Assembly (NCBI RefSeq): GCF_018304825.1
Contig: NZ_CP072648.1
Coordinates: forward strand, 603,501 to 667,500
Source: Chloracidobacterium validum
Lineage (GTDB): Bacteria > Acidobacteriota > Blastocatellia > Chloracidobacteriales > Chloracidobacteriaceae
DNA length: 64,000 nucleotides
Reading direction: 5' to 3'
Under the pieces are notes generated by a model. That model worked only from the letters and a program-made list of their open reading frames with translations. It ran no database searches and was not told the DNA's origin. Position numbers and translations under genes: made by a program. Below, piece after piece: positions 1 through 64,000 of the stretch. Position 1 is the first letter of the stretch. Every line of letters begins with the position of its first letter.

Positions 1-635
1 GCCGGGTACGAGGAGGCTTTGCCAACGCCGCCTTGCTTTATGCGCCTGACGGTCGCGTTGTCGAATATCAAAAAACGCACCTGATGCCCTTTGGTGAGTA
101 CATCCCTTTCCATCGCTATGTTCCGGTCACGCTACCGACCCTGGCGATGGAAGCCGTGCCGGGCACGCAGGTCAGCGCCTTGCCGATGACAAACGACCTC
201 CGGCTTGGTGTCAGTATCTGCTTTGAGTCCACGTTTCCGGGGCTCCATCGTCAGCTCCGTCAACAGGGCGCCACCCTGCTGGTCAATCTGGCCAACGACG
301 GTTGGTTTGGCGATACGCCGGGCAGTGAACAGCACCTTCGGCATCTAGTCTATCGGGCAATCGAGACGGGGTGCCCGGTGGTTCGTGTGACAAACGATGG
401 CGTCAGTGCGCTCCTCGACAGTGGTGGGCAAGTATGGGATAGCATGCCGCATAATCAGCCTGATGTGCGTATCTGGCAGGTCAGCCCAACTCTGCCATCC
501 ACGCCCTATGTGGTGATTGGCGACGCGGTGCCTTTTGTTTGCTTGGCTGTAGCGGTGGCCATAACGCTGTGGACACTCTGGACGCGAGTCCGGTTTTATA
601 CCGAAGCGATTACCGACCTCGTGGCCGGAGAGTAG
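1..635 (+). CDS. lnt: Apolipoprotein N-acyltransferase, C-terminal part
   Basis: Inner-membrane enzyme that moves an acyl chain from phospholipid to the N-terminal cysteine of apolipoproteins, the last step of lipoprotein maturation. Only the C-terminal ~210 residues are present; the frame is open to the left edge from base 3. The nitrilase-fold domain shows the catalytic lysine in 'QKTHLMPFGEY' and the catalytic cysteine in 'VSICFE', followed by 'NDGWFG'. The catalytic glutamate and the N-terminal membrane helices lie outside the window. One hydrophobic helix near the C-terminus (about bases 500-590) fits the family's last membrane span. A strong hairpin follows the stop codon. The family call is firm. 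Confidence 0.93.
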   Translation, partial: RVRGGFANAALLYAPDGRVVEYQKTHLMPFGEYIPFHRYVPVTLPTLAMEAVPGTQVSALPMTNDLRLGVSICFESTFPGLHRQLRQQGATLLVNLANDGWFGDTPGSEQHLRHLVYRAIETGCPVVRVTNDGVSALLDSGGQVWDSMPHNQPDVRIWQVSPTLPSTPYVVIGDAVPFVCLAVAVAITLWTLWTRVRFYTEAITDLVAGE

Positions 636-636
636 G

Positions 637-675
637 CCTCTCCACGCGCCGCGGATGTTCTGAAGCGTGGAGAGG
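637..675. terminator. Hairpin just after lnt
   Basis: An 11-bp perfect inverted repeat (CCTCTCCACGC at 637-647, GCGTGGAGAGG at 665-675, 17-nt loop) starts one base after the lnt stop. There is no T-run after it, so it is either a hairpin-only terminator or an RNA-stabilising stem. Confidence 0.5.
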
Positions 676-914
676 ACGCCGGCCACCGACCACGACGCTT
701 GTTCAGGGGCGGCTCAAAAGCCGTTCTTTCCTGGTTTCGTGGGCTTGTTCGCCCCCGATGCCACAACCGGATGGTGTGCGCCGTGGGGCCGCGACCGGCA
801 GCCATTGCGGTATGCGCTTTGGGTGGTACAGTTGACGCAGCCGATCCGGTGGCGAGCGCGTTGCTGCGTGATGGCGGCTGGAATGGCTTGGCGTCCACGA
901 AAAGCATTTTGACC

Positions 915-931
915 TGGAGCGCTGCGCTCCA
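915..931 (+). promoter_or_regulatory. Short perfect hairpin in pyk leader
   Basis: TGGAGCG (915-921), loop CTG, CGCTCCA (925-931): 7 bp with a 3-nt loop, ending about 30 nt before the pyk start and just before its purine-rich ribosome site (GGAAGGAA, about 941-948). It could affect translation or mRNA stability; no function is proven. Confidence 0.35.
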
Positions 932-960
932 ATCCCCCTTGGAAGGAACCCCGGAACCCT

Positions 961-2391
961 ATGGCGCGCGCCAAAATTGTCGCTACGATTGGACCAGCTT
1001 CTCGTCATCCAGACATTCTCCGAACCCTGCTGACATCCGGCGTCAACGTCGCGCGGATCAACATGTCGCATGGCACGCACGAGGGCCATGCTGAGGTTAT
1101 CCACTCACTTCGCCAGTTGGCAGCGGAACTTCACCAGCCGTTGGCGATCTTGCTTGACCTGTGCGGACCTAAAATTCGCACCGGCCGACTGGTGGGAGGT
1201 GAGCCGGTCACGCTCTTGACCGGCCATCGCATTGTCATCACACCGGAGGATATTCCCGGCAATGCCGAGCGAATCAGTTGTAGCTACGATGGCTTGGCTT
1301 ACGATGCAAAGCCAGGCGACCGGATATTGATTGATGATGGGCTTATTGAGTTGAGCGTCACAGCCGTTCACGGCACTGACGTGGAATGCCTCATTCTCAA
1401 CGGTGGTGTCCTGAGCGAGCGAAAGGGCATCAACTTGCCCAGCATTCCAACCTCGCTCCCTTCGATGACGGACAAGGACCGGGATGACCTGCGGTTCGGT
1501 ATCGAACATAAGGTGGATTATGTCGCGTTGTCATTTGTCCGCTCGGCCGAGGATTGCCGCCAGTGCAAAAGCTACATTGCCGAGCTGGGGGCGCAGACGC
1601 CGCTCATTGCCAAGATCGAAAAGCCCGAAGCCCTCAACCACCTGGATGAAATCCTTGACATCGTAGATGGCGTCATGGTGGCGCGTGGCGACCTGGGCGT
1701 CGAGGCTGAAACCGAGCGGGTTCCAATTTTCCAGAAGGAAATTATCCGCCACGCCAACCGCAAGGGACGGCTCGTCATTACGGCAACGCAGATGCTGCAA
1801 TCCATGGTGGAAAATCCGCGCCCAACACGCGCCGAAGCCTCGGATGTCGCCAACGCCATCCTCGACGGCACTGACGCCGTCATGCTGTCGGCTGAATCCG
1901 CCGCCGGAAAATTTCCGGTCGAATCCGTGCGAACGATGCGGCGCATCGTGGGGTACACCGAGGATGCTTTTGCCGGCCAGCAATCCTGGCGAGCCGGAGC
2001 CAGCAAGTTCATGAACCTCCAGGGCAGTTCTTCACTGCGCGCACTTTCAGAAGCGGCCGTTTTTGCCGCCGAGGGCCTGGGCATTCGGGTGATTGCCGTC
2101 TTCACCGAGGGGGGGAAAATGGCCCGGGCCCTGGCGCTGCTGCGCCCCCAACAGCGAATTGCTGCCATCACCGCCGACGTGAATACGTATCAGCAACTTT
2201 CGGCCGTGTGGGGCATCGAGCCGTTGCTGATGCCGAATCCAGCCGACATGAGCCAACTGTTTGCAGACGGCGTCGGGTTGTTGCTGCGTCTAGGGTGGGT
2301 TGAGCCGAATGAGCGGTTGGTTGTTCTGGCCGGGAAGATCAAGGGCTTGCCGGTGAACAATCTCGTCCATTTGCTGCGTGTTGAGCCATAA
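961..2391 (+). CDS. pyk: Pyruvate kinase
   Basis: Cytoplasmic glycolytic enzyme that turns phosphoenolpyruvate and ADP into pyruvate and ATP. The 476-aa length is normal for bacterial enzymes. The N-terminus 'KIVATIGPAS' and 'NMSHGTH' belong to the barrel; the active-site lysine and metal-binding region are seen in 'LIAKIEKPEAL' and 'VARGDLGVE'; 'ATQMLQSM' and 'DAVMLSAESA' follow in the expected order; the C-terminal allosteric domain starts at about residue 345. The ATG at 961 is chosen because GGAAGGAA lies upstream and the conserved N-terminus begins directly after it. It stands alone, separate from the other glycolytic gene in the window (eno). Confidence 0.97.
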   Translation: MARAKIVATIGPASRHPDILRTLLTSGVNVARINMSHGTHEGHAEVIHSLRQLAAELHQPLAILLDLCGPKIRTGRLVGGEPVTLLTGHRIVITPEDIPGNAERISCSYDGLAYDAKPGDRILIDDGLIELSVTAVHGTDVECLILNGGVLSERKGINLPSIPTSLPSMTDKDRDDLRFGIEHKVDYVALSFVRSAEDCRQCKSYIAELGAQTPLIAKIEKPEALNHLDEILDIVDGVMVARGDLGVEAETERVPIFQKEIIRHANRKGRLVITATQMLQSMVENPRPTRAEASDVANAILDGTDAVMLSAESAAGKFPVESVRTMRRIVGYTEDAFAGQQSWRAGASKFMNLQGSSSLRALSEAAVFAAEGLGIRVIAVFTEGGKMARALALLRPQQRIAAITADVNTYQQLSAVWGIEPLLMPNPADMSQLFADGVGLLLRLGWVEPNERLVVLAGKIKGLPVNNLVHLLRVEP

Positions 2392-2523
2392 CCTTCACGG
2401 GAGCGCTTGGCTTCCGATAGAGGGCCGTGCTATTGGTTAGGGCTTTGCATCAGTCAGGCGAAAGCAGCTTGGCGAACTGGTGCTACGGCTTGCTTGAGAC
2501 GAACTCAATGCTTGGAGGTTCAC

Positions 2524-3516
2524 ATGGCGACTCCATCGCTCATTCCCACCGTCGTTATCTCTGGTTTTCTTGGAAGTGGTAAGACAACGCTCCTGCTCGC
2601 CCTGTTGCACCACATGCGCAGCTTGGGACGTAAGGCGGCGGTCTTGATGAATGAGTTCGGCGACATCAGCATTGACGGTGAAATCCTTCGCGGCGAAGGC
2701 TTCAGCGTCATGGAACTCAGTGACGGGTGCATCTGTTGCCAGATCGGTGAAGATTTCGTCCAGGCTTTTACTGAGGTTGCATCCCGCAACCCGGAGATTA
2801 TTTTCGTTGAAGCTACGGGATTGGCCGATCCGGTGGACCTTCTGGATCAGGCAACCGCGCCGCATCTGTTGGATCGGGTGACGATTGCCAAAATGGTAAC
2901 AGTGGCCGACCCAAAAAACTTTACCCGCTTGTCAAAAGTGCTCAAAGCCATCGTCAAGCGCCAAACCCAGTTTGCCGATGTCGTCGTGATTAGCAAAGCG
3001 GATGAAGCGACACCGAAGCAGATTGCTGACATTCGAGCATATGTCGAGGAAAACAACCCCCATGCCCCGGTGTATCTGGTGACCAATGGCCAGGTGGCTG
3101 GGGATGAAGAATTCCGGTGGCTCCTGGCGGATGTCGAGCCGGCCGAACGTGAGCGGCGGCGGGCTGCCATGCGAGCCAGTCTGGAGGCGTTGAGCGAGGC
3201 GGACTACAAAGCGCATACCGACTTTCATTCAATGTCCTGCCGATTGTTGCGGCCGTTGGTGCGGTCTCGCTTCGAGCACTTCATGCGGAATCTGCCGTCA
3301 GACATCATTCGAGCCAAGGGGTTTCTCCGGTTTGCGGGAGAAGATGGGCTGTGGGTGATGATGTATGTCAATGGCGACCTCTACATCCGGCCGGTGACCC
3401 TTTCTCCGTCACCAGAGGAGCACTTGGTCTTTATCGGTGCTACACTCGACCATGCGCGACTGGCGAGTGACTTGACGGCCTGCGAAGCGCAGCGGCGCGC
3501 GCTGGCTGTTTTGTAA
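2524..3516 (+). CDS. CobW/COG0523-family GTPase (metal chaperone type)
   Basis: G3E-family P-loop GTPase of the group that inserts or delivers metal ions (zinc or cobalt) to client proteins. It has Walker A 'GFLGSGKTTLL' at residues 11-21, the family metal site 'GCICC' about 50 residues later, a conserved Glu ('FVEATGLADP'), base-binding 'SKAD' and a C-terminal CobW domain. The 330-aa size is typical. The start is the ATG after 'CTTGGAGGTTCAC'; a longer open frame from 2407 lacks support. The true client and metal cannot be read from the neighbours, which are pyk and a TPR gene. Cobalamin, zinc or Mg-chelatase-linked roles all remain possible. Confidence 0.88.
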   Translation: MATPSLIPTVVISGFLGSGKTTLLLALLHHMRSLGRKAAVLMNEFGDISIDGEILRGEGFSVMELSDGCICCQIGEDFVQAFTEVASRNPEIIFVEATGLADPVDLLDQATAPHLLDRVTIAKMVTVADPKNFTRLSKVLKAIVKRQTQFADVVVISKADEATPKQIADIRAYVEENNPHAPVYLVTNGQVAGDEEFRWLLADVEPAERERRRAAMRASLEALSEADYKAHTDFHSMSCRLLRPLVRSRFEHFMRNLPSDIIRAKGFLRFAGEDGLWVMMYVNGDLYIRPVTLSPSPEEHLVFIGATLDHARLASDLTACEAQRRALAVL

Positions 3517-3559
3517 GCCCACTCCCCTTCTGAGACTTTTCAAGCAGTACGACAAACTT

Positions 3560-4666
3560 ATGCCTGGTAAATCACGCAAGTCTAAGACCTCTCCCAAATC
3601 CGAAGCTGCCTCTCTGGAAAAGCTCTTGGAAAAGGGAGATAGCTATCTTGAAGAAGGCGACTTGGACGGAGCTGAGGCGGCCTATGCCAAAGCGCTGACG
3701 CTTGCCCCGCAGTCTCCGGAGGTGCTCGTTCGGCTCGGTGCGTTACTGCTTGAGACGGAGCGGTATGAAGAAGGTGTGGATCACTTACGCGAGGTTCAGC
3801 GCCTGGCCCCGGATGACGTGCGTCCACTGCACTTGTTGGGGGCGTTTTATATCGAGGAAGGGGAGTTCGATCTCGCCGAAGAACATTTTTTGCGCGCGCT
3901 CAGGCTGGAGCCCGACGAGGCCCTGAGTCACTACAACTATGGCAACTTTTTGTCCGAGGCCGGGCGCCTGCCAGAAGCCGAAGCTGCTTACCGCCGCGCC
4001 ATCGAACTTGGACCAGACGAGCCGCTGCACTACCTTGGGCTTGGCGGATTGCTGGCTGACCTTGAAAAATACGATGAAGCCCTCAAGCAGTTTCAGGTTG
4101 CGCTTGATCTCGACCCCAATGATCCACGTGTTTATCTCGATCTTGGCGACCTGTTGATGGCAATGGAGCGGGTTGCGGAAGCCATCGAAGCGTATCGTGA
4201 GTCTGTGACAATTGACCCAGGCAATCCTCTGGCGCGCTATGGCTTGGGCGCGGCTTTGCTGGCGAGTGGTGAGGCTGAAAATGCGGCGCGGGAGTTGAAA
4301 GACGCGATTGTGGATGGCTTGGAAGTTCCGCTGACGTTTGTCAAACTCGGCATTGCGCTCCGCATGGCGGGCAAAATGGATGAATCCCGCGAAGCTTTTC
4401 AGCAAGCGTACGAGTTACTCGAAGAAGAACGTACCCAGGGCGGAGAGGCAAGTGATATGTGCTACGAGGAAATCATAACGCTTCTGGGGCTTGGGCGGGC
4501 AGCGGCGGCCCGAGAAGTCATCGAGGGGCTGCACGGAGATGACCTCGATGCCCAAGCGGTGGCTGAGCTACGCGCGGACCTGAAGCGCCTGGCAAACCTT
4601 GGTGTTGCCGAGGCCAATGATGCTCTCCGCCGGCTCACCTTACCACCTGGAGAACTCATTCACTGA
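3560..4666 (+). CDS. Tetratricopeptide repeat protein
   Basis: A 368-aa soluble protein made almost entirely of TPR repeats. About eight 34-residue units start near residue 18, each with the usual small/aromatic pattern ('A..AY.KAL.L.P...', 'YNYGNFLSEAGRL', 'YLDLGDLLMAMER'). The N-terminus is Lys/Ser-rich with no signal peptide, so it is probably cytoplasmic. TPR arrays bind protein partners; the partner is not identifiable. It lies 43 bases after the CobW-type gene and could share its transcript. An inverted repeat (TCATTCA/TGAATGA) overlaps the stop codon. Confidence 0.85.
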   Translation: MPGKSRKSKTSPKSEAASLEKLLEKGDSYLEEGDLDGAEAAYAKALTLAPQSPEVLVRLGALLLETERYEEGVDHLREVQRLAPDDVRPLHLLGAFYIEEGEFDLAEEHFLRALRLEPDEALSHYNYGNFLSEAGRLPEAEAAYRRAIELGPDEPLHYLGLGGLLADLEKYDEALKQFQVALDLDPNDPRVYLDLGDLLMAMERVAEAIEAYRESVTIDPGNPLARYGLGAALLASGEAENAARELKDAIVDGLEVPLTFVKLGIALRMAGKMDESREAFQQAYELLEEERTQGGEASDMCYEEIITLLGLGRAAAAREVIEGLHGDDLDAQAVAELRADLKRLANLGVAEANDALRRLTLPPGELIH

Positions 4667-4758
4667 ATGATTGACCATCAAAAAATAAACTCACGAAGCT
4701 GCCGAAATCGGCGCACCGTGGCAAATCTGACTCATCGAGTGGGAGAATAAGCAGGAGT

Positions 4759-5100
4759 ATGGCCGAAATGACTCAAACACCCGAATCAGCCGCTGGAGCG
4801 GCACAGACTCAAGACCGGCGTTCATCGGGAGCTGGCAGTGCTGGCCTCCGCCGCGCTGGCGGCGGTGGCGGACGTCCCGGAGGAAACCGCCGCATGGGGC
4901 GTCGCAAAAAACGGTGTCCGCTGCTGGAAGCCAAGATTGACTACATTGACTACAAAGACGTGAAGCTGCTTGAACGGTTTATCGGTGATAACAAGCGCAT
5001 TCTGCCGCGCCGTTTGACCGGCGTGAACACCACCATGCAGCGCCGACTCGCCCGCGCCATCAAGCGCGCCAAGCATCTGGCACTGCTGCCTTACGTCTAA
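4759..5100 (+). CDS. rpsR: Ribosomal protein bS18
   Basis: Small-subunit ribosomal protein. The conserved core runs from 'RRKKRCPLLEAKIDYIDYKD' to the end, with 'RRLTGVNTTMQRRLARAIKRA' as in all S18 proteins. At 113 aa it is longer than the usual 75-90 aa: the first ~48 residues are a Gly/Arg-rich low-complexity extension. The start follows AGCAGGAGT. In many bacteria rpsR sits between rpsF and rplI; neither is next to it here. Confidence 0.96.
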   Translation: MAEMTQTPESAAGAAQTQDRRSSGAGSAGLRRAGGGGGRPGGNRRMGRRKKRCPLLEAKIDYIDYKDVKLLERFIGDNKRILPRRLTGVNTTMQRRLARAIKRAKHLALLPYV

Positions 5101-5142
5101 GCAGAACAACAAGCTGCTAGCAAAACCGTGGCATTGGCTTGG

Positions 5143-5175
5143 GCGCACTGAAGCAACGGGCTGGCTTCAGTGTGC
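5143..5175. terminator. Bidirectional hairpin between rpsR and the BvdR-like gene
   Basis: GCGCACTGAAGC (5143-5154) pairs with GCTTCAGTGTGC (5164-5175) over 12 positions with one G-U pair and a 9-nt loop. It sits between two convergent genes. No long T-run is seen on either side. Confidence 0.6.
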
Positions 5176-5240
5176 CTGAGACTTGGGCCAGGGCAGCATG
5201 GTCCCGATGAAGAAGCCGCTCTGGTCAGGTGGCGAGTGGG

Positions 5241-6236
5241 TTAAGCGGTAGAGGGCGACAAGACAATCCGCTGTCCGCTTTTGACAGCGCGTTCAGCCGC
5301 ATCCGCAAAGCGCAGGGTTTCGAGCACATGGTTGAGCGCGGCGTATGGCCGCCCCTGCCCGGCAATGGTGTCGAGAAAGACGGCAATATCTTGTGCGAAG
5401 AGTCCGCTTCGGGGCATGACTGGCAGCGCCTCAAAGCTGTTGCCCGTTGGGTTGGCGTACCAGACCTCACGATGCTGCTTCCCCACCAATGCGCCCTGTT
5501 CGCCAGTGACCTGAAATTCCGCGGACGGTCCGGTTTCAGGCTCTGATGTGAGAATATCTTCGATCTCACCCACGCCCTCCTTGCCAAACCCAAAGCGTAG
5601 GCGGGTGGCGCGGCGTCCGAAGCGCGTGCCTTGCTCTCCAAGGAACGTCTCTTCGCCCTCAATCCACGTTGCTTGTCCAACACAGGTGATGATGCGGCTG
5701 GGGAGGCTGGCCTGCTGGAAGAGTGAAAAGCCGTGGGCGCGGTCATAGGTCCAGTCTTCGGGCGTGGCTGCGCGGTGACTGAGGTTGTGCCACGTGAGGT
5801 GGTGTAACTGCCCCAGGCGAGGCAGGGCATCCCGCAGCGTGACGAACCAGGCGGAGAGCAACTCGATGTGTTCGACGTGGAGCACCACCCCACGGGACTG
5901 GGCAAGTTCGACGAGCCCTTCAGCTTCGGCCAATGACAACGCGAGCGGGTAATCAACACTGACCGGCTTACCGGCTTCGATGGAAGCCCTGACCATCGGC
6001 GCATGGTACGGGTTGGTGGAACACACCATGACCGCATCCACATCCCGACGGGCAATCGCCTCTTCCCACTCATCGGTTGCCGCTGCCGCAATGGGAAATG
6101 CCAGCTCGTAGGCGCGGTCAAAGTTGCGCGAGGCCACGACCGCCACTCGCGTGTCGTAGCGTTCGTTGAGTTCACGCAAGCGGGCGCGCGCGACACGCCC
6201 GCTCCCCAAAATCGCAATGCCAAGCACGGTCGGCAT
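5241..6236 (-). CDS. Gfo/Idh/MocA-fold oxidoreductase resembling cyanobacterial biliverdin reductase
   Basis: NAD(P)-dependent oxidoreductase of 331 aa. The N-terminal Rossmann domain has 'GIAILGSGRVA'; 'DYPLALSLAEAE' and 'VLHVEHIELL' follow, then 'DWTYDRAHGFSLF' and, near the C-terminus, 'GLFAQDIAVFLDTI'. From memory, this order closely matches cyanobacterial BvdR, which reduces biliverdin to bilirubin; other Gfo/Idh enzymes act on sugars and lack the VEHIELL segment. The start is the ATG at 6236, spaced for the GAGGT that overlaps the acsF stop; a GTG two codons upstream touches that site. The gene is 9 bases behind acsF and surely co-transcribed, which supports a tetrapyrrole substrate. 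The fold is certain, the substrate inferred. Confidence 0.75.
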   Translation of the reverse strand: MPTVLGIAILGSGRVARARLRELNERYDTRVAVVASRNFDRAYELAFPIAAAATDEWEEAIARRDVDAVMVCSTNPYHAPMVRASIEAGKPVSVDYPLALSLAEAEGLVELAQSRGVVLHVEHIELLSAWFVTLRDALPRLGQLHHLTWHNLSHRAATPEDWTYDRAHGFSLFQQASLPSRIITCVGQATWIEGEETFLGEQGTRFGRRATRLRFGFGKEGVGEIEDILTSEPETGPSAEFQVTGEQGALVGKQHREVWYANPTGNSFEALPVMPRSGLFAQDIAVFLDTIAGQGRPYAALNHVLETLRFADAAERAVKSGQRIVLSPSTA

Positions 6237-6245
6237 TGTCACACC

Positions 6246-7346
6246 TCAAGCCATGGCTGGTTCAGCGCCGTGCTTGACCGAACAACCTTTGATGATCGGG
6301 GCCACGGGATAGTCTGGAATGGGTGGCGGAGCGTCTTTGCGGACCTTCATCATGAAAAGCCGCAGGTAGTCCACGCCCATGGCAGCCTTCATTGGCGCGA
6401 GCGCCAGCTTGCCAGCCCCAGAGGCTTCGCGTTCGGTCATCTTGGTGTAGCGTTCGGCCATGCGGTCCAGAATTTGAATGAACTGCGGATGATCGACGTC
6501 AAGCCGGAGTCCAAAGACGCGCTGGGCGTAGGCATTGGTTTCGCGGATGACCTTCAGATCATATTCTCGCCAGTTCATGCCAATCGAGGCGTAAAAGTCC
6601 TGCGCCTTGAGGTCGCGCAGCCACATGGTCACATAGACGGCCAGCGAGAAGAAGCGAATGAGCAGCCGGTTGACGCCGCCATCCAGGTAGAGGTTCTTCT
6701 GCGCTTCGAGCTGAAGACCGATGAAGTCGCCATGCTTGAGTTCATCCTGGCACCAGCCACCGAAGTACTTGAAAATCGGATGGTAGCGGTGTTCCGGGTG
6801 CGCCTGGAGGTGGGAATAAATGTTGATGTAGCGGAAATAACCGATGACCTCCGAGAGGTACGTCGTGTAGAGAATGATCTTCGGGTGCATGCTGACGAAT
6901 TCTTTTTCGCCCTGGAGTAACTGTAGATCGAGGTCTGCGCTGATGTCGCGCATGGCCAAGCGGATGAAGCCGCTGTGCCGTCCTTCATCGCGGGCCATCA
7001 ACCGGTAGGTATCGCTGAGGATGGGGTCTTCAATCCGTTCGGCGATCTCTTTGTAGAGCAACGCGCCTGAAAACTCGCCCAAACAGCCACGGATGAGAAA
7101 TTCCTTGAATGATGCCGGAAGTTTGGAGAAGTCCTGGTCGAAGTCAGGATCGTCATCGCGCTTGAAGAAATGCTTGTTCGGGTCGTCGGCAAACCGCTTG
7201 TGCATGGCTTTGAACGCATCCGCCATGTGGTCAAAGCGCAGGGCATTCATCTTTTTATAGTCGGTGACATAAAAACGCGGACTAATCAGGCTCTTGTCCG
7301 CCGCGGCAGCCTTTGTGTCTTGAATGACCGATTCCGTAGCAATCAT
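6246..7346 (-). CDS. acsF: Aerobic Mg-protoporphyrin IX monomethyl ester cyclase
   Basis: Di-iron enzyme that closes the fifth (E) ring in (bacterio)chlorophyll synthesis using O2. It is 366 aa, like other AcsF/CHL27 proteins. The iron ligands are visible in the family order: 'LGEFSGALLYKE', 'ARDEGRHSGF' and 'CQDELKHGDF'. 'SPRFYVTDYKKM' near the N-terminus is also typical. The start is the ATG at 7346, 9 nt after GAGG; a GTG at 7361 would overlap that site. It is the first gene of a two-gene unit with the BvdR-like reductase, and a 23-bp dyad lies upstream. It is the strongest evidence that the host makes chlorophylls under oxic conditions. Confidence 0.95.
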   Translation of the reverse strand: MIATESVIQDTKAAAADKSLISPRFYVTDYKKMNALRFDHMADAFKAMHKRFADDPNKHFFKRDDDPDFDQDFSKLPASFKEFLIRGCLGEFSGALLYKEIAERIEDPILSDTYRLMARDEGRHSGFIRLAMRDISADLDLQLLQGEKEFVSMHPKIILYTTYLSEVIGYFRYINIYSHLQAHPEHRYHPIFKYFGGWCQDELKHGDFIGLQLEAQKNLYLDGGVNRLLIRFFSLAVYVTMWLRDLKAQDFYASIGMNWREYDLKVIRETNAYAQRVFGLRLDVDHPQFIQILDRMAERYTKMTEREASGAGKLALAPMKAAMGVDYLRLFMMKVRKDAPPPIPDYPVAPIIKGCSVKHGAEPAMA

Positions 7347-7374
7347 GGGGCACGACCTCACAGAGGAACCAAAG

Positions 7375-7397
7375 TGGAAGTCGAAACTTCGTTTCCA
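7375..7397 (-). promoter_or_regulatory. Imperfect dyad upstream of acsF
   Basis: TGGAAG..CGAA and TTCG..TTTCCA form nested inverted repeats around a central AC dinucleotide, 29-51 bases before the acsF start in the 119-bp lepB-acsF gap. It could be an operator or a leader hairpin. No regulator gene is adjacent. Confidence 0.35.
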
Positions 7398-7465
7398 ACC
7401 TACTTTGCGGCGGCCCGGATTTGAAACGGAATTTTGGACAGATGCCCCGTTTGGGCGTTTGACAG

Positions 7466-8314
7466 CTATTTCACCAGCGCGCCCAGCCGTTTCCAGCGTC
7501 CCTTGGAAAAAAACGATCCCAGTCGTTCACCCAGGGAAGCGTGAGGGCTGGGGTCAAACGAGGCATAGACGAACAGCGGGCGTCCGATGACGTGGTCGCG
7601 CGGAACTGGCCCCCAGTACCGGCTGTCCAGGCTGTTGTCGCGGTTGTCTCCCATGGCGAAGTAGCAGCCTTCGGGAATTTTGAACGGCCGGCCAATGCCG
7701 TAGTGGGGTTCATTTTTGTAGTCGCGGTAGCGTCCACTCGGCAGCGGAACCTCGGCGAGCGGCTCATCTTCCCGATCGTCGTACTCGAAGTCTGAGCCGG
7801 GGCGGTAGTACACGTTCCACTGCGCTCCCTCGGCCGGATATTCTTCGAGAACGTTCAGGCGTCCGCCATCGGTCAGATCGTTTTCAGCAATGATGCGAGT
7901 TTCAGGCAACTCTTTGCCGTCAATGTAAACGCGCTGACCGCGAATCTCTATCGTTTCACCGGGGAGACCGATGACGCGCTTGACGTAGTTCTGGTCCTCG
8001 CTTTGTGGGAACTTGAACACGACGATGTCGCCACGCCGAATCGGTCGGTGTGGCGTGAAACCATCCAGTGGAAGGCCGCCTTCGTAGCCGAAGATGAATT
8101 TGTTGACGAGTAAAAAGTCCCCTGAATAAATCGCATTGTTCATCGAGCCGGTCGGGACGTTGACCGACCGCACAACGAAGGTAATCCCAAACAACGCCAT
8201 AATCAGCGTCGTGATGATCATCTCGACGAACTCCCGCAGCTCAGAACGCTTGGGTCGGCTCGTTTCCAGGCTTTCTTCTGGCTTGGTGGTGGTCGTGTTG
8301 TCTGCCATGGACAA
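7466..8314 (-). CDS. lepB: Signal peptidase I
   Basis: Membrane serine protease that removes signal peptides from exported proteins. One transmembrane helix (residues ~30-48) is followed by the nucleophile in 'VPTGSMNNAI', the general-base lysine in 'YVKRVIGLPGE' and the 'GDNRDNSLDSR' box. The 282-aa length is normal, with an insertion of about 40 residues rich in acidic and aromatic residues before 'FAMGDNRDN'. The start is TTG at 8314, 7 nt after GAGG; the ATG at 8308 is possible but leaves 13 nt. The gene follows ychF by 9 bases, so the two are probably one transcript. Confidence 0.95.
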   Translation of the reverse strand: MSMADNTTTTKPEESLETSRPKRSELREFVEMIITTLIMALFGITFVVRSVNVPTGSMNNAIYSGDFLLVNKFIFGYEGGLPLDGFTPHRPIRRGDIVVFKFPQSEDQNYVKRVIGLPGETIEIRGQRVYIDGKELPETRIIAENDLTDGGRLNVLEEYPAEGAQWNVYYRPGSDFEYDDREDEPLAEVPLPSGRYRDYKNEPHYGIGRPFKIPEGCYFAMGDNRDNSLDSRYWGPVPRDHVIGRPLFVYASFDPSPHASLGERLGSFFSKGRWKRLGALVK

Positions 8315-8323
8315 AGCGATGCC

Positions 8324-9382
8324 TCAGACGTTGAAGCGAAAATGAATGATGTCTCCATCCTGAACGACGTAGTCCTTGCCTTCGAGCCGGAGCTTGCCAG
8401 CTTCCTTGCACTTGGACTCAGACCCGTAGGTGATGAAGTCCGCATAAGCAATGACTTCGGCCCGAATGAAGCCGCGTTCGATGTCGGAGTGAATTTTACC
8501 TGCCGCGCGCTGGGCTTTCGTGCCCCGTTGGATGGGCCAGGCCCGACACTCATCTTCTCCGGCAGTGAGAAAGCTCATCAGGTCGAGCAACCCATAGGCC
8601 GCGACGATAAAGCGGTCACGCGCTGGAGCGGTTAGCCCCAAGTCCCGGAGGAAGTCCCCCTGTTCTTCCGGCGCAAGCTGGGCAATATCCATCTCGGCCT
8701 GCCCACACATGGCGACGGTCGTCGGAATGGCGCGTCCCTGGGCAGCTTCCTGGACGGATGCCGGCACGCCGGCGCTGATGTCGGCTTCGGGTACGTTGAG
8801 CAAAATCATCTGCGGTTTGAGCGAAAGAAAACGAAATCCGGTCATCAAGTGCCGTTCTTCGTCATCAAAGTCAAGCGTTCGCAACGCTTGCTCGGCTTCG
8901 AGCGCGGCTTTGCACCGTTCAAACAAGTCGCGTTCACGCGGTGTTGCCTTTGGTTCTTTTTTGAGCCGCGTGAGACGGTTTTCAACCTGAATCAAATCCG
9001 ACAGGATGAGTTCCGCGTCAAAAGCGGCAATGTCGGCGGACGGATCGCTTGGGCGAGTTCCCAGCGGATCGGGAAACGCCCGAACGACGTGCGCCAGCGC
9101 GTCCACATCGCGCATGGCCGCAACCAGCTTGGCGTCGAGGCCGGCTGAACCGCCTTGTTCCGTTGGGCCGGCCACGTCAACAAATGCCACTTCGGCGTAG
9201 GTTCGTTTCTTCGTCCGATAGATGTTGCCCAGGGTATCCACGCGGGCGTCCGGCACCTTGATGTTCCCCAGGTTGGGGCGGTCTTTGGCGCCGTAGCCGC
9301 CGACTTCTGCCGTCAGCCCGGTCAGGGCGTTGAAAACCGTTGTTTTACCGGCACCGGCAAAGCCGACGATGCCCACTTTCAT
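8324..9382 (-). CDS. ychF: Ribosome-binding ATPase YchF/OLA1
   Basis: Obg-related P-loop NTPase that binds ribosomes and uses ATP rather than GTP. The P-loop 'GFAGAGKTT' begins at residue 7. The base-recognition motif is NxxE ('NVPEAD') in place of NKxD, the hallmark of YchF. The C-terminal TGS-like domain ends 'YVVQDGDIIHFRFNV'. At 352 aa it is slightly shorter than the usual ~363. It is the first gene upstream of lepB, with a 9-base gap. Confidence 0.95.
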   Translation of the reverse strand: MKVGIVGFAGAGKTTVFNALTGLTAEVGGYGAKDRPNLGNIKVPDARVDTLGNIYRTKKRTYAEVAFVDVAGPTEQGGSAGLDAKLVAAMRDVDALAHVVRAFPDPLGTRPSDPSADIAAFDAELILSDLIQVENRLTRLKKEPKATPRERDLFERCKAALEAEQALRTLDFDDEERHLMTGFRFLSLKPQMILLNVPEADISAGVPASVQEAAQGRAIPTTVAMCGQAEMDIAQLAPEEQGDFLRDLGLTAPARDRFIVAAYGLLDLMSFLTAGEDECRAWPIQRGTKAQRAAGKIHSDIERGFIRAEVIAYADFITYGSESKCKEAGKLRLEGKDYVVQDGDIIHFRFNV

Positions 9383-9497
9383 GGCGTATTATTCCAATCC
9401 TTCCACGGATGAGTGAGAAATGTTCCGCCGTTGCTTTGGCAGCTCATCAGCGAAGCCATCCCAGCCCACGGCAACCCGGCTGCCGCGCCGCCGAGGT

Positions 9498-9515
9498 CGG
9501 CCGGGCAACCTTTGA
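9498..9515. repeat. Dispersed 18-bp motif, copy 1
   Basis: CGGCCGGGCAACCTTTGA, identical to the copy at 40394-40411. It lies in the 188-bp gap between the cytochrome c gene and ychF, 116 bases before the ychF start. Confidence 0.5.
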
Positions 9516-9570
9516 AAAGAAGGGCTTTGCCAAACCGTCAGGCTGATTTTCCGGCTTCGCTGCCCCTGCA

Positions 9571-9942
9571 TCACTTGGCAAATGAGCGAACATAAGCCGT
9601 GAGTGCCTCAACATCGGCCGCCGAGCCTTTGAAGGCCGGCATCGTGCCTTTGCCGTTGGCAATGGCTTGGGCAATGTCAGCGTCCGTGTGCTTGCGCTGC
9701 CAGGCGGTATCGGTGAAGTCCGGCGCGTCGGGAACTGTCGGTCGCCCATCGGTACCGTGACAAGCCACGCACGCCCCGGCCCCTAGGTAGAGCCGCTTGC
9801 CCCGCGCCAACCGCTTGGATGTGGCTTCATCCGAAACCGATGTGACCCGAATGCCGCGCCACCCTGTTGCCAACCTGTCGCCGGTGAGTGTCACGAGACT
9901 GAAGAGTGCTAGGACTGTCAAGTGGCAGGCTGATCGAAGCAT
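9571..9942 (-). CDS. Small c-type cytochrome (class I)
   Basis: Secreted monoheme cytochrome c of 123 aa. An N-terminal hydrophobic signal is followed by the heme site 'CVACH' (about residue 58) and the axial methionine in 'GTMPAF'. The C-terminal helix 'VEALTAYVRSF' is typical of class I. It is presumably a periplasmic electron carrier. It clearly resembles the next cytochrome upstream (shared 'FTDxAWQxK', 'MPAFKG' and 'AYVR' segments), so the two look like tandem paralogs. No recognisable ribosome site precedes the ATG. Confidence 0.9.
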   Translation of the reverse strand: MLRSACHLTVLALFSLVTLTGDRLATGWRGIRVTSVSDEATSKRLARGKRLYLGAGACVACHGTDGRPTVPDAPDFTDTAWQRKHTDADIAQAIANGKGTMPAFKGSAADVEALTAYVRSFAK

Positions 9943-10044
9943 GCTTTGTTATATCCCTAGACCGTCGTTTATGGCGCATAGCCAAGTGGATCGCTCCGAC
10001 CCTGACCCGGCTATGCGCAACTGTTGATTGCGTGGGATGTCCGG

Positions 10045-10521
10045 CTACTTGCCGGCAGACTTGCCGAGAAAGCGAACGTAGGCTACCAGTGCCTTGTGTT
10101 CCTCATCCGTCCCAGCGCCCCCTTTGAACGCTGGCATGCCTTGAGCAGCTTTGGCTCCCTTGAGGGATGCAACAATTTCTTCGTCCTTTTCCTTTTGCTG
10201 CCATGCCGCGTCAGTGAACTTGGGAGCGTTTGGAAGAACGCCCTGGCCTTTGTCACCGTGGCAGCCAGCACAGGCGTTGGCATTGTAAAGCTCACGCCCC
10301 TTCGCCACGAGCGGGTCTTCGGTGCCCGCCGCCGGTGGCGTGGTTTCTGGCGCTTTGGCGCTTGTTTCTGTGGCGGGTTTGGTTGGTTCTACCGTCTTGA
10401 CTTGTTCCTCTTTAGGCTTCATCGGCGGCGGCGGCGGAACATTGTCTTTGACGACACAGGCGGCCAAGGCGCCGGCTACCGCAACGGAGCAAAGGGTCAG
10501 GAATCGCTTGAAGTTCGGCAT
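10045..10521 (-). CDS. Membrane-anchored c-type cytochrome (lipoprotein)
   Basis: A 158-aa monoheme cytochrome. The N-terminus is a lipoprotein signal with the lipobox 'LAAC', then a ~55-residue Pro/Lys/Glu/Thr-rich linker, then a class I domain with 'CAGCH' and the methionine ligand in 'GMPAFKG'. Together these suggest an electron carrier tethered to the membrane by a flexible stalk. The start is the ATG at 10521, downstream of AAGGAG (12-nt spacing); a longer open frame to 10653 overlaps the end of glyQS and lacks signal-like sequence. It sits between glyQS and the soluble paralog. Confidence 0.9.
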   Translation of the reverse strand: MPNFKRFLTLCSVAVAGALAACVVKDNVPPPPPMKPKEEQVKTVEPTKPATETSAKAPETTPPAAGTEDPLVAKGRELYNANACAGCHGDKGQGVLPNAPKFTDAAWQQKEKDEEIVASLKGAKAAQGMPAFKGGAGTDEEHKALVAYVRFLGKSAGK

Positions 10522-10583
10522 GATCAGTGAAAACTCCTTGGAAGTGATTGTGTTCGAGAGGGACATCCGTCCCGACGTGACCA

Positions 10584-12032
10584 TTAGGCGGCTGTCAGTC
10601 GCTCGGCGAAGAACTCCCTTAGCCGCGCTACCGGGATGCGCACCTGCTCCCACGTATCACGGTCGCGCACGGTGACGGTATCCGTCAGGGCAGCCGCTGA
10701 GGAAGGGGTGGTCTCGGCGGCCGCAGCCTCCTTGGGTTTGCCAATACCCAGGGTGTCGTAGTCTACTGTGACGCAAAACGGCGTGCCAATCTCATCTTGC
10801 CGGGCGTAGAGCTTGCCAATCGCTGCCGTGTCGTCATAAACGGCCCGAATTCCGTGGCGCTGCAAATCGGCCTTGATGGCCTTGGCCTTTTCGACCAGCT
10901 CCGACTTGTTGCGTGCCAGTGGCAAAACGGCAACCTTGATCGGCGCGAGCGCCGGATGTAGCTTGAGCACCACCCGCGGTTCGCCGTCCGTACCTGGTTT
11001 TTCACTGTAGGCATCCATCAGAAACGCCAACGTGGCCCGGTCGGCTCCGGCTGACGGTTCGATGACATAGGGAATGAATTTTTCGTTGGTCACCGGGTCG
11101 CGGTACACCAGGCTCTGGGTGGCGTGCTCATTGTGGATACCCCACTTTTCCTGCTTGCCCTTGGAGTGAACACTGAGGTCATAGTCTGTCCGGTTGGCAA
11201 TGCCCTCCAGTTCATCCCACTGCTTTTCTTGGTCTTCGCGGTCAGGGAAAAACCGGTACTGCAAGTCGGTGCAGGCGCGGGCATAGTGGGCTAGCTCATC
11301 CGGTTGCTGCACGTAGCGGCGCAGGTTTTCAGCCCGCAGGCCATAGCGTAGATACCAGTTATGGCGTTCTTCAATCCAGTGCGCGTGCCAGTCCTCGTCG
11401 GTGCCGGGTTTGCAGAAAAACTCAATTTCCATCTGCTCAAACTCGCGCGTCCGAAACGTAAAGTTACCCGGCACAATTTCGTTGCGGAACGCCTTGCCAA
11501 TTTGGGCAATGCCAAAGGGAACTTTGCGCCAGCGCGAATCCACAATGTTCTTGAAGTTGACGAACATGCTCTGCGCTGTTTCAGGGCGCAAGTACGCTAG
11601 GGCTGCCTCCTCTTCGACCGGGCCAACCTGGGTTTTGAACATCAAGTTGAAGGCGCGTGGCTCGGTAAGGTTGGACTGGCATTCGATGACCTTGCGTTTG
11701 TGGCGCGGGCAGTCCAACTCATAGGTTTTATCGGCCCGGAAGCGCCCCTTGCACTCCCGGCAATCTACGAGCGGGTCGCTAAAGGTTGCTTCGTGGCCAG
11801 AGTACTTCCAAACGAGCCGGTTCATCAGAATGGCCCCGTCCATGCCTTCAATGTCATCCCGGTCATAGACGATGCTTTTCCACCAGGCGCGCTTGACGTT
11901 GTTTTTGAGTTCGACGCCGAGTGGCCCATAGTCCCACGTCGAACCAAGTCCGCCATAGATTTCGCTTGAAGGAAAGATAAACCCCCGTCGCTTGCACAGC
12001 GAAACAATCGTACCGATGTCAACCGTCGCCAT
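10584..12032 (-). CDS. glyQS: Glycyl-tRNA synthetase, single-chain class II type
   Basis: Charges tRNA-Gly. It is the homodimeric (archaeal/eukaryal and some bacterial) form rather than the two-subunit form: '[22 protein letters not shown]' (class II motif 1 region) begins at residue 19, '[25 protein letters not shown]' is motif 2, and an anticodon-binding domain follows from about residue 360. It is 482 aa. Two Cys pairs ('CRECKG' and a later C) may bind zinc. A proline/alanine-rich insert near residue 425 separates the last strands. It could share a transcript with the two cytochromes downstream. Confidence 0.96.
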
Positions 12033-12184
12033 GGTGGATTGCTACTGCCTTTGCATCAGGTCGGCGTGCCCACGTTCTTCGTATGGCGTGAACGTTGGCC
12101 CATTGCACAAGTGGGCAATCATACACAGGGATGCAAGGTTTGTCTCACCTTTTTCGCGTTCGACTGTGGATGTCACGCCTAAGC

Positions 12185-13930
12185 TCAGGCATTGGCATTA
12201 GCCAAGTTGGTCAGGAAGCTAACATCCAGGTTGTTCCGCTTGAGCAGACCCTCAAACCCGGCTTTATCTACGGCCTTGATGTAGGCTTCCTGGGCTTCAA
12301 CCCGCTTGTTCTTGACATGGTCAAGCAGGGCGTCATTGAGCGTGACGTTGCCTTTAGCCTTCCCAGTCTGCATGGCTGAAGGAATCTGGAATGTTTTCCC
12401 CTCGCGGATGAGGTTGGCAATGCCGGTGTCGCAGATCAGTGTTTCGAGGGCCGCCACACGCCCACCACCAATTTTCTTACAGAGTGTCTGGGCGATGACA
12501 CCCTTGAGCGATTCAGACAACATGACCCGAATCTGTGACTGCCGGTCGGCCGGAAACTGGTCAATAATGCGATCCACCGTTGAGGGTGCCGTTGAGGTAT
12601 GCAGTGTTCCAAACACGAGGTGCCCGGTTTCGGCCGTTTCAATGGCAATCGAGATGGTTTCGAGGTCACGCATTTCACCGACCAGTACAATGTCCGGGTC
12701 CTCACGCAATGCAGCCCGTAGAGCGTCTTTGAACGAGTCGGTATGGTTGTGGACTTCGCGCTGATTGATGAGGCACTGTTTGTTTTCGTGGACGAACTCA
12801 ATGGGGTCTTCGATGGTGATGATGTGGTCCCGCCGATTGCGGTTGATGAAGTCAATCAACGCGCACAGAGTGGTGGATTTACCACTCCCGGTCGGGCCCG
12901 TGACGAGCACCAGTCCCTTGCTGAGGTAGCAGAGCTTGAGGATTTCCTTCGATAGCCCCAGCATTTCCGCCGTCAGAATTTTGCTTGGGATGACTCGAAA
13001 AACGCCACCCATGCCTTTCCGGTCCATGAACACATTGCACCGAAAGCGGGCCATGTCACCAAACTCATAGGCAAAGTCGGTGTCGTGGCGGCGATTGAAC
13101 TCTTCACGGTTTTTGTCGGGCATCAACTCCCACAGAATGCGTTCCGTATCGGCCGCCGTGAGCGGCTGCCCCTCGTAGCCCTGCATGATAACCATGTCGC
13201 CATCGAGGCGCAGCATCGGCGGCATCGAGGCGGAAATGTGCATGTCAGACGCCTTGAGTTCGAGTTGCTTCTCAAACAGCTTGTCAATTTCGAGCGGACC
13301 GCGTTTGCGCAGGTGGACGGCTGGACCCTGCCCGGTTGCGGTCGGGGTAGGACTCGGACTAGAACTCGCTGCGCTGGCTGTATTGGAGAGATGCGGGCCG
13401 GTGGGCGGTGGTGTGACGGGGGCCTGCTTCCCCGATACCGTCCCCGAGAATGCGGTGCCAGAGGGTGGGGTCATCGGTCGGGGTGTGGGCCGCGGCGGCG
13501 TCATCGGCGGAACCGGGCGGGGCGGCGTCACGTTTTGGGGCGGGTTGAAGTGGCCTGATGGCCGCGGTGGCTGGATTGGAGGGGGGAGCGGCGCACTGGG
13601 CGTCGGTGGCTTGGCTTCCATCGCTCCAACCGGCACAAAGGCGACTCTCATGCCCCCGCCTTCTTTCGTAATGGAAACATCAAACGTGCCGGCTCCGTTG
13701 ACAGTCAGCCGAAAGTTTGTCGTCGGCTGACTCATCAAGGCAGTTTTTTTGTCGTCGGGAAGGTGTGGTTGGAGCAGCCGGTAAATATCAAATGGCGTCA
13801 TCGGGCTGCGGCTAAGCTCGGTTGCTCCCGACGAGTTCAGCACTGTCGGAGCCTTGCCGGCCTGTAAGACAAGCTGGTCAGCACCCGCCATTCGCGGGTC
13901 TTTGAGCATGCTTTCGATTGTCGCCGACAT
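12185..13930 (-). CDS. PilT-like type IV pilus retraction ATPase with an extra N-terminal domain
   Basis: Secretion ATPase of the PilT group, which powers pilus retraction. The C-terminal half is canonical: 'KASDMHIS', Walker A 'GPTGSGKST', Asp box 'IEDPIEFVH', Walker B 'DIVLVGEMRD' and the His box 'GTLHTSTA'. At 581 aa it is ~220 aa longer than usual PilT. Residues ~1-105 ('GADQLVLQAGKAPTVLNS...') look like a second, divergent copy of the PilT N-terminal domain. A ~110-residue Pro/Thr/Ser-rich linker joins it to the normal core. The start is the ATG 8 nt after GGAG. No other pilus genes are nearby. Confidence 0.9.
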   Translation of the reverse strand: MSATIESMLKDPRMAGADQLVLQAGKAPTVLNSSGATELSRSPMTPFDIYRLLQPHLPDDKKTALMSQPTTNFRLTVNGAGTFDVSITKEGGGMRVAFVPVGAMEAKPPTPSAPLPPPIQPPRPSGHFNPPQNVTPPRPVPPMTPPRPTPRPMTPPSGTAFSGTVSGKQAPVTPPPTGPHLSNTASAASSSPSPTPTATGQGPAVHLRKRGPLEIDKLFEKQLELKASDMHISASMPPMLRLDGDMVIMQGYEGQPLTAADTERILWELMPDKNREEFNRRHDTDFAYEFGDMARFRCNVFMDRKGMGGVFRVIPSKILTAEMLGLSKEILKLCYLSKGLVLVTGPTGSGKSTTLCALIDFINRNRRDHIITIEDPIEFVHENKQCLINQREVHNHTDSFKDALRAALREDPDIVLVGEMRDLETISIAIETAETGHLVFGTLHTSTAPSTVDRIIDQFPADRQSQIRVMLSESLKGVIAQTLCKKIGGGRVAALETLICDTGIANLIREGKTFQIPSAMQTGKAKGNVTLNDALLDHVKNKRVEAQEAYIKAVDKAGFEGLLKRNNLDVSFLTNLANANA

Positions 13931-14227
13931 GGCGCACACTCCACGGGGACACTAGCGTTCGGAACTATTCAGAGTCCGAGAATCTAACTTGTCGGTTTGA
14001 TTTCATGCAAGGGAGGGCGCAAGGTTTGGTTCAGGTTCCGGTCATGAGTCACTGAGGGGGAAAGTCCTCATGCGGCTTACGCTTTCACGAAAATTAGGAA
14101 CGTGCGGAATCTCGCACTGCTGCTCTGTCACACTCGGCTACAAAGCGGTAGCCTAATTTTAGTCACAATATCGAAGGCTAAAGAAAACTCTGGGTATTTT
14201 CATAAGGCGAGGAGTGTAGATGTCATC
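13931..14227. other. Divergent intergenic region with hairpins
   Basis: About 297 bases between the PilT-like gene (-) and the exporter operon (+). CATGAG (14043-14048) and CTCATG (14067-14072) enclose 'GGGGGAAAG'. The right half (14090-14210) is AT-richer than average, as expected for a promoter. A coding extension of the ABC gene back to 14102 has no ribosome site or family-like sequence. Confidence 0.45.
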
Positions 14228-16045
14228 ATGGGTGACTCTGGGGGCCACGGCGTAACCGCTGCCTTTTCGGCGGCAGACAGCGATCATGCACACCCAACGC
14301 CTACCCAGCGGCTCTGGCGTCTTCTGGTGCTCGACTCGCGCGATATGCTGGCGATTCTAGCCTACACAACGGTGGCTGGGCTGTTTTCGCTCGCTGTTCC
14401 CATTACGGCGCAAGTACTTGTCAACACCATTGCCCAGGGACAAGCCTTACAGCAACTTGTGGTGTTAGCCGCGCTGGTTTTGTTTTTCCTCAGTTTTGCC
14501 GGCGTCCTGCGCCTTTTTCAACTCGTGCTGCTTGAGCGCTTGCAGCAACGCATCTTCGTGCGGGTGTCCATGAACCTTGGCGACCGCCTCCCGCGGTTGC
14601 AGCTTGGGGCCTTGACCGGTGAATACGCTCCAGAACTGGTCAACCGATTTTTTGATGTCATCAACATTCAGAAGGCGTTTGCCAAACTGGCGCTCGACGG
14701 TCTCGACGCGGTTCTCAAGGTCTTTGTAGGACTGCTCCTGCTGGCATTTTACAGCCCAATCCTCCTCGGCTTCGATCTGGCTGTCGTTTTCGCCGGGTTG
14801 TTCATCATTTTCGTGCTCGGTATCAACGGCCTGCGGACCAGCATTCTGGAATCCAAAAAGAAATACAAGGTCGCCGCTTGGCTCGAAGAGCTGGCGCGCT
14901 GCCACATCAGTTTCAAAATGAGTGGCACACTGGACTTTATCACCGAGCAGACGAATGCGTTGTCAGTGGCGTATCTCAAGGCGCGACGCTCGCACTTCGC
15001 CGTTTTGTTCCGGCAAGCGGTTGGCAACTACTTTTTTTATGCGCTCGCCAGTGCCGGCATTTTGGCGATAGGTGGCTGGCTAGTCATCAATCGGCAACTC
15101 ACCATCGGGCAGTTGGTGGCGGCCGAAATCGTCGTGGTGTCTGTGCTCGCCGGCTTGGATAAAGTCATTAGCCAACTCGAACATGTTTACGACCTCCTCA
15201 CCGCGCTCGACAAGGTCGGGCATGTGGAAGACCTCCCGATTGAGCGAAAGGGCGGGATCGAAGTCCCAGACCGGGAAAATGGAGCGTCGGTGGTGTGTCG
15301 CAATGTCCGTTTTAGCTATCGCCCGGGCACGGAGGTCCTGTCAGGGGTAGACTTGAGTGTGGGCACTGGCGAGTGGGTCAGCGTCGTTGGATTGAGCGGC
15401 GCTGGCAAATCCACGCTGATGGCATTGATTTGTGGGTTGCTTGAACCCTCGCATGGGACGGTCGAAGTCAATGGCGTGGATGTTCGGGACGCAAACCTGG
15501 ACACGCTACGCCTGCTTGTTGGCATGGTTGGTGACCGGGAGGAAATCTTTGAGGGAACGATTGAAGAAAACCTGCGGGTCGGGGCGGACTGGCTGACCCA
15601 AGAAGACATTCGGTGGGCAATTGACCTCATGCAGCTCACGAATGAGTTAGCTGAACTGCCGCAGGGACTGCAAACACCGCTGGTGAGTGGGGGCTACAAC
15701 TTGTCCCGTGGGCAGGTGCAGCGACTGCTGCTGGCGCGCACGATTGCCCGGCGTCCGAAGCTCCTTATCCTCGACGAAGCGTTCATGGGCATCGATGAGT
15801 GCGCCAAGCTCAAAATTCTCGATGCAATCTATGACCGCGCCCACCGCTGGACAATTATTGACATCTCCCACGATTCCGAAGTGGTTGTTCGGTCGTCCAC
15901 CATTCACGTCCTGGACAAAGGCATGATTATTGAAACTGGCTCGCCGGAGGAACTGTCGTGGCGGCGCGGCGGGGCTTTTGCTTCATTGTTCCCGGAAGTC
16001 TCGCGGCAATTGATCGGGAAACGACTGCCCACTGGCAGAAGTTGA
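14228..16045 (+). CDS. Type I secretion ABC transporter (membrane plus ATPase fused)
   Basis: Inner-membrane exporter of the HlyB/PrtD-like kind, 605 aa. An ABC transporter membrane domain with six predicted spans covers residues ~35-310. The ATPase domain has Walker A 'GLSGAGKST', an atypical signature 'LSRGQVQR' (Arg for the usual second Gly), Walker B 'LLILDEAFMG' and H-loop 'DISHDS'. There is no C39 peptidase domain, so it should not trim a leader peptide. The ATG at 14228 is chosen; GAGGAG lies about 13 nt upstream. It is the first gene of an operon with HlyD- and TolC-type genes. No substrate gene is adjacent. Confidence 0.9.
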   Translation: MGDSGGHGVTAAFSAADSDHAHPTPTQRLWRLLVLDSRDMLAILAYTTVAGLFSLAVPITAQVLVNTIAQGQALQQLVVLAALVLFFLSFAGVLRLFQLVLLERLQQRIFVRVSMNLGDRLPRLQLGALTGEYAPELVNRFFDVINIQKAFAKLALDGLDAVLKVFVGLLLLAFYSPILLGFDLAVVFAGLFIIFVLGINGLRTSILESKKKYKVAAWLEELARCHISFKMSGTLDFITEQTNALSVAYLKARRSHFAVLFRQAVGNYFFYALASAGILAIGGWLVINRQLTIGQLVAAEIVVVSVLAGLDKVISQLEHVYDLLTALDKVGHVEDLPIERKGGIEVPDRENGASVVCRNVRFSYRPGTEVLSGVDLSVGTGEWVSVVGLSGAGKSTLMALICGLLEPSHGTVEVNGVDVRDANLDTLRLLVGMVGDREEIFEGTIEENLRVGADWLTQEDIRWAIDLMQLTNELAELPQGLQTPLVSGGYNLSRGQVQRLLLARTIARRPKLLILDEAFMGIDECAKLKILDAIYDRAHRWTIIDISHDSEVVVRSSTIHVLDKGMIIETGSPEELSWRRGGAFASLFPEVSRQLIGKRLPTGRS

Positions 16046-16097
16046 GCACCGGTAAGATTGAGTTTGGTGACTTCGATAAGCGAGGAAGTGATTGGTC

Positions 16098-17591
16098 ATG
16101 GCGCAACCTGCACGTCAACTCAAAGCCATCCCCGGTAAGTTTCCATCCTCGGCCCCACAGGCGCTGAAGTTGGTTGAGTCGCCGCGTCCGGCGCGGCCGC
16201 TGGCGCTGATTCTCATGTTGGTGCTGGTCTTGTTTGTACTGGCGCTGATTTACGTGCCCTGGCAGCAGTCCATCACGGGCGTTGGGCAAGTCATCGTCTT
16301 TTCCCCAAATGATCGCCCGCAAAACGTGCAGGCACAGATTTCTGGCCGCCTCAAAGGCTGGAGAGTCAAGGAAGGCGATTTCGTGGAAGCTGGAACGGTT
16401 ATTGCCGAAATCGCTGAAATCGATCCGAAATTTCTCGATCCAAATCAGCTCGAACGACTGGAGCGGCAGCGTGAATTTTTGGTGGCGCAGCGTGAGGCGG
16501 CCCAGAATCGAGCGGCGGCGCTGGCGAAACAAATTGCGGCGCTCGAGCAATCCCGGAACCTGGCCATCCCGGCGGCGGACGAGCGGGCGCGGCAAGCCGC
16601 CGACCGGCTCCGGTCGGCCGAGCAATCCCTGGAAGCCGCCAAGCAAAAGCTGCTGGCGGATGAACTCAACTTTGAACGTATCCGAGACCTGAACAAGGGT
16701 AAAAAAGACGCCGATGGCAACTGGATCATTCAACCTGGCTTGCGCTCCGACCGTGACTTTGAATTGGCTCGGCAAACGGTTGAAACATCGCGGGCGGATG
16801 TTGTTCGGTTACAGGCGCTCCTGGATGCCGCCGTCCGTGACACCAAGGTGGCCGACCTCGATGCGCGTCGGGTTGAAAATGACACCCTCGCCACATTGAG
16901 CAGTGCGCAAAGCTCCTATGCGTCCGCCCAGGAAACCATTGCTTCGCTGAGCAACAGCATCCAGAAGCTCGACATCGAGATTCAGAACTTCCGAGAACGG
17001 GTGACCCAGCGGCAGGTGGTTGCGCCACGCGCCGGTCAAGTCACCCAGTTGCGGGCGGTGGGTGAGACCGAGACGCTCAAATCAGGCGATGTCTTGTGCG
17101 TCCTTGTGCCCCAAGCCAAAGAAGAAGAACAGGCCGTGGAACTCCTGGTGAGCGACTTCGACGCCCCACTGGTGCGGGTGGGTGATCCCGTCCGGTTGCA
17201 GTTTGAGGGGTTTCCGGCTGTCCAGTTTGTCGCCTGGCCATCCGTGGCCATCGGCACGTTTGGCGGACGGATTGTCGCCATTGACTCAGTGGACGATGGG
17301 ATGAACCGCTTCCGCCTGCTCGTCCGCCCGGACTATGACGCCATTGAACAGGGCAAGGATGATCCGTGGCCGGAAACGGCGATGCTGCGCCCCGGAACCC
17401 AAGCCACCGGCTGGGTCATGCTCCGGGTCGTCTCGCTCGGATTCGAGTTATGGCGGCAGTTCAACGGTTTCCCGCCGATGTTTGACCATAACCCAATCGA
17501 GCGGAAGAAGAAGCCCAAGGACGAAAAGGCGAAAGCCAAGACCGTCGGCAAAGGCAGCAAGGAAGACGATGGCGACAAAGATGACAAGTAA
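16098..17591 (+). CDS. HlyD-family membrane fusion protein
   Basis: Periplasmic adaptor linking the ABC exporter to the outer-membrane channel, 497 aa. A short cytoplasmic N-terminus and one membrane helix (residues ~35-55) lead into a split biotinyl-lipoyl domain ('GRLKGWRVKEGDFVEAG' and 'VVAPRAGQVTQL'). Between the halves are long heptad-rich helices (residues ~115-310), and a beta-barrel domain follows. The C-terminus is Lys/Asp-rich. The start is the ATG at 16098 after CGAGGAAGTG; a TTG two codons earlier is too close to that site. It overlaps the next gene by 23 bases. Confidence 0.92.
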   Translation: MAQPARQLKAIPGKFPSSAPQALKLVESPRPARPLALILMLVLVLFVLALIYVPWQQSITGVGQVIVFSPNDRPQNVQAQISGRLKGWRVKEGDFVEAGTVIAEIAEIDPKFLDPNQLERLERQREFLVAQREAAQNRAAALAKQIAALEQSRNLAIPAADERARQAADRLRSAEQSLEAAKQKLLADELNFERIRDLNKGKKDADGNWIIQPGLRSDRDFELARQTVETSRADVVRLQALLDAAVRDTKVADLDARRVENDTLATLSSAQSSYASAQETIASLSNSIQKLDIEIQNFRERVTQRQVVAPRAGQVTQLRAVGETETLKSGDVLCVLVPQAKEEEQAVELLVSDFDAPLVRVGDPVRLQFEGFPAVQFVAWPSVAIGTFGGRIVAIDSVDDGMNRFRLLVRPDYDAIEQGKDDPWPETAMLRPGTQATGWVMLRVVSLGFELWRQFNGFPPMFDHNPIERKKKPKDEKAKAKTVGKGSKEDDGDKDDK

Positions 17592-19137
17592 AGCAAAACA
17601 GAAGTGGATTGTCGTCCTAGGCCTATCGTTGCTCTGCGGGGCTGGAAGCCGTGATGAGGTGTTACTGGCGCAATCGGTGCCGCTTGGCATTGTTCAGACA
17701 CCGACTGATGATGAGCGGCGATTGGCGTCCGCGGTCGCTCACGCCGCTGGCAGTCCACAGTCGGGCCGGCGGCCCGGGTTACCGCCGCCGGGGAATCCAA
17801 ACCCTCCGTTGCTGCTGGAGCGCGTTTTTCAAATCATTGATGACCAGCATCCCAAACTGCGTGGCTCGGTGATCGAGCGCCAAGTTGCGACGGCTAAACG
17901 GATTGAAAAGCAAGGCGCGTTTGACCCCATCCTCTCGGCCTCGACCGATTACCTGCGCTACAACAGCTCCTCCAAACGCGGCCAGGTATCGGAAGCTTTC
18001 GGCATCGGAACCGAAGTCAATTTTCTGACGCGCTCCGGGATCAAGTTTTTTGTTGCGTCCAATCTCAACTTGGGAGCCACGAAGTCCCCGCTTTCGGCGA
18101 CTGGTGACGCCGGTGAATACGTCTTCGGATTGAAAGTTCCGCTGTTCCGCGACTTCCGGGTGAATGAAAAGTCAATTGGCGAACGCCAGGCCCTGCTTGG
18201 CGAGTCACAAGCCGACATTGCCGTGACGCAGACGCGGCTAGAACTGTTTCGGAAGGCGGCCGACGATTATTGGGACTGGGTCGCGGCCAAGCGCCGCCTG
18301 GATGTGGCGCGCGACCTACTCAAGCTGGCTGAGATTCGGAATGACGCCATCCGCCAGCGAACTGTCGTCGGCGACTTGCCGCCGATTGATGCGGTCGAAG
18401 CCGAACAAGAAGTGCAGCGCCGGCAAGCTGGCGTGACCAAAGCCGAGCGGGATTTTCAAAAAGCTCAGTTCAAGCTGTCGTTGTCCCTATGGTTGGATGA
18501 TGTCACCGCCCAGCCGCCGCCCGACGAACGGGTGGTCCTGGATGTCAGCCTTCAGCTCGAACCAACTGAAGTGACGGATGCCGAAATCGCTGATGCCATC
18601 AATTTGGCTATTCAGCGCCGTCCAGAGCTACAGGCGATTGCCATTTTGAAGGACACCACCCGCCTTGACCTCGATTTGGCGCGCAACCAGCGGCGTCCAG
18701 TGCTGGATTTTGCCCTCGTGCCAGGGCGCGACATTGGTCCGGGGGGTATTGGAACGACCCTCAAGGCCGGCGTCCTCTTTGAGCTTCCGCTTCGGCAACG
18801 CACGGCGGATGGACGCATTGCCCAGGCGCAGTTGAAGCTCCAGAAGCTGGATTTGGAAGAGCGGACGCTTCGGCAACAAATCACGACCGAAATTTACGAT
18901 ACGGCCTCGGCCATCAATACCGCCTGGCAGCGCTATCTGGCGACGAAACGCGAATTGGAAGCTGCCATCGTGCTCGAACGCGGTGAAAATCAACGCTTCC
19001 TACTGGGCGACAGCTCACTGTTTCTGGTCAACCAGCGTGAGCGAGCGACCGCCGAAGCGCGCAACAAGCTCATTGATGTGCAGGCTGAGTATGAACAGGC
19101 CCGCGCCGCGCTGCGTCTGGCGACAATGCAGTTCTGA
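17569..19137 (+). CDS. TolC-family outer-membrane channel protein
   Basis: Outer-membrane exit duct of the type I system, 522 aa. A signal peptide (residues ~13-35) precedes a proline-rich spacer and two OEP repeats, with long alpha-helical stretches such as 'VEAEQEVQRRQAGVTKAERDF' ending in 'EYEQARAALRLATMQF'. The start is the ATG at 17569, with AAGGAAG just upstream inside the hlyD end; the ATG at 17581 is an alternative. The overlap with the adaptor gene supports translational coupling. A strong hairpin follows the stop. Confidence 0.9.
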   Translation: MATKMTSKAKQKWIVVLGLSLLCGAGSRDEVLLAQSVPLGIVQTPTDDERRLASAVAHAAGSPQSGRRPGLPPPGNPNPPLLLERVFQIIDDQHPKLRGSVIERQVATAKRIEKQGAFDPILSASTDYLRYNSSSKRGQVSEAFGIGTEVNFLTRSGIKFFVASNLNLGATKSPLSATGDAGEYVFGLKVPLFRDFRVNEKSIGERQALLGESQADIAVTQTRLELFRKAADDYWDWVAAKRRLDVARDLLKLAEIRNDAIRQRTVVGDLPPIDAVEAEQEVQRRQAGVTKAERDFQKAQFKLSLSLWLDDVTAQPPPDERVVLDVSLQLEPTEVTDAEIADAINLAIQRRPELQAIAILKDTTRLDLDLARNQRRPVLDFALVPGRDIGPGGIGTTLKAGVLFELPLRQRTADGRIAQAQLKLQKLDLEERTLRQQITTEIYDTASAINTAWQRYLATKRELEAAIVLERGENQRFLLGDSSLFLVNQRERATAEARNKLIDVQAEYEQARAALRLATMQF

Positions 19138-19143
19138 CACCGG

Positions 19144-19179
19144 CTGAAACCGGCTTCCCGGTGCGGGAGCCGGCTTCAG
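19144..19179. terminator. Hairpin between TolC gene and DUF1501 gene
   Basis: CTGAAACCGGCTTCCCG and CGGGAGCCGGCTTCAG pair over 15-16 positions with one bulge around a 2-4 nt loop. It sits between convergent genes and can serve both. Confidence 0.65.
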
Positions 19180-19194
19180 TGTTGTGGACGCTCA

Positions 19195-20481
19195 TCAGGT
19201 GGTGGGGAGGTCGCTCCCCTGAACGATGCCCAGCGGATGATACGCGCCCAGCCCTGGAAATACCGTGCTGATTTGCGGGTTTTGTAACCGTCTGACAACC
19301 AGCTCGGCCAGCACTTGCCGATAATCGGTCGTCACCGCTAGGTCGCCGCCATCCAGCGCCGGATTTGAGAGTCCCGGCCACTGGCCGTACATACGCCCGC
19401 CGTTCACGCTGCCGCCCAGGACCAGCATGATCGAGGCTCGTCCGTGGTCGGTGCCGCCGCTTTGGTTTTCGCGCAGCGTTCGTCCGAACTCACTCATCGC
19501 CACGAGCGTGACGCGCTGGCGGTAGCGCACCATGTCGTTGTAGAAGGCGAGCAAGTTACGGGCCAGGGAGTCCACATTGGTGGCATAAGTTCCGGTCGTC
19601 AACCCTTGGTTGTTATGGGTATCCCAGCCGCCGACATCGAGGGTTGCGATCCGCAGACCAATGTCGAGCTTGATGAGCCGGGCAATGGTCATCAGCGCCG
19701 CACCCAGCGAGCCACTCTGGGTTTCCGGCTGGGCGTACACCGCGCCGTTTTCCGGTGTGTAAGCCGGAATCGCGCCACCCGTCGGTGGCCGTCCGATGGC
19801 GCTGTTGACATTCTGGATGGCCTGAATGGCATTGAACCCAGCCATGTGCAAGGCCGTTGTGCCGTTGTACATGCGGGTCATCGCCGGGAAAATGGTCGGG
19901 TCGCCGGGGAGCGCGAAATTATTGAGGTTGGGCATGGCAACGGCACTGCTGCCTTGAAGCGCGCCGGGCAGGCTGTTGGACGCCGCTACCGTCGGCAAGG
20001 GGCCGCCTTGTCCACCCGAGGTCGTGATGTGGCGTGTCAGCCAGCCGGTTTGCTGGCGTGCCGTTGGAACCCCACCTTCCATCAAGCTCTGGGCGTCAAA
20101 GTGGCTCCGGTTGGCGACGGTCAGTCCAACCGCTTGGACAATGGCCAACGCGCCGGCCTGATAGACATCCAGCAGCGGTTGGGCGCTTGGGTGCAGGCGA
20201 AAATCAATCCCGTTGCCAATGGGATTGGCCAGAGGCAGACCGGCGTTTTGCCCACTGTCGCGCAGCCGCAAGTTTGAGCGCAGCGCCACATAGTTTGGTT
20301 CATTGACCGGCGCGGCAAAGTTGAGACCGTCAATGCCGCCGCGTAAGTAAAGGACGACGAGAATTTCGTTTGTCCCGGCCGTTTGCCCGTAAACCAGTCC
20401 CCCGATGCGGGCCATGCCGCTGGCGGCATAGGCGGCCGTCAAGCTCGAACCGACAACAAATTGGCGTCTTGTCAATGGCAT
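19195..20481 (-). CDS. DUF1501 family secreted protein
   Basis: A 428-aa exported protein of the DUF1501 group, with an alkaline-phosphatase-like fold by family knowledge. The N-terminus 'TRRQFVVGSSLTAAYAASG' is a twin-arginine signal. 'VLYLRGGIDGLN', 'FDAQSLMEGG', 'GWDTHNNQ' and 'SEFGRTLREN' are the expected family segments, including potential metal-binding His/Asp residues. The start is the ATG after GGAGGAA; the longer frame upstream would overlap the DUF1800 gene. It pairs with the DUF1800 gene 17 bases upstream, as in many acidobacteria and planctomycetes. The biological role is unknown. Confidence 0.9.
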   Translation of the reverse strand: MPLTRRQFVVGSSLTAAYAASGMARIGGLVYGQTAGTNEILVVLYLRGGIDGLNFAAPVNEPNYVALRSNLRLRDSGQNAGLPLANPIGNGIDFRLHPSAQPLLDVYQAGALAIVQAVGLTVANRSHFDAQSLMEGGVPTARQQTGWLTRHITTSGGQGGPLPTVAASNSLPGALQGSSAVAMPNLNNFALPGDPTIFPAMTRMYNGTTALHMAGFNAIQAIQNVNSAIGRPPTGGAIPAYTPENGAVYAQPETQSGSLGAALMTIARLIKLDIGLRIATLDVGGWDTHNNQGLTTGTYATNVDSLARNLLAFYNDMVRYRQRVTLVAMSEFGRTLRENQSGGTDHGRASIMLVLGGSVNGGRMYGQWPGLSNPALDGGDLAVTTDYRQVLAELVVRRLQNPQISTVFPGLGAYHPLGIVQGSDLPTT

Positions 20482-20498
20482 ACGTTGGCTTCCTCCAC

Positions 20499-22208
20499 TT
20501 ATCGCCACCAGAAATCCGGCGACACGCACAGCCGTGCCGCCGTCAGGTTGATGCGGTTCGTAACTTCAGTTGTCGTTCCAGATGGCGGCGCATCGGCTGA
20601 AGCCGTTCCACGCAGGTATTCGATGAGTTCCTGATACACCTCCGGCCGAGCCGGTCGTCCCAGGATGCGGGCGACAAGGTAATCCACGATCTGGCGGGTG
20701 GTCGTGACGCCAGATGGGAAACTGGCGCGCAGGTTGTGTTGGAGCGCTGTGTAGCCGTTGGTGAGGGTGACGATGACGTTGCGCCAACTGGCGCGGAAGG
20801 TATTGGTGTTGAGCCAGTACCCGCTGACATCTGGAAACCCATTGGGCGGCGCCCAGGCAAAGAGCTGGTGGCCGGCTTCACTCGCCAATGTATAGGGTTG
20901 GTAGCTGCCGCCATTGTCGGCGAGATTGGCGTCAATGGCGCGCAGAAATGACATCAGGTAGTCGAATGGCCGTTTGGTTTTTTGGCCCCACGTCTCGGCA
21001 AATTCCGGCGATAACAGGATGGCCCGAACAACCCGCGCGATTTGGTCAGGCGCGTTCACGTGCTCGCGCCAGGCGACGATGGCCCGCTTGATCACGCTGG
21101 GCGGTGGGGTATCGGCGACGAGCCGGCGGCAGAGCTTCGTGCAGACAAACCGGGCCGTGCTGGGATTGGCAGCCAGGAGGTCGAGGATGCGCTGTCCTTG
21201 TATCATCGGGTTGGCCGAGGTTGCCGCGGGAAGGGGAACGTTGAGAACCGTCCGGGCCGCTGGGTCGTTCCACTGCGGGACGAAAATAAACTGCCCGGTG
21301 TTGGGCAGATTCGTCGTGCCAATGCGCTGTCCGGCCGCAATGGTCCAACCGGTCAACGCGGCTGCCACCTGCGTGACATCGTTTTCTGTGTAGCCGGTGG
21401 ACATCTGTCCGCTTGGAAAGACCGGCGCATCGGCCGCATTGGGGAAATAGTTGGTGGCGCCAAGCGTATGCAGCTCAAGCAGCTCGCGGGCGAAATTCTT
21501 GTTGGGGGCCGTATTCCGGCTGCTAACCAAGTTGAGGTAATACATCATGGCAATGCTCTTGGTAACTTCCTCGAGCATGACGCGGAAGTTGCCTAGGGCA
21601 TGCTGCCGGAATAACCGGTTGTACAGCGGCCAGGTGGCATAGATGCGGCCATTGCTGCGAGCGTCCACGTTGAAGTGGTCCTGCCAGAAGTCCACCAGCA
21701 CTTCTCGGAGTTGCCACTTGCTATACACTGCCCGCAGCACCGTTTCGGCGCGCACTTCTTCCAGCGGACGGAAGCGTTCCGCTCCGGCCATCGGAATGTT
21801 GAAGTCACCGAGTGGCCAGAGTTCACTGAGCGGCTTGTTGAGTGCCGTGAGCGGACGCAACTCATCCAATGCGGGGTAGCCATCTCCGGCGCTGTAAGCA
21901 ATGCGCAGGCGCGCGCTCTGGCGTTTGCTCAGAAATGCTGCATCATCGGCGTCGTTGGGGCGAATCTGTTCTTCGACGTAAGCGGTAAAGCCAATGGCGC
22001 GAATGCGGTCGAGGTCGCCTGGACGGGGTCCAAATCCCATGCGATTGGCCGCGATGACTTCCAGCGGCGGCAAGTTGGGAACGCCCGCTGCCTGGGACGT
22101 GTCGCGGTAAAGAGGAGCATTGTCATCCGTAGCTGGGTCGCCAGAGGCAAATAGGTCCCCAACCCAACCACGGCGCGAGAGCGCGGATGAAGATGTAGCC
22201 AAGGTCAT
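20499..22208 (-). CDS. DUF1800 family protein
   Basis: A 569-aa protein with the DUF1800 features 'NRMGFGPRPGDLDRI' near residue 55, 'LREVLVDFWQDHFNVD', 'NKNFARELLELHTLG', 'YTENDVTQVAAALTGW' and 'PNGFPDVSGYW' in order. DUF1800 and DUF1501 genes nearly always occur together; the pair is thought to act at the cell surface, but no reaction is known. No classical signal peptide is visible; it may travel with the Tat-exported partner. The ATG at 22208 has GGAGA upstream. Confidence 0.9.
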   Translation of the reverse strand: MTLATSSSALSRRGWVGDLFASGDPATDDNAPLYRDTSQAAGVPNLPPLEVIAANRMGFGPRPGDLDRIRAIGFTAYVEEQIRPNDADDAAFLSKRQSARLRIAYSAGDGYPALDELRPLTALNKPLSELWPLGDFNIPMAGAERFRPLEEVRAETVLRAVYSKWQLREVLVDFWQDHFNVDARSNGRIYATWPLYNRLFRQHALGNFRVMLEEVTKSIAMMYYLNLVSSRNTAPNKNFARELLELHTLGATNYFPNAADAPVFPSGQMSTGYTENDVTQVAAALTGWTIAAGQRIGTTNLPNTGQFIFVPQWNDPAARTVLNVPLPAATSANPMIQGQRILDLLAANPSTARFVCTKLCRRLVADTPPPSVIKRAIVAWREHVNAPDQIARVVRAILLSPEFAETWGQKTKRPFDYLMSFLRAIDANLADNGGSYQPYTLASEAGHQLFAWAPPNGFPDVSGYWLNTNTFRASWRNVIVTLTNGYTALQHNLRASFPSGVTTTRQIVDYLVARILGRPARPEVYQELIEYLRGTASADAPPSGTTTEVTNRINLTAARLCVSPDFWWR

Positions 22209-22554
22209 ACCTAGTCTCCGTAATAGATTCCCTTTTGCCTGGTTTGCGCCGTGTCAGGATGGGCGTTCAAGCCAGCGGTCAAGCTAGGGTGGCGGATTTG
22301 TCGAGAGAAAGAGTCATCGAAAGGTAAAAAAGTTTGAAATATTTTCAGCCGCACTGGCGACACGTCGCCACGCGCCAGACGATAGTCGTTCGTGACGGTA
22401 ACGAGTCGTCCGGTAACGCTTGCGCGCGTTTCCAAAAAACGATGACGCAAGTTTTGTAGCCACAGTGTAGCGTGGAAGTAAGCGCGCTGTCGTCCCTCAC
22501 TCTGCCAACCGGCTTACAAAGTAGAGATTTTCCCGCAGAAAGTTGGGTTTTTCT
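22209..22554. other. Divergent promoter region with a palindrome
   Basis: About 345 bases between divergent genes. It contains an AT-rich block (22325-22347), an imperfect TGAAA/TTTCA dyad there and a perfect palindrome at 22355-22370. Open frames here look random. It probably holds promoters for both directions. Confidence 0.5.
22355..22370. promoter_or_regulatory. Operator-like palindrome
   Basis: TGGCGAC, AC, GTCGCCA: a 16-bp perfect inverted repeat with a 2-bp centre, next to the AT-rich block, 147 bases before the DUF1800 start. The shape suits a dimeric repressor site, but no regulator is adjacent. Confidence 0.35.
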
Positions 22555-23184
22555 ATGTCATCTGGAATGGTGTCAAGTGCCACGCTGGCTCGCCCACGTC
22601 GAAGTCTCCTGCCCTATCGCTTGGCGACGCAAATGGTGTTTGTGATCATCCATGTCCTTCTCATTCGGGCCGCGATCCCAAATCTCGCCTGGGCGATATA
22701 TGGCATCATCTTCTGGGCGGTGCTGGTCTATCTGACCATGCGGACAGGCCGGTGGGTCTGTGCCTGGATTTGCTGGCTTGGTGGGGCGCAAGACCTCGTC
22801 GCGCGTTTTGCCAAGGCGCGGGTGACGTTCAATCCGCGTATTACGCAAGTTGGTGTCTTGGTGATTGCTGCGCTGTGGGTTCCGCTAGCTTGGTTATTTT
22901 GGCGCGATGCCATGACGGCACACACCAGTTCGGTGGGTTTTGACGCGCAAAACCTATGGTCACATGCGCTGCACCTGGGGTTGCTAGCGTTTGTGGTGGG
23001 TAGTGTTTTCGTTTTTGGAAAGCGTGGAGCTTGCCGGTATTTCTGTCCGTTTGGCATGGTGGTGGACGGATGCCGTAAGATACACCAGTCACCAACGCAG
23101 CCGGGGTTTGTTCAGCTTGGGCGGCGACGCGCAACGACAGTTTCAACGGCTGCCGAGAGCAAAGCCAATCCAGGAGAAACTTGA
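22555..23184 (+). CDS. Membrane protein with 4Fe-4S-type cysteine motifs (NapH/polyferredoxin-like)
   Basis: A 209-aa integral membrane protein with about four hydrophobic spans. Two cytoplasmic-face motifs, 'CAWICWLGG' and 'CRYFCPFG', match the CxxxCP membrane motifs of NapH/NosR/RdxA-type polyferredoxins, but the ferredoxin domains normally found after them are missing. It may pass electrons across the membrane or help mature a redox partner. Its TGA overlaps the ATG of the next gene (ATGA), so the two products are probably made together. The start is ambiguous between 22555 and 22567. Confidence 0.7.
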   Translation: MSSGMVSSATLARPRRSLLPYRLATQMVFVIIHVLLIRAAIPNLAWAIYGIIFWAVLVYLTMRTGRWVCAWICWLGGAQDLVARFAKARVTFNPRITQVGVLVIAALWVPLAWLFWRDAMTAHTSSVGFDAQNLWSHALHLGLLAFVVGSVFVFGKRGACRYFCPFGMVVDGCRKIHQSPTQPGFVQLGRRRATTVSTAAESKANPGET

Positions 23185-23483
23185 TGATTTGTCAGGCCTG
23201 TGGGCGAGAGGTTCGCCTTTTAGGACGAGTTGGGCGGCTCGACCGCTGTAACGAGTGCGGTGCTGATTTACACTGCTGTCGTAATTGCCGATTTTTCGAT
23301 GCCGGAGCGCGGTTTGAGTGCCGGGAGCCGATTGCCGAACCAGTCCGGGACAAGGCGGCGGCCAATCACTGTGAGCATTTCGCCCCAAACACGAAGATTC
23401 CACTGACCAGTGCCTCACGCACCCGAACGACTTCCGACGACGCCCGCAAAGCTTTTGAACAGCTTTTCAAAAAGAAAAACTAA
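23184..23483 (+). CDS. Small zinc-ribbon-like protein
   Basis: A 99-aa cytoplasmic protein with Cys pairs 'CQAC', 'CNEC' and 'CCRNC', then later Cys/His residues ('ECREP', 'HCEHF'). It looks like a zinc- or iron-binding ribbon; no named family is recognised. AGGAGA lies 7 nt before the ATG. The 4-base stop/start overlap with the membrane Fe-S-type gene ties the two functionally. The C-terminus is a charged helix ending in lysines. Confidence 0.7.
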   Translation: MICQACGREVRLLGRVGRLDRCNECGADLHCCRNCRFFDAGARFECREPIAEPVRDKAAANHCEHFAPNTKIPLTSASRTRTTSDDARKAFEQLFKKKN

Positions 23484-23534
23484 AAACTCATTCCCGCGCC
23501 GGGTATGTAACTGCTGAGTTCTGGAGCCGTAGGC

Positions 23535-23909
23535 ATGCGAGCCAAAGACCTGATGACAAGTGACTTTGACTTCATCTCTGGTGAAGCGACCGTGCGCGAA
23601 GCCCTAGAGTTGATGAACCAGACCCGTGTCCACTGCCTGATTGTCCAGCCCCGCGACGAGTACGATGGACATGGCATCATCACTGACCGCGATATTGTTT
23701 ACAAGGTTATTGCGACCGGCGGGAGTCTCGACAAGGCCCATGTTCATCAAGTGATGACCAAGCCGATGTTTTTCGTTGAGCCGCTGCATGACATTCGCGC
23801 CGTTGCGCGGCTTCTTCGCGCGCACAAACTCACCCGCGCGCCGGTGGTTGAAGTCGGTAAAATCATTGGGATTGTCTCGATTACCGATATTGTCCGACAC
23901 ATCCAGTAG
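23535..23909 (+). CDS. CBS-domain protein
   Basis: A 124-aa protein made of two CBS domains and nothing else. 'AKDLMTSDFDFIS...' starts the first and 'HVHQVMTKPMFFVEP' the second; both end in the usual '(G)ITDRDI' or 'VSITDIV' segments. Such proteins bind adenine nucleotides and act as energy sensors or regulators of other proteins. The target is unknown. It is the third gene of a plus-strand run and is followed by a weak hairpin. Confidence 0.9.
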   Translation: MRAKDLMTSDFDFISGEATVREALELMNQTRVHCLIVQPRDEYDGHGIITDRDIVYKVIATGGSLDKAHVHQVMTKPMFFVEPLHDIRAVARLLRAHKLTRAPVVEVGKIIGIVSITDIVRHIQ

Positions 23910-23912
23910 CCC

Positions 23913-23926
23913 ACGGTAGGGACCGT
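23913..23926 (+). terminator. Weak hairpin after CBS gene
   Basis: ACGGT, loop AGGG, ACCGT, then CTTCTTC. It is short, with a pyrimidine tail and only scattered T residues, so termination is uncertain. Confidence 0.3.
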
Positions 23927-24087
23927 CTTCTTCAAAGCTGCGTCTGAAGATGTGGCTCGCCGTTGATAACGGTGCGACAGGACACATATTGCCATTCAGC
24001 AGAAAATCCCCAACTTTCCTCTTCCGTGCAACGTCCAAGGGATATTCGCGGGAAACCGCCAGCGTTCTCTGCAGGAGGAAACCCCCA

Positions 24088-25482
24088 GTGAAGACAAGCT
24101 GTATGGTGGTCTGGTTGTTGCTTACCGCATGGCTGACGAGCACCCCAACGTCGGCTCAAGGCACACCCGCGGACCAGGACTGGCGTCCCAGAGTCCGTCC
24201 AATAGGAGATCCAAAAATCAATTACCTCAACGTGGAATTTACGGTGGACGGAAGCTACATGGTCTGGTTTGAGGGGACGGATACGAGCGGGGGGAGCGGG
24301 ATTGTCTGGCACTGCGGCGTGAACCCAAAGACCGGAGACCTGATACCACCTGATGGACGTGGTTTCCGAGCTTTTGAATCCACTTCTTGGGGGCGTGCTA
24401 ATCCGGGCTATGACCGGCTGGGGCCCTACTACGTTGGGGCTGATCAAGAAGGGAAGTTGCGGTTGGTGCGGCCGGAAAGCCCAACCAAGGGGCAGGTGGT
24501 AACACTGGCAACGCCACCTGATCCACGACGACGGGCAATTTATCCAACCAGCCTGCCGGAGCGAGACGGTGGCTTTGTCTTCTTTATTCAAAATGAGAAA
24601 ACACCTGGTGCCGGCATGCGTGCCAACGAGAACACGTGGGTGGAGTTACAGTACATCAGCTTGTCTGAGCCAACCAAAGTCCGTCCCATTGAGCGGCAGG
24701 AAACGCCGCGATTTGGCTTTGCGCCCATGGACACCGGGTTTGCCCGCTGGATGCGCAGGCGTCCACTGCTGACGTTTGGTGCGCTTTCCAAGACAACTGG
24801 CAAGGTAGAGGTGCGGGTTTTCGACGCCGATGCGCCAGGGCGTGGAGCCGTGGATGTCATCATGGATGGTTACACCAAGATTGATCCTTACCCAGCGGCG
24901 CTTGGTGATTTTGAGTATGTCTTTGCCGGCATTGACGCAACGGCGACCAGTCATATTTATCGGCGGCCGGCTGGTCAGGCTGCGGATGCACCGTTTGCGT
25001 TGTTGGGGAAGCTTTCCCCATCTGGCACCCGCCTAGCTGAGCCGAGCCTAGCGCAGTCGCATGAGCCATTTATGTACAATGGAGGGCTTTACACGGTGTA
25101 CCAGGTCAACAACCGGGGGCGTGGTTTTTTCGATACGACATTTCGCCAGCCAGGGGAACTGTGGTTGGCCGACCTCAGCCGTGAACCGATTCGGCAGTGG
25201 TTGATTGCACCAGATGAGGGTGGGATGGTCGCTGAACCGGAGCCGTTAGCGACAGCGCATGGCGTTTGGGTTTTCTACACCTGTCCAATCCTGGAGGAAG
25301 TGATGGGCGACCGGTCAGGTGGCACGCCACCGGCCGCTCCTAGCGGTCGTTGGCGCGAGCGTCTCAGGCAGCGGCGTGGCACGTTGCCCGGACGTCGCCA
25401 GCCGATGCCACGTTTCGCGCTTTTTCGGGCTGAACTTCCAATCCGTGCCACAACCAGCAGCACGGTTTCAGCTTGTTGGTAG
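24088..25482 (+). CDS. Secreted protein of unknown function
   Basis: A 464-aa exported protein. The start is GTG at 24088, 7 nt after AGGAGGAA, which gives the signal peptide 'TSCMVVWLLLTAWLTSTPTSA'; the longer frame from 23950 has no such support. The mature part is rich in Trp, Tyr, Gly and Asp with recurring segments ('YMVWFEG', 'GLYTVYQVNNRG', 'GVWVFYTCP') that suggest a beta-propeller-like fold. The last ~60 residues are Arg/Pro-rich. No named family is recognised and no catalytic motif is seen. It precedes a structured gene-free region. Confidence 0.7.
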   Translation: MKTSCMVVWLLLTAWLTSTPTSAQGTPADQDWRPRVRPIGDPKINYLNVEFTVDGSYMVWFEGTDTSGGSGIVWHCGVNPKTGDLIPPDGRGFRAFESTSWGRANPGYDRLGPYYVGADQEGKLRLVRPESPTKGQVVTLATPPDPRRRAIYPTSLPERDGGFVFFIQNEKTPGAGMRANENTWVELQYISLSEPTKVRPIERQETPRFGFAPMDTGFARWMRRRPLLTFGALSKTTGKVEVRVFDADAPGRGAVDVIMDGYTKIDPYPAALGDFEYVFAGIDATATSHIYRRPAGQAADAPFALLGKLSPSGTRLAEPSLAQSHEPFMYNGGLYTVYQVNNRGRGFFDTTFRQPGELWLADLSREPIRQWLIAPDEGGMVAEPEPLATAHGVWVFYTCPILEEVMGDRSGGTPPAAPSGRWRERLRQRRGTLPGRRQPMPRFALFRAELPIRATTSSTVSACW

Positions 25483-26021
25483 GCCTGGCATTGTATTCAC
25501 CTACCAAACTGACGCCTAAGGGTGTGCTGAAAACCCCTGGCTGACCGGTTTGTGGTGCGTTGAGGTCTGACATTTGGGTAAAACCCCATCAAGAGCTAGC
25601 CGCAACCCGCCTACCACGTGGGTTACCGGTCAAACCTACTCCCAAGTGCACCGGCTCCATGTGCGCCGGTTAAGCGTGAAGCACCGACACACTAATGGCT
25701 CGGGGCAACCCGATGGGGTTTCACACCGGCCCCGCGTGTGCCAGTGGTGTGGTGTCGCGGCTTCACGCCTTGGGGTGTTCAGTGGGCAAGGCAAGTCAAG
25801 GTGCGCAGTCTGGGGGGCATCTGCACTCTTTCTGCCCTGACGGGGGCAGCGATCCCCTCGACGGCGGGCACACCCTAGGCCGTCGAGCGGCAGCTGAGCT
25901 TGGCTTTCAGCACTAAAGGCTTGATTTTTGACCAAGAAAAGCATTCCAATCGGCGTGTATGAAAACTCACGGTGAGGTGGTGACGCAACGTCACCATCCC
26001 AACCACCGCAGCTAGGCGGTT
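25483..26021. other. Gene-free, highly structured region
   Basis: About 540 bases without a credible gene. It carries several strong hairpins: CTCGACGGC/GCCGTCGAG (25857-25887), CTGCCC/GGGCAG (25832-25849), GCGTGAAGC/GCTTCACGC (about 25674-25768) and GGTGACG/CGTCACC with a 3-nt loop (25979-25995). Most of it is proposed below as a non-coding RNA. The last ~90 bases must hold the nuoJ promoter or leader. Confidence 0.6.
25505..25915 (-). ncRNA. Possible HEARO/omega-type RNA (IscB-associated) without its nuclease
   Basis: The minus strand shows an ordered set of short segments: 'CCGGTAACC', then 'TTGATGG', a TGGG/CCCA hairpin, 'TGTCAGA' and 'GCCAGGGG'. As I remember it, the omega RNA of the OgeuIscB nuclease has a similar order (CCGGAAC, TTGATGG, ATCAGA, GCCAGGGG). 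The upstream part carries long hairpins, as expected for a large structured RNA. No HNH/IscB open frame follows in the expected direction; the minus strand beyond 25505 runs antisense into the secreted-protein gene. Such RNAs are known as standalone copies. The structured nature is seen; the family is inference, and the ends are approximate. Confidence 0.4.
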
Positions 26022-26519
26022 ATGACCTTTCAACAGCTTTTGTTCATTGGCTTTGCAAGCTTGGTTCTGGGCGGAGCCGTGTCGGTGGTGATCCTGCGGA
26101 ATCCACTCTATGGGGCTTTTGCGCTCATTACGTCCTTCGTTGGCTTGTCGGCGCTTTATGTGATGATGGGCGCGCAGTTTATTGGCGCGGCGCAGATCGT
26201 CGTCTATGCCGGCGCGATCATGATGCTTTTTGTTTTTGTCATCATGCTGCTCAACGTCCGCGCTGATGAAGAACGTCCGCCACGACATCGTTTTCTCACC
26301 TGGTTGGCCGTCCCATTTGGACTCTTGTTCAGTGTGCAGGTTTGGCTGGCCGTCTCGGATGTTACGGCCGACCGCACGCCATCCGGCGAAGCGGGAACTG
26401 TCGAGCGGGTTGGCAAAAACCTCATGACCCGCTATTTGTTGCCGTTTGAGCTGACATCGGTGCTGATTCTCCTGGCGGTCGTCGGCGCGCTGCATCTGGC
26501 GAAGCGTGAAAAGGAATAA
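26022..26519 (+). CDS. nuoJ: NADH-quinone oxidoreductase subunit J
   Basis: Membrane subunit of respiratory complex I, 165 aa with five predicted spans. 'NPLYGAFALI', 'GAQFIGAAQIVVYAGAIMMLFVFVIMLLN' is the diagnostic central region, carrying the pi-bulge helix of this subunit. The ATG follows 'AGGCGGTT'. It starts a nuoJ-X-nuoK-nuoL-nuoM cluster; nuoH and nuoI are not directly upstream. Its end is 4 bases from the start of a secreted protein gene. Confidence 0.95.
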   Translation: MTFQQLLFIGFASLVLGGAVSVVILRNPLYGAFALITSFVGLSALYVMMGAQFIGAAQIVVYAGAIMMLFVFVIMLLNVRADEERPPRHRFLTWLAVPFGLLFSVQVWLAVSDVTADRTPSGEAGTVERVGKNLMTRYLLPFELTSVLILLAVVGALHLAKREKE

Positions 26520-26523
26520 TGTG

Positions 26524-27219
26524 ATGCGACATAGAGCAGGGGTCTGGGCGATGGTGGGTCTCGGCTGGTTGCTGCTGCTAACCGGCGGGGGACACCCCGT
26601 TGCTGAAGCATTTGCCCAGGGTGGCGACCGAACCGAATACCTGATGGTAGGTTACGCCCCGAAGGGCCGCGTGCCGGGCGTGGTCGTCTATCGCAATGAC
26701 GGTGGGACACTCCGGGGGAAGTGGACAAACGGACAGGCCCAAGGGCGTATTCTGACCGAAACAGCCATTCCCCAAACACTCACCGAGGGCATCGAAGGAA
26801 CCTACGAAACAACTGGCACAAACCCGGACGGGCGGACCTACCGGGGCAAGTTAGGCATTCGTAAGGTAGGCGACAAAGTGTACACCCTTGCCTGGACAAA
26901 TGGCGACACTGGGATCGGTATTCTGGCCGGGCAGGTGTTGGTCGTTGGTTATGGTGACCAAGCTGGGGTAGCACTCTATGCACTCAAAGCCGATGGAAGT
27001 GGTGAAGGTGGTTGGACGACCGTCGCTACAGATGGCGGGATTGGGCGCGAGCGGTTTTTCGGCGGTGGCGGGCTGACAGCAACCCACCGGACGGCCGGCA
27101 CGCTCCCGAATGGGGCTGCCTATGAAGCGACGGTGACGATTACGCGGGAAGGCAATGTGTACCGTTTGGTTTGGTCAACCGGTGAGGTTGGTATTGGGTT
27201 GCTGACCACCGCTAAATGA
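26524..27219 (+). CDS. Secreted repeat protein inserted between nuoJ and nuoK
   Basis: A 231-aa exported protein: signal peptide 'MVGLGWLLLLTGGGHPVAEA', then two similar Gly/Thr-rich beta halves. 'NPDGRTYRGKLGIRKVGDKVYTLAW' in the first corresponds to 'LPNGAAYEATVTITREGNVYRLVW' in the second, each ending 'GIGIL' or 'GIGLL'. It is not a complex I subunit. AAGGAAT within the nuoJ end serves as its ribosome site, so it is probably translated with the operon. The family is unnamed to my knowledge. It may be a periplasmic binding or assembly factor, or a chance insertion. Confidence 0.75.
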   Translation: MRHRAGVWAMVGLGWLLLLTGGGHPVAEAFAQGGDRTEYLMVGYAPKGRVPGVVVYRNDGGTLRGKWTNGQAQGRILTETAIPQTLTEGIEGTYETTGTNPDGRTYRGKLGIRKVGDKVYTLAWTNGDTGIGILAGQVLVVGYGDQAGVALYALKADGSGEGGWTTVATDGGIGRERFFGGGGLTATHRTAGTLPNGAAYEATVTITREGNVYRLVWSTGEVGIGLLTTAK

Positions 27220-27230
27220 AGTGAGCGATT

Positions 27231-27533
27231 ATGGTTCCTCTGTCGTGGTATCTCATCTTGAGCGCCCTTCTCTTTGCGACCGGCGCGGTCGGCGTGTTTG
27301 TCAAAAACAACATCATCTCGACACTGTTGTGTCTGGAGCTCATGCTCAACGCCGCTAACCTGGCGTTTGTCGCCTTCTCGATGTTTCAGGGGACGATTGA
27401 AGGACAGTTGTTCGTCATTCTCGTCATGGCCGTGGCGGCGGCGGAAGCCGGGGTTGGTCTGGCCATCGTCATTGCTCTTTTCCGCAACCGTGAAACCCTT
27501 GACGTAGATGAATCGAGCTTATTGAAACTCTGA
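27231..27533 (+). CDS. nuoK: NADH-quinone oxidoreductase subunit K
   Basis: Small membrane subunit of complex I, 100 aa with three spans. 'LSALLFATGAVGVFVKNNIISTLLCLELMLNAANLAF' contains the conserved glutamate (LELMLN) of the proton path, and a second acidic residue lies in 'AVAAAEAGVGLAI'. Length and pattern are typical. It is separated from nuoJ by the secreted repeat protein. Confidence 0.96.
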   Translation: MVPLSWYLILSALLFATGAVGVFVKNNIISTLLCLELMLNAANLAFVAFSMFQGTIEGQLFVILVMAVAAAEAGVGLAIVIALFRNRETLDVDESSLLKL

Positions 27534-27585
27534 CGTTGGATTTTGAGTCTGCCACCCTGTTCCGCGCGGGGTGACGAAAACTGGC

Positions 27586-29520
27586 ATGCTGACGCTGATG
27601 ATCCTCGCGCCGCTGGTCGGCGCACTCCTGCTGACGTTTGCGGGTCGCCGATTAGGCGAGCGGCCGGCAGGTATTGTCGCCTGCCTGTCTGTGGCCGTAG
27701 CGACTGGCTGCGCTTTCGCTGTCTTTTTTCTCCGGCTGCTGCCGGCTGCGCCCGGTGCCGACGGTGTCCGACGGGTGACCGAACGCCTGGGGACATGGTT
27801 CGCGGTTGGCAACTTCACGGCCGACCTTGGTTTGACACTCGATCCACTGTCGGGCGTGATGGCGCTGTTCATTACAGGTGTTGGCCTGCTGATTCACGTG
27901 TTTGCGACCGGTTACATGCACGGCGATGATGGGTACGTGCGCTTTTTTGCCGCCTTGAACCTCTTTGTCGCGGCAATGCTGACGCTCGTCTTGGCTGACA
28001 ACCTACTGTTGATGTTTGTTGGGTGGGAAGGCGTTGGCGTCTGCTCCTACTTGCTCATCGGACATTACTTCACCCGTGACGAAGCGGCCGACGCTGCCCG
28101 CAAGGCTTTTGTGTACAACCGGATCGGCGATGCCGGCATCGTTCTGGCGACCTTTCTGCTGTTTATGCAAGCCGGCAGCGTGAACTTTGCCGCCATCAAC
28201 CGGTGGGCAGCCCAGCAACCGGTAGAGAGCCTCGGCTGGGCGGCAATGGGGGCCGGCGGACTCACGACAGTTGGGTTGTTGCTCCTGTTGGGCGCTGCCG
28301 GCAAGAGCGCGCAAATCCCACTGTTTGTTTGGCTGCCCGATGCCATGGCCGGCCCAACGCCAGTTTCGGCCCTGATCCATGCCGCGACGATGGTCACGGC
28401 TGGGGTCTATCTGCTGGTCCGGTTGAACGTCGTGTTTCTTCATGCGCCGACGGCTGCCGTCGTTGTGGCGGTGGTCGGTGCGGCAACCGCGCTCCTGGCC
28501 GCGACGATTGCGGTGGGACAGGATGACATCAAGCGCGTGCTTGCCTACTCAACCGTTTCGCAGCTTGGTTTGATGGTTATGGCCTGTGGTGCCGGAGCCT
28601 TTACGGCCGGCGTCTTTCACGTCACAACCCACGCTTTCTTCAAGGCGCTCCTCTTCCTGGGGGCTGGCAGTGTCATTCACGCCCTGCATGAGGAACAAAA
28701 CCTACGCAAGATGGGTGGGCTTGGGGCGTTCCTGCCCATCACGCGCTGGACAATGACGGCCGGGTGGCTGGCGATTGCCGGCTTCCCCTTGCTCTCCGGC
28801 TTTTTCAGTAAGGATGAACTGCTGTTTGAAACCTTCACTTCTGCCCTCTTACCCAGTGGCTTGGCCAAAGTCCTGTGGGGCGTCGGATGGCTGACTTCGT
28901 TGCTCACGGCTTTCTACATGACACGTCTCATGGTGTTGACCTTCCACGGTGAGCCACGCGAAGCCGTCATCCACGGCCAACCGCATGAGTCGCCGCCGGT
29001 GATGACGATTCCACTGATCATCTTGGCGGTGCTGTCCGTGTTTGGCGGACTGCTGGGTTTGCCGGAAGCCTTTGGGCTGCATCCGTGGATGCGTGACTTT
29101 TTGTCACCACTGGTGTTGATACCAGCCGAGTCGTCGCCGAAAGCAGCCGCGCACAGCTTGGAGCTAATCCTGATGGGTGTTTCAGCAGCGACGGCGCTGG
29201 GTGGCATCGCCGCCGGATGGTTCTTCTTTGGACGGCAGCCGCTCTGGGAAGCTCCGCAGGTTGTACGGTCGAAGTACTGGGTAGATGAAGCCTATGCCGC
29301 CGTTGTCGCGCATCCACTGGTGGTACTGGCGCGGCGTGGGTTGTGGATGGGCTTGGATGTCTCGGTCGTCGATGGACTGGTGGGGGGCGTTGGGCGTACC
29401 GTGTCCAGCCTGGGGGCAACGTTGCGAGAAATGCAGTCGGGTTACGCCCGTGGCTATGTCGTGATGCTGTTTATCGCGGCACTTCTGATTTTGGGCTACT
29501 TCGTTTTCGGTCAGGTTTGA
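27586..29520 (+). CDS. nuoL: NADH-quinone oxidoreductase subunit L
   Basis: Largest antiporter-like proton-pumping subunit of complex I, about 644 aa. 'NRIGDAG', 'GAAGKSAQIPLFVWLPDAMAGPTPVSALIHAATMVTAGVYL' and 'STVSQLGLMVMACG' are diagnostic. The C-terminal extension includes the lateral helix. The start is the ATG at 27586; a GTG at 27571 is an alternative, and neither has a classical ribosome site (GGGGTGA lies 11 nt before the ATG). It follows nuoK by 52 bases and nuoM by 4 bases precedes nothing else of complex I. Confidence 0.96.
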   Translation: MLTLMILAPLVGALLLTFAGRRLGERPAGIVACLSVAVATGCAFAVFFLRLLPAAPGADGVRRVTERLGTWFAVGNFTADLGLTLDPLSGVMALFITGVGLLIHVFATGYMHGDDGYVRFFAALNLFVAAMLTLVLADNLLLMFVGWEGVGVCSYLLIGHYFTRDEAADAARKAFVYNRIGDAGIVLATFLLFMQAGSVNFAAINRWAAQQPVESLGWAAMGAGGLTTVGLLLLLGAAGKSAQIPLFVWLPDAMAGPTPVSALIHAATMVTAGVYLLVRLNVVFLHAPTAAVVVAVVGAATALLAATIAVGQDDIKRVLAYSTVSQLGLMVMACGAGAFTAGVFHVTTHAFFKALLFLGAGSVIHALHEEQNLRKMGGLGAFLPITRWTMTAGWLAIAGFPLLSGFFSKDELLFETFTSALLPSGLAKVLWGVGWLTSLLTAFYMTRLMVLTFHGEPREAVIHGQPHESPPVMTIPLIILAVLSVFGGLLGLPEAFGLHPWMRDFLSPLVLIPAESSPKAAAHSLELILMGVSAATALGGIAAGWFFFGRQPLWEAPQVVRSKYWVDEAYAAVVAHPLVVLARRGLWMGLDVSVVDGLVGGVGRTVSSLGATLREMQSGYARGYVVMLFIAALLILGYFVFGQV

Positions 29521-29524
29521 GGTT

Positions 29525-31048
29525 GTGACGTTTCTCGATACCGGTTTGCTGCTCATCCTGCTTGTGGTGCTGCCAATCGCCGGCGCACTGGCTATCATCG
29601 GGGTTTCTGCGGCTTCGATTGAGTTTGGTCGGCGCCATGCGCTGACCGTGGCGTTGGTCGCGGCACTGATGACCTTCGGACTGGCGCTGCGACTTATTTC
29701 CCAGCATGCCAACCCGGCGCTGGTCGTGGATGCTCCGTGGATTCCGATCCTCGGCGTCAACTTCCACTTGGCCATTGATGGTCTGAGCCTGTGGCTCGTG
29801 CTGCTCGTCGCGCTGCTGACCCCGCTGGCGATGCTGGTCAGCACGTCCATCACGGCGCGTCGTCAGGTGTACTTTTTGCTCATCCTGGTCTTGGAAAGCG
29901 GACTCATTGGCGTCTTTTTGGCCCGTGACTTGGTGACCTTCTACGTTTTCTGGGAAATCGTACTGATTCCTGCCTACTTCCTGATCGGGATATGGGGAGG
30001 GGAAGGCCGCCTGGCGGCTGTGACGAAGTTTTTCCTCTACACGGTCGTTGGCAGCCTGCTGATGCTGTCCGCCATCATCGGTCTTTACGTGGCGCATGGC
30101 GAGGCAACCGGACGTTACACCTTCGATCTGGATGCGCTGGTCGCAGCGCGCAACCTGCTTCCCATGGAGTTGCGCACGTGGTGTTTCTGGGGCTTCGCGG
30201 TTGCCTTTTTCGTCAAGATTCCACTGTTTCCGTTCCACACTTGGCAGGCCGATACCTATGCTGAATGCCCGACGCCGGTGACGGCGCTCCTGTCCGGCGC
30301 AATGTCAAAGATGGGAACCTATGCCCTGGTTCGGTTTGGCATGGGATTGTTCCCGGATATTGCCCGCGAGTGGGCGTTGCCGATCCTTGCGCTGGCGGTC
30401 GTGAGCATTCTCCATGGCGCGCTCGTGGCGATAGTTCAAACGGATTTGAAACGCCTGCTAGCATATTCGTCACTGAGTCACTTGGGATTTGTCACGCTCG
30501 GTGTGTTTTCCTTCACGGTCTATGGCGTGGAAGGCGCGGTGTTTCACATGGCGGCGCATGGGGTGACGACCGGGGCGCTCTTCTTGCTGGTTGCCATGCT
30601 TGAAACGCGCCGGCGGACGACGGCGCTGGACGGCTTCGGGGGACTGGCGAGTACGATGCCCAGATTTGCTTTTCTGATGGTTGTGGCAAGCCTGGCGTCG
30701 GCCGGCGTACCGTTCACCAACGGCTTCATCGGTGAGTTTCTCACGTTGCTTGGCGCGTTTACATCGGTTGCCGGACCCTGGTTTGCCGTGGCTGCCGCCG
30801 CCGGCATGGTGTTGTCGGCGGTATATCTCTTGACGGCCATTCGGGAGACGCTCTTTGGCCCGCACCAGTCCGTGTTTGAGTCACCAGACATGGACTGGCG
30901 GGAGATCGCCGCTGTCGTTCCGCTGGTCGTGCTGATGCTTGTCATGGGCATTGCGCCGGGCTTTTTTCTAGGGCCGACGCGACCGGCCATTCCGTCGGCA
31001 GCCGTGGCAGCGCGAAACCCTGCGGGGCCGTCACCTAGTGCGCCCTGA
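29525..31048 (+). CDS. nuoM: NADH-quinone oxidoreductase subunit M
   Basis: Second antiporter-like proton-pumping subunit, 507 aa with about 14 spans. 'FYVFWEIVLIPAYFLIGIWGGEGR' holds the conserved glutamate, 'KIPLFPFHTWQADTYAECPTPVTALLSGAMSKMGTYA' the lysine, and 'LLAYSSLSHLGFVTLG' follows. GTG is the start, placed two bases after GAGG, with the stop of nuoL overlapping that site. nuoN, which normally follows, is absent; the next gene is an Rpn-family nuclease. Confidence 0.96.
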   Translation: MTFLDTGLLLILLVVLPIAGALAIIGVSAASIEFGRRHALTVALVAALMTFGLALRLISQHANPALVVDAPWIPILGVNFHLAIDGLSLWLVLLVALLTPLAMLVSTSITARRQVYFLLILVLESGLIGVFLARDLVTFYVFWEIVLIPAYFLIGIWGGEGRLAAVTKFFLYTVVGSLLMLSAIIGLYVAHGEATGRYTFDLDALVAARNLLPMELRTWCFWGFAVAFFVKIPLFPFHTWQADTYAECPTPVTALLSGAMSKMGTYALVRFGMGLFPDIAREWALPILALAVVSILHGALVAIVQTDLKRLLAYSSLSHLGFVTLGVFSFTVYGVEGAVFHMAAHGVTTGALFLLVAMLETRRRTTALDGFGGLASTMPRFAFLMVVASLASAGVPFTNGFIGEFLTLLGAFTSVAGPWFAVAAAAGMVLSAVYLLTAIRETLFGPHQSVFESPDMDWREIAAVVPLVVLMLVMGIAPGFFLGPTRPAIPSAAVAARNPAGPSPSAP

Positions 31049-31090
31049 AGTCGCTCGCCTCACGCCGGCAGACACATAACCATTCTGGTC

Positions 31091-32113
31091 ATGACCGATG
31101 CTGCTCATCACAATGCTTACGACCAGGCGTTCAAGTATCTCGCCGACACTGACCCGCATGCCCTGCTTACCCTGTTTGGTGCGCTCCCGGTCAATGTTCC
31201 CGCCACGATTACCCCACTTGCTAGGGAACTCATCACCTCGACCCGCATTCCCGACGCAATCTACTTGATTGAGTCCGGCGGGGAGCGCTGGATTGCCCAC
31301 ATCGAGGTTCAAACCCGTTATGACCCAGAAATTCCCCAGCGGCTGCTGGACTATGCCGACCGGTTGCGGATTGCCCACAACAACCTACCGGTGCAGGCAT
31401 TTTTGGTGTTGTTGACGGCACGGGGCGTCCCCGATCCGATTCCGACGGAAGGTGTGTTGGCGTTGGGGAGGCTACGGATGAGTTTTGGGTACACAGTGGT
31501 GAAGTGGTGGGAGCTGGCGGCAGATGCGGTACTGGCGATGGGGCAGACGGCGCTGCTGCCGTTAGTGCCGCTGATGCGGGGCGAGCGGTCAGTATTGGCG
31601 AAGGCAGCGGAGCGGCTGCAATCCGTAACCGATGAAGGGCAGCAGCAGGAGTTGCAGTTGCACTTTTTGGTTCTAGGTGGGCTTCGGTATGATATTGAAG
31701 AGTTAATCGGAGTTTTGGGAGGAACGGCGATGATTCGGTTAGAGCAGCTCCGAGAGTCGAGTGTATATCAGATGATTTTGCAAGAAGGCCGAGCCGAAGG
31801 ACTTGCTCAGGGGTTTGAGCGTGGGTTGGAGCAAGGGCTTGAGCGTGGGTTGGAGCAAGGGCTTGAGCGTGGGCTGGAGCAGGGCCTTGAGCGTGGGCTG
31901 GAGCAGGGCCTTGAGCAAGGGTTTGAGCGCGGTCTTGAGCACGAGCGTTTGTTAATGACGCGCCTGTTGCAGCGCAAGTTTAGTGTATTACCATCTGACG
32001 TCGCAGCGCGCGTACAGATGCTAGGGAGGGAAGCCCTCGAACGGCTGGCTGACGATCTTTTTGACCTTCCCGATGCGGACGCCCTTGCCGCTTGGCTTAA
32101 TCGCGCTGAATAG
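31091..32113 (+). CDS. Rpn-family putative nuclease/transposase-like protein with tandem-repeat tail
   Basis: A 340-aa protein of the Rpn (recombination-promoting nuclease, PD-(D/E)XK) group. The N-terminal nuclease part shows 'YDQAFKYLADTDPHALLTLF', a catalytic-type Asp in 'RIPDAIYLIE' and 'WIAHIEVQTRYD' (ExQ motif), then 'RLLDYADRL'. Residues ~240-283 are five in-phase copies of an 8-residue unit, G(L/F)ERGLEQ, encoded by 24-bp DNA repeats. A helical C-terminus follows. Members promote recombination in E. coli; many genomes carry multiple copies. It sits where nuoN might be expected. Confidence 0.85.
   Translation: MTDAAHHNAYDQAFKYLADTDPHALLTLFGALPVNVPATITPLARELITSTRIPDAIYLIESGGERWIAHIEVQTRYDPEIPQRLLDYADRLRIAHNNLPVQAFLVLLTARGVPDPIPTEGVLALGRLRMSFGYTVVKWWELAADAVLAMGQTALLPLVPLMRGERSVLAKAAERLQSVTDEGQQQELQLHFLVLGGLRYDIEELIGVLGGTAMIRLEQLRESSVYQMILQEGRAEGLAQGFERGLEQGLERGLEQGLERGLEQGLERGLEQGLEQGFERGLEHERLLMTRLLQRKFSVLPSDVAARVQMLGREALERLADDLFDLPDADALAAWLNRAE
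31811..31939 (+). repeat. 24-bp tandem repeats inside the Rpn gene
   Basis: Five units start at 31811, 31835, 31859, 31883 and 31907, plus a partial sixth. Units differ by a few synonymous or conservative changes (GGGTTTGAGCGTGGG..., GGCCTTGAGCGTGGG...). The unit length is a multiple of three, so copy number can change without a frameshift. Confidence 0.85.
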
Positions 32114-32164
32114 AATGTCAAACGAAACGATGAGGTCCGGTGTGCCGACCCGAGGGGCGGCGGT

Positions 32165-32188
32165 CTTGCCGTTGCCGCTTGCGGCAAG
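32165..32188 (+). terminator. Hairpin after the Rpn gene
   Basis: CTTGCCG (32165-32171) pairs with CGGCAAG (32182-32188) around a 10-nt loop, 52 bases after the stop. There is no T-run. Confidence 0.45.
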
Positions 32189-32240
32189 GGCGTTAGGGTG
32201 ACTTGTTTCTCACGGAAGCCGCTCCTAGAATGGGCCAGCT

Positions 32241-33206
32241 ATGGCTGATCGCACCTTTACCCGTCGTGACCTCCGCCCGGAGCGCAAGCCCGAATGGCTC
32301 AAAATTCGGCTCAACGCGCGTGAAAAGTTCCAGGAAGTCGCCCACATGGTGGACGACCTTTCCCTCAATACGGTTTGCCAGGAAGCGCGCTGCCCAAACA
32401 TCTGGGAATGCTTTTCTAACCGGACGGCTACCTTCATGCTCATGGGAGACATCTGCACCCGGCACTGTGGTTTTTGTGCCGTCTCCAAAGGTGCGCCGCG
32501 TCCACTTGATCCTGATGAGCCGGGTCACGTAGCGGAAGCTGTTCGCAAGCTCGAACTCCGCCATGCCGTGATTACATCCGTCAACCGCGACGAACTCCCG
32601 GACGGTGGCGCGCAGCACTTTGCGGCTACGATTCGGGCTGTGCGCCGTCTCAACCCAGGTTGCCGGGTCGAAGTGCTGATCCCTGATTTTTGCGGCAACT
32701 GGGATGCCCTCGCCACGGTCATGGACGCCCGTCCGGATGTGCTCAACCACAACACCGAGACGGTCAAGGCGCTGTACAAACGTGTCCGGCCAGACGCTGT
32801 GTATGCTCGCTCGATGGAATTACTCCAGCGGGCGGCTGCGTATCGTTCATCCGACTACCCGGTGCTGACCAAATCCGGTGTCATGTTAGGTCTGGGTGAG
32901 ACCCGCGACGAACTACTGGAAACCATGCGCGACCTGCGCGCTCATGATTGCGACATCCTCACCTTAGGGCAGTACTTGCGCCCAAGCCTGCGCCATCTGC
33001 CGGTAGAGAAGTTTTATCACCCAGACGAATTCGCCGAACTCAAGCAGATTGGGTTGGCGATGGGATTCAAGCACGTTGAGGCCGGCCCATTGGTCAGAAG
33101 TTCTTACCATGCCCATGAGCAAGTGGCCGAGGTGGATGCACCCATGGCTGGCCCCCCGGCGCGGCCATCGCTTGTACAACTGATGCGCCGTCCATCGGCG
33201 TCGTGA
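32241..33206 (+). CDS. lipA: Lipoyl synthase
   Basis: Radical-SAM enzyme that inserts two sulfurs into protein-bound octanoyl groups to make lipoyl cofactors. Auxiliary-cluster cysteines are in '[12 protein letters not shown]', the SAM-cluster motif is 'CTRHCGFC', and the C-terminal serine ligand is in 'RSSYHA'. The 321-aa length is normal. No LipB gene lies adjacent. It is convergent with the sirtuin gene. Confidence 0.97.
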
Positions 33207-33267
33207 TGGCGCTGCGCTTCAACCCAACGACACGTCTCCTGTGACCGCTTTCAGCTCCACACTGGGA

Positions 33268-33996
33268 CTACGCTTCAAACAACTGTGGCACGATGTCACC
33301 AGCCCTGCCGCGGAGCGAAAGGGTCACATGAGGGGTGAGATCGGTCGCCTCTGGGTTGACTTCAATGACGGCCGCCCCGGCGTCACGGGCTGCCAGGGGA
33401 ATGAGCGCCGCCGGATAGACCACCCCGGACGTGCCGATCACCAGGCAGGCGTCACAGCGCATGGCGGCAAGCTCGGCTTCTTCAAAAGCGCCGGCCGGGA
33501 GCATTTCGCCAAAGAGAACCACGTCTGGCCGGATTGGCTCATCCGCGTCGCCGCGCGGTGGCAGGGTTGGTAGTGGCGTTTCAGGCAGGTCATAGCGTTT
33601 GCCGGTGCGAAGCCCGCGCCCGCGCCAGATGTTGCCGTGAAGCTCGATGATATGCTTGCTGCCGGCCTTCTGATGCAGTCCGTCCACGTTTTGGGTGACA
33701 ACCAAAAACTCGGCAAAACAGGACTCGGCCTGGGCAACGGCGACATGCGCTGCGTTTGGCGACACGGCCTTGAGCAGTGTCCGGCGGTAATCGAACCATT
33801 CCCACGCGGTCGTGAGGTCCTGTTCCAATAAGCCAAGCGATGAGGCCACGGCGGCCGGCATGCCTTTCCAGGTGGCGTCACTGCCACGAAACGTTGGCAC
33901 GCCTGATTCAGCCGAAATACCGGCCCCTGTGAAGATCACCACGCGCTTGGCCTGGGCCAGGTAACGGCGCGCCAACTTGAGCTGGTCGTCTGTCAT
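33268..33996 (-). CDS. Sirtuin (NAD-dependent protein deacylase) lacking zinc cysteines
   Basis: SIR2-family enzyme of 242 aa that removes acyl groups from lysine using NAD+. 'FTGAGISAESGVPTFRG', 'TQNVDGLHQKAGS' and the catalytic histidine in 'ELHGN' are intact, as are 'VLFGEMLP', 'GTSGVVYPA' and 'EVNPE'. The segment after ELHGN, which normally carries two Cys pairs for zinc, has no cysteine at all. 'WFDYRR' corresponds to the YxxR region of class III (desuccinylase) enzymes, with Phe for the Tyr. It might therefore differ in substrate range. It lies 15 bases from pssA. Confidence 0.9.
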   Translation of the reverse strand: MTDDQLKLARRYLAQAKRVVIFTGAGISAESGVPTFRGSDATWKGMPAAVASSLGLLEQDLTTAWEWFDYRRTLLKAVSPNAAHVAVAQAESCFAEFLVVTQNVDGLHQKAGSKHIIELHGNIWRGRGLRTGKRYDLPETPLPTLPPRGDADEPIRPDVVLFGEMLPAGAFEEAELAAMRCDACLVIGTSGVVYPAALIPLAARDAGAAVIEVNPEATDLTPHVTLSLRGRAGDIVPQLFEA

Positions 33997-34011
33997 ACCG
34001 GCAAGGAAACC

Positions 34012-34947
34012 TCATTGAACCGTTTCTGCGGAAGCCGGGGTCGTCGTCGGCGTGGCTTTGCGGCGAAACAGTCCGGCCAGTTTTCCGGCCGGGCCCTGTC
34101 CGGCGTACAAAATCGCCAGAATCAGGAGCGTCCACTCTGAATAGTTGTAAACGAAAAAAATCAACAGCCCCAACGACAACAGCACAACCTGCGGTCGCTG
34201 GGCGTAAGGGCCAAGGTCCTTGAACGAGTTGAACCGCAGCGTGCTGACCATCAGCAGTGCCAGCGTCACGGCCAGCGCAAACAACCCAATGGCCCACTCC
34301 ACCGGCGTAATCACGAACTCCTGCCCAAACATTCGATAGTAGGTTTCCTGATAGACCACCGGAAGCGGCGTGAAGTGTACGATTGCCGCCAGCAGTCCAG
34401 CGGCGGCCGGCGTCGGCAGCCCGACAAAAAAGCGTTTGGCAGTTTTGGCATTGGTCTCGACCGGCAGTGGCTTACTCGCCTGTACATTGAAACGCGCCAG
34501 CCGCAACGCGCAGCAAATCAAGTGAATGAAGGCCGCGCCCCAAGCCAGCTTCTGGAACGCCGGGATGCCTGAAAACCCCCAGGTGTACAGCAGTACCGCC
34601 GGGGCAATGCCAAAACTCAGCACGTCGGCTAGGCTGTCAAGCTGTACCCCAAAGTCACTCGTGGCCTTCATCAGGCGCGCAATGCGTCCATCAAGGAAGT
34701 CACATAACACCGACCAGCCAATGCACAACGCTGCAATATCAAAGTGCCGGGTTGCCGTCTCCGGATCGTTCAACGCAATGTACTTGTAGCCTTTTACGCT
34801 TTCGACCACTGCGTAGAACCCCATGTAGATATTGATACAGGTGATGAAGCTTGGCAGGACATAGACGCCTTTGCGCAGGCGGCGGCGCGTGAGACGTTGC
34901 TTGGCTTCCGTGTCGCGGTTCATGGTGTTGTCAGGCGTCCCAGTCAC
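34012..34947 (-). CDS. pssA: CDP-diacylglycerol-serine O-phosphatidyltransferase
   Basis: Membrane enzyme that makes phosphatidylserine from CDP-diacylglycerol and serine. The CDP-alcohol phosphotransferase motif DG..AR(8x)G...D...D is seen in 'DGRIARLMKATSDFG' and 'QLDSLAD'. About eight hydrophobic spans in 311 aa are normal. GTG at 34947 overlaps the psd stop by four bases (GTGA), so it is translationally coupled; an ATG at 34923 is an alternative. Together with psd it makes phosphatidylethanolamine. Confidence 0.94.
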   Translation of the reverse strand: MTGTPDNTMNRDTEAKQRLTRRRLRKGVYVLPSFITCINIYMGFYAVVESVKGYKYIALNDPETATRHFDIAALCIGWSVLCDFLDGRIARLMKATSDFGVQLDSLADVLSFGIAPAVLLYTWGFSGIPAFQKLAWGAAFIHLICCALRLARFNVQASKPLPVETNAKTAKRFFVGLPTPAAAGLLAAIVHFTPLPVVYQETYYRMFGQEFVITPVEWAIGLFALAVTLALLMVSTLRFNSFKDLGPYAQRPQVVLLSLGLLIFFVYNYSEWTLLILAILYAGQGPAGKLAGLFRRKATPTTTPASAETVQ

Positions 34948-35582
34948 TCCGGTGAGCAGATCCGTCCAATAATGGTCGCGCCGCCAACCACCCGCTGCCC
35001 CTGCCGAACGCAGAGCGCCACTTCCGGTGGAACGAGCAAGTCAGTGCGCGAGCTAAACTTAATCAGCCCAATTCGTTCGCCGCAAGCCACCTGGTCGCCC
35101 GTTCCTTTCCACAGCACACATCGCCGGGCAATGAGTCCGGCAATTTGCTTGAGCGTGACGGTGATCCGCGCTCCTTCAAGAACAACAATAAACTGCTCGT
35201 TGGTGAGTGCCGCATCGTCCCGTAGCGCGCTCTTGAACTGTCCCGGCCGGTGCATGACATCCCGAATGACACCGGCAATCGGCGCGCGGTTGATGTGAAC
35301 ATCAAGCGGCGACAAAAAGATGCTGACCAGCCAGGGGGATGCCGGATCATCCGGCGTGATTGGTCCAAGACGAGTGATCAGTCCGTCTGCCGGGGCAACG
35401 ACGATGTCATCACCGGGCGGAATGGCGCGCTCTGGGTCACGGAAGAAATAGGCGACAAAGACCGCCAGCAGCCCTACCAGCACAACCAGCCCCCACACTA
35501 GCGGAAGCCAAAACGCCACCAGCGCCAGCAGGAGCGCCGCGCCGCCGCACCATAGCAGGTATGGATAGGCTTCCTTGGCCAT
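34944..35582 (-). CDS. psd: Phosphatidylserine decarboxylase (short, archaeal-type)
   Basis: Converts phosphatidylserine to phosphatidylethanolamine using a self-made pyruvoyl group. It is the short form of 212 aa with an N-terminal membrane hairpin, then 'FLSPLDVHINRAP' and 'HRPGQF'. The self-cleavage site, normally GS in 'FGSR', reads 'FSSRTDLLVP' here: the residue before the serine is Ser, not Gly. The enzyme is probably still active but the change is notable. It overlaps pssA by four bases and is the first gene of the pair. Confidence 0.93.
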   Translation of the reverse strand: MAKEAYPYLLWCGGAALLLALVAFWLPLVWGLVVLVGLLAVFVAYFFRDPERAIPPGDDIVVAPADGLITRLGPITPDDPASPWLVSIFLSPLDVHINRAPIAGVIRDVMHRPGQFKSALRDDAALTNEQFIVVLEGARITVTLKQIAGLIARRCVLWKGTGDQVACGERIGLIKFSSRTDLLVPPEVALCVRQGQRVVGGATIIGRICSPE

Positions 35583-35595
35583 ACATCCGATTGCG

Positions 35596-37390
<1,795 letters not shown>

Positions 37391-37933
37391 ATGCGCTTCT
37401 TACTGCTTTTCTGCACGCTCCTTTTCTTTCCGTTCTTTGCCAAACCGGCGGTTTCGCAATGCAATATGCGCGTGATGGACACCCGTGAACTTGTCCTCAA
37501 TGCCGACCTCATCGCTCGGGTGCGCGTCCGTTCCACCAAGAACATTCGCAATCCAATGTACGGGCAGGTAGCGGTGCTTGAAATTCTTGAAGTGATTTAC
37601 GGCGACCCACGCCGCCGTGAAGTGCGCGTTTGGGCCATGAGCACAACCTACTGCGCCCGCGATGCTTACGCACCTCAGCAAGAAATGCTGGTGTTTCTGG
37701 CGCGCGACCAGACTTCCTTCCACACGGTCAACTGGCAATATGGTCAGTTCCTAGTGACGAATGACATCGTTGAAGCCTGGCGGGGCCGTTCGGCGGAGAG
37801 TGCCACTACCCTAGCAGCTACGCGGCAGCCGGACGTGCCGCTTGGTCAACCGCGTCCGTTTACTGAAGTCAAACAAGAAATCTTGACGTTGCTTGAAGAG
37901 GTTCGCCAGAGCAGCAAGGCACGCCGTCCGTAG
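37391..37933 (+). CDS. Secreted protein of unknown function
   Basis: A 180-aa exported protein. 'MRFLLLFCTLLFFPFFAKPAVS' is a strong signal peptide; the mature part begins with 'QCNMRV' and carries two further Cys-containing segments ('STTYCARDAY'), so a disulfide is possible. 'ADLIARVRVRST' and 'VLEILEVIYGD' look like a beta-sandwich often annotated as unknown. The ATG at 37391 is chosen for the signal; upstream ATG 37349 and GTG 37322 remain possible. No function is apparent. Confidence 0.65.
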   Translation: MRFLLLFCTLLFFPFFAKPAVSQCNMRVMDTRELVLNADLIARVRVRSTKNIRNPMYGQVAVLEILEVIYGDPRRREVRVWAMSTTYCARDAYAPQQEMLVFLARDQTSFHTVNWQYGQFLVTNDIVEAWRGRSAESATTLAATRQPDVPLGQPRPFTEVKQEILTLLEEVRQSSKARRP

Positions 37934-37997
37934 CCGGTTGCCGATTGAAGCGCCAGCCGGACACGACGTGCGTTAGAAGATATTCGGCCTAAAGCCA

Positions 37998-38657
37998 TCA
38001 GGATTTGCCGTTGACCCGCAAGTACAGCCGCTTGGCGTGGTTCCGCGCAATCAGCGAGAGCCGTAGATCATTGGCAAGGCTCGAAAACAGCTCGGCGAGC
38101 GCTGCCGGTTCCGCAATGCGCTGGCCATTCAGGTCGGCTTCCACGTCGCGCAGAAGTTTTGGCATATCGAGCGGCTGATACCGTCGCGCGGTCTCTATCT
38201 GGCTGACGCGCTGGTGCTGGGTCACGAGCCCGCGGAAAAATTTCCCCAAGTCGAGCAACACCGGGTTTGGTGTGTAAGTGAAAGCCAACGAAATTGACCT
38301 ACCGTTGACGAGCAGGGTCAGCTTGTTGAGTCCCAAGTTGGCATGTTTTTCTGATGGTGGCATGGGCGACAGTTCAGCCGCTTTAGTCGCCAGTTGCTGA
38401 AGCCGGAGCAGGGATTCCGGGCGCAGCGCGACTGGAGCATGGGTGAGGTCGGGTACGTCTTTTTCAACGTACTCCAGCCTTCCACGTCCGGTCGCGTCGA
38501 GTGTGATAAGGATACGTGTGATGAGAAAGTTTGGCTGCTCAAACTCGTAGCGATAAGCTTCCGCCTGCGGCGCGGCATCTGACCTCATCCAGCCGCCGCC
38601 TCCCGCCAAAAGCCCTAACCCAATCAAAAAGCGCCGTCTCGGATGTTTCGGATTCAC
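37998..38657 (-). CDS. Exported protein of unknown function, coupled to the acyl-CoA ligase gene
   Basis: A 219-aa protein with a twin-arginine-like start ('PRRRFLIGLGLLAGGGGW'), so it is likely exported folded. The rest is mixed alpha/beta without recognised motifs; 'YRYEFEQPNFLITRILITLD' and 'NKLTLLVNGRSISLAFTYTPN' suggest beta sheets. GTG at 38657 overlaps the ligase stop (GTGA) with GAGGG upstream, so its synthesis is coupled to the ligase. Role unknown. Confidence 0.65.
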   Translation of the reverse strand: MNPKHPRRRFLIGLGLLAGGGGWMRSDAAPQAEAYRYEFEQPNFLITRILITLDATGRGRLEYVEKDVPDLTHAPVALRPESLLRLQQLATKAAELSPMPPSEKHANLGLNKLTLLVNGRSISLAFTYTPNPVLLDLGKFFRGLVTQHQRVSQIETARRYQPLDMPKLLRDVEADLNGQRIAEPAALAELFSSLANDLRLSLIARNHAKRLYLRVNGKS

Positions 38658-40279
38658 AGCTTGCCCTCGGCGTACATTTGACGCAGCGCTTTTTTGTCGA
38701 ACTTGCCAACCGATGTTTTGGGGATGCTCTCAATAAAGCGAAACTCATCAGGAATCCAAAACTTGGCACAGTGCTCCGCCACCAAGTTGTGTAACTCTTC
38801 TGATGTCGGCCGGTCGTCGGCCCTGCGCGGCACAACGAGCGCCAGTGGTCGCTCGCTCCATTTTTCATCTGGGATGGCAATGACGGCAGCTTCGAGCACC
38901 TTTGGATGTGCCATGATGACGTTTTCCAGCGTGACACTGGAAATCCACTCGCCCCCACTCTTGACGAGGTCTTTGGTGCGGTCGGTGATCGTCAGGAGAC
39001 CCTTGGGATCAATGGTTGCCACATCGCCGGTGCGAAACCAACCATCTGGCGTGAACTGTGCCGCTGCCGACTCGTCGTTGTAGTACGCGCCAACGATCCA
39101 CGGGCCGCGCACCTGGATTTCACCTACCGACTTGCCATCCCACGGCATTTCCTGGCCTTCATCGCCGACAATGCGTATTTCGACGCCGGGCGGCGCATAG
39201 CCCTGGTGGGTTTTGAGTGCAATTTTCTCGTCAATCGAGAGGTCGGTTCGGGCGCTCAACGTCCCGGTCGAGGTGCCCATCGGCGACATCTCGGTCATCC
39301 CCCAGGCGTGGACGACCGGCACGCCTAGCTCTTTTTCATAGGCTTCGATCCAGGTCTTCGGAAATGCCGCGCCACCCACGATGAGCGCCCGAAGACTTGA
39401 CACGTCAAAGCCGTGCGCCTTGATCGCCTGATACATGCCAATCCAGAGGGTCGGGACGCCAGCCGCCACCGTCACCTTTTCATCCTGAATGAGCTGCGCC
39501 AGGGTTTCCGGTTTGAGGTGCGGCCCGGGCAAAACGAATTTGAAGCCGAGAGAGGCGCTCAAGTAAGGTAACGCCCAAGCGTTGGCGTGAAACATCGGCA
39601 CGACGGCAATGACCGTATCCGTTCCACTGAGTGACAGCGCATCGCCCGCGCCGGCCGCAATCGTGTGGATAAACTGTGAGCGATGGCTATACAGGACACC
39701 TTTCGGTTGACCGGTCGTGCCGCTGGTGTAACACAGTCCGGCGGCCGCTCGCTCGTCCAACACCGGAAAGTCAAACGTTTCGGGTTCGTCCGCCAGCAAG
39801 TCTTCGTAGTGTCGGACGTTGGGCAGCTTCGTCTCGAAGCCCGGCGGGGCATTGATGATGACAATGTCCCTGACGCTGGTCAGGTGGCTGTGGATGGCTT
39901 CGAGCATGGGAACCAGGCTGGCATCCACGAAAACCATGCGGTCGGCCGCGTGATTGATGACGTAGGCGAGCTGTTCCGGTGCAAGGCGTAGATTGAGCGT
40001 GTGCATAACCGCGCCGTAGCAGGGGACGGCAAAGTACAACTCCAGATGCTGGTAATGATTCCACGCCAGTGAGCCAATCCGGTCGCCCGATTCGACTCCC
40101 AGCTTGGCCAAGGCATTGGCCAAGCGGCAGATGCGTCGGTAGGCAGCGCCATACGTGTAGCGGTGCAGCGAGCCATCCGGGCATTTTGTCACGATTTCAA
40201 CATCGTGGTGATAGCGGCGGGCGCGGTCAAGAAAGTGCAGCATCGTCAATGGGTAATCCATCATCAGACCGTGTAACAT
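38654..40279 (-). CDS. Fatty-acyl-CoA ligase (AMP-forming)
   Basis: Adenylate-forming enzyme, 541 aa, that activates medium- or long-chain fatty acids to acyl-CoA. Motifs: 'YTSGTTGQPKG' (ATP loop), 'HAWGMTEMSP', 'GWFRTGDVATIDPKG', 'TDRTKDLVKSGGEWISS' and the catalytic lysine in 'KTSVGKFDKKALR'. The 'MLHFLDRARRYH' start and overall length match AlkK/medium-chain ligases. The ATG at 40279 is preferred; a longer frame to 40387 is low-complexity. Exact substrate chain length is unknown. Confidence 0.92.
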   Translation of the reverse strand: MLHGLMMDYPLTMLHFLDRARRYHHDVEIVTKCPDGSLHRYTYGAAYRRICRLANALAKLGVESGDRIGSLAWNHYQHLELYFAVPCYGAVMHTLNLRLAPEQLAYVINHAADRMVFVDASLVPMLEAIHSHLTSVRDIVIINAPPGFETKLPNVRHYEDLLADEPETFDFPVLDERAAAGLCYTSGTTGQPKGVLYSHRSQFIHTIAAGAGDALSLSGTDTVIAVVPMFHANAWALPYLSASLGFKFVLPGPHLKPETLAQLIQDEKVTVAAGVPTLWIGMYQAIKAHGFDVSSLRALIVGGAAFPKTWIEAYEKELGVPVVHAWGMTEMSPMGTSTGTLSARTDLSIDEKIALKTHQGYAPPGVEIRIVGDEGQEMPWDGKSVGEIQVRGPWIVGAYYNDESAAAQFTPDGWFRTGDVATIDPKGLLTITDRTKDLVKSGGEWISSVTLENVIMAHPKVLEAAVIAIPDEKWSERPLALVVPRRADDRPTSEELHNLVAEHCAKFWIPDEFRFIESIPKTSVGKFDKKALRQMYAEGKL

Positions 40280-40393
40280 GGGTAGGCTCTCGCTCCTTGC
40301 ATGGAATGGTTTGTCCGGTACAATTGTTTTCACTCTACACGGCGGTCGTGAATCGGTAAGCAGCGCACATTGGGCATCGTTCATCACAAAGGC

Positions 40394-40411
40394 CGGCCGG
40401 GCAACCTTTGA
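40394..40411. repeat. Dispersed 18-bp motif, copy 2
   Basis: Identical to the copy at 9498-9515 (CGGCCGGGCAACCTTTGA). It lies in the divergent gap between the acyl-CoA ligase and the M48 protease genes, 115 bases before the ligase start. Confidence 0.5.
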
Positions 40412-40509
40412 GTAGGCTTTCAGGCACCTGAGCTAGAGATTGTTTCTGGTCAACGTTGTTTTGATATGCGCGCGTTATGACGCAAGCCATCAGAGAGGTA
40501 ATGATACTC

Positions 40510-41925
40510 ATGCTAACCAGCGATTTGAAGTCAATGTCAGCGGAAACTGGATCGGCAAGCAAAAGCGGCCGAAAGGTCGCCGGCTCGCGCATGACGCGCA
40601 GTATGGCCCTGCTGATGGCCGCATTACTGGTGGTTAGCGCGGCGGGCGTGCCAGTGTGGGCCGGTGATCGCACACGACCATCGGGGCCAAATCCATACGA
40701 CAAGTTCCGCCGCCAGGATGATCGCTCGCGTTCCCGTGGCGCGCTTTCGCTTCAGGATGAGCTGACTTTTGCCGAAATGGCCCATCAGGAAATTTCAAAG
40801 CAATACCGTTTCGTGACCGATCCGGTCATCGTCAACTATGTCAACCGGGTCGGGCGGCGCGTCGCTGAAGTCTCTGGACGGCCGGACCTACCATACCAGT
40901 TCTATGTGGTTCAAAACGATCAGATCAATGCCTTCACGCCGGGTGGTGGCCGGATATACATCCATACCGGTTTGATCAAGCAAGCTACCACCGAAGGGCA
41001 GGTCGCTGCCGTGCTGGCGCACGAAGTCGGCCATAACGTCGGTTATCACCTGAGTGCGACGTTGCGCCGCGCTCAGACCACCGGGTTACTGGTTGGCATT
41101 GCTGGGGCGATTTTGGGCGGCGGAGCGGTTGGCCAACTTGGCCAACTGGCTGTGGCGCTCATTGCCAATGGCAGAATGTTTCAGCGGTCGCGTGACCAGG
41201 AACGCGAAGCTGATTTCCTCGGTCTGTATGACATGCACAACGCCGGCTATAACACCGAGGAAATGAACAATATGTTTCGCTTGCTTGGCTCGCTGATGCA
41301 GCGCAGCCCTGGCGCATTCGACAAAATCTTTGCTTCCCACCCACCCCCGACCGAGCGGCTGCAAAACACGCAGCGTGAAATCGCACAGTACCTTGCCGGC
41401 TCAGACCGCCGCGGAACACGTACCACCCAGGAATTCATCAACATCCAGCGCCGGCTGGGCGTGACTGGTCGTGCTTTACCACCCACGCCGGATGACGGAG
41501 ACCTTCCGCCTTCGCGCAATAGCGACACCGCGACTGAGCCGCTGCCCTCCCGTGGCCGGGAAGTGACTTACGACGATGCAGAAGAGATTTTCAGTCGCGC
41601 AGGACTTCAGGGGGTGACGCCGCTACGCGCTGTTCGGGGCGATCTGCTTGGCGGCAACGTCGGTAATGACACCGTCATTGCTTATGAGCGGGGCGGGGAC
41701 GTCGGCGCACTGGTGGACGTTAGCGGGCGTGTCTATCCGCTGCACATCGAAGACCGCGGACGCCACACGCCCATCCTCCCACTCGTGCCGGACGAGGTAT
41801 CGGCGGTCGGTATTGTCCCGGTTGGACGCGGTCGGCGTGCGCAAGTCGTTGTGGTCAGCCGGCGACGACTCAGCTATGTTTGGGAATGGACTGGCCGCGG
41901 CTTTCGCTACCTTGGGAGTCAGTAG
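40510..41925 (+). CDS. M48-family zinc metalloprotease
   Basis: Envelope zinc protease of about 471 aa. A hydrophobic N-terminal segment ('MALLMAALLVVSAAGVPVWA') exports or anchors it. The zinc motif is 'LAHEVGHN' and the third ligand lies in 'EREADFLGLYDM'; 'NAFTPGGGRIYIHTG' precedes them as in BepA/YcaL-type enzymes. The C-terminal ~170 residues form a separate beta-rich domain after a proline-rich linker. Likely role is outer-membrane protein quality control. Starts at 40477, 40501 and 40510 are all in frame; 40510 best fits GAGAGGT. Confidence 0.88.
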   Translation: MLTSDLKSMSAETGSASKSGRKVAGSRMTRSMALLMAALLVVSAAGVPVWAGDRTRPSGPNPYDKFRRQDDRSRSRGALSLQDELTFAEMAHQEISKQYRFVTDPVIVNYVNRVGRRVAEVSGRPDLPYQFYVVQNDQINAFTPGGGRIYIHTGLIKQATTEGQVAAVLAHEVGHNVGYHLSATLRRAQTTGLLVGIAGAILGGGAVGQLGQLAVALIANGRMFQRSRDQEREADFLGLYDMHNAGYNTEEMNNMFRLLGSLMQRSPGAFDKIFASHPPPTERLQNTQREIAQYLAGSDRRGTRTTQEFINIQRRLGVTGRALPPTPDDGDLPPSRNSDTATEPLPSRGREVTYDDAEEIFSRAGLQGVTPLRAVRGDLLGGNVGNDTVIAYERGGDVGALVDVSGRVYPLHIEDRGRHTPILPLVPDEVSAVGIVPVGRGRRAQVVVVSRRRLSYVWEWTGRGFRYLGSQ

Positions 41926-41988
41926 CGCCTGCCCGAACCAACGGCAAATGTTGCTTTCTGTAAGGAAGTCTGTAAGGAAGAATGAGGC

Positions 41989-42552
41989 ATGCCGGAATAC
42001 CCGGAGACGCATGACGCGCCGCTTTCCGCATCCAAAAGCACGGCGTCAACCGACCCTTTTCACGAAGAGTTTGAGCTGTTTCACCGGCACTTGGTCAAAC
42101 ACCGGCTGAAACGGACGGCCCAGCGGGACTTGATCCTACGAACCTTTCTTGAGACCGAGGCGCACCTGAGCGTTGAGGAACTCTATGACCTGGTGAAACA
42201 GCGGGATAAAACGGTTGGCTTCACGACGGTGTACCGAACGCTGCGGTTGCTGGTCGAGGCGCGACTTGCGCGTGAAGTGAACTTCAATGATGGCCGCGCG
42301 CGCTACGAGCACGAATACAAACACGACCACCACGACCATCTGATCTGCACGGAATGCGACGCGCTGATTGAGTTCTTCAGCCCAGACATCGAGCGCCTCC
42401 AGGAAGAAATTGCCAAGCAGTACGGCTTTGTCATCTCCGACCATAGTCATCGGGTGTTTGGGATGTGCCAGGCCTATTACACCGGCAGCGACGCCTACCC
42501 CCCCTATTGTCGCAAGCGCCCAGGCGTAGGACAGGAGGGCAAGGTGCGTTGA
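41989..42552 (+). CDS. fur: Fur-family metalloregulator
   Basis: DNA-binding repressor of 187 aa. Winged helix at residues ~40-100 ('[14 protein letters not shown]', '[13 protein letters not shown]'); dimer domain with metal-binding '[22 protein letters not shown]' and '[10 protein letters not shown]'. It has a ~20-residue N-terminal extension and a short C-terminal tail. The iron regulator Fur is most likely; a Zur or PerR role is possible. The deacetylase-like gene lies 42 bases after it, perhaps on the same transcript. Confidence 0.9.
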
Positions 42553-42594
42553 TTGTTGGCGTCAGTCCGGCGACTGGCAAGCGCACCTAGGGTT

Positions 42595-43494
42595 ATGTTC
42601 GTTTCTTACGCGCCCGGCTACTTTGTGGACATTGGCGATGCGCATGTGTTTCCGATGCAGAAATTTCCCTTGGTCCATGCGCGATTGACCGAGGATGGAA
42701 CGCTTTCGCCAGATGACGTTGTCGCCCCTGCCCCAGCCCGCGATGAAGACATTTTGCTGGCGCACACCCGTGACTACTGGACACGGCTGGCTACTGGACA
42801 GTTGACCGCACGCGAACTACGTCGCTTGGGGTTGCCCTGGTCGGATGGACTGGTCATGCGCTCCCGCTTGGCTGCGCAGGGAACACTCAACGCGGCCCGA
42901 CATGCCCTGGCTGAGGGGATTGCTGGCAACCTGGCCGGCGGCACGCACCATGCCTTTCCCGATCACGGTGAGGGCTTTTGTGTCCTCAACGACATTGCCG
43001 TGGCCGTGCGCGTTTTGCAGCGTGACGGTGACGTAGGGCGGGTGGCGCTGATTGATTGCGATGTCCATCAGGGCAACGCCAACGCGGTTATTTTTGCCGG
43101 TGAGTCAGATGTGTTTACATTCTCGATGCACGGCAAGAACAACTACCCCCTCCGCAAGCCGCCCAGTTCACTTGATTTGGAACTGCCGGACGGCATGACC
43201 GATGCGGCCTATCTGGAGGTGCTCGGCGAGTACGTTCCACAGGTGCTTGGAAAGTTTCGGCCGGACTTGGTGTTTTACCTAGCCGGTGTGGACCCATACG
43301 TCCACGACCGTTTCGGTCGCCTGGCGCTGACGCTGGAAGGCCTCAAGCGCCGCGATGAATTGGTCTTGCGCGCCTGTCGGCGAGCTGGCATTCCGGTGAC
43401 GATCACGCTCTCTGGGGGGTACGCCCGCGACCGGCAGGACACGGTAGAAGCTCACTGCAATACCTATCGCGCCGCCCGCGAGGTATTTGGCTAA
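42595..43494 (+). CDS. Histone-deacetylase-superfamily protein (AcuC-like)
   Basis: Zinc-dependent amidohydrolase of 299 aa that removes acetyl groups from lysine or polyamines. 'GGTHHAFPDHGEGFCVLNDIAV' contains the His-His pair; the zinc ligands are in 'DCDVHQGNANA' and 'AGVDPYVHDRFGRL'. The ATG at 42595 gives the standard N-terminus; TTG at 42553 is an alternative. It follows fur. With the sirtuin at 33.3 kb, the window has both metal- and NAD-dependent deacylases. Confidence 0.92.
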   Translation: MFVSYAPGYFVDIGDAHVFPMQKFPLVHARLTEDGTLSPDDVVAPAPARDEDILLAHTRDYWTRLATGQLTARELRRLGLPWSDGLVMRSRLAAQGTLNAARHALAEGIAGNLAGGTHHAFPDHGEGFCVLNDIAVAVRVLQRDGDVGRVALIDCDVHQGNANAVIFAGESDVFTFSMHGKNNYPLRKPPSSLDLELPDGMTDAAYLEVLGEYVPQVLGKFRPDLVFYLAGVDPYVHDRFGRLALTLEGLKRRDELVLRACRRAGIPVTITLSGGYARDRQDTVEAHCNTYRAAREVFG

Positions 43495-43504
43495 CCGGGC
43501 GGTA

Positions 43505-44731
<1,227 letters not shown>

Positions 44732-44868
44732 AGGCCGCTGATTGTAGCAAGTTGTTGCTGCTTGTCAGTACGTGTCTGTCCGAACGGAAGCGTAGCGACC
44801 AAAGAAATGGCGACCAAACAGTGGCGACTCAAGAAACGGCCGAGAAGTGAAACAGGAAATAAAATCAG

Positions 44869-44925
44869 CTCACGCCGCGACGCTAGGGCGCAGTGTGCCT
44901 GAAGTCCGTGGCGTCGTTGCGTGAG
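44869..44925 (-). terminator. Intrinsic terminator after the secreted partner of CsgG
   Basis: A 15-bp stem (CTCACGCCGCGACGC / GCGTCGTTGCGTGAG, 13 of 15 paired) with a ~27-nt loop; on the minus strand it is followed by CTGATTTTATTT. It lies 54 bases after the stop of the minus-strand gene. Confidence 0.6.
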
Positions 44926-44978
44926 CGTGGCGTTGTCTGAGGCGTACTCAAGGGGGTCGAGCGCCACTCGCGATGTGA

Positions 44979-46265
44979 CTACTGGACGAAGGATGGTGCC
45001 CGGAGCGAGGGTTTCAGGTTACAGACGATGCCTTTAGGCTTGGTTGAGGCTCCGGTATTGGACGGGCGTGCCTGACGCGCTGGCGGCGTGGTCGCCCGCG
45101 CTTTTTTGGGTTGTCCGTTGAGCGGCACGATCTCGACTTCGAGCGTATTCTCTCCATAGCCGACAACGGGCGCTTTGAATTTCGCCCCGCCAGCTTCAAA
45201 GGTCCGATCGTTGAAGAAGTTATAGAGGTCAAGCACATCCATCGTGGTTTCAACGGTCATTCGGTCGCCGCCCGCGCCGACGCCAAGCGTCACATAAGCA
45301 TTTTGGGCTTGCAGCGCCTTGATGATGGACTGGGTCTGCTGGGGTGAAGTCTTGAAATACACCGTCAAGGCGATGTTGTTCTTGAGCTGTTTCTGGTCGT
45401 AGATAACATCACTATCAGCGAAAATCGACTGGTAAAGCTGCCCAACGGCGCGAGTAATCAGAATCGGCGCGGCGTCATCCATCGCCTTGCCAAAGGCCAC
45501 CATGTTGGAGTTGGCGCTGCCACGGGTTGAAATGACCCCTTCGCCAAGGATGCGGTTGTCGTTTGGGCGCATGACCGTGTAGATGAAGTTCGCGTCGCAG
45601 ATGTAACCGCCAATGCTGGCCGGGCGGTTGTCGGTTTCTGGGTCAATATAGATCAGGTAGTCGGCGCCATACTGGAGCGCCTGCTTGGCCAGCATCCGCA
45701 GACCATTTGGCGACTGCTTGATTTGGACAGATGTAATCTCGGTGACACCCTCGAACGCCACGGACTGAAGCCCCGCCTGGCGCATTTGCTCATAGACGAG
45801 GGCCCGCAGCGTCTTGGCGGCTTTGGGATCGTTGAAGCGGTTAGACGGGATGAACATCACCCGTGGCGGACGCTCGCCAAAGCTCAGTACCTTGTTCTGT
45901 ACCAACGCCGATACCATCGCTGGCAGGTTCACCTCCCCCTCGACCGTGAGGATGATTTTGGTTTCGTCGTCGTTGTAGCGCGTGTTCGTGATTTTGAAAT
46001 CGGTTAGAAATTCATCCGGCGGGTCGAGGGCAATATCAATCTCCTCGGCCAGGCTCTCGATGATGGCGCGTGAGAACTTGGCTTCGAGGAAGTCGGCCAG
46101 GAACTGCTTTCTGGCTTTTGACTTGGCGCGCGCTTCCGACGCCGAGCGCGTCGTCGCGTTGTAGTCAAATGTGTAGCGTTTTTTGAGCGTATCTCCGTTA
46201 ACCGTAAGTGTGGCGGCGAAAAAGATGCCACAAGTTATTGCAACCAAGCGGCGTATGAGTCTCAC
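44979..46265 (-). CDS. Secreted protein associated with a CsgG-like gene
   Basis: A 428-aa exported protein. The GTG at 46265, 7 nt after GGGGAG, gives the signal 'LIRRLVAITCGIFFAATLTVNG'; TTG codons farther up lack spacing. The N-terminal ~100 residues ('RSASEARAKSKARKQFLADFLEAKF') resemble the FlgT/LPP20-type alpha-beta domain; later segments repeat a similar pattern ('TSPQQTQSIIKALQAQNAYV'). No catalytic motif. It follows the CsgG-like gene and a terminator, so it can be expressed separately. Role unknown, perhaps an outer-membrane assembly with CsgG. Confidence 0.65.
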   Translation of the reverse strand: MRLIRRLVAITCGIFFAATLTVNGDTLKKRYTFDYNATTRSASEARAKSKARKQFLADFLEAKFSRAIIESLAEEIDIALDPPDEFLTDFKITNTRYNDDETKIILTVEGEVNLPAMVSALVQNKVLSFGERPPRVMFIPSNRFNDPKAAKTLRALVYEQMRQAGLQSVAFEGVTEITSVQIKQSPNGLRMLAKQALQYGADYLIYIDPETDNRPASIGGYICDANFIYTVMRPNDNRILGEGVISTRGSANSNMVAFGKAMDDAAPILITRAVGQLYQSIFADSDVIYDQKQLKNNIALTVYFKTSPQQTQSIIKALQAQNAYVTLGVGAGGDRMTVETTMDVLDLYNFFNDRTFEAGGAKFKAPVVGYGENTLEVEIVPLNGQPKKARATTPPARQARPSNTGASTKPKGIVCNLKPSLRAPSFVQ

Positions 46266-46308
46266 AGGCAATCTCCCCAAAATCTGAAATAAGCTGAAAC
46301 GACGGCTG

Positions 46309-46340
46309 AAAAAAACAACCCAGCGTGAAGGTCGCTGGGT
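46309..46340 (-). terminator. Intrinsic terminator after the CsgG-like gene
   Basis: ACCCAGCG, loop, CGCTGGGT (8-bp perfect stem, 46318-46340); on the minus strand it is followed by TTGTTTTTTT. This is the clearest rho-independent terminator in the window. Confidence 0.85.
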
Positions 46341-46356
46341 CTATCAAGCTGGGTAT

Positions 46357-47340
46357 TTACCGACGGCGTGGTGGTTGAGCATTGGGCGTCCGGGCGACCT
46401 GCCGAACGGTCATGTCAGTTTGAATCCGTCCTAGATTCGGCGTTGGGTCGGCAACTTTTGAGTTTGGGTCAAAGGTTTGAACGACATCGCAGTACGCCAC
46501 CTTTTCACTCACCTTGGCGGCGCGGAGCGTCGCCACCCGATTGGTAATGCGTTCCAGAATGGTTCCATCGGCGTCACGGATGGGTTCGCCTTCCAGGATG
46601 ACATCAAACTGAATCCCTTCCTGAACGCCATCCGCGCTGCCGCTGCGGATGATGACCTGCCCATCGCGCACCATGGCAACCGTCGTCTCAAAAGGCACCT
46701 CGAGACTGACAACTTCCGCAAAACGCTGCGCGAAGGTTTTCATCATTTTGGTGAACGATTCTTGTCCGGGCGCGTCGCTGCTGCTGCTGCCGAGGCTTCC
46801 GACTTGTGTCGAGGTTGTCGCATCACTCGCATCGTAGTTCTCAGACTTGATAACCGAGCCGGTCTCCGCATTGATAAGCTGCATGTTGACCTTGCTCGTC
46901 ATCTTTTTCTTCCGCTGGCCAAAGCCACCAACGCTGATACCTTCTTCCTTGACATCAATTGAGACGCACTTGGCGACAATGATGTACTGCGCCGAGCCGA
47001 GTCGTCCAACTTGGATGGCGTTGTTAGGATCGGCCAAGTCGGAGTTGGCAAGTTTTTGCTCGGCGATAATAGAGTTGAGCGAGTCGCGCGACAGAATGTC
47101 AAACCGTCCACCGGTGAGTGCTGTTTCCAGCTCAGCCACCATGATGTCCTTAGTCCAGCCGCGCTGGTTATCCTGCGGAATGATAGCGACCTTGATCTTG
47201 CCTTTCTTCGGCTTATTGTCGCGCATGTCGTTTGACGGGGCGGTGCTGGTCTGACGCTGAGCCATCGCCGGTGCGGGATTGATGGCAAGCAGCAGACACC
47301 CACCTAAAACAAGGATGAGAAAAAGTTTCCAGTTTTTCAT
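46357..47340 (-). CDS. CsgG-family outer-membrane protein
   Basis: A 327-aa exported protein with a CsgG domain: 'IKVAIIPQDNQRGWTKDIMVAELETAL', 'FDILSRDSLNSIIAEQKL' and 'GSAQYIIVAKCVSIDV' are typical. CsgG forms the curli secretion pore or related envelope structures. The signal region has a Cys ('VLGGCLLL') that could be a lipobox, but 'AMAQ' is also a cleavable site, so lipidation is unclear. The ATG at 47340 is used; the longer frame to 47823 overlaps the divergent aroQ gene. A C-terminal ~110 residues extend beyond the CsgG core. No csgA-like subunit gene is visible. Confidence 0.85.
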   Translation of the reverse strand: MKNWKLFLILVLGGCLLLAINPAPAMAQRQTSTAPSNDMRDNKPKKGKIKVAIIPQDNQRGWTKDIMVAELETALTGGRFDILSRDSLNSIIAEQKLANSDLADPNNAIQVGRLGSAQYIIVAKCVSIDVKEEGISVGGFGQRKKKMTSKVNMQLINAETGSVIKSENYDASDATTSTQVGSLGSSSSDAPGQESFTKMMKTFAQRFAEVVSLEVPFETTVAMVRDGQVIIRSGSADGVQEGIQFDVILEGEPIRDADGTILERITNRVATLRAAKVSEKVAYCDVVQTFDPNSKVADPTPNLGRIQTDMTVRQVARTPNAQPPRRR

Positions 47341-47493
47341 AAAGCTTTGTGTTGTCTCCTGAATGAATGGCTTAACGTCTTGGGTAAGACTAGAGGGTAC
47401 CACAAGGCGTTGTGTAGTGTGATGAATCACACGTTTTATGGTGCTGTCAACTGTATGTTTGGTGGCCGCGCGCCGACAGCTTGGCTTTGTCCC

Positions 47494-47787
47494 ATGACAT
47501 TGAGTGAATATCGCCGCCTGATTGATGAAACTGACGCTCAACTGGTCGCCTTGCTGAATCAGCGGGCTGAACTGGTTATCGCCATTGCGCGGCTCAAGCA
47601 CGCGCAGGGACTTCCAGTGCGCATCCCAGCCCGTGAGGATGAGGTTTTGACGCAAGTGACGGCACACAACACCGGGCCGCTTGACCACCAGGCTATGCGT
47701 CGTCTCTTCGAGCAAATCATTGCTGAGTCGCGCCGCCTTGAACATCACATCTTGGGGACATCGGAAGACAGTCCGCCCAAGTCTTGA
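47494..47787 (+). CDS. Chorismate mutase, AroQ type
   Basis: A 97-aa all-alpha enzyme converting chorismate to prephenate for Phe/Tyr synthesis. 'YRRLIDETDAQLVALLNQRAELVIAIARLKHAQ' has the Arg, Asp and Lys pattern of helix 1, and 'ARED..L' with 'IIAESRR' complete the site. Stand-alone, without a prephenate dehydratase or dehydrogenase domain. The ATG at 47494 is chosen by homology; no clear ribosome site is seen, and upstream in-frame ATGs exist. Confidence 0.88.
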   Translation: MTLSEYRRLIDETDAQLVALLNQRAELVIAIARLKHAQGLPVRIPAREDEVLTQVTAHNTGPLDHQAMRRLFEQIIAESRRLEHHILGTSEDSPPKS

Positions 47788-47968
47788 AAGCCAAGCCAAT
47801 CGTCGTCCACGCGGGAGTCCCAAGCGTATGTCGTTCCGAGTGGTTGATGCGCCGCACTTTTTAGTCGTTGCTTGAGAATCACTGTGCTACAAACAGCCCG
47901 ATCGGCTGGTCAGGTAACCGATTTGGCCAGGTAAGCAGCCGAACCTACGTTTTGAATGGAACGACTCA

Positions 47969-48793
47969 ATGACGGAAAGTCTAAAGCGACTGGTTAAGCC
48001 TCCCAAGGCATATCGCAATCACGAATTTCTGGAAAGTCGCCCCGCGCGCATCATCCGCATCCAAAGTGAGTATCTCGAGCCGGCTACCCGGCTGCATGAA
48101 CACAACGTGCGTGACACGATTGTGTTCTTTGGTTCAGCGCGAATTCACCCACGCGCGGATAGCAAGTACCCCCCAGAGTATGAACCCGACGATCACGGTG
48201 ATAGCGTGACCGACCCAGCCATGGCGCGCTTTTATGACGACGCCGTTGATTTGGCCCGCCTGCTCACCACCTGGGCTATGGGCTTGCCAACCACGCAGCG
48301 GCGGTTTTTGATTTGTTCTGGCGGTGGTCCGGGCATCATGGAAGCCGCCAATCGCGGCGCTGCCCTTGCGGGTGGCAAGTCGGTTGGCTTCAACATCAGC
48401 CTGCCATTCGAGCAATACCCCAATCCGTACATCTCGCCGGAACTGTGCTTTGAGTTTCATTACTTCTTCATGCGGAAGTTCTGGCTGGTGTATCCGGCCA
48501 AAGCGTTGGTGATTTTCCCCGGCGGCTTTGGGACGCTTGACGAGTTACTGGAAGTCCTGACCCTGCTCCAAACCCGCAAGCTCAATCGCCGCATCCCGAT
48601 TGTCATCTATGGGGAGGCATATTGGCGGGAAGTCGTCAACTTCGAGGCGCTTGTCAAATGGGGTATGATTTCGCCATCTGACTTGGAATTTTTTCGTTAT
48701 GCCAATACGCCGGAAGAAGCCTTTGTGTATCTTCGGGATTGTCTGATGGAAATCTACGGCCAGACCGATGATGAACCAGCCTTCAGCGATTGA
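47969..48793 (+). CDS. LOG-family protein (TIGR00730-like)
   Basis: A 274-aa Rossmann-fold protein of the LOG/lysine-decarboxylase-like group. 'FFGSARI', 'CSGGGPGIMEAANRGA' and the signature 'PGGFGTLDE' are intact. LOG enzymes release nucleobases from nucleoside monophosphates (cytokinin riboside 5'-monophosphate phosphoribohydrolases); in bacteria the in vivo substrate is often unclear. It is longer than the ~190-aa plant type by an N-terminal ~60-residue part. It is 47 bases upstream of the livG start. Confidence 0.88.
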   Translation: MTESLKRLVKPPKAYRNHEFLESRPARIIRIQSEYLEPATRLHEHNVRDTIVFFGSARIHPRADSKYPPEYEPDDHGDSVTDPAMARFYDDAVDLARLLTTWAMGLPTTQRRFLICSGGGPGIMEAANRGAALAGGKSVGFNISLPFEQYPNPYISPELCFEFHYFFMRKFWLVYPAKALVIFPGGFGTLDELLEVLTLLQTRKLNRRIPIVIYGEAYWREVVNFEALVKWGMISPSDLEFFRYANTPEEAFVYLRDCLMEIYGQTDDEPAFSD

Positions 48794-48812
48794 CCTGTCG
48801 CATCGTTGCCGC

Positions 48813-48846
48813 GCGGATTTCCCATGGTTGCGGATTTCCCATGGTT
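48813..48846. repeat. 17-bp tandem duplication at the livG start
   Basis: GCGGATTTCCCATGGTT occurs twice in a row without mismatch (48813-48829 and 48830-48846). Each copy contains an ATG, but only the second (48841) is in the livG frame. Confidence 0.9.
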
Positions 48847-49626
48847 TTAGCTGTCTCTTCTGAGTCGCCCCTGTTGGCAACCAAGGCCACGACGGTCCGC
48901 TTTGGCGGCATCGTCGCCGTCAAAGACCTTGACCTGACGGTGCCATCCAACCAGGTCTTCGGACTCATCGGGCCGAATGGGGCCGGCAAGACGACCGTTT
49001 TCAACATCTTGACCGGCGTTTACCGTCCAACGTCGGGCGATGTGCAGTTTGAAGGGCGCAGCATCGTGGGCTTGCCGCCACACGCCATCGCGCAGCTTGG
49101 ATTGGCCCGAACGTTTCAAAACATCCGCCTCTTTGGGGAGTTGTCGGTACTTGAAAACGTCATGACGGCCTGTCATCCACGGAGCCGGTCGGGGGTGCTG
49201 GCAACAATGTTCCGCACCCGCCGTCAGCAGTCTGAAGAACGCGAACAGCGGGATTTTGCGCTGGCGTTGCTGGAACGTTTTGGGCTGGCCGCCCAGCGTC
49301 ACGCGCCGGCCAAAAGCCTTGCTTACGGCAATCAGCGGCGGCTCGAAATTGCGCGGGCGCTGGCGACACGGCCGAAGGCGTTGCTGCTGGATGAGCCGGC
49401 CGCCGGGATGAATCCCCAGGAGTCGGTGGCGCTGATGCGCCAAATCCAGCAGCTTAGGGACGATTTCAAGCTGACGATTGTCCTTGTCGAACACAACATG
49501 CGCGTGGTCATGGGGGCCTGCGAGCGCATCCAGGTCGTTGAGCAAGGGCAGACCATTGCCATTGGCTCACCAGACGACATCAAGCGCGATCCGCGGGTTA
49601 TCGCAGCTTACCTAGGGACGGCTTGA
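48841..49626 (+). CDS. livG: LivG-type ABC transporter ATPase
   Basis: Cytoplasmic ATPase of a branched-chain amino-acid (HAAT) importer, 261 aa. Walker A 'GPNGAGKTT', LivG-type 'GLARTFQNIRLF', a signature region 'LAYGNQRRLEIARAL' and Walker B 'LLLDEPAAGMNP' are all present. 'EHNMRVVMGACERIQV' is the H-loop region. The start is the ATG in the second copy of a 17-bp duplication. Its stop overlaps the ribosome-binding region of the methyltransferase gene. The permeases (LivH/LivM) and binding protein are not in this window. Confidence 0.92.
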   Translation: MVLAVSSESPLLATKATTVRFGGIVAVKDLDLTVPSNQVFGLIGPNGAGKTTVFNILTGVYRPTSGDVQFEGRSIVGLPPHAIAQLGLARTFQNIRLFGELSVLENVMTACHPRSRSGVLATMFRTRRQQSEEREQRDFALALLERFGLAAQRHAPAKSLAYGNQRRLEIARALATRPKALLLDEPAAGMNPQESVALMRQIQQLRDDFKLTIVLVEHNMRVVMGACERIQVVEQGQTIAIGSPDDIKRDPRVIAAYLGTA

Positions 49627-49643
49627 GGGAGGATTCTCAATTC

Positions 49644-50690
49644 TTGGCTACGCCATCTGAAGCGTTCTTAGGGACAGGGGCTTCCTATCCGCTGGATGCT
49701 GTTCTATGCGGGGATAGCCGACAGCTTCTTCAAGGGCTACCGACCAAGTCCGTAGATTTGGTCTTGACCTCGCCGCCCTACTTCCGCCAACGGGATTACG
49801 GAGGCGGCATTGGGAATGAGGCGAGTCTGGATGCCTATCTGGAATCCCTGCTTACCATCTTTGGGGAGTGCCTGCGCATTCTGAAACCGACCGGAAGCTT
49901 GGTCTTCAATGTTGGGGATAAGTACTTGCGCCAGAGCTTGATGCTGATTCCGTACCGCTTTGCCACGGCGGCGCTGGAGCGATTCCCGGTGCGGCTGGTC
50001 AATGCAGTGACCTGGGTCAAGCGCAATCCGACGCCACGGCATTTTCGGCGGCGGTTGGTCTCCAGCACTGAGCCTTTTTTCCATTTTGTCGTTTCGGATG
50101 ATTACCAGTACTTCCCGGAGAATTTTTTACGCCGGGCCGCGTCGCCCACGCCTTCGCGCCAGCGGGCGCGGATCGGACAGCGTTACTTCCGGCTCGTTGA
50201 GGCGTCACCCCTGACGCCAGAGGAAAAGGCCAATGCCCGCGCGGCGCTGGAAGGCTGTATTGCCGAGGTCCAGCGCGGAGAAATTCAGGACTTCCGCATG
50301 AAAATCCGCGGCGTGCACTCCGCTCCCTTTGGGGGACGCGAGGGCGGGCGCAATATCCACCTGGAACGCGACGGCTTCACGATGATTCGCATGCACGGCG
50401 AACGGCTCAAGCGAGATGTGATTGAAATGCCGGTCGAATCACTCAAGGGCTGTCCCCACCGCGCTGTCTTCCCTGAAGCCATCGTGGCGGAGTTTATCGA
50501 ACTGCTGACGCGCCCTGGCGATGTCGTCCTCGATCCCTTTCTTGGCGCGGGCACGACGGCCGTGGTCGCCAAGAAACACGACCGGCGCTACCTTGGATTC
50601 GAGATCAATCCAGAGTACTGCGCCTATGCGCGTCACCGGGTCGCCAGCGTTGCCTGCCAGACGTCATTCCTGGATACAGTCACACCGTAA
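49644..50690 (+). CDS. DNA methyltransferase, beta-class (N4-cytosine or N6-adenine)
   Basis: A 348-aa site-specific DNA methyltransferase. The catalytic motif IV 'TSPPYF' is near residue 47 and the SAM-binding motif I 'DPFLGAGTT' near residue 300, the order of beta-class enzymes; TSPPY favours N4-methylcytosine. A basic central part with 'RRRLVSSTEPFFHFV' may be the DNA-recognition region. The start is TTG at 49644, 10 nt after GGGAGGA that overlaps the livG end. No restriction enzyme gene is near, so it looks solitary. Recognition sequence unknown. Confidence 0.92.
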   Translation: MATPSEAFLGTGASYPLDAVLCGDSRQLLQGLPTKSVDLVLTSPPYFRQRDYGGGIGNEASLDAYLESLLTIFGECLRILKPTGSLVFNVGDKYLRQSLMLIPYRFATAALERFPVRLVNAVTWVKRNPTPRHFRRRLVSSTEPFFHFVVSDDYQYFPENFLRRAASPTPSRQRARIGQRYFRLVEASPLTPEEKANARAALEGCIAEVQRGEIQDFRMKIRGVHSAPFGGREGGRNIHLERDGFTMIRMHGERLKRDVIEMPVESLKGCPHRAVFPEAIVAEFIELLTRPGDVVLDPFLGAGTTAVVAKKHDRRYLGFEINPEYCAYARHRVASVACQTSFLDTVTP

Positions 50691-50717
50691 CGCCCTGACG
50701 AGCGTGAGCCACACCCG

Positions 50718-51458
50718 ATGTCCGAGCCTCATCCTTTATCCGTCGCGCTGCCGCTACTGACCGTCGAAAATGTTTGCGTCGCCTATGGCGCAATCGAGGC
50801 GGTGCATGACATATCGCTGACGGTGAACCCAGGTGAAGTGGTGACCCTGATCGGCGCAAACGGGGCCGGGAAAACCACCTTGCTCAAGACGATCATGGGC
50901 TTGCTCAAACCCACGCGCGGTCGGGTCGTCTTCAATGGCGAAGACCTGACCGGCTACCCAACCCATGCCATCGTTGCCCGTGGGCTTGCGCTGTCACCGG
51001 AAGGGCGCGGTATCTTCCCCGACCTGACGGTGCTGGAAAATCTCGAACTCGGCGCTTACCGTCAGCCGGACCGCGCGCAGTTTCGCCGTGACTTGGAGCA
51101 CGTCAGGACGCTGTTTCCCCGTGTCAACGAGCGCCTCCATCAGCGCGCCGGGACGCTCTCCGGTGGCGAGCAGCAAATGGTAGCAATCGGGCGGGCGCTG
51201 ATGAGCCGTCCGAAGCTCTTGTTGCTGGATGAGCCATCATTGGGACTCGCGCCGATGGTGACCCAGTCCATTTTCGACGCGCTCGGTGAACTCAACCGTG
51301 AAGGCTTGACCATTCTCTTGGTCGAGCAAAATGCGCACCTAGCGTTGGCGCGTTCCCATCGGGGCTACGTGTTGGAAACCGGACGAATTTGGCTTGCGGG
51401 GAACGCCGCCGAACTGGCGCGGGACGCACGTGTCCAGGAGGCCTATCTGGGGCAGTGA
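50718..51458 (+). CDS. livF: LivF-type ABC transporter ATPase
   Basis: Second ATPase of a branched-chain amino-acid importer, 246 aa. Walker A 'GANGAGKTT', LivF-type 'ALSPEGRGIFPDLTVLENL', signature 'LSGGEQQMVAIGRAL', Walker B 'LLLLDEPSLGLAP' and H-loop 'LLVEQNAHLAL'. It partners with LivG, from which it is separated by the methyltransferase gene. The FkbM gene start overlaps its stop. Confidence 0.93.
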   Translation: MSEPHPLSVALPLLTVENVCVAYGAIEAVHDISLTVNPGEVVTLIGANGAGKTTLLKTIMGLLKPTRGRVVFNGEDLTGYPTHAIVARGLALSPEGRGIFPDLTVLENLELGAYRQPDRAQFRRDLEHVRTLFPRVNERLHQRAGTLSGGEQQMVAIGRALMSRPKLLLLDEPSLGLAPMVTQSIFDALGELNREGLTILLVEQNAHLALARSHRGYVLETGRIWLAGNAAELARDARVQEAYLGQ

Positions 51459-52192
51459 AGCACTTCGTTCGACAACTCCTTGAAAAAGCCGGCTACTTGG
51501 TCTTTCGGACGGCTTACGCGCCAAAACAAATAGACGTGACCCTGGACATTCGGCGGCTTGTTCCACCGGAGTCTATCAACGTGATTTACGATGTTGGGGC
51601 AAACGTTGGCCAGACCGTCACGTGGTTTCGGAGAGCGTTTCCACAGGCGCATATTGTCGCTTTTGAGCCGATCAAGGCCACCTTCAGCCAACTTCAAGCC
51701 AACGTCGGGCAGTTGCCCAACGTGACGCTGTTCAACCTCGCGCTGGGTGCATCACCCGGGACAGCAGTGGTTCATCTGCAAGCCAGTAGTGGTCACAATT
51801 CACTCAATCCCGTCGTCAACCACGCTACGTCGGCCGGTGCTTCCGAAATGGTTCGGATCGAAACGCTGGCCGCCGTGACTCGCCAGCTTGGTTTCTCACG
51901 GATCGATCTTCTCAAGATCGACACCGAAGGCTATGAGCTTGCCGTTCTGGCCGGAGCAACGGATTTCCTGCCAAAGCTCACCTTTGTGTATGCCGAGATT
52001 GACTTTGAGCCAGCGGGACGCCACACAAATTTCTTTGCCTTGTATGAGCTGCTCGCCGGATATGGCTTCAACTTCTTTGGTTTGTATGACATGTACCACT
52101 ACGACGACGGACGCCTCAATTTTGCCAATGCGTTGTTTGTCAATCCCAAGCTGATTGGCTCAAACACGACCCACCAAGCTGAGCCAAGTTAA
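51455..52192 (+). CDS. FkbM-family methyltransferase
   Basis: SAM-dependent methyltransferase of 245 aa. 'VIYDVGANVGQTVTWF' is the SAM-binding loop, 'IVAFEPIKATFSQL' follows, and the signature 'DLLKIDTEGYELAVLAGA' is intact. The family methylates small molecules or glycans; in bacteria it often accompanies surface polysaccharide genes, which are not seen here. GTG at 51455 overlaps the livF stop by four bases. The substrate is unknown. Confidence 0.9.
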   Translation: MKHFVRQLLEKAGYLVFRTAYAPKQIDVTLDIRRLVPPESINVIYDVGANVGQTVTWFRRAFPQAHIVAFEPIKATFSQLQANVGQLPNVTLFNLALGASPGTAVVHLQASSGHNSLNPVVNHATSAGASEMVRIETLAAVTRQLGFSRIDLLKIDTEGYELAVLAGATDFLPKLTFVYAEIDFEPAGRHTNFFALYELLAGYGFNFFGLYDMYHYDDGRLNFANALFVNPKLIGSNTTHQAEPS

Positions 52193-52196
52193 GGGT

Positions 52197-52220
52197 GGCC
52201 GGTGGCGGATGCCACCGGCC
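52197..52220. terminator. Hairpin between FkbM gene and hemE
   Basis: GGCCGGTGGC, loop GGAT, GCCACCGGCC: a perfect 10-bp stem with a 4-nt loop between convergent genes. No T-run, but the stem is very stable. Confidence 0.65.
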
Positions 52221-52254
52221 GGATGTCACGCCCGGAACAACCGGCGTCGCCGCA

Positions 52255-53286
52255 CTAAACTGGTCGTCCTTGCGCCGCCGCGATGAAGGCCTGGGCATGT
52301 TCGACTGGCGTTGGCGGCAGGATACCGTGACCGAGGTTCATGATGTGGCCCGGCGCATCCTTGGCTTTGGCGCGGACTTCCTCTACGCCACGGATGATCC
52401 CCTCGCGCGGTCCAAGCAGCCGACAGGGATCGAGATTGCCCTGGAGCGCCACCCGTCCCCGGGTGCGTTGGACGGCTTCGGCCAGGTCGGTACGCCAGTC
52501 AATGCTGAGTACTTCCGCCCCAGAAGCCGCCATGCCCTCCAACAGGTGCGCACTGCCGTTGACGTAGAGGATTCGTGGCACGGCCGTTCCGACTTGCTCA
52601 AATACCCGTTGAATGTAGGGCAGGGCAAACGCGCCAAAATCTTCTGGCGACAACTCACCGGCCCACGAGTCAAACAGTTGGAGCGCATCAATGCCGGCCT
52701 CAATCTGGGCTTTGAGGTAGAGCGCCTGGGTATCGGCGAGCTTTTCCATCAGTCGGTGGAAAGTCGCCGGTTCGTTGTACATCATGGACTTGATCAAGTG
52801 GTAATTCTTTGAGCTGCCGCCTTCGATCATGTAGGCCGCGAGTGTCCACGGCGCGCCTGCAAATCCCAACAGCGGGACGGTATCGGCAATTTCACGCTTG
52901 AGCGTTCGGATGATGTCATAGACAAACGGCATGGTCTCGACCGGGTCCGGCACGCGCAGCGACGCCACATCGGCCGCCGAACGAACCGGGTTGGGCATTT
53001 TGGGACCAATTTTTTCCGTCAACTGGACTTCCAGCCCCATGGCTTCGACCGGAATGAGGATGTCGGAAAACATGATGACCGCATCCACGCCCAGAATGCG
53101 GAGTGGTTGCAGTGACACTTCCACGGCAAGGTCAACGGTCTTGCAGAGTGTCAGGAAAGGCAAATCCTTACGGACGGCGCGGTACTCCGGCAGGTAGCGC
53201 CCGGCCTGGCGCATCATCCAAACTGGGGTTCGTTCGACCGGTTGACGGCGGGCAGCGCGAACCAGGAGGTCATTCTTCAAGGGCAT
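52255..53286 (-). CDS. hemE: Uroporphyrinogen decarboxylase
   Basis: Turns uroporphyrinogen III into coproporphyrinogen III, the shared step toward heme and chlorophylls. 343 aa. 'PVWMMRQAGRYLPEYR' is the N-terminal signature, and 'GFAGAPWTLAAYMIEGG' plus 'FDSWAGELSP' complete the active-site set. The ATG at 53286 is chosen. It is a single-gene unit here, apart from acsF but in the same pathway. Confidence 0.97.
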   Translation of the reverse strand: MPLKNDLLVRAARRQPVERTPVWMMRQAGRYLPEYRAVRKDLPFLTLCKTVDLAVEVSLQPLRILGVDAVIMFSDILIPVEAMGLEVQLTEKIGPKMPNPVRSAADVASLRVPDPVETMPFVYDIIRTLKREIADTVPLLGFAGAPWTLAAYMIEGGSSKNYHLIKSMMYNEPATFHRLMEKLADTQALYLKAQIEAGIDALQLFDSWAGELSPEDFGAFALPYIQRVFEQVGTAVPRILYVNGSAHLLEGMAASGAEVLSIDWRTDLAEAVQRTRGRVALQGNLDPCRLLGPREGIIRGVEEVRAKAKDAPGHIMNLGHGILPPTPVEHAQAFIAAAQGRPV

Positions 53287-53413
53287 GGGCTAAACTCGCG
53301 GATGAGGGAAATGGTCGTCGCAAAGGCGCGACCTTGCAAGCAATCTACATTGCGCGCCATCGGAAAGTCATTGCTGAATTGACCGGGCTGTGCATGCTTA
53401 GGCGCGGCTGTCC

Positions 53414-53431
53414 GCAGCCGGCCGCGGCTGC
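53414..53431 (+). promoter_or_regulatory. Hairpin in the leader of the DUF6941-like gene
   Basis: GCAGCC (53414-53419) pairs with GGCTGC (53426-53431) with a 6-nt GC-rich loop, about 40 bases before the gene start. It may be a leader stem; function unknown. Confidence 0.25.
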
Positions 53432-53468
53432 GCTGCAAGCGGATGTCACCAGAAGGATACTCAACACT

Positions 53469-53909
53469 ATGCCTGCGGTTGGGACAAATCATGCAAAAAC
53501 CATCGAACTCGTTTACCAAATCCTGTGCGACGACGTGCGCCTCGAAGTCGGCAACAAGTTGAGCTTCATGGGCGTCTTCCAGGAAATTTACGTTCCTGAA
53601 ATTCCCTTCGGGCTATCGCGCATGGCGGTGTGCAATCACTGGCGCGGTACTGGAGAGTATTTGTCCGAGGTGCGGATCCTGTATCCCGGACGCCAACAGG
53701 CGCTGGCGGTTTCGACGCCTTCCCAGTTGAGCCTGCCGGTTCACGGCTTCAACACCAACGTCACGTTTTTTCTCAACTTGCACTTCACACAGGCTGGCGA
53801 CTATGCCGTGCAGACACTGCTGGACTCGAATCTTTTCTGCGAGACGGTGCTGCGCGTGGGGCGCATCATGCCCCCTGATGATGACCGCTCCAATCCACTG
53901 CTCAACTGA
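53469..53909 (+). CDS. DUF6941-like protein
   Basis: A 146-aa cytoplasmic protein resembling the small DUF6941 group by its pattern 'YQILCDDVRLEVGNKLSFMGVFQEI', 'SVP' type mid-region and a C-terminal beta sheet ('VNTNVTFFLNLHF' type pattern). No catalytic motif. AGAAGGATA lies before the ATG. It is divergent from hemE and followed by a strong hairpin. Function unknown. Confidence 0.65.
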   Translation: MPAVGTNHAKTIELVYQILCDDVRLEVGNKLSFMGVFQEIYVPEIPFGLSRMAVCNHWRGTGEYLSEVRILYPGRQQALAVSTPSQLSLPVHGFNTNVTFFLNLHFTQAGDYAVQTLLDSNLFCETVLRVGRIMPPDDDRSNPLLN

Positions 53910-53968
53910 GCGTGGCGTCAAGCGTGGCGCGCCGGTTTCCCACCTAGCTGGGACAGTCAGGCGGAGCG

Positions 53969-53994
53969 CCCTGGTCTGATCCGCCAGACCGGGG
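53969..53994 (+). terminator. Hairpin after the DUF6941-like gene
   Basis: CCCTGGTCTG (53969-53978) pairs with CAGACCGGGG (53985-53994), one G-U pair, 6-nt loop. It lies 60 bases after the stop and 90 bases before hslV, so it could end one transcript or sit in the next leader. Confidence 0.5.
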
Positions 53995-54083
53995 AGGCGT
54001 GTCGGGCAGTATTGGCGCGTGCCGGTGGGCTATGCTACAGACGAGGTTGCTCAAGACTTTCTTTGCCGAATTGAAGGAACATC

Positions 54084-54647
54084 GTGACTCGTTTGCGTTT
54101 GACTGAAACTCGTCCAGAGATTCGCAGCACAACCGTTTTGGTCGTGCGCCGTGAAGGTAAGGTCGTCATGGCTGCCGATGGCCAAGTAACCATGGGGTCG
54201 AATGTGGTCAAGGGCAGCGCCCGCAAGCTTCGTCGCCTGTATAACGACAAAATTTTGGCCGGCTTTGCCGGGGCCACAGCGGACGCCTTTTCACTCTTCA
54301 CGCGCTTCGAGGCCAAGCTTGACCAGTATCATGGGCAGTTGCAACGGGCGGCCGTCGAGCTGGCCAAGGATTGGCGAACCGACCGCATGCTTCGCCACCT
54401 GGAAGCCTTGCTCTTGGTGGCGGATGAAAAAGCCACACTGCTTTTGTCCGGCACGGGTGACATCATCGAGCCAGACAATGACTGCATGGCGATTGGTTCA
54501 GGGGGCCACTATGCCGAAGCTGCCGCTCGGACGTTGCTCAAGCACACTGACTTTCCCGCCCGCCAAGTGGCTGAAGAAGCCATGAGTATTGCCGCCAGTA
54601 TTTGTATCTACACCAACCACAACATCGCGTACGAAGAGCTGGGCTAA
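54084..54647 (+). CDS. hslV: ATP-dependent protease subunit HslV
   Basis: Proteolytic core of the HslVU (ClpYQ) bacterial proteasome, 187 aa. The catalytic threonine should be Thr16, in '[22 protein letters not shown]', so a 15-residue propeptide must be removed. '[11 protein letters not shown]' and 'NHNIAYEEL' are conserved. GTG start 5 nt after AAGGA. The ATPase partner hslU, often the next gene, is absent here. Confidence 0.95.
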
Positions 54648-54672
54648 TCGCCGGACGTCATGGGTTTTCAGT

Positions 54673-55641
54673 ATGGCGCGCGAGCATGATTTCATCGAAC
54701 GTCGGCGGGCAAACTGGCAGCGCCTGGAAATGCTGCTCGCGCAGGTCGGGGGCGGCGGGCTGCGCCGCCTCCGGCGTGAACAAGTGCGTGAGTTTGGGCA
54801 GCTCTACCAGCGAACGGCGGCTGACCTAGCCGTTGCGCGGCACGATGTGCGCGATCCCCAACTCATCAACTATCTCAACCACTTGGCGGTCCGCGCGCAT
54901 GCGGCGATTTATCGCACTGAGCGGGGTAGTTGGCGAAAGCTCTGGCACTTCTACCGCTATGATGCGCCGGCGCTCTTTCAGACCTACCGTGGCTATGTCT
55001 TCGCCGCGTTTCTGGTGTTTGCTGGATTCGCGCTCTTTGGGGGACTGTTTGTTTGTTATGACGAAGCGTTTGCCCAGGTGATGGGGCTATCTTCCGCGCT
55101 CGAGCAAATCAAGCGTGGTGATAATTGGACGGACCGGATCAACGGCGAAAATCAGCTCGCCGCCTCATTCATCATGACGAACAATCTGCAAGTGGCGCTT
55201 GGGGCTTTCGCCATGGGCATATTTGCCGGACTTGGCACGTTTTACGTTTTGGCGTTCAACGGGCTGCATATCGGCAGCATTTTGGCGCTGGCGGTGAAAT
55301 ACAGCTTCACGCCGCTTTTGGTTTTTGTTTGCGCGCATGGCGTGTTTGAGTTGACGGCCATTTTTATTTCTGGCGGGGCGGGATTCCTGATCGGAGGGGC
55401 ATTGATTGCGCCTGGCGACCGAACCCGCGGAGAAGCCCTCCTGGAACGCGGTATCGCCGCCGTCAAGCTCCTTGCGCTGTGCTTTCCGTTGCTGGTGGTC
55501 GCCGGCATCATCGAGGGCTTTTTGTCACCGGCGAGAGTTCCCAGTATCTTCAAATTTTCGGTAGCCCTGCTTTGCGTAGTCTTTCTTGTGGTCTATCTTG
55601 GGTCGCCAGTGCCGCCGCGCCCAGCGGACACCTCTAGGTAA
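54673..55641 (+). CDS. SpoIIM-like membrane protein
   Basis: A 322-aa membrane protein of the stage-II-sporulation-protein-M superfamily. A charged N-terminal helical part (residues 1-95) is followed by about five spans; 'FIMTNNLQVALGAFAMGIFAGLGTFYVLAFNG' is the typical core. In non-sporulators such proteins are of unknown role, often near RDD or vWA genes. The ATG at 54673 lies 25 bases after hslV. A longer frame overlapping hslV is not supported. Confidence 0.82.
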   Translation: MAREHDFIERRRANWQRLEMLLAQVGGGGLRRLRREQVREFGQLYQRTAADLAVARHDVRDPQLINYLNHLAVRAHAAIYRTERGSWRKLWHFYRYDAPALFQTYRGYVFAAFLVFAGFALFGGLFVCYDEAFAQVMGLSSALEQIKRGDNWTDRINGENQLAASFIMTNNLQVALGAFAMGIFAGLGTFYVLAFNGLHIGSILALAVKYSFTPLLVFVCAHGVFELTAIFISGGAGFLIGGALIAPGDRTRGEALLERGIAAVKLLALCFPLLVVAGIIEGFLSPARVPSIFKFSVALLCVVFLVVYLGSPVPPRPADTSR

Positions 55642-55712
55642 AAACATCGGCTACCCCCGGCTAACACAGGGCTAATACGAACTTGGATTGACTTCTGTGA
55701 AAGGGTTGAAGC

Positions 55713-56162
55713 ATGAAAGCCATTCTTGAGGACATTGATACCGAACAAACCACGGCACTGCTGTCTGAGATCATGGAGTGTGAGCTGGCCGGTGTGGTGT
55801 GCTACACCCACTTTGCCTTGATGATTACGGGACCAAATCGCATTCCAATTGTAGATTTCTTCAAGCGGCAAGCGAGTGAGTCGCTCGCGCATGCCCAGCA
55901 AGTGGGAGAAATTTTGACCGGATTGGAAGGGCATCCCAGCCTGCGCATTGCCGCTATTGAAGAAACCCACCGCCACAGCGTCCGGGATATTTTGGAAGAA
56001 AGCTTGGCGCATGAGCGGCGGGCGCTTGATCTCTACAAGAAACTGCTGGCTGTCGTCGCTGACCGCAGCGTGTATATCGAGGAGTTTGCCCGCACGATGA
56101 TTGGGCAGGAAGAGTTGCACTGCATCGAACTCAAAAAGATGCTGCGCGATTATGGTCAGTGA
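55713..56162 (+). CDS. Ferritin-like di-iron protein (bacterioferritin-like)
   Basis: A 149-aa four-helix-bundle protein. Glu/His pairs occur in helix order: '[15 protein letters not shown]', '[15 protein letters not shown]', '[15 protein letters not shown]' and '[15 protein letters not shown]', the pattern of bacterioferritin/DPS-type iron sites. It may store iron or act as an oxidase. Its end overlaps the heptose adenylyltransferase start by 11 bases. Confidence 0.85.
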
Positions 56163-56709
56163 TCTGAGTCGCCTGGCCACGGCCGCGGCTAGGACGCCAA
56201 ATGGCGCCACGCCAAACAAGCGGTATGCGCTGCCCGACCTCGTTGCCCAGCGGGATGTCTGGCGTCGCGCGGGGTTGCGGGTTGTTTTCACCAACGGATG
56301 CTTTGACCTGTTGCATCCTGGGCATGTCGCCTACCTACGCCATGCCCGCCAGTTGGGCGATGTCCTCATTGTTGCGCTCAACAGCGACCACTCCATCCAC
56401 GAACTCAAGGGTGACACGCGCCCCATTCTGACCGAAGATGAACGCTGCCAAGTGATGGCCGCGCTCGAAATGGTGGATGCCGTGACTGTGTTTGACGCTC
56501 CGACGCCGTTGGCGGTCATCGAGGCGCTGTTGCCCGATGTGTTGGTCAAGGGCGGGGATTGGGCGATTGAACAAATCGTCGGTCGGGAGGTCGTCGAGGC
56601 GCAAGGTGGCGTCGTTTGTGCGTTGCCCTTCGTGCCCGGCATCTCGACGACCGAAATCATTCAGCGCATCCTGGCGCGCCATCCTCACGCCCCGTCACGC
56701 CGACTGTAA
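56152..56709 (+). CDS. hldE: D-glycero-beta-D-manno-heptose 1-phosphate adenylyltransferase
   Basis: Makes ADP-heptose precursor for lipopolysaccharide core. Only the nucleotidyltransferase part (RfaE domain II) is present: '[20 protein letters not shown]' with the HxGH site, 'LNSDHSI', '[18 protein letters not shown]' and '[12 protein letters not shown]'. At 185 aa it is the separate-enzyme form (RfaE2), not the fused HldE. The kinase half is elsewhere. The ATG at 56152 overlaps the ferritin-like gene end. Confidence 0.9.
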
Positions 56710-56710
56710 T

Positions 56711-59700
56711 GTGAAGCCCACCGTGTCAACTGTGACGCCCACCCCTACGTTACCCGCGCCGTTGAGCGATTTGGCCCACAGTTCAGAAGGTGCGCGCCTC
56801 CTCAATCAACTGTGTCAGCCTGACCGCGTCGGTGTGGTTTCCGGCTTGACCGGCAGTGCGCGTGCCCTCATCCCGGCACTCCTGCACACGCTGACGGGGA
56901 AGCCAGTCGCCTTTGTCGTTCCCACGCCCCAGGATGTGGAACAACTCGAGGCGGATGTCCGCTACTTCGTGCGTCTTTTGCAGAAACTCGAGGCGCGCGT
57001 TCCAGATGGGGTGCAGGTGTTTCCGGTGGTGGAAGGCGGCCCGTACTGCGCCGCGCCGCCACACCCGGATGTCCTTGAAGCCCGCGCCATGTGCCTGACG
57101 CATCTGCTCGAAGGCAACTGCCGGGTAACGCTGCTGCCGGCGCGCGCCCTCATCGAAAGACTCGCGCCGCCCCGGACGCTGACCGTTGGCCAGGTCACGC
57201 TCGATGTGGGTGAGGAGTACCCACTCGACGACCTGCTCAAGCTGTTGGCCGGGACGGGTTATGTCCGGCGTGAGCCGGTGACGGCGGTGGGTGAGTTTAG
57301 CTTGCGTGGCGGTATCTTGGATATGTACTCGCCCGCGCATGACAATCCCGTACGGCTGGAGTTTTTTGGCGATACGTTGGAGTCCATCCGCGAATTCGAC
57401 ATTGAGAGCCAGCGCTCCGTTGCCCGCCGGACGAGTTGCCGGGTCCTGCCCCTGCGCGAGCTTGCCACACTGCCGGAAGGCGTGCGGGCGTGGGCGTCCC
57501 GCGCCCGTGAACACTGGGCAGATGCCCGCTTTGCCGACGAACTACGCCCGCGGCTGGCCCTGGCGGAACGTGGCGAACTGTTCAGCGGCTGGGAGACCTT
57601 GCTGCCACTGGCCCATCCGCTGACCGGTAGCCTTTTTGATTACCTTGGTCCGGCGCGATTGGTGATTGACGAGCCGGTAGCGGTCGAGCAGGTGCTGGAG
57701 AGCTATTTGCGACGATTGCGCGACCAGTTCGTGGCGGCTGATGAAGCCGGTGAGCTGGTGCTCTCGCCGGAACACTTCGTGCTGGATGCCGTGACGCTCC
57801 GGGCGGCGCTTGGCAGTCGTCCGCGCATCGAACTGCGGGCGCTCGGTGTGACGGCCGACCAAGTGGACGCCGGTTTCATCGGTGCCATGCAGGGCGATGC
57901 TCCGAATGGCAGGTCACCCAGCGGCAACCCACTGTTCCTCTTTCCGCCGCCAGAACCGCAGACTGAATGTGCGTTGCGCACCCAGCCCATGCGCCGCTTT
58001 CACGGCCGGTTGGCGCAGCTTGTGGCGGAACTCCGTGAGCTGCGCCAGCGTGGGGTGACAACGTTGTTCGTCATGCCGTCGCTGGGCGTGGCGGAGCGGG
58101 TGCGCGACATCCTCCGCGAATATGACATTGCCGCCGGTTGCTACCCGGAGACCTCGGCGCTCTGCCAAGCCATGGCGGAAACCAGTCGGGCCGGCTGCTT
58201 TATTACGGTGGGGAGCCTGCTCAACGGCTTTCGTTTCCCGGCCGCGCAACTGGCCTTTGTCGTGGAGCGGGAACTCTTTGACGAAGCGCCTTCGGTCGAA
58301 GAAGTCCGCTTGACGCCAAGCGGCAGCCCAAGACGCAAGGTCTCGGTCAGCAGCTTTCTGTCGGATTTTCGAGACCTAAAAGTTGGTGACTTCGTCGTTC
58401 ACGTCAACCATGGCATCGGGCGATTTGTGGGCTTGCAGCAGGTGCAGGTGGACCACCGGACACCCCCCTGTGAGTTCATGGTGCTCGAATATGCGGACAG
58501 GCAGCAGCTTTCCGTTCCGGTTGAGCGCCTCGACCTCGTGCAGAAATTTGCGAGCGCGGAAGCGCGTGAGCCCCGGCTGGACAAGCTGGGCGGCGTAGCG
58601 TGGGACAAAACCAAAGCGCGCGCCAAGCGCGCCATGCGCGACATGACCGAGGAGTTACTCCGGCTCTATGCCGAGCGGCAGCTCGTGCAGGGGAATGCCT
58701 GTGGGACAGACACCCCGTGGCAGCAGGAGTTTGAGGATGCTTTCCCCTATGAACTCACCCGCGATCAGGCGAGCGCCCTGGCTGACATCAAGCGTGATCT
58801 CGAAGCCTCCGTCCCCATGGACCGCCTTCTGTGTGGTGATGTCGGCTTTGGCAAGACGGAAGTGGCGATGCGAGCGGCTTTCAAGGTCGTGATGGAAAAT
58901 CGGCAGGTGGCCGTGTTATCACCAACGACCGTTTTGACCTTTCAACACACCAAAACCTTCCGCGAGCGCTTTGCCTCATTTCCAGTGACGATTGATACGA
59001 TATCGCGTTTCCGCGCGGCCAAGGAAATCAAGGATGTTCTGGAGCGAACGGCGCGCGGTGAGGTGGATATTCTCATCGGAACCCACCGGCTGTTGTCGAA
59101 GGACGTGGTTTTCAAAAATCTAGGCTTGGTCATCATTGATGAAGAACAGCGCTTTGGCGTCACGCACAAGGAGAAGCTCAAGCAACTGCGGCGCAAGGTG
59201 GATGTCCTGACGCTGTCGGCAACGCCCATCCCCCGCACGCTCAATCTAGCCATTGCCGGACTGCGCGATATGTCAGTGATTGAAACGCCGCCGCGGGACC
59301 GTCTGCCGATTCACACGGTGGTGGCGCAGTTTTCAGAGAATGTCATCCGTGGCGCGCTTGAAACCGAACTGGCGCGAGGCGGGCAGGTCTTTTTCGTTCA
59401 CAATCGCGTCGAGACCATTTTCACCATGGCCGAGTTGGTGCACCGCCTCGTGCCACACGCGCGTATTGGGGTTGGTCATGGGCAAATGGGCGAAAAGGAA
59501 CTCGAAACCGTCATGATGCGCTTCGTCAATCATGAGCTGGATGTGCTGGTTTCGACGACCATCATCGAAAACGGCATTGATATTCCACTGGCCAACACGA
59601 TCATCATCAACCACGCCGACCACTACGGGTTGGCGCAGCTTTACCAGTTGCGCGGACGAGTCGGGCGTTCCAATCGGCGGGCCTTTGCGTATTTGCTCAT

Positions 59701-60385
59701 TCCGCCGGAAGCTGAACTTTCCAGCGTCGCGCGTCAGCGACTGGCGGCCATTCGGGAGTTTTCCGACTTGGGGTCGGGTTTTCGGATTGCAGCCCTGGAT
59801 TTGGAGCTGCGCGGGGCGGGTAACTTGCTTGGCGGACAGCAATCCGGCCATCTCGACACGATTGGTTTTGATCTTTACTGCCGGTTGCTGGATGAAACCG
59901 TGCGTGAGTTGCGTGGCATGCCGATTGAGGAAGACATCCAAACCAGCATCAATCTGCGGATGGATATTCGGATACCTGAAGATTACATCAGCGATGTCGG
60001 CCAGCGATTGCGAACCTATAAGCGAATTTCATCCGCTTCCGATGAGGCGGCCCTGGAGACGCTGGGGCAGGAACTGGACGACCGCTATGGCGCGCGTCCC
60101 CCACAGGTGATGGCGCTCCTGGCTTATGCGCGCTTACGGCAGGTGGCATCGGCGTTGGGTATATTGTCACTGGACTGGGATGGTGGAACACTGAGTATCA
60201 AGTTCGCCGAAAAGCCCTGTATCAATGTCGCGGCGTTGACGCAATTGGTCGCCGAGACGCCTGGTGCGCGGCTCACCGGTGCGCAGATGTTGCGGCTCCC
60301 ACTGGCGGAAACTGAGCCGGCCGCCGTATTGGCAGCAGTTCAGCGGTGGTTGGCGCAACTCAGTCCGGCGGCGACGCCGAACTAG
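56711..60385 (+). CDS. mfd: Transcription-repair coupling factor
   Basis: DNA translocase that removes stalled RNA polymerase and recruits UvrA. 1224 aa. UvrB-like N-terminus, then the RNA-polymerase-interaction domain ('GDFVVHVNHGIGRFVGLQ'), the helicase with Walker A 'CGDVGFGKTEVAMRAAFK' and 'DEEQRFGVTHKEKLK', the TRG region ('RGRVGRSNRRAFAYLL') and the C-terminal domain. The GTG at 56711 is chosen because the conserved N-terminal sequence begins soon after it; the frame upstream overlaps hldE. It is one base from the hldE stop. Confidence 0.96.
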   Translation: MKPTVSTVTPTPTLPAPLSDLAHSSEGARLLNQLCQPDRVGVVSGLTGSARALIPALLHTLTGKPVAFVVPTPQDVEQLEADVRYFVRLLQKLEARVPDGVQVFPVVEGGPYCAAPPHPDVLEARAMCLTHLLEGNCRVTLLPARALIERLAPPRTLTVGQVTLDVGEEYPLDDLLKLLAGTGYVRREPVTAVGEFSLRGGILDMYSPAHDNPVRLEFFGDTLESIREFDIESQRSVARRTSCRVLPLRELATLPEGVRAWASRAREHWADARFADELRPRLALAERGELFSGWETLLPLAHPLTGSLFDYLGPARLVIDEPVAVEQVLESYLRRLRDQFVAADEAGELVLSPEHFVLDAVTLRAALGSRPRIELRALGVTADQVDAGFIGAMQGDAPNGRSPSGNPLFLFPPPEPQTECALRTQPMRRFHGRLAQLVAELRELRQRGVTTLFVMPSLGVAERVRDILREYDIAAGCYPETSALCQAMAETSRAGCFITVGSLLNGFRFPAAQLAFVVERELFDEAPSVEEVRLTPSGSPRRKVSVSSFLSDFRDLKVGDFVVHVNHGIGRFVGLQQVQVDHRTPPCEFMVLEYADRQQLSVPVERLDLVQKFASAEAREPRLDKLGGVAWDKTKARAKRAMRDMTEELLRLYAERQLVQGNACGTDTPWQQEFEDAFPYELTRDQASALADIKRDLEASVPMDRLLCGDVGFGKTEVAMRAAFKVVMENRQVAVLSPTTVLTFQHTKTFRERFASFPVTIDTISRFRAAKEIKDVLERTARGEVDILIGTHRLLSKDVVFKNLGLVIIDEEQRFGVTHKEKLKQLRRKVDVLTLSATPIPRTLNLAIAGLRDMSVIETPPRDRLPIHTVVAQFSENVIRGALETELARGGQVFFVHNRVETIFTMAELVHRLVPHARIGVGHGQMGEKELETVMMRFVNHELDVLVSTTIIENGIDIPLANTIIINHADHYGLAQLYQLRGRVGRSNRRAFAYLLIPPEAELSSVARQRLAAIREFSDLGSGFRIAALDLELRGAGNLLGGQQSGHLDTIGFDLYCRLLDETVRELRGMPIEEDIQTSINLRMDIRIPEDYISDVGQRLRTYKRISSASDEAALETLGQELDDRYGARPPQVMALLAYARLRQVASALGILSLDWDGGTLSIKFAEKPCINVAALTQLVAETPGARLTGAQMLRLPLAETEPAAVLAAVQRWLAQLSPAATPN

Positions 60386-60508
60386 ACTTGCGATAGCTTA
60401 CTTGGATTAGGCGCACGCTATGGAGAGTCAACCGCATCTGGCCTGGTTTGCTCAAGGCAATCGGCAGACTGACAACGACGCGGCGCACTGCCCGGTCAGG
60501 AGGCTTGC

Positions 60509-61792
60509 ATGAAACTTCTGGTCCTCGGCGGCGGTGGACGGGAAGCCGCTGTGGTGTGGAAAATTCTCCAGTCGGCGCGGGTTGAGCAGGTTTATTGCGC
60601 TCCAGGCAACGCCGGCATTGCGCGCATGGCAACGTGCCTCGATCTGGATTTGAAAAAGCCTGACAAACTGGCTGCCGTTGCCAAAGACCTTGGGGTCAAC
60701 TTGACCGTTTGCGGACCGGAACAGCCCTTGGTCATGGGCGTTGCGGATGCTTTCAACCGGCTGGGGTTGCGCTTCGTTGGCCCGTCACGCGCGGCGGCTT
60801 GTTTGGAAGGCAGCAAAGTGTTTGCCAAGGAATTCATGTCACGCCACCACATCCCGACGGCAACCTTTGCGGTTTGTGAGACGGTTGACGAGGCAAAAGA
60901 CATTTTTGACTCCAACCTGCTCGATGGCTTTCCGGTCGTGGTCAAGGCCGATGGGCTGGCAGCGGGCAAAGGTGTTTTCATTGCTCAGGATCGAGAACAG
61001 GCGATGGATGTGATTCAAAGCCTGCTGGTCGAACGGAAGCTGGGCGATGCCGGCCGACGCATTGTGCTGGAGGCCTGTTTGTCAGGGGTTGAAACGTCCT
61101 TTCTTATCTTTACGGATGGCAAGACGATGTCGCCGCTTGTGCCGGCCCGCGACTACAAGCGCATTGGCGACGGCGATACAGGGCCGAATACCGGGGGGAT
61201 GGGGGCGTATTCCAGTCCTGACCTACTGGATGCGAGCCTCCAGCGAAAAATCCTGCGCCAGATTGTACAGCCGACACTGACCGGGCTTCAGTCGGAGGGA
61301 ACCGTCTTCAAGGGTGTGCTGTACGTCGGGTTGATGCTGACCGAGCAGGGGCCGAAAGTGCTGGAATACAATGCGCGGCTGGGCGATCCCGAAGCCCAGG
61401 TGATCCTCCCACGGCTGAAAACACCGTTCGTGGACGTGTTGGCGTCCATCGCCGATGGCACGCTCGATACGCTTGAACTCAAGTGGTCGGATGAGTCCGC
61501 TGTCTGTGTCGTGTTAGCCTCGGAAGGCTACCCTGAAACTGCAACAAGCGGCTGCCCAATCACGGGCATTGAAAAAGCCGAACTCCATCCAGGCGTGCTA
61601 CTTTTCCACGCTGCGACGAAACGGGATGAGACGGGTCAACTCGTGACAAGCGGTGGACGGGTCATCGGGGTGACGGCGCTTGGGGACACGCTGGCGCAGG
61701 CGCGCCAGCGCGCTTACGCAGCCGCTGCAGAAATTACCTTTCCCGGTAAACAATACCGCACGGATATTGCCAGTCCGCAACCGGTAACTTGA
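60509..61792 (+). CDS. purD: Phosphoribosylamine-glycine ligase
   Basis: Second step of purine synthesis. 427 aa, ATP-grasp fold: 'VVVKADGLAAGKGVF', 'LEACLSGVETSFLIFTDG' and 'VLEYNARLGDPEAQVI' are typical. The N-terminal loop, normally GGGGREHA, reads 'GGGGREAAVVWKI', so the nearly invariant histidine is alanine. AGGAGG lies 6 nt before the ATG. It follows mfd by 123 bases. It is probably functional, but the loop change is unusual. Confidence 0.96.
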   Translation: MKLLVLGGGGREAAVVWKILQSARVEQVYCAPGNAGIARMATCLDLDLKKPDKLAAVAKDLGVNLTVCGPEQPLVMGVADAFNRLGLRFVGPSRAAACLEGSKVFAKEFMSRHHIPTATFAVCETVDEAKDIFDSNLLDGFPVVVKADGLAAGKGVFIAQDREQAMDVIQSLLVERKLGDAGRRIVLEACLSGVETSFLIFTDGKTMSPLVPARDYKRIGDGDTGPNTGGMGAYSSPDLLDASLQRKILRQIVQPTLTGLQSEGTVFKGVLYVGLMLTEQGPKVLEYNARLGDPEAQVILPRLKTPFVDVLASIADGTLDTLELKWSDESAVCVVLASEGYPETATSGCPITGIEKAELHPGVLLFHAATKRDETGQLVTSGGRVIGVTALGDTLAQARQRAYAAAAEITFPGKQYRTDIASPQPVT

Positions 61793-61879
61793 CATCGCGT
61801 CCGGCCGCTTCATCCAAAAAGCCATCCTTCATCCAAAACGTCATCAGTGAACTGCCGGCTGCCTTCACAGGGCTGAAGA

Positions 61880-62881
61880 CTAGCGCCCAAGGTGGCGGTG
61901 AAAGAAATCAGGCAAGCGCGTATGGTGCTCGTCGGGCGCGGCACGGTAGCAGCGGGCATGCGTGGCACGTTCAATCAGCCAGAGGTCTTTTTCCGCCGCA
62001 TTGACCAAAGCTTCAAAAATGGCTTGGGAGTGATGAGGACGCACGAAATCGTCGGCGAGTCCGTGGACAAGTTGAACCGGGCAGGTGATTTTTCCGGCGA
62101 TCGCCAGCGGGTTGACATCCGAAACTGAAAAGTTGCCCCGGTAGTTGGCGATGAGTTCCGCCACCCACGTCGTCGGCGCAAGTGCCGTGGATGGCACGCG
62201 CAAAATATCGGCCACGTACTCGCGGGAAATTTTCTGTAGCGATGAAAAGGGGCTTTCAGCCCAAACCGCGGCAATACGTGGATCGCGGGCCGCCGCCTGG
62301 AGGGCAATGGCCGCGCCCATGGAGATACCGACGAGTCCGAACCGCTGATCGCGCAGGCGAAACTTTTTTGAAATGTGGTCGAGCGCGGCGCTGACATCAC
62401 GAACTTCGTGATAGCCGTAGGTGACAAAGCGTCCGCCACTGTGCCCGTGCGCGCGCCCGTCATAGAGGAACACATTGAAGCCGGCCGTATAAAGTATCGC
62501 TCCAAATCGGATGAGGCTCGTGCGGTTGCCCGTCACGCCATGGAGTGCCACCACCGTCGGCCGCCACCAGCCGCGGTCAAGAAACCAGCCCGTGAGTTTC
62601 GTCCCGTCATAGGACGTGAACTGGGTTTCACGATAGGGAATGCGCCGCGCCCAGAGGTAGTCCCGTAACCGCATGCTTTCCAAGTGCCGCCGGCGCTTGG
62701 GGCGGGGTGAAACCAGCATGATCGAAAGCGGGATGGCAACGGCGACGGAGGCCAACACATAGCCGGCCGTTGCGCCTGCCACAGCAATGCCAAGCCGACG
62801 AAACCAACGCCCGAGGTGCGATGCTGTTTTTGGGGCGGCAGTGGGCGGGGTTTCAGGTGACAAAGGCGAAGGTTGCGACAT
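61880..62881 (-). CDS. Alpha/beta hydrolase, membrane-anchored
   Basis: Serine hydrolase of 333 aa. An N-terminal membrane helix (residues ~30-58) is followed by the fold's lid and core: nucleophile in 'GISMGAAIAL', acid in 'GLADDFVRP', histidine in 'ATHARCYRAAPDEH'. 'DGTKLTGWFL' and 'YDGRAHGHSGG' resemble the BEM46/acyl-hydrolase group. Substrate unknown. It is convergent with purD and leaves 87 bases between stops. Confidence 0.88.
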   Translation of the reverse strand: MSQPSPLSPETPPTAAPKTASHLGRWFRRLGIAVAGATAGYVLASVAVAIPLSIMLVSPRPKRRRHLESMRLRDYLWARRIPYRETQFTSYDGTKLTGWFLDRGWWRPTVVALHGVTGNRTSLIRFGAILYTAGFNVFLYDGRAHGHSGGRFVTYGYHEVRDVSAALDHISKKFRLRDQRFGLVGISMGAAIALQAAARDPRIAAVWAESPFSSLQKISREYVADILRVPSTALAPTTWVAELIANYRGNFSVSDVNPLAIAGKITCPVQLVHGLADDFVRPHHSQAIFEALVNAAEKDLWLIERATHARCYRAAPDEHHTRLPDFFHRHLGR

Positions 62882-63211
62882 GGATGTGACTCCAAGTTTG
62901 GTTCTGGATCAAAGAAGCGTGCCGTTCGTCCATTTCATGTGCAAGGCTGACCGAGCAAAGCATGGGATTTGCAGGCTGTGCTAGGTTCCGACCCTGACGC
63001 AGAGCCGAGGTTACCAACGCATCGTTATGGTCATGGAGTGGTCTGCGCGGTAAACCCTGAATGGTACGTCAAGCTTTGCAGCCAAGATTCCGTCAGATAG
63101 CCTGCTCGAATGCATATTGACCACTGCGTATTGATTGACCACTGCGTATTGGAAGTTGAACTACCAACCATTACACTTGCCAAGCTTCACTCGTGAAAAA
63201 GGAGGCGCGGT
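62882..63211. other. Divergent intergenic region with an 18-bp tandem duplication
   Basis: About 330 bases with no gene seen. An exact 18-bp direct repeat (ATTGACCACTGCGTATTG) occurs at 63116-63133 and 63134-63151. The hydrolase and the Uma2-like gene must both be expressed from here. Confidence 0.55.
63116..63151. repeat. 18-bp tandem duplication upstream of the Uma2-like gene
   Basis: Two exact, adjacent copies of ATTGACCACTGCGTATTG. The start of the Uma2-like gene is 61 bases downstream. It may be a recent slippage product or a regulatory repeat. Confidence 0.85.
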
Positions 63212-64000
63212 ATGTCCACCTCGTACAAGTCGGTGCTTCCGACCATGGATGACCTCCCCAGCGAGTTTGAAGGAGAGGAAGCCTTGCCCGACGAGTTTCA
63301 CGCTTTCCTGGCTTACTTGCTCATCGAGACCTTCCGTCCCCCCAAGTTCCTCCCCGACCGCTACTTCTCGGCACTCGACATGTATCTCTACTACCAGGCG
63401 CAGCCGACCTTGCACGGGCTGCGTCCCGACTGGTTTGGCGTCGTGGATGTGCCGCTGCTGCGCGATGGGCGGCAGCGGACAAGCTTCGTGGTGTGGGAGG
63501 AAAAGGCCACGCCGCTCATCATCGTGGAGGCGCTTTCGCCCGGCACGACGCGGAATGACCTTGGCCGGGGGGCGTTGCCGGCGCAGGACGGCCCGACGAA
63601 GTGGGAGGTGTATGAGCGGCATTTGAAAGTACCGTACTACGTGACGGTGAATCACCATCGGCGGCCGGCGGAGGTGCGGTTTTTCCGGCACGATGGGGTT
63701 GGGTTGCGGGAGGTGACGAGTGGGGAGGGGCGGCTGTGGCTGCCGGAAGCCGGGTTGGGGATCGGGATTTGGCGTGGGCGGTTCAAGCGGCTGGAGGGAG
63801 ATTGGGTGAGGTTTTACGACGCGGAAGGGCGGTGGCTACCGACGGACGAGGAGCGGGCGGCGGCGGAACAGGCGGCAAAGGAACGCGAACGAGCAGAGAA
63901 AGAGCTGGCTTGGCGGCAAGCTGAACAAGAGCGCGCCGAGAAAGAGCGTGAGCGCGCTGAGAAAGAGCGTGAGCGCGCTGAGAAAGAGCGTGAGCGTGCC
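63212..64000 (+). CDS. Uma2-family (DUF820) putative endonuclease, N-terminal part
   Basis: Starts with an excellent site (AAGGAGG 7 nt before the ATG) and runs open for 263 codons off the right edge. The PD-(D/E)XK-type core shows 'LRPDWFGVVDVPLL', 'LIIVEALSPGTTRNDLG' and 'KWEVYERHLKVPYYVTVN', as in Uma2/DUF820 nucleases, common in cyanobacteria and other genomes. From residue ~215 the chain is a highly charged Arg/Glu/Lys/Ala helix, ending in repeats of a 7-residue unit (AEKERER). The C-terminus is unseen. Function unproven; DNA-cleaving activity is inferred from fold. Confidence 0.85.
   Translation, partial: MSTSYKSVLPTMDDLPSEFEGEEALPDEFHAFLAYLLIETFRPPKFLPDRYFSALDMYLYYQAQPTLHGLRPDWFGVVDVPLLRDGRQRTSFVVWEEKATPLIIVEALSPGTTRNDLGRGALPAQDGPTKWEVYERHLKVPYYVTVNHHRRPAEVRFFRHDGVGLREVTSGEGRLWLPEAGLGIGIWRGRFKRLEGDWVRFYDAEGRWLPTDEERAAAEQAAKERERAEKELAWRQAEQERAEKERERAEKERERAEKERERA
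63938..64000 (+). repeat. 21-bp tandem repeats at the right edge
   Basis: Three units of GAGAAAGAGCGTGAGCGYG.. (21 bp each, starting at 63938, 63959 and 63980) reach the end of the window in frame with the Uma2-like gene; more copies may follow. Confidence 0.85.

Follow-up and report, generated by a model that had tools for sequence, protein, structure and literature searches.

Chloracidobacterium is a hot-spring phototroph that uses Zn-bacteriochlorophyll. In a stretch of 64,000 nucleotides from C. validum (contig NZ_CP072648.1, positions 603,501 to 667,500; the whole stretch is referred to here as the window), acsF, the gene of the aerobic chlorophyll cyclase, is followed by a gene whose product resembles the cyanobacterial biliverdin reductase BvdR. 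Biliverdin reductases turn a green bile pigment yellow (biliverdin to bilirubin), and acsF serves an oxygen-dependent ring closure.

The acsF locus

acsF is located on the minus strand at 6246-7346 and encodes 366 aa. The product passed the TIGR02029 equivalog model (332.7 bits, cut-off 192.5) and scored 362.1 bits against NF010172, which is below that model's own cut-off of 391. acsF lies upstream, and nine bases separate its stop codon from the ATG of a 331-codon gene at 5241-6236, also on the minus strand. The stop codon and the gap (6237-6248, minus strand) include a GAGG run, the candidate ribosome site of the 331-aa protein, which overlaps the acsF stop codon (TTGAGGTGTGACAATG). A Gfo/Idh reductase gene behind acsF, with a nine-base gap and a ribosome site shared with the stop region, had been proposed from the letters of the sequence, and the coordinates, the gap and the overlap were confirmed. 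Judged by this spacing, it is plausible that the two genes are carried on one transcript. A scan of positions 4700-8500 gave no promoter-like sites (1.3 expected) and four terminator-like sites (4.1 expected).

Sequence and predicted fold of the 331-aa protein

Pfam searches assigned the N-terminal half of the protein to PF01408, the Gfo/Idh nucleotide-binding domain (76.5 bits), with PF03807 barely above its cut-off in the same half, and the nucleotide-binding glycines are conserved. None of the 13 NCBIfam models listed for the protein reached its cut-off. The top sequence match in the PDB was Synechocystis BvdR (residues 4-317, E 4.7e-25), followed by mammalian biliverdin reductase A (residues 5-137), which is similar in the VEYP and VLHEEHVELL segments. 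The three segments on which the likeness to BvdR had originally been proposed are all present, as LHVEHIELL (119-127), DWTYDRAHGF (161-170) and GLFAQD (278-283), and HVEHIELL (codons 120-127; 5856-5879, minus strand) is common to Synechocystis BvdR. By sequence comparison the resemblance to BvdR is far above chance, and the BvdR proteins proved to be the nearest characterised relatives as well as the nearest solved structures.

An AlphaFold2 model generated from 28 sequences (mean pLDDT 95.5) predicted a two-domain Gfo/Idh fold of the BVR type, alike over its full length to Synechocystis BvdR (5b3t, 5b3u and 5b3v). Foldseek ranks 1-5 with this model were all BvdR chains (5b3v_B, TMq 0.90). VIA-align superimposed 5b3v_B with Z 39.3 and an rmsd of 1.7 over 313 residues at ∼24% identity, and this closed-form BvdR was 3.7 Z units ahead of the best non-BvdR entry (Z 35.6). 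Apo BvdR (5b3t_A) ranked under several unrelated Gfo/Idh enzymes at Z 33.6, so the lead of BvdR in fold rests on the closed forms; among the matches listed, the best 50 structures all had Z >31.

Phylogenetic position

A tree was constructed from 62 rows, comprising 11 acidobacterial orthologues, 22 cyanobacterial BvdR sequences (BvdR was found in 19 of 59 genomes), 18 other bacterial BVR-like sequences, two partial mammalian sequences and nine Gfo/Idh proteins. The non-cyanobacterial relatives were retrieved by two peptide patterns that include HxEHIE, and this segment is therefore common to them by construction; the column of the catalytic arginine lies outside both patterns. Four of the 31 pattern loci (L079, L091, L092 and L093) were too short or incomplete and entered neither the residue table nor the tree, and L114 was dropped as a copy of L071. 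Locus L066, which seems to be identical to L034, comes from a MAG titled Actinomycetota; its scaffold is named Acidobacteria and G008 is assigned to the family of the window's genome, and the title is probably wrong.

The BVR-side rows, including the acidobacterial ones, were split from the nine Gfo/Idh rows with support of 99/96, and the acidobacterial orthologues formed a single clade (100/99) that grouped with the delta and mammalian rows (93/61). Forcing this clade outside all arginine-bearing relatives cost 0.47 log units (p-AU 0.42), and forcing it to join the cyanobacteria gave a p-AU of 0.24; the clade may either have lost the catalytic arginine or have diverged before this residue appeared. 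Placement together with five of the nine Gfo/Idh rows, for which 'sugar-type' is our own label, was rejected (p-AU 0.0003). The tree, proposed in the original prediction as a check, thus kept the reductase apart from the sugar-type rows. Codon 96 (Tyr, in DYP; 5949-5951, minus strand) occupies the column of the EKP lysine, which was Lys in 9/9 Gfo/Idh rows and Tyr, again as DYP, in 11/11 orthologues; Synechocystis BvdR likewise has Tyr in place of this lysine, and the 18 other bacterial relatives have Tyr in seven cases and Phe in 11. A sugar dehydrogenase was ruled out by this position (Tyr96) and by the AU test.

The other bacterial relatives (L072-L090) are uncharacterised. They form a broad BVR-like group, mostly from Deltaproteobacteria and Myxococcota records (12 of the 18 rows come from records titled Deltaproteobacteria or Myxococcota/Myxococcales), and have the equivalent of Arg188 of BvdR in 16 of 18 rows. 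They resemble the acidobacterial proteins in falling on the same side of the tree against the Gfo/Idh rows and in the HxEHIE and LF..D segments, but are 263-311 aa as trimmed and differ at the catalytic position described below.

Absence of the catalytic arginine

Codon 178 of the window gene, CTC (Leu; 5703-5705, minus strand), aligns with Arg185 of Synechocystis BvdR, which Takao and colleagues describe as essential and completely conserved among BVR homologues, with R171 in rat and R172 in human as the mammalian counterparts (PMC5309722). In the 62-row alignment this column contained Leu in four, Val in five and Ile in two of the 11 acidobacterial orthologues and Arg in none, whereas Arg was present in 22/22 cyanobacterial, 18/18 other bacterial and 2/2 mammalian rows; among the Gfo/Idh rows Arg occurred in one of nine (L014). 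The register of the column is anchored by Gly169 and Gly187, with nine residues on either side and no gaps, and these two positions are Gly in 11/11 orthologues and in 22 and 20, respectively, of the 22 cyanobacterial rows.

In Table 2 of the BvdR study, kcat/Km is 3.9 in the wild type and falls to 0.1 in R185A and 0.07 in R185K, and the main text gives about 0.25% (PMC5309722). The R185A protein still bound two biliverdins and had slight activity left; mutants R188A, K237A and R246A were active, and Ala mutants of His84 and Asp287 lost most of their activity (PMC5309722).

The remainder of the pocket is partly retained. Codon 181, CGC (Arg; 5694-5696, minus strand), is aligned with the propionate-binding Arg188 of BvdR, and the equivalents of Tyr102, His84, Arg188, Trp168, Thr169 and Asp287 are kept in 11/11 orthologues; the His84 column contains Arg in three of the 22 cyanobacterial rows. 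Arg167 of BvdR is replaced by Asp161 in the 331-aa protein. K237 and R246, which are near the distal bilin in BvdR, are absent from the acidobacterial orthologues, but this is no defining feature, as the 18 further bacterial sequences lack them as well. Among the residues that are invariant in the acidobacterial clade and rare elsewhere are Arg155, Asp161, Arg209, F131, W149, F173 and W191; either of the two arginines might conceivably stand in for Arg185. Loss of BvdR pocket residues had been named in the original prediction as an outcome that would speak against it, and this outcome was observed in part, with Arg185, K237 and R246 absent and Tyr102, His84, Arg188 and Asp287 kept. As the essential arginine is absent, the reductase probably differs from the biliverdin reductases in the pigment it acts on or in how it works, and despite its BvdR-like make-up the protein was not classed as one of them.

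Distribution, linkage to acsF and selection

Orthologues of the 331-aa gene (E <1e-70) were found in 11 of 39 genomes, C. validum included. acsF was above cut-off in eight of the 39, among them all seven Chloracidobacterium genomes, and in 8/8 of these acsF-bearing genomes, our own again included, the reductase gene was directly 3' of acsF on the same strand. The gap between the two genes is 1 to 11 bases within the genus, with the acsF-proximal ATG used as the start in G002, and 137 bases in the eighth genome, G008, which belongs to the same family as the genome of the window. Surrounding genes are conserved too in all seven Chloracidobacterium genomes, which therefore count as a single context; G008 provides the second and last one in which the linkage is seen. 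acsF and the reductase gene are the sole genes on the G008 contig with a match in the window's first 16 kb, and a chance neighbourhood of the two is therefore unlikely, although this contig is just 5,570 bases long and starts 273 bases ahead of the acsF frame.

The remaining three carriers, G009, G011 and G013, have orthologues at 43-46% identity, and neither acsF nor bchL was found above cut-off in these genomes. A candidate AcsF-like partner in G011 was rejected, the weak TIGR02029 match (E 5e-5) lying in what we read as a 282-aa ferritin-like protein; G013 also gave a hit. The linkage to acsF on which the original prediction depended held in every acsF-bearing genome, but three of 11 carriers without acsF or bchL above cut-off speak against a role tied only to acsF. 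In a wider set of 396 Acidobacteriota genomes the gene was found in five at E 1e-25 or better, none of them new, and within these searches the reductase clade was confined to Chloracidobacterium and a small number of other acidobacteria from its order. For 21 of the non-cyanobacterial relatives, clustering by gene neighbourhood was uninformative, ORFs being poorly resolved in the high-GC DNA.

Comparison by NG86 of the window gene with those of the six other Chloracidobacterium genomes gave dN/dS of 0.08-0.11 with dS >1.3; the value was 0.08 between G001 and G005 and 0.27 between the window gene and G008. Purifying selection on the reductase gene is clear.

The use of acsF within the genus is described differently in the accessible portions of two reports, one stating that AcsF and BchE can both be used by all strains (PMC8245765) and the other, at odds with it, that acsF is missing from most C. 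aggregatum strains (PMC12816986).

Bilin metabolism in the carrier genomes

A canonical heme oxygenase (PF01126) was found in none of the seven Chloracidobacterium genomes, unlike the setting of Synechocystis BvdR, and in none of the carriers G008, G009, G011 and G013; it was present in three of the 39 genomes, none of which carries the reductase gene. Published work on Chloracidobacterium likewise notes that its pre-PcyA gene cluster contains no heme oxygenase (PMC10151467). PF01126 was also found in 0/21 genomes of non-cyanobacterial BVR-like relatives, mostly MAGs listed without a completeness value, and as 18 of these 21 relatives keep the arginine, a missing heme oxygenase is by itself a poor guide to the substrate. 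Among possible substitutes, Haem_oxygenas_2 (PF14518) occurred in 4 of 15 genomes (G007, G012, G013 and G014), with none in the genus; the only reductase carrier with it was G013, G011 being without it. The ABM/IsdG family (PF03992) occurred in 11/15 genomes and in 11/14 controls, and is too common everywhere to be informative; a non-canonical enzyme that opens heme may therefore exist in these genomes.

The bilin reductase family PF05996 was detected in 10 of 39 genomes, namely all seven of the genus, G008, G009 and G012, with the match above cut-off in six of the seven genus genomes and below it in G006; carriers G011 and G013 had no PF05996 match. A profile of six PF05996 proteins had solved ferredoxin-bilin reductases as its best match, which was weak (E 0.0018). 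In C. validum the PF05996 bilin-reductase-like gene lies outside the window (L056, 9241-9999, plus strand), and the gene that follows it encodes a V4R-like protein, a label taken from PMC10151467. Phytochrome was considered as a bilin user, and its PHY domain (PF00360) was found in 0/15 genomes.

Possible function of the reductase

These data appear to suggest a constrained NAD(P)H reductase that stands beside the BvdR family, with a tetrapyrrole other than biliverdin as its substrate or with another mode of action. We would give this reading, which is drawn from sequence comparisons and a predicted model, a probability of roughly 0.4. The substrate would be a tetrapyrrole, most likely with an open chain, in which a bridging carbon receives the hydride of NAD(P)H. 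It may be held by one propionate through Arg181, as by Arg188 in BvdR, and a proton would have to come from a source other than Arg185. Without that arginine the proton would be delivered differently and one of the contacts to a propionate would change, which would fit a substrate with another carboxylate pattern. In the phototrophs the protein may be made together with AcsF and plausibly handles an oxidised tetrapyrrole arising during the O2-dependent ring closure; as orthologues occur in genomes without acsF, the basic chemistry is probably not confined to chlorophyll. Synechococcus 7002 without BvdR is described as having less chlorophyll and more ROS (PMC10608806), and by fair analogy with that phenotype the Chloracidobacterium reductase could have a protective role.

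A closer association with the cyclase, in which the protein would be a partner of AcsF acting on a cyclic Mg-tetrapyrrole and would reduce or remove a ring-closure intermediate that is over-oxidised or incomplete, appears unlikely. Mg-protoporphyrin monomethyl ester has one free propionate, and a pocket changed from two propionates to one, with R185, R246 and K237 of BvdR absent and R188 and T169 kept, would suit it. The clade-fixed aromatics F131, W149, F173 and W191, rare in other rows, and the 8/8 linkage, kept in a second genus where only these two genes match, point the same way, but the orthologues of G009, G011 and G013, in genomes without acsF or bchL above cut-off, show the same missing arginine. 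A 2026 review moreover gives AcsF as the sole cyclase component in Acidobacteria, and the cyclase assay there draws its electrons from NADPH, ferredoxin and FNR (PMC13297055). It is unlikely, too, that the protein is a Gfo/Idh oxidoreductase with a non-tetrapyrrole substrate, its BvdR likeness being ancestral and the acsF neighbourhood incidental. The Gfo/Idh families are large, Pfam covers the nucleotide-binding half only, the Z values of the best 50 structures listed are uniformly high, and carriers exist without bchL above cut-off and without PF01126; against this, the EKP lysine is replaced by tyrosine in 11/11 orthologues, closed-form BvdR leads by 3.7 Z units, and placement of the clade inside the five sugar-type rows was rejected.

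A working biliverdin reductase with another proton donor, making bilirubin as an antioxidant as proposed for cyanobacteria, is quite doubtful. Its overall fold and the Tyr102, His84, Asp287 and Arg188 equivalents would be in place, R185A shows that binding of two biliverdins and slight activity can outlast the arginine, and a PF05996 gene is present in the genus; yet the complete conservation of Arg185 in BVR homologues, the fall in kcat/Km in both Arg185 mutants and the lack of PF01126 heme oxygenase from the seven genomes and the pre-PcyA gene cluster stand against it. More doubtful again is a non-catalytic protein that binds a tetrapyrrole or NADPH and tunes AcsF or tetrapyrrole flux, for while a missing catalytic arginine with retained binding features and purifying selection would agree with this, a binder would not need all that is retained, namely the glycines for nucleotide binding together with the counterparts of His84, Asp287 and Tyr102.

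A more speculative reading, which we consider improbable as it stands, is that an arginine-less branch of the BVR fold was recruited to reduce tetrapyrroles of the chlorophyll branch with NAD(P)H, that it holds each of them by one propionate and that it serves AcsF directly. If true, the aerobic cyclase would have a partner that has so far gone unnoticed, in an anoxygenic phototroph in which no canonical heme oxygenase was found. In more general terms, a constrained arginine-less relative after acsF points to an undescribed tetrapyrrole reduction or to another proton delivery in this fold, and the reductase offers a specific starting point for asking which bilin-type chemistry Chloracidobacterium performs.

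Comparison with known systems

The BvdR fold and family are known; what is new, on the sequence evidence, is an arginine-less BvdR-like reductase after acsF. A literature search that covered few subscription journals found, in the text accessible to it, no description of an acsF-linked BvdR-related gene. The cyanobacterial chlAII(acsFII)-ho2-hemN cluster is similar in that acsF is beside a bilin-pathway gene, but the partner there is a heme oxygenase and in Chloracidobacterium a BvdR-like reductase (PMC4500134). The likeness to the auxiliary AcsF subunits Ycf54, described as a 12.5 kDa protein (PMC13297055), and BciE is a functional analogy only.

Also near acsF, at 2407-3516 of the window on the plus strand, is a gene encoding a protein with the P-loop GFLGSGKTT and a CICC motif, motifs which we take to recall the COG0523/CobW metal chaperone GTPases.
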